Part shown: positions 1 through 8,762 of the stretch, piece by piece
Position numbering within the stretch: the stretch's first letter is position 1
Layout of the letters: each line of letters opens with the position of its first letter
The notes under the pieces: generated by a model
Told to the model about the DNA's origin: nothing
Database searches by the model: none
The model's input: the letters and a program-made list of their open reading frames with translations, nothing else
Made by a program: the position numbers and the translations under genes
Source of the DNA: Deltaproteobacteria bacterium
Lineage (GTDB): Bacteria; Myxococcota; B64-G9
Assembly (NCBI GenBank): GCA_030591745.1
Contig: JAUVAM010000106.1
Coordinates: forward strand, 1-8,762
Reading direction: 5' to 3'
Length of the DNA: 8,762 nt

Positions 1-92
1 AAGTGCATGGGAATCGAACCCACCTGACGCGCTTCTCACACGTCACACCGGGTTTGAAGCCCGGGAGGCCCACCAGTGACCTAGGCACTTCC
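1..92 (-). tRNA. selC: tRNA-Sec (anticodon UCA), 3' end cut by the window edge
   Basis: Selenocysteine tRNA, charged with serine, converted to selenocysteyl-tRNA by SelA and delivered by SelB to UGA codons followed by a SECIS hairpin. On the minus strand the gene begins GGAAGTGC at 92. The 8-bp acceptor stem (92-85 with 6-1; the last two pairs and discriminator lie outside the window) is the Sec-specific length. The anticodon stem is 64-60 with 52-48, and its 7-base loop CTTCAAA (59-53) puts anticodon TCA at 57-55. The long variable arm has 7 bp (45-39 with 31-25). The T arm has 5 bp (23-19 with 11-7) and loop TTCGATT. A serine, leucine or tyrosine tRNA is excluded by the UCA anticodon together with the 8-bp acceptor and 5-bp T stem. 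Only the distal 3' end, including any encoded CCA, is unseen. Confidence 0.97.
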
Positions 93-99
93 GTCCATT

Positions 100-128
100 A
101 AGTTAGGTGGCTTTGTCCCCGATGTCAA
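100..128 (-). promoter_or_regulatory. sigma70-type promoter of the tRNA-Sec gene
   Basis: On the minus strand a perfect -35 box TTGACA (128-123) is followed after 17 bases by TAACTT (105-100), which keeps the key T, A and final T of a -10 box. The predicted start lies about 7 bases further on, at 92-93, which is the first base of the mature tRNA, so the 5' leader would be very short. The box positions are seen directly; the start site is inferred. Confidence 0.75.
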
Positions 129-161
129 TCGTGACAGAATGGAGGTCTCGGAGGTGAGAGG

Positions 162-1121
162 ATGCGTTGGGTTGTTTTTTGTTTGAGTATGCTGCTTTCT
201 GCTTGTGGGGGCGAGAGTTCTGGAATTGATGCGGGTCTGGACGCGGGCGGGCCGGACTGGACCCCGGCTTCTTGTTTGGCCGATCCCGATTGTCCGTTGC
301 CCATGGTCTCTGCCCACCGGGGTCTCTGTGGTTCAGAGCCGGAAAACACGATAGCGGGGGTGCTTGAATGCGAGGCGGCCGGCTTGCCCATGGTGGAGAT
401 CGACACCCAGGAGACCGCCGACGGTCACATCGTCATCATGCACGATGCGGACGTTGTTCGCACCACCGATGGGGAGACGCGTTTTCCCGGCCGGGTTGAA
501 GTCAGCGCTTTGAGCCTGGCCGAGTTTTCAGAACTTGTCATCGAGGACAATCGTTGTGCGTTGGACCCGGATTCTCAACCGGATCGCTGCCACCCGCCCA
601 CCCTGGAGCAACTGCTTCTGGCCACTTCGTGGACCACCATCATGGTGGACTTCAAGGACGGAGACGCCACGGCCCTGGCCGAGTTGGTGCGGGATTTGGG
701 TGTGAGTGAGCGAGTGCTGTTTTTTGACTCCAGCCTGGATGCGCTGCATGCCTATCGAGCGGTACTTCCGGATGGCGTCGTCATGGGCCGGGCTTCCGCG
801 CCCGAAGAGTTTCAGGCCATCATCGATGGGCATCACGATGAACTGGATTTTCGCTGGATACACGGCGATCCGAATCCCATCGCCGAAGTGGTGGCTGTTT
901 TGGAAGCGCACGACATCCGATTGTACTTAGACACCTTCACTTCAGTAGACGTCTGGCTTGCTGCTGCTGCCTCCACCGGGGATGAGGCTCAAAAACAGCA
1001 GTATTTCGATCAAGCCTGGCAGACCTTGGACGACATCCTGAAAGAGGGTGCCTTGGGCCTGGGCGCCGAGTTTGGTCATCTTTACGCGCCGTATTTGTAT
1101 CCCGACGGTTTCGGTTGGTGA
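162..1121 (+). CDS. Glycerophosphodiester phosphodiesterase family lipoprotein
   Basis: Predicted secreted lipoprotein that hydrolyses glycerophosphodiesters to glycerol-3-phosphate and an alcohol. The 319-residue protein starts with a short signal peptide and lipobox LSAC (Cys15), then an Asp/Ala/Gly-rich linker (about 20-31). The GDPD barrel follows: HRG at 52-54 with PENT at 60-63, the EID pair E79/D81, and MHD with H94/D95. H52 and H94 are the family's catalytic histidines, and E79/D81 are metal ligands. VDFK at 162-165 fits the next barrel strand. GGAGG at 150-154 lies 7 bases before the ATG, fixing this start. Length is near periplasmic GlpQ (about 330) rather than cytosolic UgpQ (about 250). 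The C-terminal strand (GAEFGHLYAPYLYPDG) departs from the usual GxxTDxP ending, so substrate preference is uncertain. It stands alone on its strand, divergent from selC and convergent with the phosphate permease gene. Confidence 0.9.
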   Translation: MRWVVFCLSMLLSACGGESSGIDAGLDAGGPDWTPASCLADPDCPLPMVSAHRGLCGSEPENTIAGVLECEAAGLPMVEIDTQETADGHIVIMHDADVVRTTDGETRFPGRVEVSALSLAEFSELVIEDNRCALDPDSQPDRCHPPTLEQLLLATSWTTIMVDFKDGDATALAELVRDLGVSERVLFFDSSLDALHAYRAVLPDGVVMGRASAPEEFQAIIDGHHDELDFRWIHGDPNPIAEVVAVLEAHDIRLYLDTFTSVDVWLAAAASTGDEAQKQQYFDQAWQTLDDILKEGALGLGAEFGHLYAPYLYPDGFGW

Positions 1122-1122
1122 G

Positions 1123-2061
1123 CTATACCAACTTGGCCAGAACGAAAGCCTGATAGAGCAAGAAGGCCACGCCGCCGGCGATGGCCGGGGTGCCTATCCA
1201 GCCGAAGAGAATGCGCCACAGGGTTTTGGTGTTGATGGTTTGGGCCCCCTTGATCAGGCCCACGCCTAAGACCGCGCCAACAATGGCCTGACTGGTGGAC
1301 ACGGGGACGCCCACCATGGCGTAGATGTGCACGGTGGCCGCCTCGGCCAAGATGGCGATGAAGGCCGTGAAGGCGTCCAGGCGCACCAGGTTTTTGCCGA
1401 CAGTTATCATGACCTTGCGCGAGTAGGTGATGACCCCGAAGGCGATGGCCAGCGAGCCTATCAAGGTGGCCATGAAGGGCGTCAGTCCGTCGGGGCCGAC
1501 GAAGGGGCCGGTCACGTTGGCCACGTTGTTGGCGCCGAGAGCGTAGGCCCCATATGAACCGGCGATCATCAACGCCACGCGCAGGCCCCGATCCCACATG
1601 AAGAGAGAGGGGAAAAGAAAGTTGAGGAGCTTGCCCACCGTGAAATAGAGCACGATGGTCATGAGGGCCGCGCCGATGGGGGTGCCCACCCAGCAGAGCA
1701 CGACTTTGACCAGGCTGGATGTGTCCAAATTCTGCTGCAAGAGGCCGATGACCACCAGGGCACCCACCACGGCCTGGCTGGTGGACACGGGTAGGCTCAT
1801 GAATGACATGAGGGTGACGGTGAGTCCGGCGGCCAAGGCCACCACGAAGGCCATGTTGGGCACCATGGGGCTAAGCTTGCGGTAGGTCTCGATGCCTTCC
1901 TGGCCGCCGAGGATGGCACCCAAGACAACGAAGACGGAACAGAGGATTGCCGCGGTCCAAAAACTGATCATACGGGAGGCCACGGCCGTGCCGAAGACGT
2001 TGGATGCGTCGTTCGAGCCCAGCGACCAGCCAAGAAATACGCCTGACACGACTTGCCACAT
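1123..2061 (-). CDS. pit: PiT-family inorganic phosphate permease
   Basis: Integral inner-membrane symporter of the PiT family (COG0306), importing inorganic phosphate, often as a metal-phosphate complex, with H+ or Na+. The 312-residue protein is almost wholly hydrophobic helices and shows the family's inverted duplication. Signature motifs are GSNDASN at 15-21 and GANNVAN at 176-182, and a second repeated segment PVSTSQA occurs at 91-97 and again at 253-259. The length is in the range of short bacterial PiT proteins (about 330). A GAGGAA ribosome site lies about 8-10 bases before the ATG. The start is 18 bases after the stop of the DUF47 gene, so the two are very likely one operon, the usual arrangement for this pair. 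The stop codon is one base from the stop of the convergent phosphodiesterase gene. Whether protons or sodium drive it cannot be told from sequence. Confidence 0.94.
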   Translation of the reverse strand: MWQVVSGVFLGWSLGSNDASNVFGTAVASRMISFWTAAILCSVFVVLGAILGGQEGIETYRKLSPMVPNMAFVVALAAGLTVTLMSFMSLPVSTSQAVVGALVVIGLLQQNLDTSSLVKVVLCWVGTPIGAALMTIVLYFTVGKLLNFLFPSLFMWDRGLRVALMIAGSYGAYALGANNVANVTGPFVGPDGLTPFMATLIGSLAIAFGVITYSRKVMITVGKNLVRLDAFTAFIAILAEAATVHIYAMVGVPVSTSQAIVGAVLGVGLIKGAQTINTKTLWRILFGWIGTPAIAGGVAFLLYQAFVLAKLV

Positions 2062-2079
2062 GGATAGATTTCCTCGAAG

Positions 2080-2727
2080 TTATATTTGCCGCTTGATGGC
2101 CACGATGCCGATGCGGTCAGCCACTTTCTCGGCCCGGTCCGAGATTTCTCCGATGAGCAGGGCCAGATCCTTGAAGAGAATCTTGGTGCCCATGTCCATC
2201 TCCGAGCTGAAGATCTTGCAGATGATGTCACGCTCCAGGTTGTCCGACTCGCTCTCTTTCATGTCGACGTCTTTGGTCGAATGCAGGGTGACCCTGGGGT
2301 TGTTCATCAGGTTGTCCACGGCCTTGCGAACCAGGTAGTAAGCCTGAAGGTTGACATCGACAAGTTTTTGGAAGTCGGCCTGCAATTCGTCGGGGATCTT
2401 GATGCGCTGGCAGCGCAGGCTGTAAAGGACGGTTTCGGCCATGTTGGGCAGGGTGTCGAAGGTTTCCAAAAGCCCCAGGATGTCACCACGGGATTCGGGC
2501 AACAGGGCTTTGCCATAGAGCGTATACTCGATGTCTCTGCGCAGGTCGTCGGCCGAGCTCTCTACCTTGGAGGCGGCCACCACGGCCGCTTCGAATGCCT
2601 CGCCCTGACCCATCTCCGTGTAGACGCCGTAAGCCTTTTCGAACATCTCGAAGCACTTGTCGCAGCGTTCGAAATACTGAGCCATCATTTCTTCGATCTT
2701 TGCTTGTTTCTTCCAGAACAAACCCAT
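2080..2727 (-). CDS. PhoU-like DUF47 protein, partner of the phosphate permease
   Basis: Cytoplasmic all-helical protein of the DUF47 (TIGR00153, COG1392) family, related to PhoU. Such proteins are commonly encoded beside PiT permeases and are thought to regulate their activity. The 215-residue protein starts MGLFWKK and contains two copies of the PhoU-type acidic motif, ExxxD followed by LxRDI: E56/D60 and E158/D162, probable metal ligands. Length matches the family (about 210-220). The frame is open upstream to 2793, but the ATG at 2727 is chosen because GGGAG (2738-2734) sits 6 bases before it, because family members begin at this MGLF-type sequence, and because the upstream extension would run into the predicted promoter at 2765-2793. 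First gene of the operon with the permease. The exact regulatory role is family inference. Confidence 0.93.
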   Translation of the reverse strand: MGLFWKKQAKIEEMMAQYFERCDKCFEMFEKAYGVYTEMGQGEAFEAAVVAASKVESSADDLRRDIEYTLYGKALLPESRGDILGLLETFDTLPNMAETVLYSLRCQRIKIPDELQADFQKLVDVNLQAYYLVRKAVDNLMNNPRVTLHSTKDVDMKESESDNLERDIICKIFSSEMDMGTKILFKDLALLIGEISDRAEKVADRIGIVAIKRQI

Positions 2728-2764
2728 AAGCAACTCCCAGTCAAAATAGACGAACGAAAAAATG

Positions 2765-2793
2765 ATTTTAGTCGGGAAACTGCCGCTTCGCAA
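2765..2793 (-). promoter_or_regulatory. sigma70-type promoter of the DUF47-pit operon
   Basis: On the minus strand -35 TTGCGA (2793-2788), a 17-base spacer and -10 TAAAAT (2770-2765) form a promoter matching 4/6 and 5/6 consensus bases. The predicted start is near 2758, giving a leader of about 30 bases to the ATG at 2727. The weak -35 and the repeat immediately upstream suggest activator dependence (inference). Confidence 0.65.
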
Positions 2794-2795
2794 GT

Positions 2796-2820
2796 TTGCC
2801 TGGGGAATTGCCTGGGGGAA
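2796..2820 (-). repeat. Tandem direct repeat upstream of the DUF47-pit promoter; candidate activator site
   Basis: TTGCCTGGGGAA (2796-2807, plus-strand reading) is followed directly by TTGCCTGGGGGAA (2808-2820), differing by one extra G. Relative to the predicted transcript start the pair spans roughly -39 to -63, just upstream of the -35 box. Two copies about one helical turn apart is the architecture of PhoB/OmpR-type activator sites such as the Pho box, though the base sequence is not the enteric Pho box consensus. It could also be a chance slippage duplication. Confidence 0.5.
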
Positions 2821-2849
2821 TGCTGCTGCGGGATTGATGCAGGTGAGCG

Positions 2850-4124
2850 CTACTTACTCGCTGGTTTCGGCTGGACCTTGGTCGGGGCAACCGGCTTGAG
2901 GCGCAGGCCCTTGCCCGGGCCGCGGGGCATGGCCTTCGTCGGGATGCGGCCTGGGCGCTTGGAGTCGATCCGAAAACCCGATTTGCCAGGCCCAGGTTTA
3001 CGCATTCCTGGGAGGCCAGGCAACATTCGGTTGGGACCCCGACCTCGGGTCGGGCCCATCGAGCGAATGCGGTAGCTGATTTCGAGGGTCGGCTGCTTCT
3101 TGCTGTCCGTGTGGACGATCAGCTTGCCCATTTTCTTTTCTGGTTGCTTCTTCATGGTGGCCCGCACAACCCAGCCCTTGGCGGTGGAGCTTGCCTTGGC
3201 CTCCACGGCACCCGTCGGATCCTCGACCTTGGTGATTTTGAAGGCCTGTTTACTCAAGGAAGTCACGCTGAAAGTCCTGGGCCGAGTGCCGCTTTTCATG
3301 CCAGGTCGTTTGTTGTTTTTCGAGCCGGCCTCGGTGAACCACAAGGAGGCAGGCATGGCGTTGATGTCCTCACTGACCCGGGCTGAGACCGCCAGGGTTA
3401 GCGAGGGCACCTTCGGGATGTTGGTCTTGGCCGTGATCTTGGCCCGGAAAAACTCGACCTTGTCCCCCGCCTTGTAGCTCACCTTCAGGGCCCTGGCCCC
3501 GTCCTCGGTCTTGATTTCCACGGCTTTGAGCATGTCGGGATGAGTGGAGGAAATCTCGGATAATTTGAGTTCCGCAAGCTTCTTGCCTGTCAGCTTGATG
3601 ATGGCTTCATTGCTGGAGCCCTTGCTCACGGCGCGGAAGTCCAATCGAGATTTGTCGAACCCAACCACCACCTCGACCTGGCCGCTGATGGTCAATTTCA
3701 GGCGTGGGGTCTTGGGATCATTGGACTCGACGTTAATGCTCTTCGACAGTTTGCCTTGACGACCACGGGTGAATACTTTGACTTCAATTTTTCCTTCCCC
3801 GCCCGGGGGAAGTTCGCTCGCCGAAACAACGGCGGCGGTGCAGCCTCAGCCACCTTTGGCGCGTATGATCTTCAGCACGCCTTTGCCGGTGTTTTTCACT
3901 GTGAAGACATGTTTGACTTCTTGGCCCTGTGGCACGGTGCCGAAGTCATGCTTGACTTCGGCGCAGGTGATCACCGGTACCGCCGTGGTGTCGGTGCCTG
4001 GGTCAGCGCTGACGCTGCTTGAGTCTGCCTGACCGACCGGCTGCTCGGGACATCCGATCAGGCCAGCGCCGATGAAGGTCAGCAGGCCCAGCATCAACAG
4101 GCCTGTCATGGGGCTACGTCTCAT
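2850..4124 (-). CDS. DUF1573 lipoprotein, predicted selenoprotein with Sec93-Gly-Cys95 motif (in-frame TGA read through)
   Basis: Predicted 424-residue secreted lipoprotein containing one selenocysteine. The signal peptide ends in lipobox LIGC (Cys25). A DUF1573 immunoglobulin-like domain spans about 50-150: DFGTV at 60-64, FTVKNTG at 74-80, then GGUGCT at 91-96 where relatives have CGCT, then LPPGGEG and SNDP-type strands typical of the family. U93 is the TGA at 3848-3846. Two further beta-rich segments (about 150-250 and 250-355) resemble repeats of the same fold. A basic Gly/Pro/Arg/Lys tail of about 70 residues closes the protein. The only Cys residues are C25 (lipidated), C54 and C95, so U93 can pair only with C95 or C54. 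The ATG at 4124 is chosen over 4250 because GGAGGA lies just before it, the signal peptide starts there, and the predicted promoter lies between the two. Conventional annotation would split it at 3846 or call it a pseudogene. Function unknown; a redox role is inferred from U-x-C. Confidence 0.87.
3815..3837 (-). promoter_or_regulatory. Candidate bacterial SECIS stem-loop downstream of the TGA
   Basis: In the mRNA, eight bases after the UGA, bases 3837-3830 (CGCCGCCG) pair with 3823-3815 (CGGCGAGCG), forming 8 bp with a single bulged A (3818). The 6-base apical loop is UUGUUU (3829-3824). The GU in the loop (3827-3826) lies 18 bases after the UGA, the spacing at which SelB-binding loops occur in known bacterial SECIS elements such as fdhF. 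G is the third rather than first or second loop base, a slight departure from common search rules. The pairing is read by eye, without an energy calculation. Confidence 0.7.
3846..3848 (-). other. In-frame TGA predicted to encode selenocysteine
   Basis: TGA read on the minus strand from 3848. The frame is open from 4250 upstream and from 3845 to the TAG at 2852-2850 downstream, with conserved DUF1573 sequence on both sides. It occupies the first Cys position of the family's CGCT motif (context AKGG-U-GCTAA). A Cys-to-Sec exchange at a conserved redox Cys is the classical signature used to recognise selenoproteins. Confidence 0.86.
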
Positions 4125-4148
4125 GCGGTCCTCCGTGGTTGGTGGCTG

Positions 4149-4167
4149 GAGTTCCCTTTGGGAACTC
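4149..4167 (-). promoter_or_regulatory. Perfect 8-bp inverted repeat in the leader of the selenoprotein gene
   Basis: GAGTTCCC (4149-4156), TTT, GGGAACTC (4160-4167) form a perfect palindrome with a 3-base centre. It lies about 18-36 bases after the predicted transcript start and 24 bases upstream of the ATG, just before the ribosome site. No U-tract follows on the minus strand, so it is not an intrinsic terminator. It may be an operator for a dimeric repressor overlapping the leader, or an mRNA hairpin. It does not match an operator I recognise. Confidence 0.6.
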
Positions 4168-4190
4168 TTGTTCATGTTGCTCAAGCCGGG

Positions 4191-4219
4191 ATGATAGACG
4201 AAGGGTGTCTGTGTTGCAA
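4191..4219 (-). promoter_or_regulatory. sigma70-type promoter of the DUF1573 selenoprotein gene
   Basis: Minus strand: -35 TTGCAA (4219-4214), 17-base spacer, -10 TATCAT (4196-4191), matching 4/6 and 5/6 consensus bases. The predicted start near 4184 gives a leader of about 60 bases that contains the inverted repeat. This placement supports the ATG at 4124 as the true start. Confidence 0.6.
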
Positions 4220-4228
4220 GCGCTCGCG

Positions 4229-4258
4229 TTGACTCGTTTCTTGCCCGCATGATACAAA
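4229..4258 (+). promoter_or_regulatory. Promoter of the GspE-family operon, extended -10 type
   Basis: -35 TTGACT (4229-4234) and -10 TACAAA (4253-4258) are separated by 18 bases, with TG placed one base before the -10 (4250-4251) as in extended -10 promoters. The predicted start near 4265 is only about 4 bases before the ATG at 4269. It is divergent from the selenoprotein promoter, the two -35 boxes being about 10 bases apart. Confidence 0.6.
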
Positions 4259-4268
4259 GATCAGCACC

Positions 4269-6065
4269 ATGAACAACGGCCCGAGAGATATGCGCGCACT
4301 AGGTCAGGTACTGGTGGAGCGCGGTTTGTTGACCGAAGATCAGCTAAAAAGCGCGCTGGTCAAGGAGAGTTCCAAGCGCCAGCGCTTGCTGCATGACGCC
4401 AACATCGGGCGTAGCGGCAGGCAGCGGGTTAGCATCTCGGGGGCTGAGCTCCTGGCTTCTTTTGACCTGAAGATACAGGGCGAAAAGAACGCGGTCTTGG
4501 ATGAGGATCGAATCGCCCAGCTTCTGGCCGAAGAGGCGAAGCTCGACTACAAAAAGATCGATCCTTTGCAACTCGACATGAAGCTCATCACCACGGTCAT
4601 GTCCCGGCCTTTTGCCCGGCGGCACTCGGTTTTGGTTCTGGGCAAGGAGGGCTCCAAGCTTAGTGTGGCCGTGGCCGACCCCTTTGATGTGGAACTTTTG
4701 GAGAATCTTCGTCGGGTGACCGGTTTTGATATCCAGCCCGTGGTCTCGGCGAAGAAGGATATCCAGCGCATCATCACAGAACTTTACGGCTTCCGATCTT
4801 CGGTCAAGGCGGCTGCATTGACCATGGAGGCCGGTCATGACATCGGCAACCTGGAGCAGTTGGTTCAGCTCAAGTCCGTGCAGGATTTGGAGGCCAACGA
4901 CAAGCATGTGGTCAACGCCGTGGAGTATATGCTCCATTACGCTTTTGACCAGCGGGCTTCGGATATCCATATTGAGCCCAAACGGGACCAGAGTCTCTTT
5001 CGGGTGCGCATTGATGGCATCATGCACAACGTCACCAGCCTGCCCAAGGTGGTGCATGCGGCCGTGATCTCCCGCATTAAGATGCTGGCCCGCATGGATA
5101 TCTCAGAGAAGCGAAGACCCCAGGCCGGACGCATTAAGACCGGCAAAGGGGAGATGGAAACCGAGCTTCGTGTCTCCTCCATGCCCGTGGCATTCGGCGA
5201 GAAGATCGTCATTCGGATTTTTGATCCCACGGTGCTGATGCAGGACCTGAGCGAGTTGGGTTTTTTCTCCAGGGATTACAACCTTTGGGAGTCCTTCATC
5301 TCGCGCACCAACGGCCTGGTGTTGGTGACCGGGCCCACGGGCAGCGGCAAGACAACCACCTTGTACTCTTCATTGAAATACCGGGCCAGCCCGGAAGTGA
5401 ACATTGTCTCCATCGAAGATCCCATCGAAATGGTGGTCGAAGACTTCAACCAGGTTTCGGTGCAGGCCAACATCGACATCACCTTCGCCTCGGCCTTGCG
5501 CACCATCTTGCGTCAGGACCCGGACATCATCATGGTGGGTGAGGTGCGTGATGCGGAGACGGCCTCCAACGCGGTGCAGGCGGCTTTGACCGGTCACCTT
5601 GTGCTGGCCACCCTGCACACCAATGACTCCGGCTCAGCGATGGGTCGCATGTTGGATTTGGATGTGGAGCCTTTCCTTCTTTCTTCGACCCTGACCGGGG
5701 TGGTGGCCCAGCGTTTGCTTAGGCTGATTTGCCAGCACTGCCGCAAGAAGACTTTCCTGACCGCGGACCAGATCAATGTTTTGGGCATGAAAATGCCTGA
5801 GGAAGGTCAGCGCAAACTGCCGGTTTATTATGGCGAAGGTTGCCCGGCATGTCGAGGCACAGGCTATTTCGGCAGGACGGCCATCTATGAGGTCATGCCG
5901 GTCAACAACAAGATCGCCAAGATGATCAACACCCGGGAAGACACCAAGGAGATCATGAAAACGGCCCGGCTCGACGGCATGATGACTCTGCGGGAGGCGG
6001 CCATCAAGAAATTGGCTCAGGGCTTGACCACCTTCGATGAGATTTTGCGCGTGACGGTGGAGTAG
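4269..6065 (+). CDS. GspE/PulE/PilB-family secretion or type IV pilus assembly ATPase
   Basis: Cytoplasmic hexameric ATPase that powers type II secretion or type IV pilus extension. The 598-residue protein has an MshEN-type N-terminal region (about 8-170; LGQVLVERGLLTEDQL at 11-26) with an inserted segment (about 40-80) that I associate with myxobacterial members. Then comes the ATPase core: Walker A GPTGSGKT at 355-362, Asp box near SIEDPIE, Walker B DPDIIMVGEVRD at 417-428, His box LATLHTND at 446-453. A zinc-binding tetracysteine follows: C488/C491 and C525/C528. All catalytic motifs are intact. MshEN domains often bind cyclic di-GMP. No pilin, PilC, PilT or Gsp genes are in view, so pilus versus secretion cannot be decided. 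The start at 4269 lacks a clear ribosome site; ATG at 4290 (MRALGQVL) is an alternative but also has no well-spaced site. First gene of a likely four-gene operon. Confidence 0.93.
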   Translation: MNNGPRDMRALGQVLVERGLLTEDQLKSALVKESSKRQRLLHDANIGRSGRQRVSISGAELLASFDLKIQGEKNAVLDEDRIAQLLAEEAKLDYKKIDPLQLDMKLITTVMSRPFARRHSVLVLGKEGSKLSVAVADPFDVELLENLRRVTGFDIQPVVSAKKDIQRIITELYGFRSSVKAAALTMEAGHDIGNLEQLVQLKSVQDLEANDKHVVNAVEYMLHYAFDQRASDIHIEPKRDQSLFRVRIDGIMHNVTSLPKVVHAAVISRIKMLARMDISEKRRPQAGRIKTGKGEMETELRVSSMPVAFGEKIVIRIFDPTVLMQDLSELGFFSRDYNLWESFISRTNGLVLVTGPTGSGKTTTLYSSLKYRASPEVNIVSIEDPIEMVVEDFNQVSVQANIDITFASALRTILRQDPDIIMVGEVRDAETASNAVQAALTGHLVLATLHTNDSGSAMGRMLDLDVEPFLLSSTLTGVVAQRLLRLICQHCRKKTFLTADQINVLGMKMPEEGQRKLPVYYGEGCPACRGTGYFGRTAIYEVMPVNNKIAKMINTREDTKEIMKTARLDGMMTLREAAIKKLAQGLTTFDEILRVTVE

Positions 6066-6107
6066 TGGAGTAAATGATCTGAGAACCTGGGTGGCGGAGG
6101 GTTTGGT

Positions 6108-7568
6108 ATGCATCCTGTAGCCGAAGAACTGTCCTTGCTGGCGTCATCCGGCTATTCCCTGGTCTATTTGCTGACCCATGAAGAGGAACGGGCACAGCGG
6201 TTGCTCGAAGAGGCCATGGCCGATTTGGGTCGTCCAAGCCGTGCCTGGAGCCAGACGGGCGGCGCAGGTCAGCCTGAAGACCCCTTGGCCCTGCTTGACG
6301 AATTGTCGAAGGCCCCGGCCGGGGCTACCGCTTTGCTGGATTTCCACATGCATTTGGCCGACCCCAGGGTCGTGCGTCGTCTCCGCGACGTCTTGTCTTC
6401 CTGTCGCCGCAACCAGCATATGCTGGTGGTGGTGGCTCCGGTTTTGGAAATGCCATCGGAGCTGGAGAAAGAGTTCGCCGTGCTCGATTTGCCACTGCCT
6501 TCGGCAGAGGAGTTGGACGCTCGGTTCCGCCAAATCTGCGTCGAAGAGCAGGTTTTGTTCCCGGAGGACTTTGTCGACAACATGATCCGGGCGGCCAGGG
6601 GGTTGACCGACAATGAGGCGCGGCGGGTGTTTACCAAGGCCCTGCGCAAAGGTGGGGGTTTCAAGCTCGACAACATTACCCTGGTTATCGAGGAGAAAAA
6701 GAAGGCCCTTCGCAAAAGCCAGGTGCTGGATTTTTTCGACCTGGAGGAAAGCTTGGATGTGGTGGGCGGCCTGGATGAGTTGAAGCGTTGGCTGCATTCC
6801 AGAGCCAAGGGATTTGGCGCCGAAGCCAGCCGTGCCGGGTTGCCGGCGCCCAAGGGTTTGCTGCTCATCGGCGTGCAGGGTTGTGGGAAAAGCCTGACCG
6901 CGAAGGCGGTGGCGGGCACTTGGCGTCTTCCTCTGGTCCGTCTTGATTTGGCCGCGGCTTTCGGTACGTCATCCCCGGAGGCCTCCATCCGGCACGCCAT
7001 GCGGGTGTCTGAGTCTTTGGCTCCGGTGGTGTTGTGGGTTGACGAGATCGAGAAGGGTTTCTCCGCGGTCAAAGCGGAGGGTGGAGACGGATCCTCTCGC
7101 GTTTTTGGTTCTTTCATTACCTGGTTGCAAGAAAAGAAGGCCCCTGTTTTTGTCGTGGCCACGGCCAACGAAGTGCAGGCATTGCCCCCTGAGCTCCTGA
7201 GAAAGGGTCGGTTTGACGAGGTCTTTTTTGTAGACCTGCCCAATGTGCACGAGCGCGAAAATATCCTGCGCATTCACCTGGAGCGCCGGGCGAAGAAGGT
7301 TGACGCATTTGACCCGGCCGGCTTGGCCGAACAGGCTGAGCATTTTTCAGGCGCGGAGTTGGAGCAAGGGGTCCTGGCCGGATTGTTTCGGGCCTTCGAG
7401 CAGGATCGAGATATGACCCAGGAAGACATCCAGCGCGAGCTGGAGAAAATCGTGCCTCTTTACAACACCTATGAAGAGAAGATTAAGGCGCTGCGGGATT
7501 GGGCCAAGGACAGGGCGCGTCCAGCAAGCCTGGACTCAAGCTTGGTGGATCTCTTCGACGAGGAGTGA
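6108..7568 (+). CDS. Ycf46-like AAA ATPase
   Basis: A 486-residue AAA ATPase resembling the Ycf46 group (COG0464) known from cyanobacteria and plastids. The first 200 residues form a degenerate AAA-like half without a Walker A ([13 protein letters not shown] near 17-29; [18 protein letters not shown] near 78-95). The second half is a full AAA module: Walker A GVQGCGKS at 255-262, Walker B VVLWVDE at 307-313, sensor VVATANE at 349-355, and the arginine-bearing LLRKGRFDE at 363-371, all characteristic of Ycf46. GGAGG at 6096-6100 lies 7 bases before the ATG. It begins 42 bases after the GspE-family stop and ends 26 bases before gpsA, so it is likely cotranscribed with both. The substrate is unknown; AAA proteins of this type remodel protein partners, and the neighbouring secretion ATPase is only a possible link. 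Confidence 0.87.
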
Positions 7569-7594
7569 CGGTGGGCGCACGAGGAGAAAAACAG

Positions 7595-8605
7595 ATGCCG
7601 ATACGGGTGGCGGTGATTGGCGCAGGGGCGTGGGGTACGGCCCTGGCCTTGCACTTGGCCCGGCAAGGCCACGAAGTGATGCTCTGGGCTTTCGAGCCGG
7701 AGGTGAGCGAAGAGATTAATCTGCATCACGAAAATCGAACCTATTTGCCTGAGATCAAGCTGCCCGAGGCCCTGAAGGCCACCTCTTCCTTGGCCGAAAG
7801 CCTTGCGGGTGCCGAGTTGGTTCTGTTGGTCGTGCCTTCCCATGTGACCCGCCAGGTCGTCGTGCAGGCGGCGGCATATCTTCCCAAGGGTGTGCCCATA
7901 GTCAGCGCCAGCAAGGGAGTGGAAAACGACAGCCTGATGACCATGTGCGAGGTCTTAGAAGATGTCCTGCCCATCGTCTATCACCCCATGCTGGCCTTTC
8001 TGTCCGGGCCCAGCTTTGCTCGCGAGGTGGGCTTGGGGCACCCGACGGCTGTCAGTGTGGCGGCTCGTTTTGAACGGGTGGCCGAGCAGGTGCAGCAACA
8101 AGTCTCCGGTTCTTTCTTTCGCGTCTATACCTCGACCGATGTGGTGGGCGTGGAGTTGGGTGGGGCGCTGAAAAACGTGATGGCCATCGCGGCCGGAACG
8201 GCCGACGGCCTGGGCTTCGGCTACAACACCACCGCGGCTTTGATTACCCGAGGCTTAGCGGAGATGAATCGCTTGGCGGTCAAGCTGGGCGCCAATCCGT
8301 TGACCCTGGCGGGCTTGAGCGGCATGGGCGATTTGGTGCTGACCTGCACCGGGGGCTTGAGCCGCAATCGGCAGGTGGGTCAGAAGCTTGGCCAAGGGCA
8401 GAGCCTTGCCGAAATCCTGGGAGAGATGCGCCAGGTGGCCGAGGGCGTGAAGACCGCTCGCAGTGTCCATGAGTTGGCGCGGCGAGAAGAAGTGGATATG
8501 CCCATCGCCGATCAGGTCTATCGTATGCTATATGAGGATCTGCCTGCTGCCGAGGTAGTGCGCAACTTGATGGGCCGCAGTCTGAAAAAGGAACTTTATC
8601 CATGA
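7595..8605 (+). CDS. gpsA: NAD(P)-dependent glycerol-3-phosphate dehydrogenase
   Basis: Cytosolic enzyme reducing dihydroxyacetone phosphate to sn-glycerol-3-phosphate, the backbone precursor of phospholipids. The 336-residue protein has the Rossmann dinucleotide site GAGAWG at 9-14, the SASKG segment with K107, SGPSFAREV at 137-145, the catalytic lysine K193 in LKNVMAIAAG, NTT at 211-213, and GMGDLVLT at 243-250 with D246. Length is typical. ATG at 7595 is chosen because GAGGAG at 7581-7586 stands 8 bases ahead and the protein then begins at the usual MxIRVAVIGAGAWG. The longer in-frame start at 7499 would overlap the AAA gene by 70 bases and add residues foreign to the family. Its product links to the same metabolite released by the phosphodiesterase at the left of the window. 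Confidence 0.96.
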   Translation: MPIRVAVIGAGAWGTALALHLARQGHEVMLWAFEPEVSEEINLHHENRTYLPEIKLPEALKATSSLAESLAGAELVLLVVPSHVTRQVVVQAAAYLPKGVPIVSASKGVENDSLMTMCEVLEDVLPIVYHPMLAFLSGPSFAREVGLGHPTAVSVAARFERVAEQVQQQVSGSFFRVYTSTDVVGVELGGALKNVMAIAAGTADGLGFGYNTTAALITRGLAEMNRLAVKLGANPLTLAGLSGMGDLVLTCTGGLSRNRQVGQKLGQGQSLAEILGEMRQVAEGVKTARSVHELARREEVDMPIADQVYRMLYEDLPAAEVVRNLMGRSLKKELYP

Positions 8606-8640
8606 GCGTGAAGAGCTTGCAGCCGGGAGGCTTGGCATGA
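8602..8640 (+). CDS. Possible 12-codon coupling mini-ORF between gpsA and the next gene
   Basis: ATG at 8602 overlaps the gpsA stop as ATGA, encodes MSVKSLQPGGLA and stops at TGA 8638-8640, which in turn overlaps the ATG of the next gene (8637) as ATGA. AAGGA at 8588-8592 is 9 bases before its start. The double overlap could hand ribosomes from gpsA to the next gene. The peptide resembles nothing I know, and the arrangement may be chance. Confidence 0.25.
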   Translation: MSVKSLQPGGLA

Positions 8641-8762
8641 CAGAGAGGCGCAGAAAAACTCGACGAAAGCGAAACCACGAGGTCGACGCCGAAAGCCGAG
8701 CAGAAGAGCGCCGCAACGAAGACCGGCGAGCGTTCCAGCGGGTGGCGGCTGAGATCATGGTG
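8637..8762 (+). CDS. Arginine-rich N-terminus of a possible PilZ-domain protein (cut by window end)
   Basis: Forty-two codons are visible from ATG at 8637, which has GGGAGG at 8625-8630 six bases ahead. The visible part is highly charged (many Arg, Glu, Lys). It ends in RRAFQRVAAEIMV, which fits the start of a PilZ domain: the cyclic di-GMP-binding RxxxR motif (RAFQR) just before the first beta strand. The second PilZ motif, (D/N)xSxxG, would lie beyond the window, so the assignment is tentative. It starts 31 bases after gpsA and is probably in the same transcript. PilZ proteins often work with type IV pilus ATPases, which would fit the first gene of the run. Confidence 0.55.
   Translation, partial: MTERRRKTRRKRNHEVDAESRAEERRNEDRRAFQRVAAEIMV

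Follow-up and report, generated by a model that had tools for sequence, protein, structure and literature searches.

Known DUF1573 selenoproteins and bSECIS elements

DUF1573 domain-containing proteins (pfam07610) with a UGC motif appear in the selenoprotein lists of two reviews (PMC9312934, PMC13188914), the second of which credits the family to Zhang and Gladyshev 2007, and the selenoprotein table of a 2008 ocean survey includes OS_HP2, assigned to pfam07610 with a UxC motif (PMC2398784). For the RNA signal that accompanies the UGA codon, the consensus bSECIS model, which PMC13188914 quotes from Zhang and Gladyshev 2005, expects a G within the first two places of the hairpin loop and a UGA–loop distance of 16–37 nt (PMC13188914, PMC10778597). 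Some bSECIS elements fail this model and may form distinct classes (PMC13188914).

The gene described here lies within a window of 8,762 nt (the whole stretch of DNA that was analysed). With Cys substituted for Sec, its product scores 105.6 bits against the NCBIfam model NF041425, “OS_HP2 family (seleno)protein” (cut-off 100), and the Sec or Cys that opens the (U/C)GC motif of that family is represented by a TGA at residue 93, with Cys95 completing the motif. The initial annotation had suggested that this selenoprotein family may be new. That suggestion was wrong, since the NF041425 cut-off is passed and DUF1573 stands in the published lists cited above; the gene is a further member of an already described selenoprotein family (OS_HP2 NF041425/DUF1573 PF07610), which it resembles in profile score, in the UGC motif and in the placement of Sec at the first Cys. 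It differs in having a conserved second hairpin downstream of the UGA, for which no description was found in the accessible portions of the family literature or of the wider literature, including PMC10778597, PMC13188914 and PMC12013277; this is no proof that the hairpin is unpublished. What may be novel is thus the RNA and not the protein family. Our overall reading, to which we assign a probability of roughly 0.6, is that the gene encodes a predicted exported Sec-DUF1573 (OS_HP2 family) selenoprotein whose UGA is likely read as Sec with the aid of two predicted hairpins.

Gene structure and genomic context

The Sec-DUF1573 gene occupies positions 2850..4124 on the minus strand and encodes 424 residues, with Sec at residue 93. 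Read from 4124 to 2850, the frame contains exactly one internal stop, the TGA at 3846..3848 (minus strand), and terminates in TAG. Residues 53–150 (3675..3968, minus strand) comprise a full DUF1573 Ig-like domain (PF07610, 94.5 bits against a gathering cut-off of 26.1, with the TGA read as Cys as in all profile scoring of the window protein), and residue 93 is the first Cys of its CGCT motif. Translation and domain score together confirm that one frame is split by a single TGA at the first Cys of the DUF1573 motif, as had been noticed from the sequence. Cys95 (3840..3842, minus strand), the second cysteine position of the Sec-Gly-Cys motif, is invariant in a 44-row alignment. A signal peptide is predicted from the sequence at 4050..4124 (minus strand), with a predicted helix at residues 6–20 and a lipobox-like LIGC ending in Cys25; lipoprotein export is predicted solely from this LIGC at residues 22–25.

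A tRNA-Sec gene (selC) lies at 1..92 on the minus strand (RF01852, 66.7 bits). The tRNA-Sec previously reported in the window is therefore real, though truncated: its 3' end is lost at the window edge, for which reason ARAGORN lists no tRNA-Sec on the window. A complete tRNA-Sec is present on the sister contig L005 (9743-9840). Placement of a tRNA-Sec within about 6 kb of a Sec-DUF1573 gene was observed in the window and in seven of 80 related loci (L002, L004, L005, L009, L021, L027 and L039), which come from Myxococcota-like records, CSSED10-310 and one Desulfobacterales-like record; no such pairing was seen among the Cys loci, the loci being of varying length.

Evidence for selenocysteine at residue 93

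A genome scan found 144 relatives, and its 80 best, taken together with the window, gave 83 aligned genes in 81 sequences (80 loci plus the window). At the codon aligned with residue 93, 55 genes carry TGA and 28 carry a Cys codon (TGT in 14, TGC in 14), and none of the 83 carries TAA or TAG; the count leaves out a tandem Cys paralogue in L004 (site 8054), which shows a register shift. The in-frame TGA thus lines up with a Cys codon in some homologues and with a TGA in those of other species. The scan alignment began after the TGA and its patterns favour PPGGE; Sec and Cys genes were therefore also sampled with the family model. Across 33 whole genomes, 71 DUF1573 matches were found, 40 with exactly one TGA and 31 free of stops, and no match contained any other stop. 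On the tree of these genes at least six changes between Sec and Cys are needed, two of which are forced by starred branches.

In 49 genomes drawn from 50 of the 80 loci, SelA was found in 31/31 TGA genomes versus 8/18 Cys genomes (Fisher p 5e-6), SelB in 29/31 versus 8/18 (p 2e-4), and SelD above cut-off in 29/31 versus 8/18. A genome's Sec or Cys label is that of its located gene, further copies having been sought in five of the 18 Cys genomes; one of the eight “Cys” genomes with Sec machinery, G041, also has two DUF1573 matches with one TGA each. The initial annotation had called for selA, selB and selD in the genome: SelA, SelB, SelD and tRNA-Sec are all present in the sister genome G001, and the window itself shows the tRNA-Sec.

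The same TGA is kept in L005 by the sister gene, whose protein was 93% identical to that of the window in the scan match. Over the 244 codons downstream of it (+1 to +244), window and sister differ by a dN of 0.021 and a dS of 0.107, values that indicate purifying selection in place of the relaxed decay expected of a broken gene. Between codons −17 and +50 around the TGA the two genes show zero codon differences, while 67 of 420 codons differ gene-wide. Together, the restriction of the codon to TGA or Cys, the SelA distribution and the signature of purifying selection support the proposed Sec at position 93, and we regard residue 93 as almost certainly selenocysteine.

Two conserved RNA stretches downstream of the UGA

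Sequence comparison among the relatives indicates conservation at the RNA level in two stretches downstream of the TGA, seen as covariation in the one and as frozen codons in the other. The 60 nt following the codon have a folding energy below that of synonymous shuffles in the 55 Sec genes (mean z −1.30, p 6e-9); no such excess is seen over the same 60 nt in the 28 Cys genes (mean z −0.23), nor at +60 and +120 in the Sec genes. By the spacing from Sec to PG(G/E/Q), the Sec genes fall into a T-type (31 genes, 14 codons), an S-type (23 genes, 13 codons) and one other.

In the 31 T-type Sec genes, 87.7% of hairpin 1 cells are paired, and covariation reaches 0.502 versus 0.217 in shuffled alignments, with 0/500 shuffles as high; in these T-type genes pairing falls to 20–49% when the register is slid. 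The corresponding region of 24 Cys genes shows 38.7% pairing and covariation of 0.124. Two of the five measures are matched by shuffles, namely pairs with two-sided changes (by 25/500) and additional pair types (by 76/500). RNAalifold, applied to 28 of the 31 T-type genes, returned hairpin 1 followed three bases later by hairpin 2; it omitted L005, which is identical to the window over the 51 nt aligned, together with L013 and the second gene of L039, both of which lack PPGGE. In the consensus fold, the stem of hairpin 1 comprises 5 bp and its 8-nt loop begins 18 nt past the UGA, with a leading G in 25/28 genes. In the window, hairpin 1 (3815..3837, minus strand) is predicted by folding of the window sequence as CGCCGCCG-UUGUUU-CGGCGAGCG, with its loop 16 nt after the UGA and no G in the first two loop places; the consensus stem covaries, and its pairs at columns 18-33 and 19-32 are disrupted by the window's own letters. 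S-type loci (e.g., L025, L033 and L036) have a different, longer hairpin 1, with codons +4 to +11 largely frozen, and in the 23 S-type genes the strongest constraint falls on hairpin 1, not on hairpin 2.

Hairpin 2 (3795..3811, minus strand) is predicted in the window as UUCCCC-CGGGC-GGGGAA, with its loop 40 nt after the UGA; the exact string is the 17-nt TTCCCCCGGGNGGGGAA. Its six pairs hold in 28/28 T-type genes (RNAalifold), and its synonymous sites are frozen in the relatives. Among the 31 T-type genes, pairs encoding the same residue have a codon identity of 1.00 at +12 (I/L/V), +14 (P), +16 (mostly G) and +17 (E), where 0.36, 0.28, 0.27 and 0.50 would be expected (307, 465, 407 and 435 pairs compared, respectively); identity is 0.82 at +13 and 0.46 at the loop codon +15. 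The loop base G45, the wobble base of a Pro codon and unpaired in the predicted fold, is G in 31/31. Cys genes stay within 0.14 of expectation in codon identity over +12 to +17. At the protein level the sister is 94% identical to the window, and the 42 other aligned proteins only 24–43%.

The exact string TTCCCCCGGGNGGGGAA occurs in 32 of 55 Sec genes versus none of the 28 Cys genes. Restricted to Sec genes with PPGGE, it is found in 32 of 52, where codon usage would lead one to expect 0.18, a figure that is not a formal probability because the genes are related. Two phylum samples, for which the family model was the sole criterion (77 and 99 genomes, including a few already met), added 12 new Sec genes, seven with PPGG and four with the exact hairpin 2, and 23 new Cys genes, ten with PPGG and none with the exact hairpin 2. 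These counts cover fetched loci only, among which L219 and L247 (Cys) and L243 (Sec) are without PPGG, and L248, a Sec gene with the exact hairpin 2 that is possibly the same gene as L020, is left uncounted. Hairpin 2 is not universal among Sec genes: 20/52 of those with PPGGE do not have the exact string, and 5/12 of the independently sampled Sec genes are without PPGG entirely. One Sec gene, L224, carries UACCCC-CGGGU-GGGGUA, a two-sided change that preserves the stem. On these grounds we consider it very probable that hairpin 2 is a real RNA element.

A displaced, two-part SECIS as a possible reading

Judged by hand from the predicted folds, neither hairpin of the window combines the small apical loop, the G and the distance that the bSECIS rules place in one hairpin. 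The likeness to the model lies in a coding-region hairpin just after the UGA, in the fitting distance of hairpin 1, and in the hairpin 2 loop, CGGGC, which has G in second place followed by a further G. The differences are that the window's hairpin 1 loop has no early G, and that its hairpin 2 loop is 40 nt from the UGA, beyond the published 16–37 nt.

Other selenoprotein genes of the same genomes offer a closer comparison. Sec-SelD and Sec-FDH share with the present gene a UGA predicted to be read as Sec and a hairpin in the coding region. Sec-SelD differs in having one main constrained block, at codons +6 to +10 (18 genes, this being the number of sites read in 30 fetched loci), and its excess over expectation at codons +12 to +17 is at most 0.14, slight at +14 and +16. 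Sec-FDH sites, sought by one motif in 30 fetched loci, were found in three genes in two of these genomes, and differ in having a normal SECIS loop at 18–19 nt; SelB there therefore accepts the usual distance.

Since hairpin 1 keeps its shape and hairpin 2 keeps its letters, the simplest account is a spacer joined to an element that SelB would read. Specifically, we tentatively propose that hairpin 1 would fold away about 18 nt and act as a covarying spacer, such that hairpin 2, with the loop G expected by SelB, would be brought to an effective distance within the usual range. The SECIS would thus be displaced and two-part, with an invariant UUCCCC-CGGGN-GGGGAA read by SelB 40 nt out, and it would be this element that fixes PPGGE across phyla. 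We place this proposal, and with it the assignment of hairpin 2 as the part that SelB may read, at somewhat less than an even chance.

An accessory role for hairpin 2 ranks nearly as likely. Hairpin 1 alone could be the SelB-bound SECIS, with hairpin 2 serving in ribosome pausing, fold protection or the balance between read-through and stop, and we give this about one chance in three. The consensus hairpin 1 loop starts 18 nt after the UGA with G first in 25/28, and in two of these genomes one Sec-FDH gene each has a GGUCU loop equally far from its UGA. The S-type genes freeze hairpin 1, which also speaks against a single rule for the family. However, in most rows an Ala or Val codon begins with that leading G, so the protein alone could fix it, and the UUGUUU loop of the window lacks G at its first two positions. 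Moreover, hairpin 1 keeps pairing and little sequence, whereas hairpin 2 keeps its sequence, including the unpaired wobble G.

Protein fold and putative redox centre

The best-ranked solved folds for the predicted protein are Ig-like (HYDIN/ASH, 2qsv and VesC). Ig-like folds also make up most of the Foldseek and VIA matches, whose rmsd exceeds 9 A in the rows spanning several domains; the structure alignment comprised 43 relatives and the window. A sequence search of solved structures gave one match, 2qsv, at E 0.00055. A predicted lipid anchor would carry three predicted Ig-like domains, in the first of which two strands are linked by the Sec93-Gly-Cys95 loop. This loop would form a selenol/thiol redox centre outside the cytoplasm, passing to a selenenylsulfide when oxidised. 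Both the redox role and the Sec93–Cys95 selenenylsulfide are read from the motif, and we consider the redox role an even call. The full chain, in which the spacer model and the redox role are added to Sec with both hairpins, is correspondingly improbable as a whole, at about one chance in five.

Cys54 (3963..3965, minus strand) had been named as an alternative partner for Sec93, which is unlikely in general. Of 55 Sec genes, one was unreadable at this site; on the branch to which the window belongs, 8/8 Sec genes have an equivalent, as against 0/46 of the others, and Cys54 was rejected as a general redox partner on account of this confinement.

Variants of the motif were observed in two loci. 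The Sec paralogue L148 (G041:C320) has Sec-Gly-Ser, with the TGA kept and the second Cys lost, and this Ser in place of Cys95 counts against a redox role. L243 is a Sec form with Sec-Ala-Cys in place of Sec-Gly-Cys.

Possibly, Sec-Gly-Cys serves as a site for a soft metal or for irreversible attack on electrophiles, with no redox cycling, an alternative that concerns the protein step only and that we consider unlikely. C-x-C pairs can bind metals, and the domain search of the window protein returned no Trx-like domain; the top solved folds are Ig-like. Against this, most selenoproteins of known function are oxidoreductases (PMC2398784).

The residue preceding the Sec/Cys site is Gly in 48/55 Sec genes and Ser in 23/28 Cys genes. 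We make no claim of co-evolution between this residue and the Sec/Cys state, as the tree holds only two supported independent pairs and kinship may explain the pattern.

Remaining alternatives

The exact string TTCCCCCGGGNGGGGAA was sought throughout the 33 whole genomes (~144 Mb), in which it has 25 occurrences in 21 genomes, all inside DUF1573 matches with one TGA; a reversed control string has none in the same genomes. This distribution bears on the idea that the frozen PPGGE codons serve a role apart from the UGA, in mRNA stability, as a protein-binding site or as a DNA site. The position of the motif beyond the published 16–37 nt range would fit such a role, but the motif is found in 0/17 Cys genes with PPGG and 25/25 of its genomic occurrences fall in Sec genes, and we regard the idea as very improbable.

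As the initial annotation foresaw, database annotation splits the gene: the entry P0002 (95% identical) starts after the TGA, as do several further database relatives at the same position. These gene calls would suit an ordinary stop, whether in a pseudogene, through a sequencing error or between two separate genes, but a TGA at the same codon in 55 genes across several phyla with no other stop type, purifying selection downstream and Sec machinery in the tested TGA genomes leave this reading with a negligible probability.

Distribution and gene neighbourhood

The nearest kin of the window are MAGs titled Deltaproteobacteria, Myxococcales or Myxococcota. TGA genes also occur in Thermodesulfobacteriota, CSSED10-310, Zixiibacteriota and Gemmatimonadota records, and in two records titled Proteobacteria that are placed in Pseudomonadota. 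Among cultured hosts, Desulfacinum hydrothermale DSM 13146 (L069) and Desulfoferrobacter suflitae (L054) each carry an S-type TGA gene. No relative of the Sec-DUF1573 gene was found in the viral contigs scanned, and no near match to it in the plasmids searched.

No common neighbour gene stood out across the loci, and the clusters are mostly shared within a lineage. In several loci from two phyla (window, 4269-6065; L002-L005, L073, L079, L080, L012 and L034), type IV pilus or type II secretion genes adjoin the Sec gene. They encode either a TfpB/GspE-like ATPase, which in the window scores under the TfpB cut-off, or a protein judged by eye to be GspF-like. Tandem pairs of Sec-DUF1573 genes were observed in CSSED10-310 (L021, 4614 and 5838; L039, 5995 and 7244). 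Among Planctomycetota of the Brocadia type, the protein encoded next after the Cys form begins with a signal-like stretch and has a conserved PCGC motif (L038, L043, L044, L048, L049, L052, L055, L062, L065, L066 and L076).

Implications for the family

Gene callers cut Sec-DUF1573 genes in two, as exemplified by P0002. The string TTCCCCCGGGNGGGGAA, confined to Sec genes in the 33 genomes, is a sharp 17-nt mark by which such genes can be found. With hairpin 2, the distance from the UGA that is permitted to a SelB-bound hairpin becomes open to testing, and should hairpin 1 be a folded spacer, such genes would escape bSECIS searches based on chain distance.
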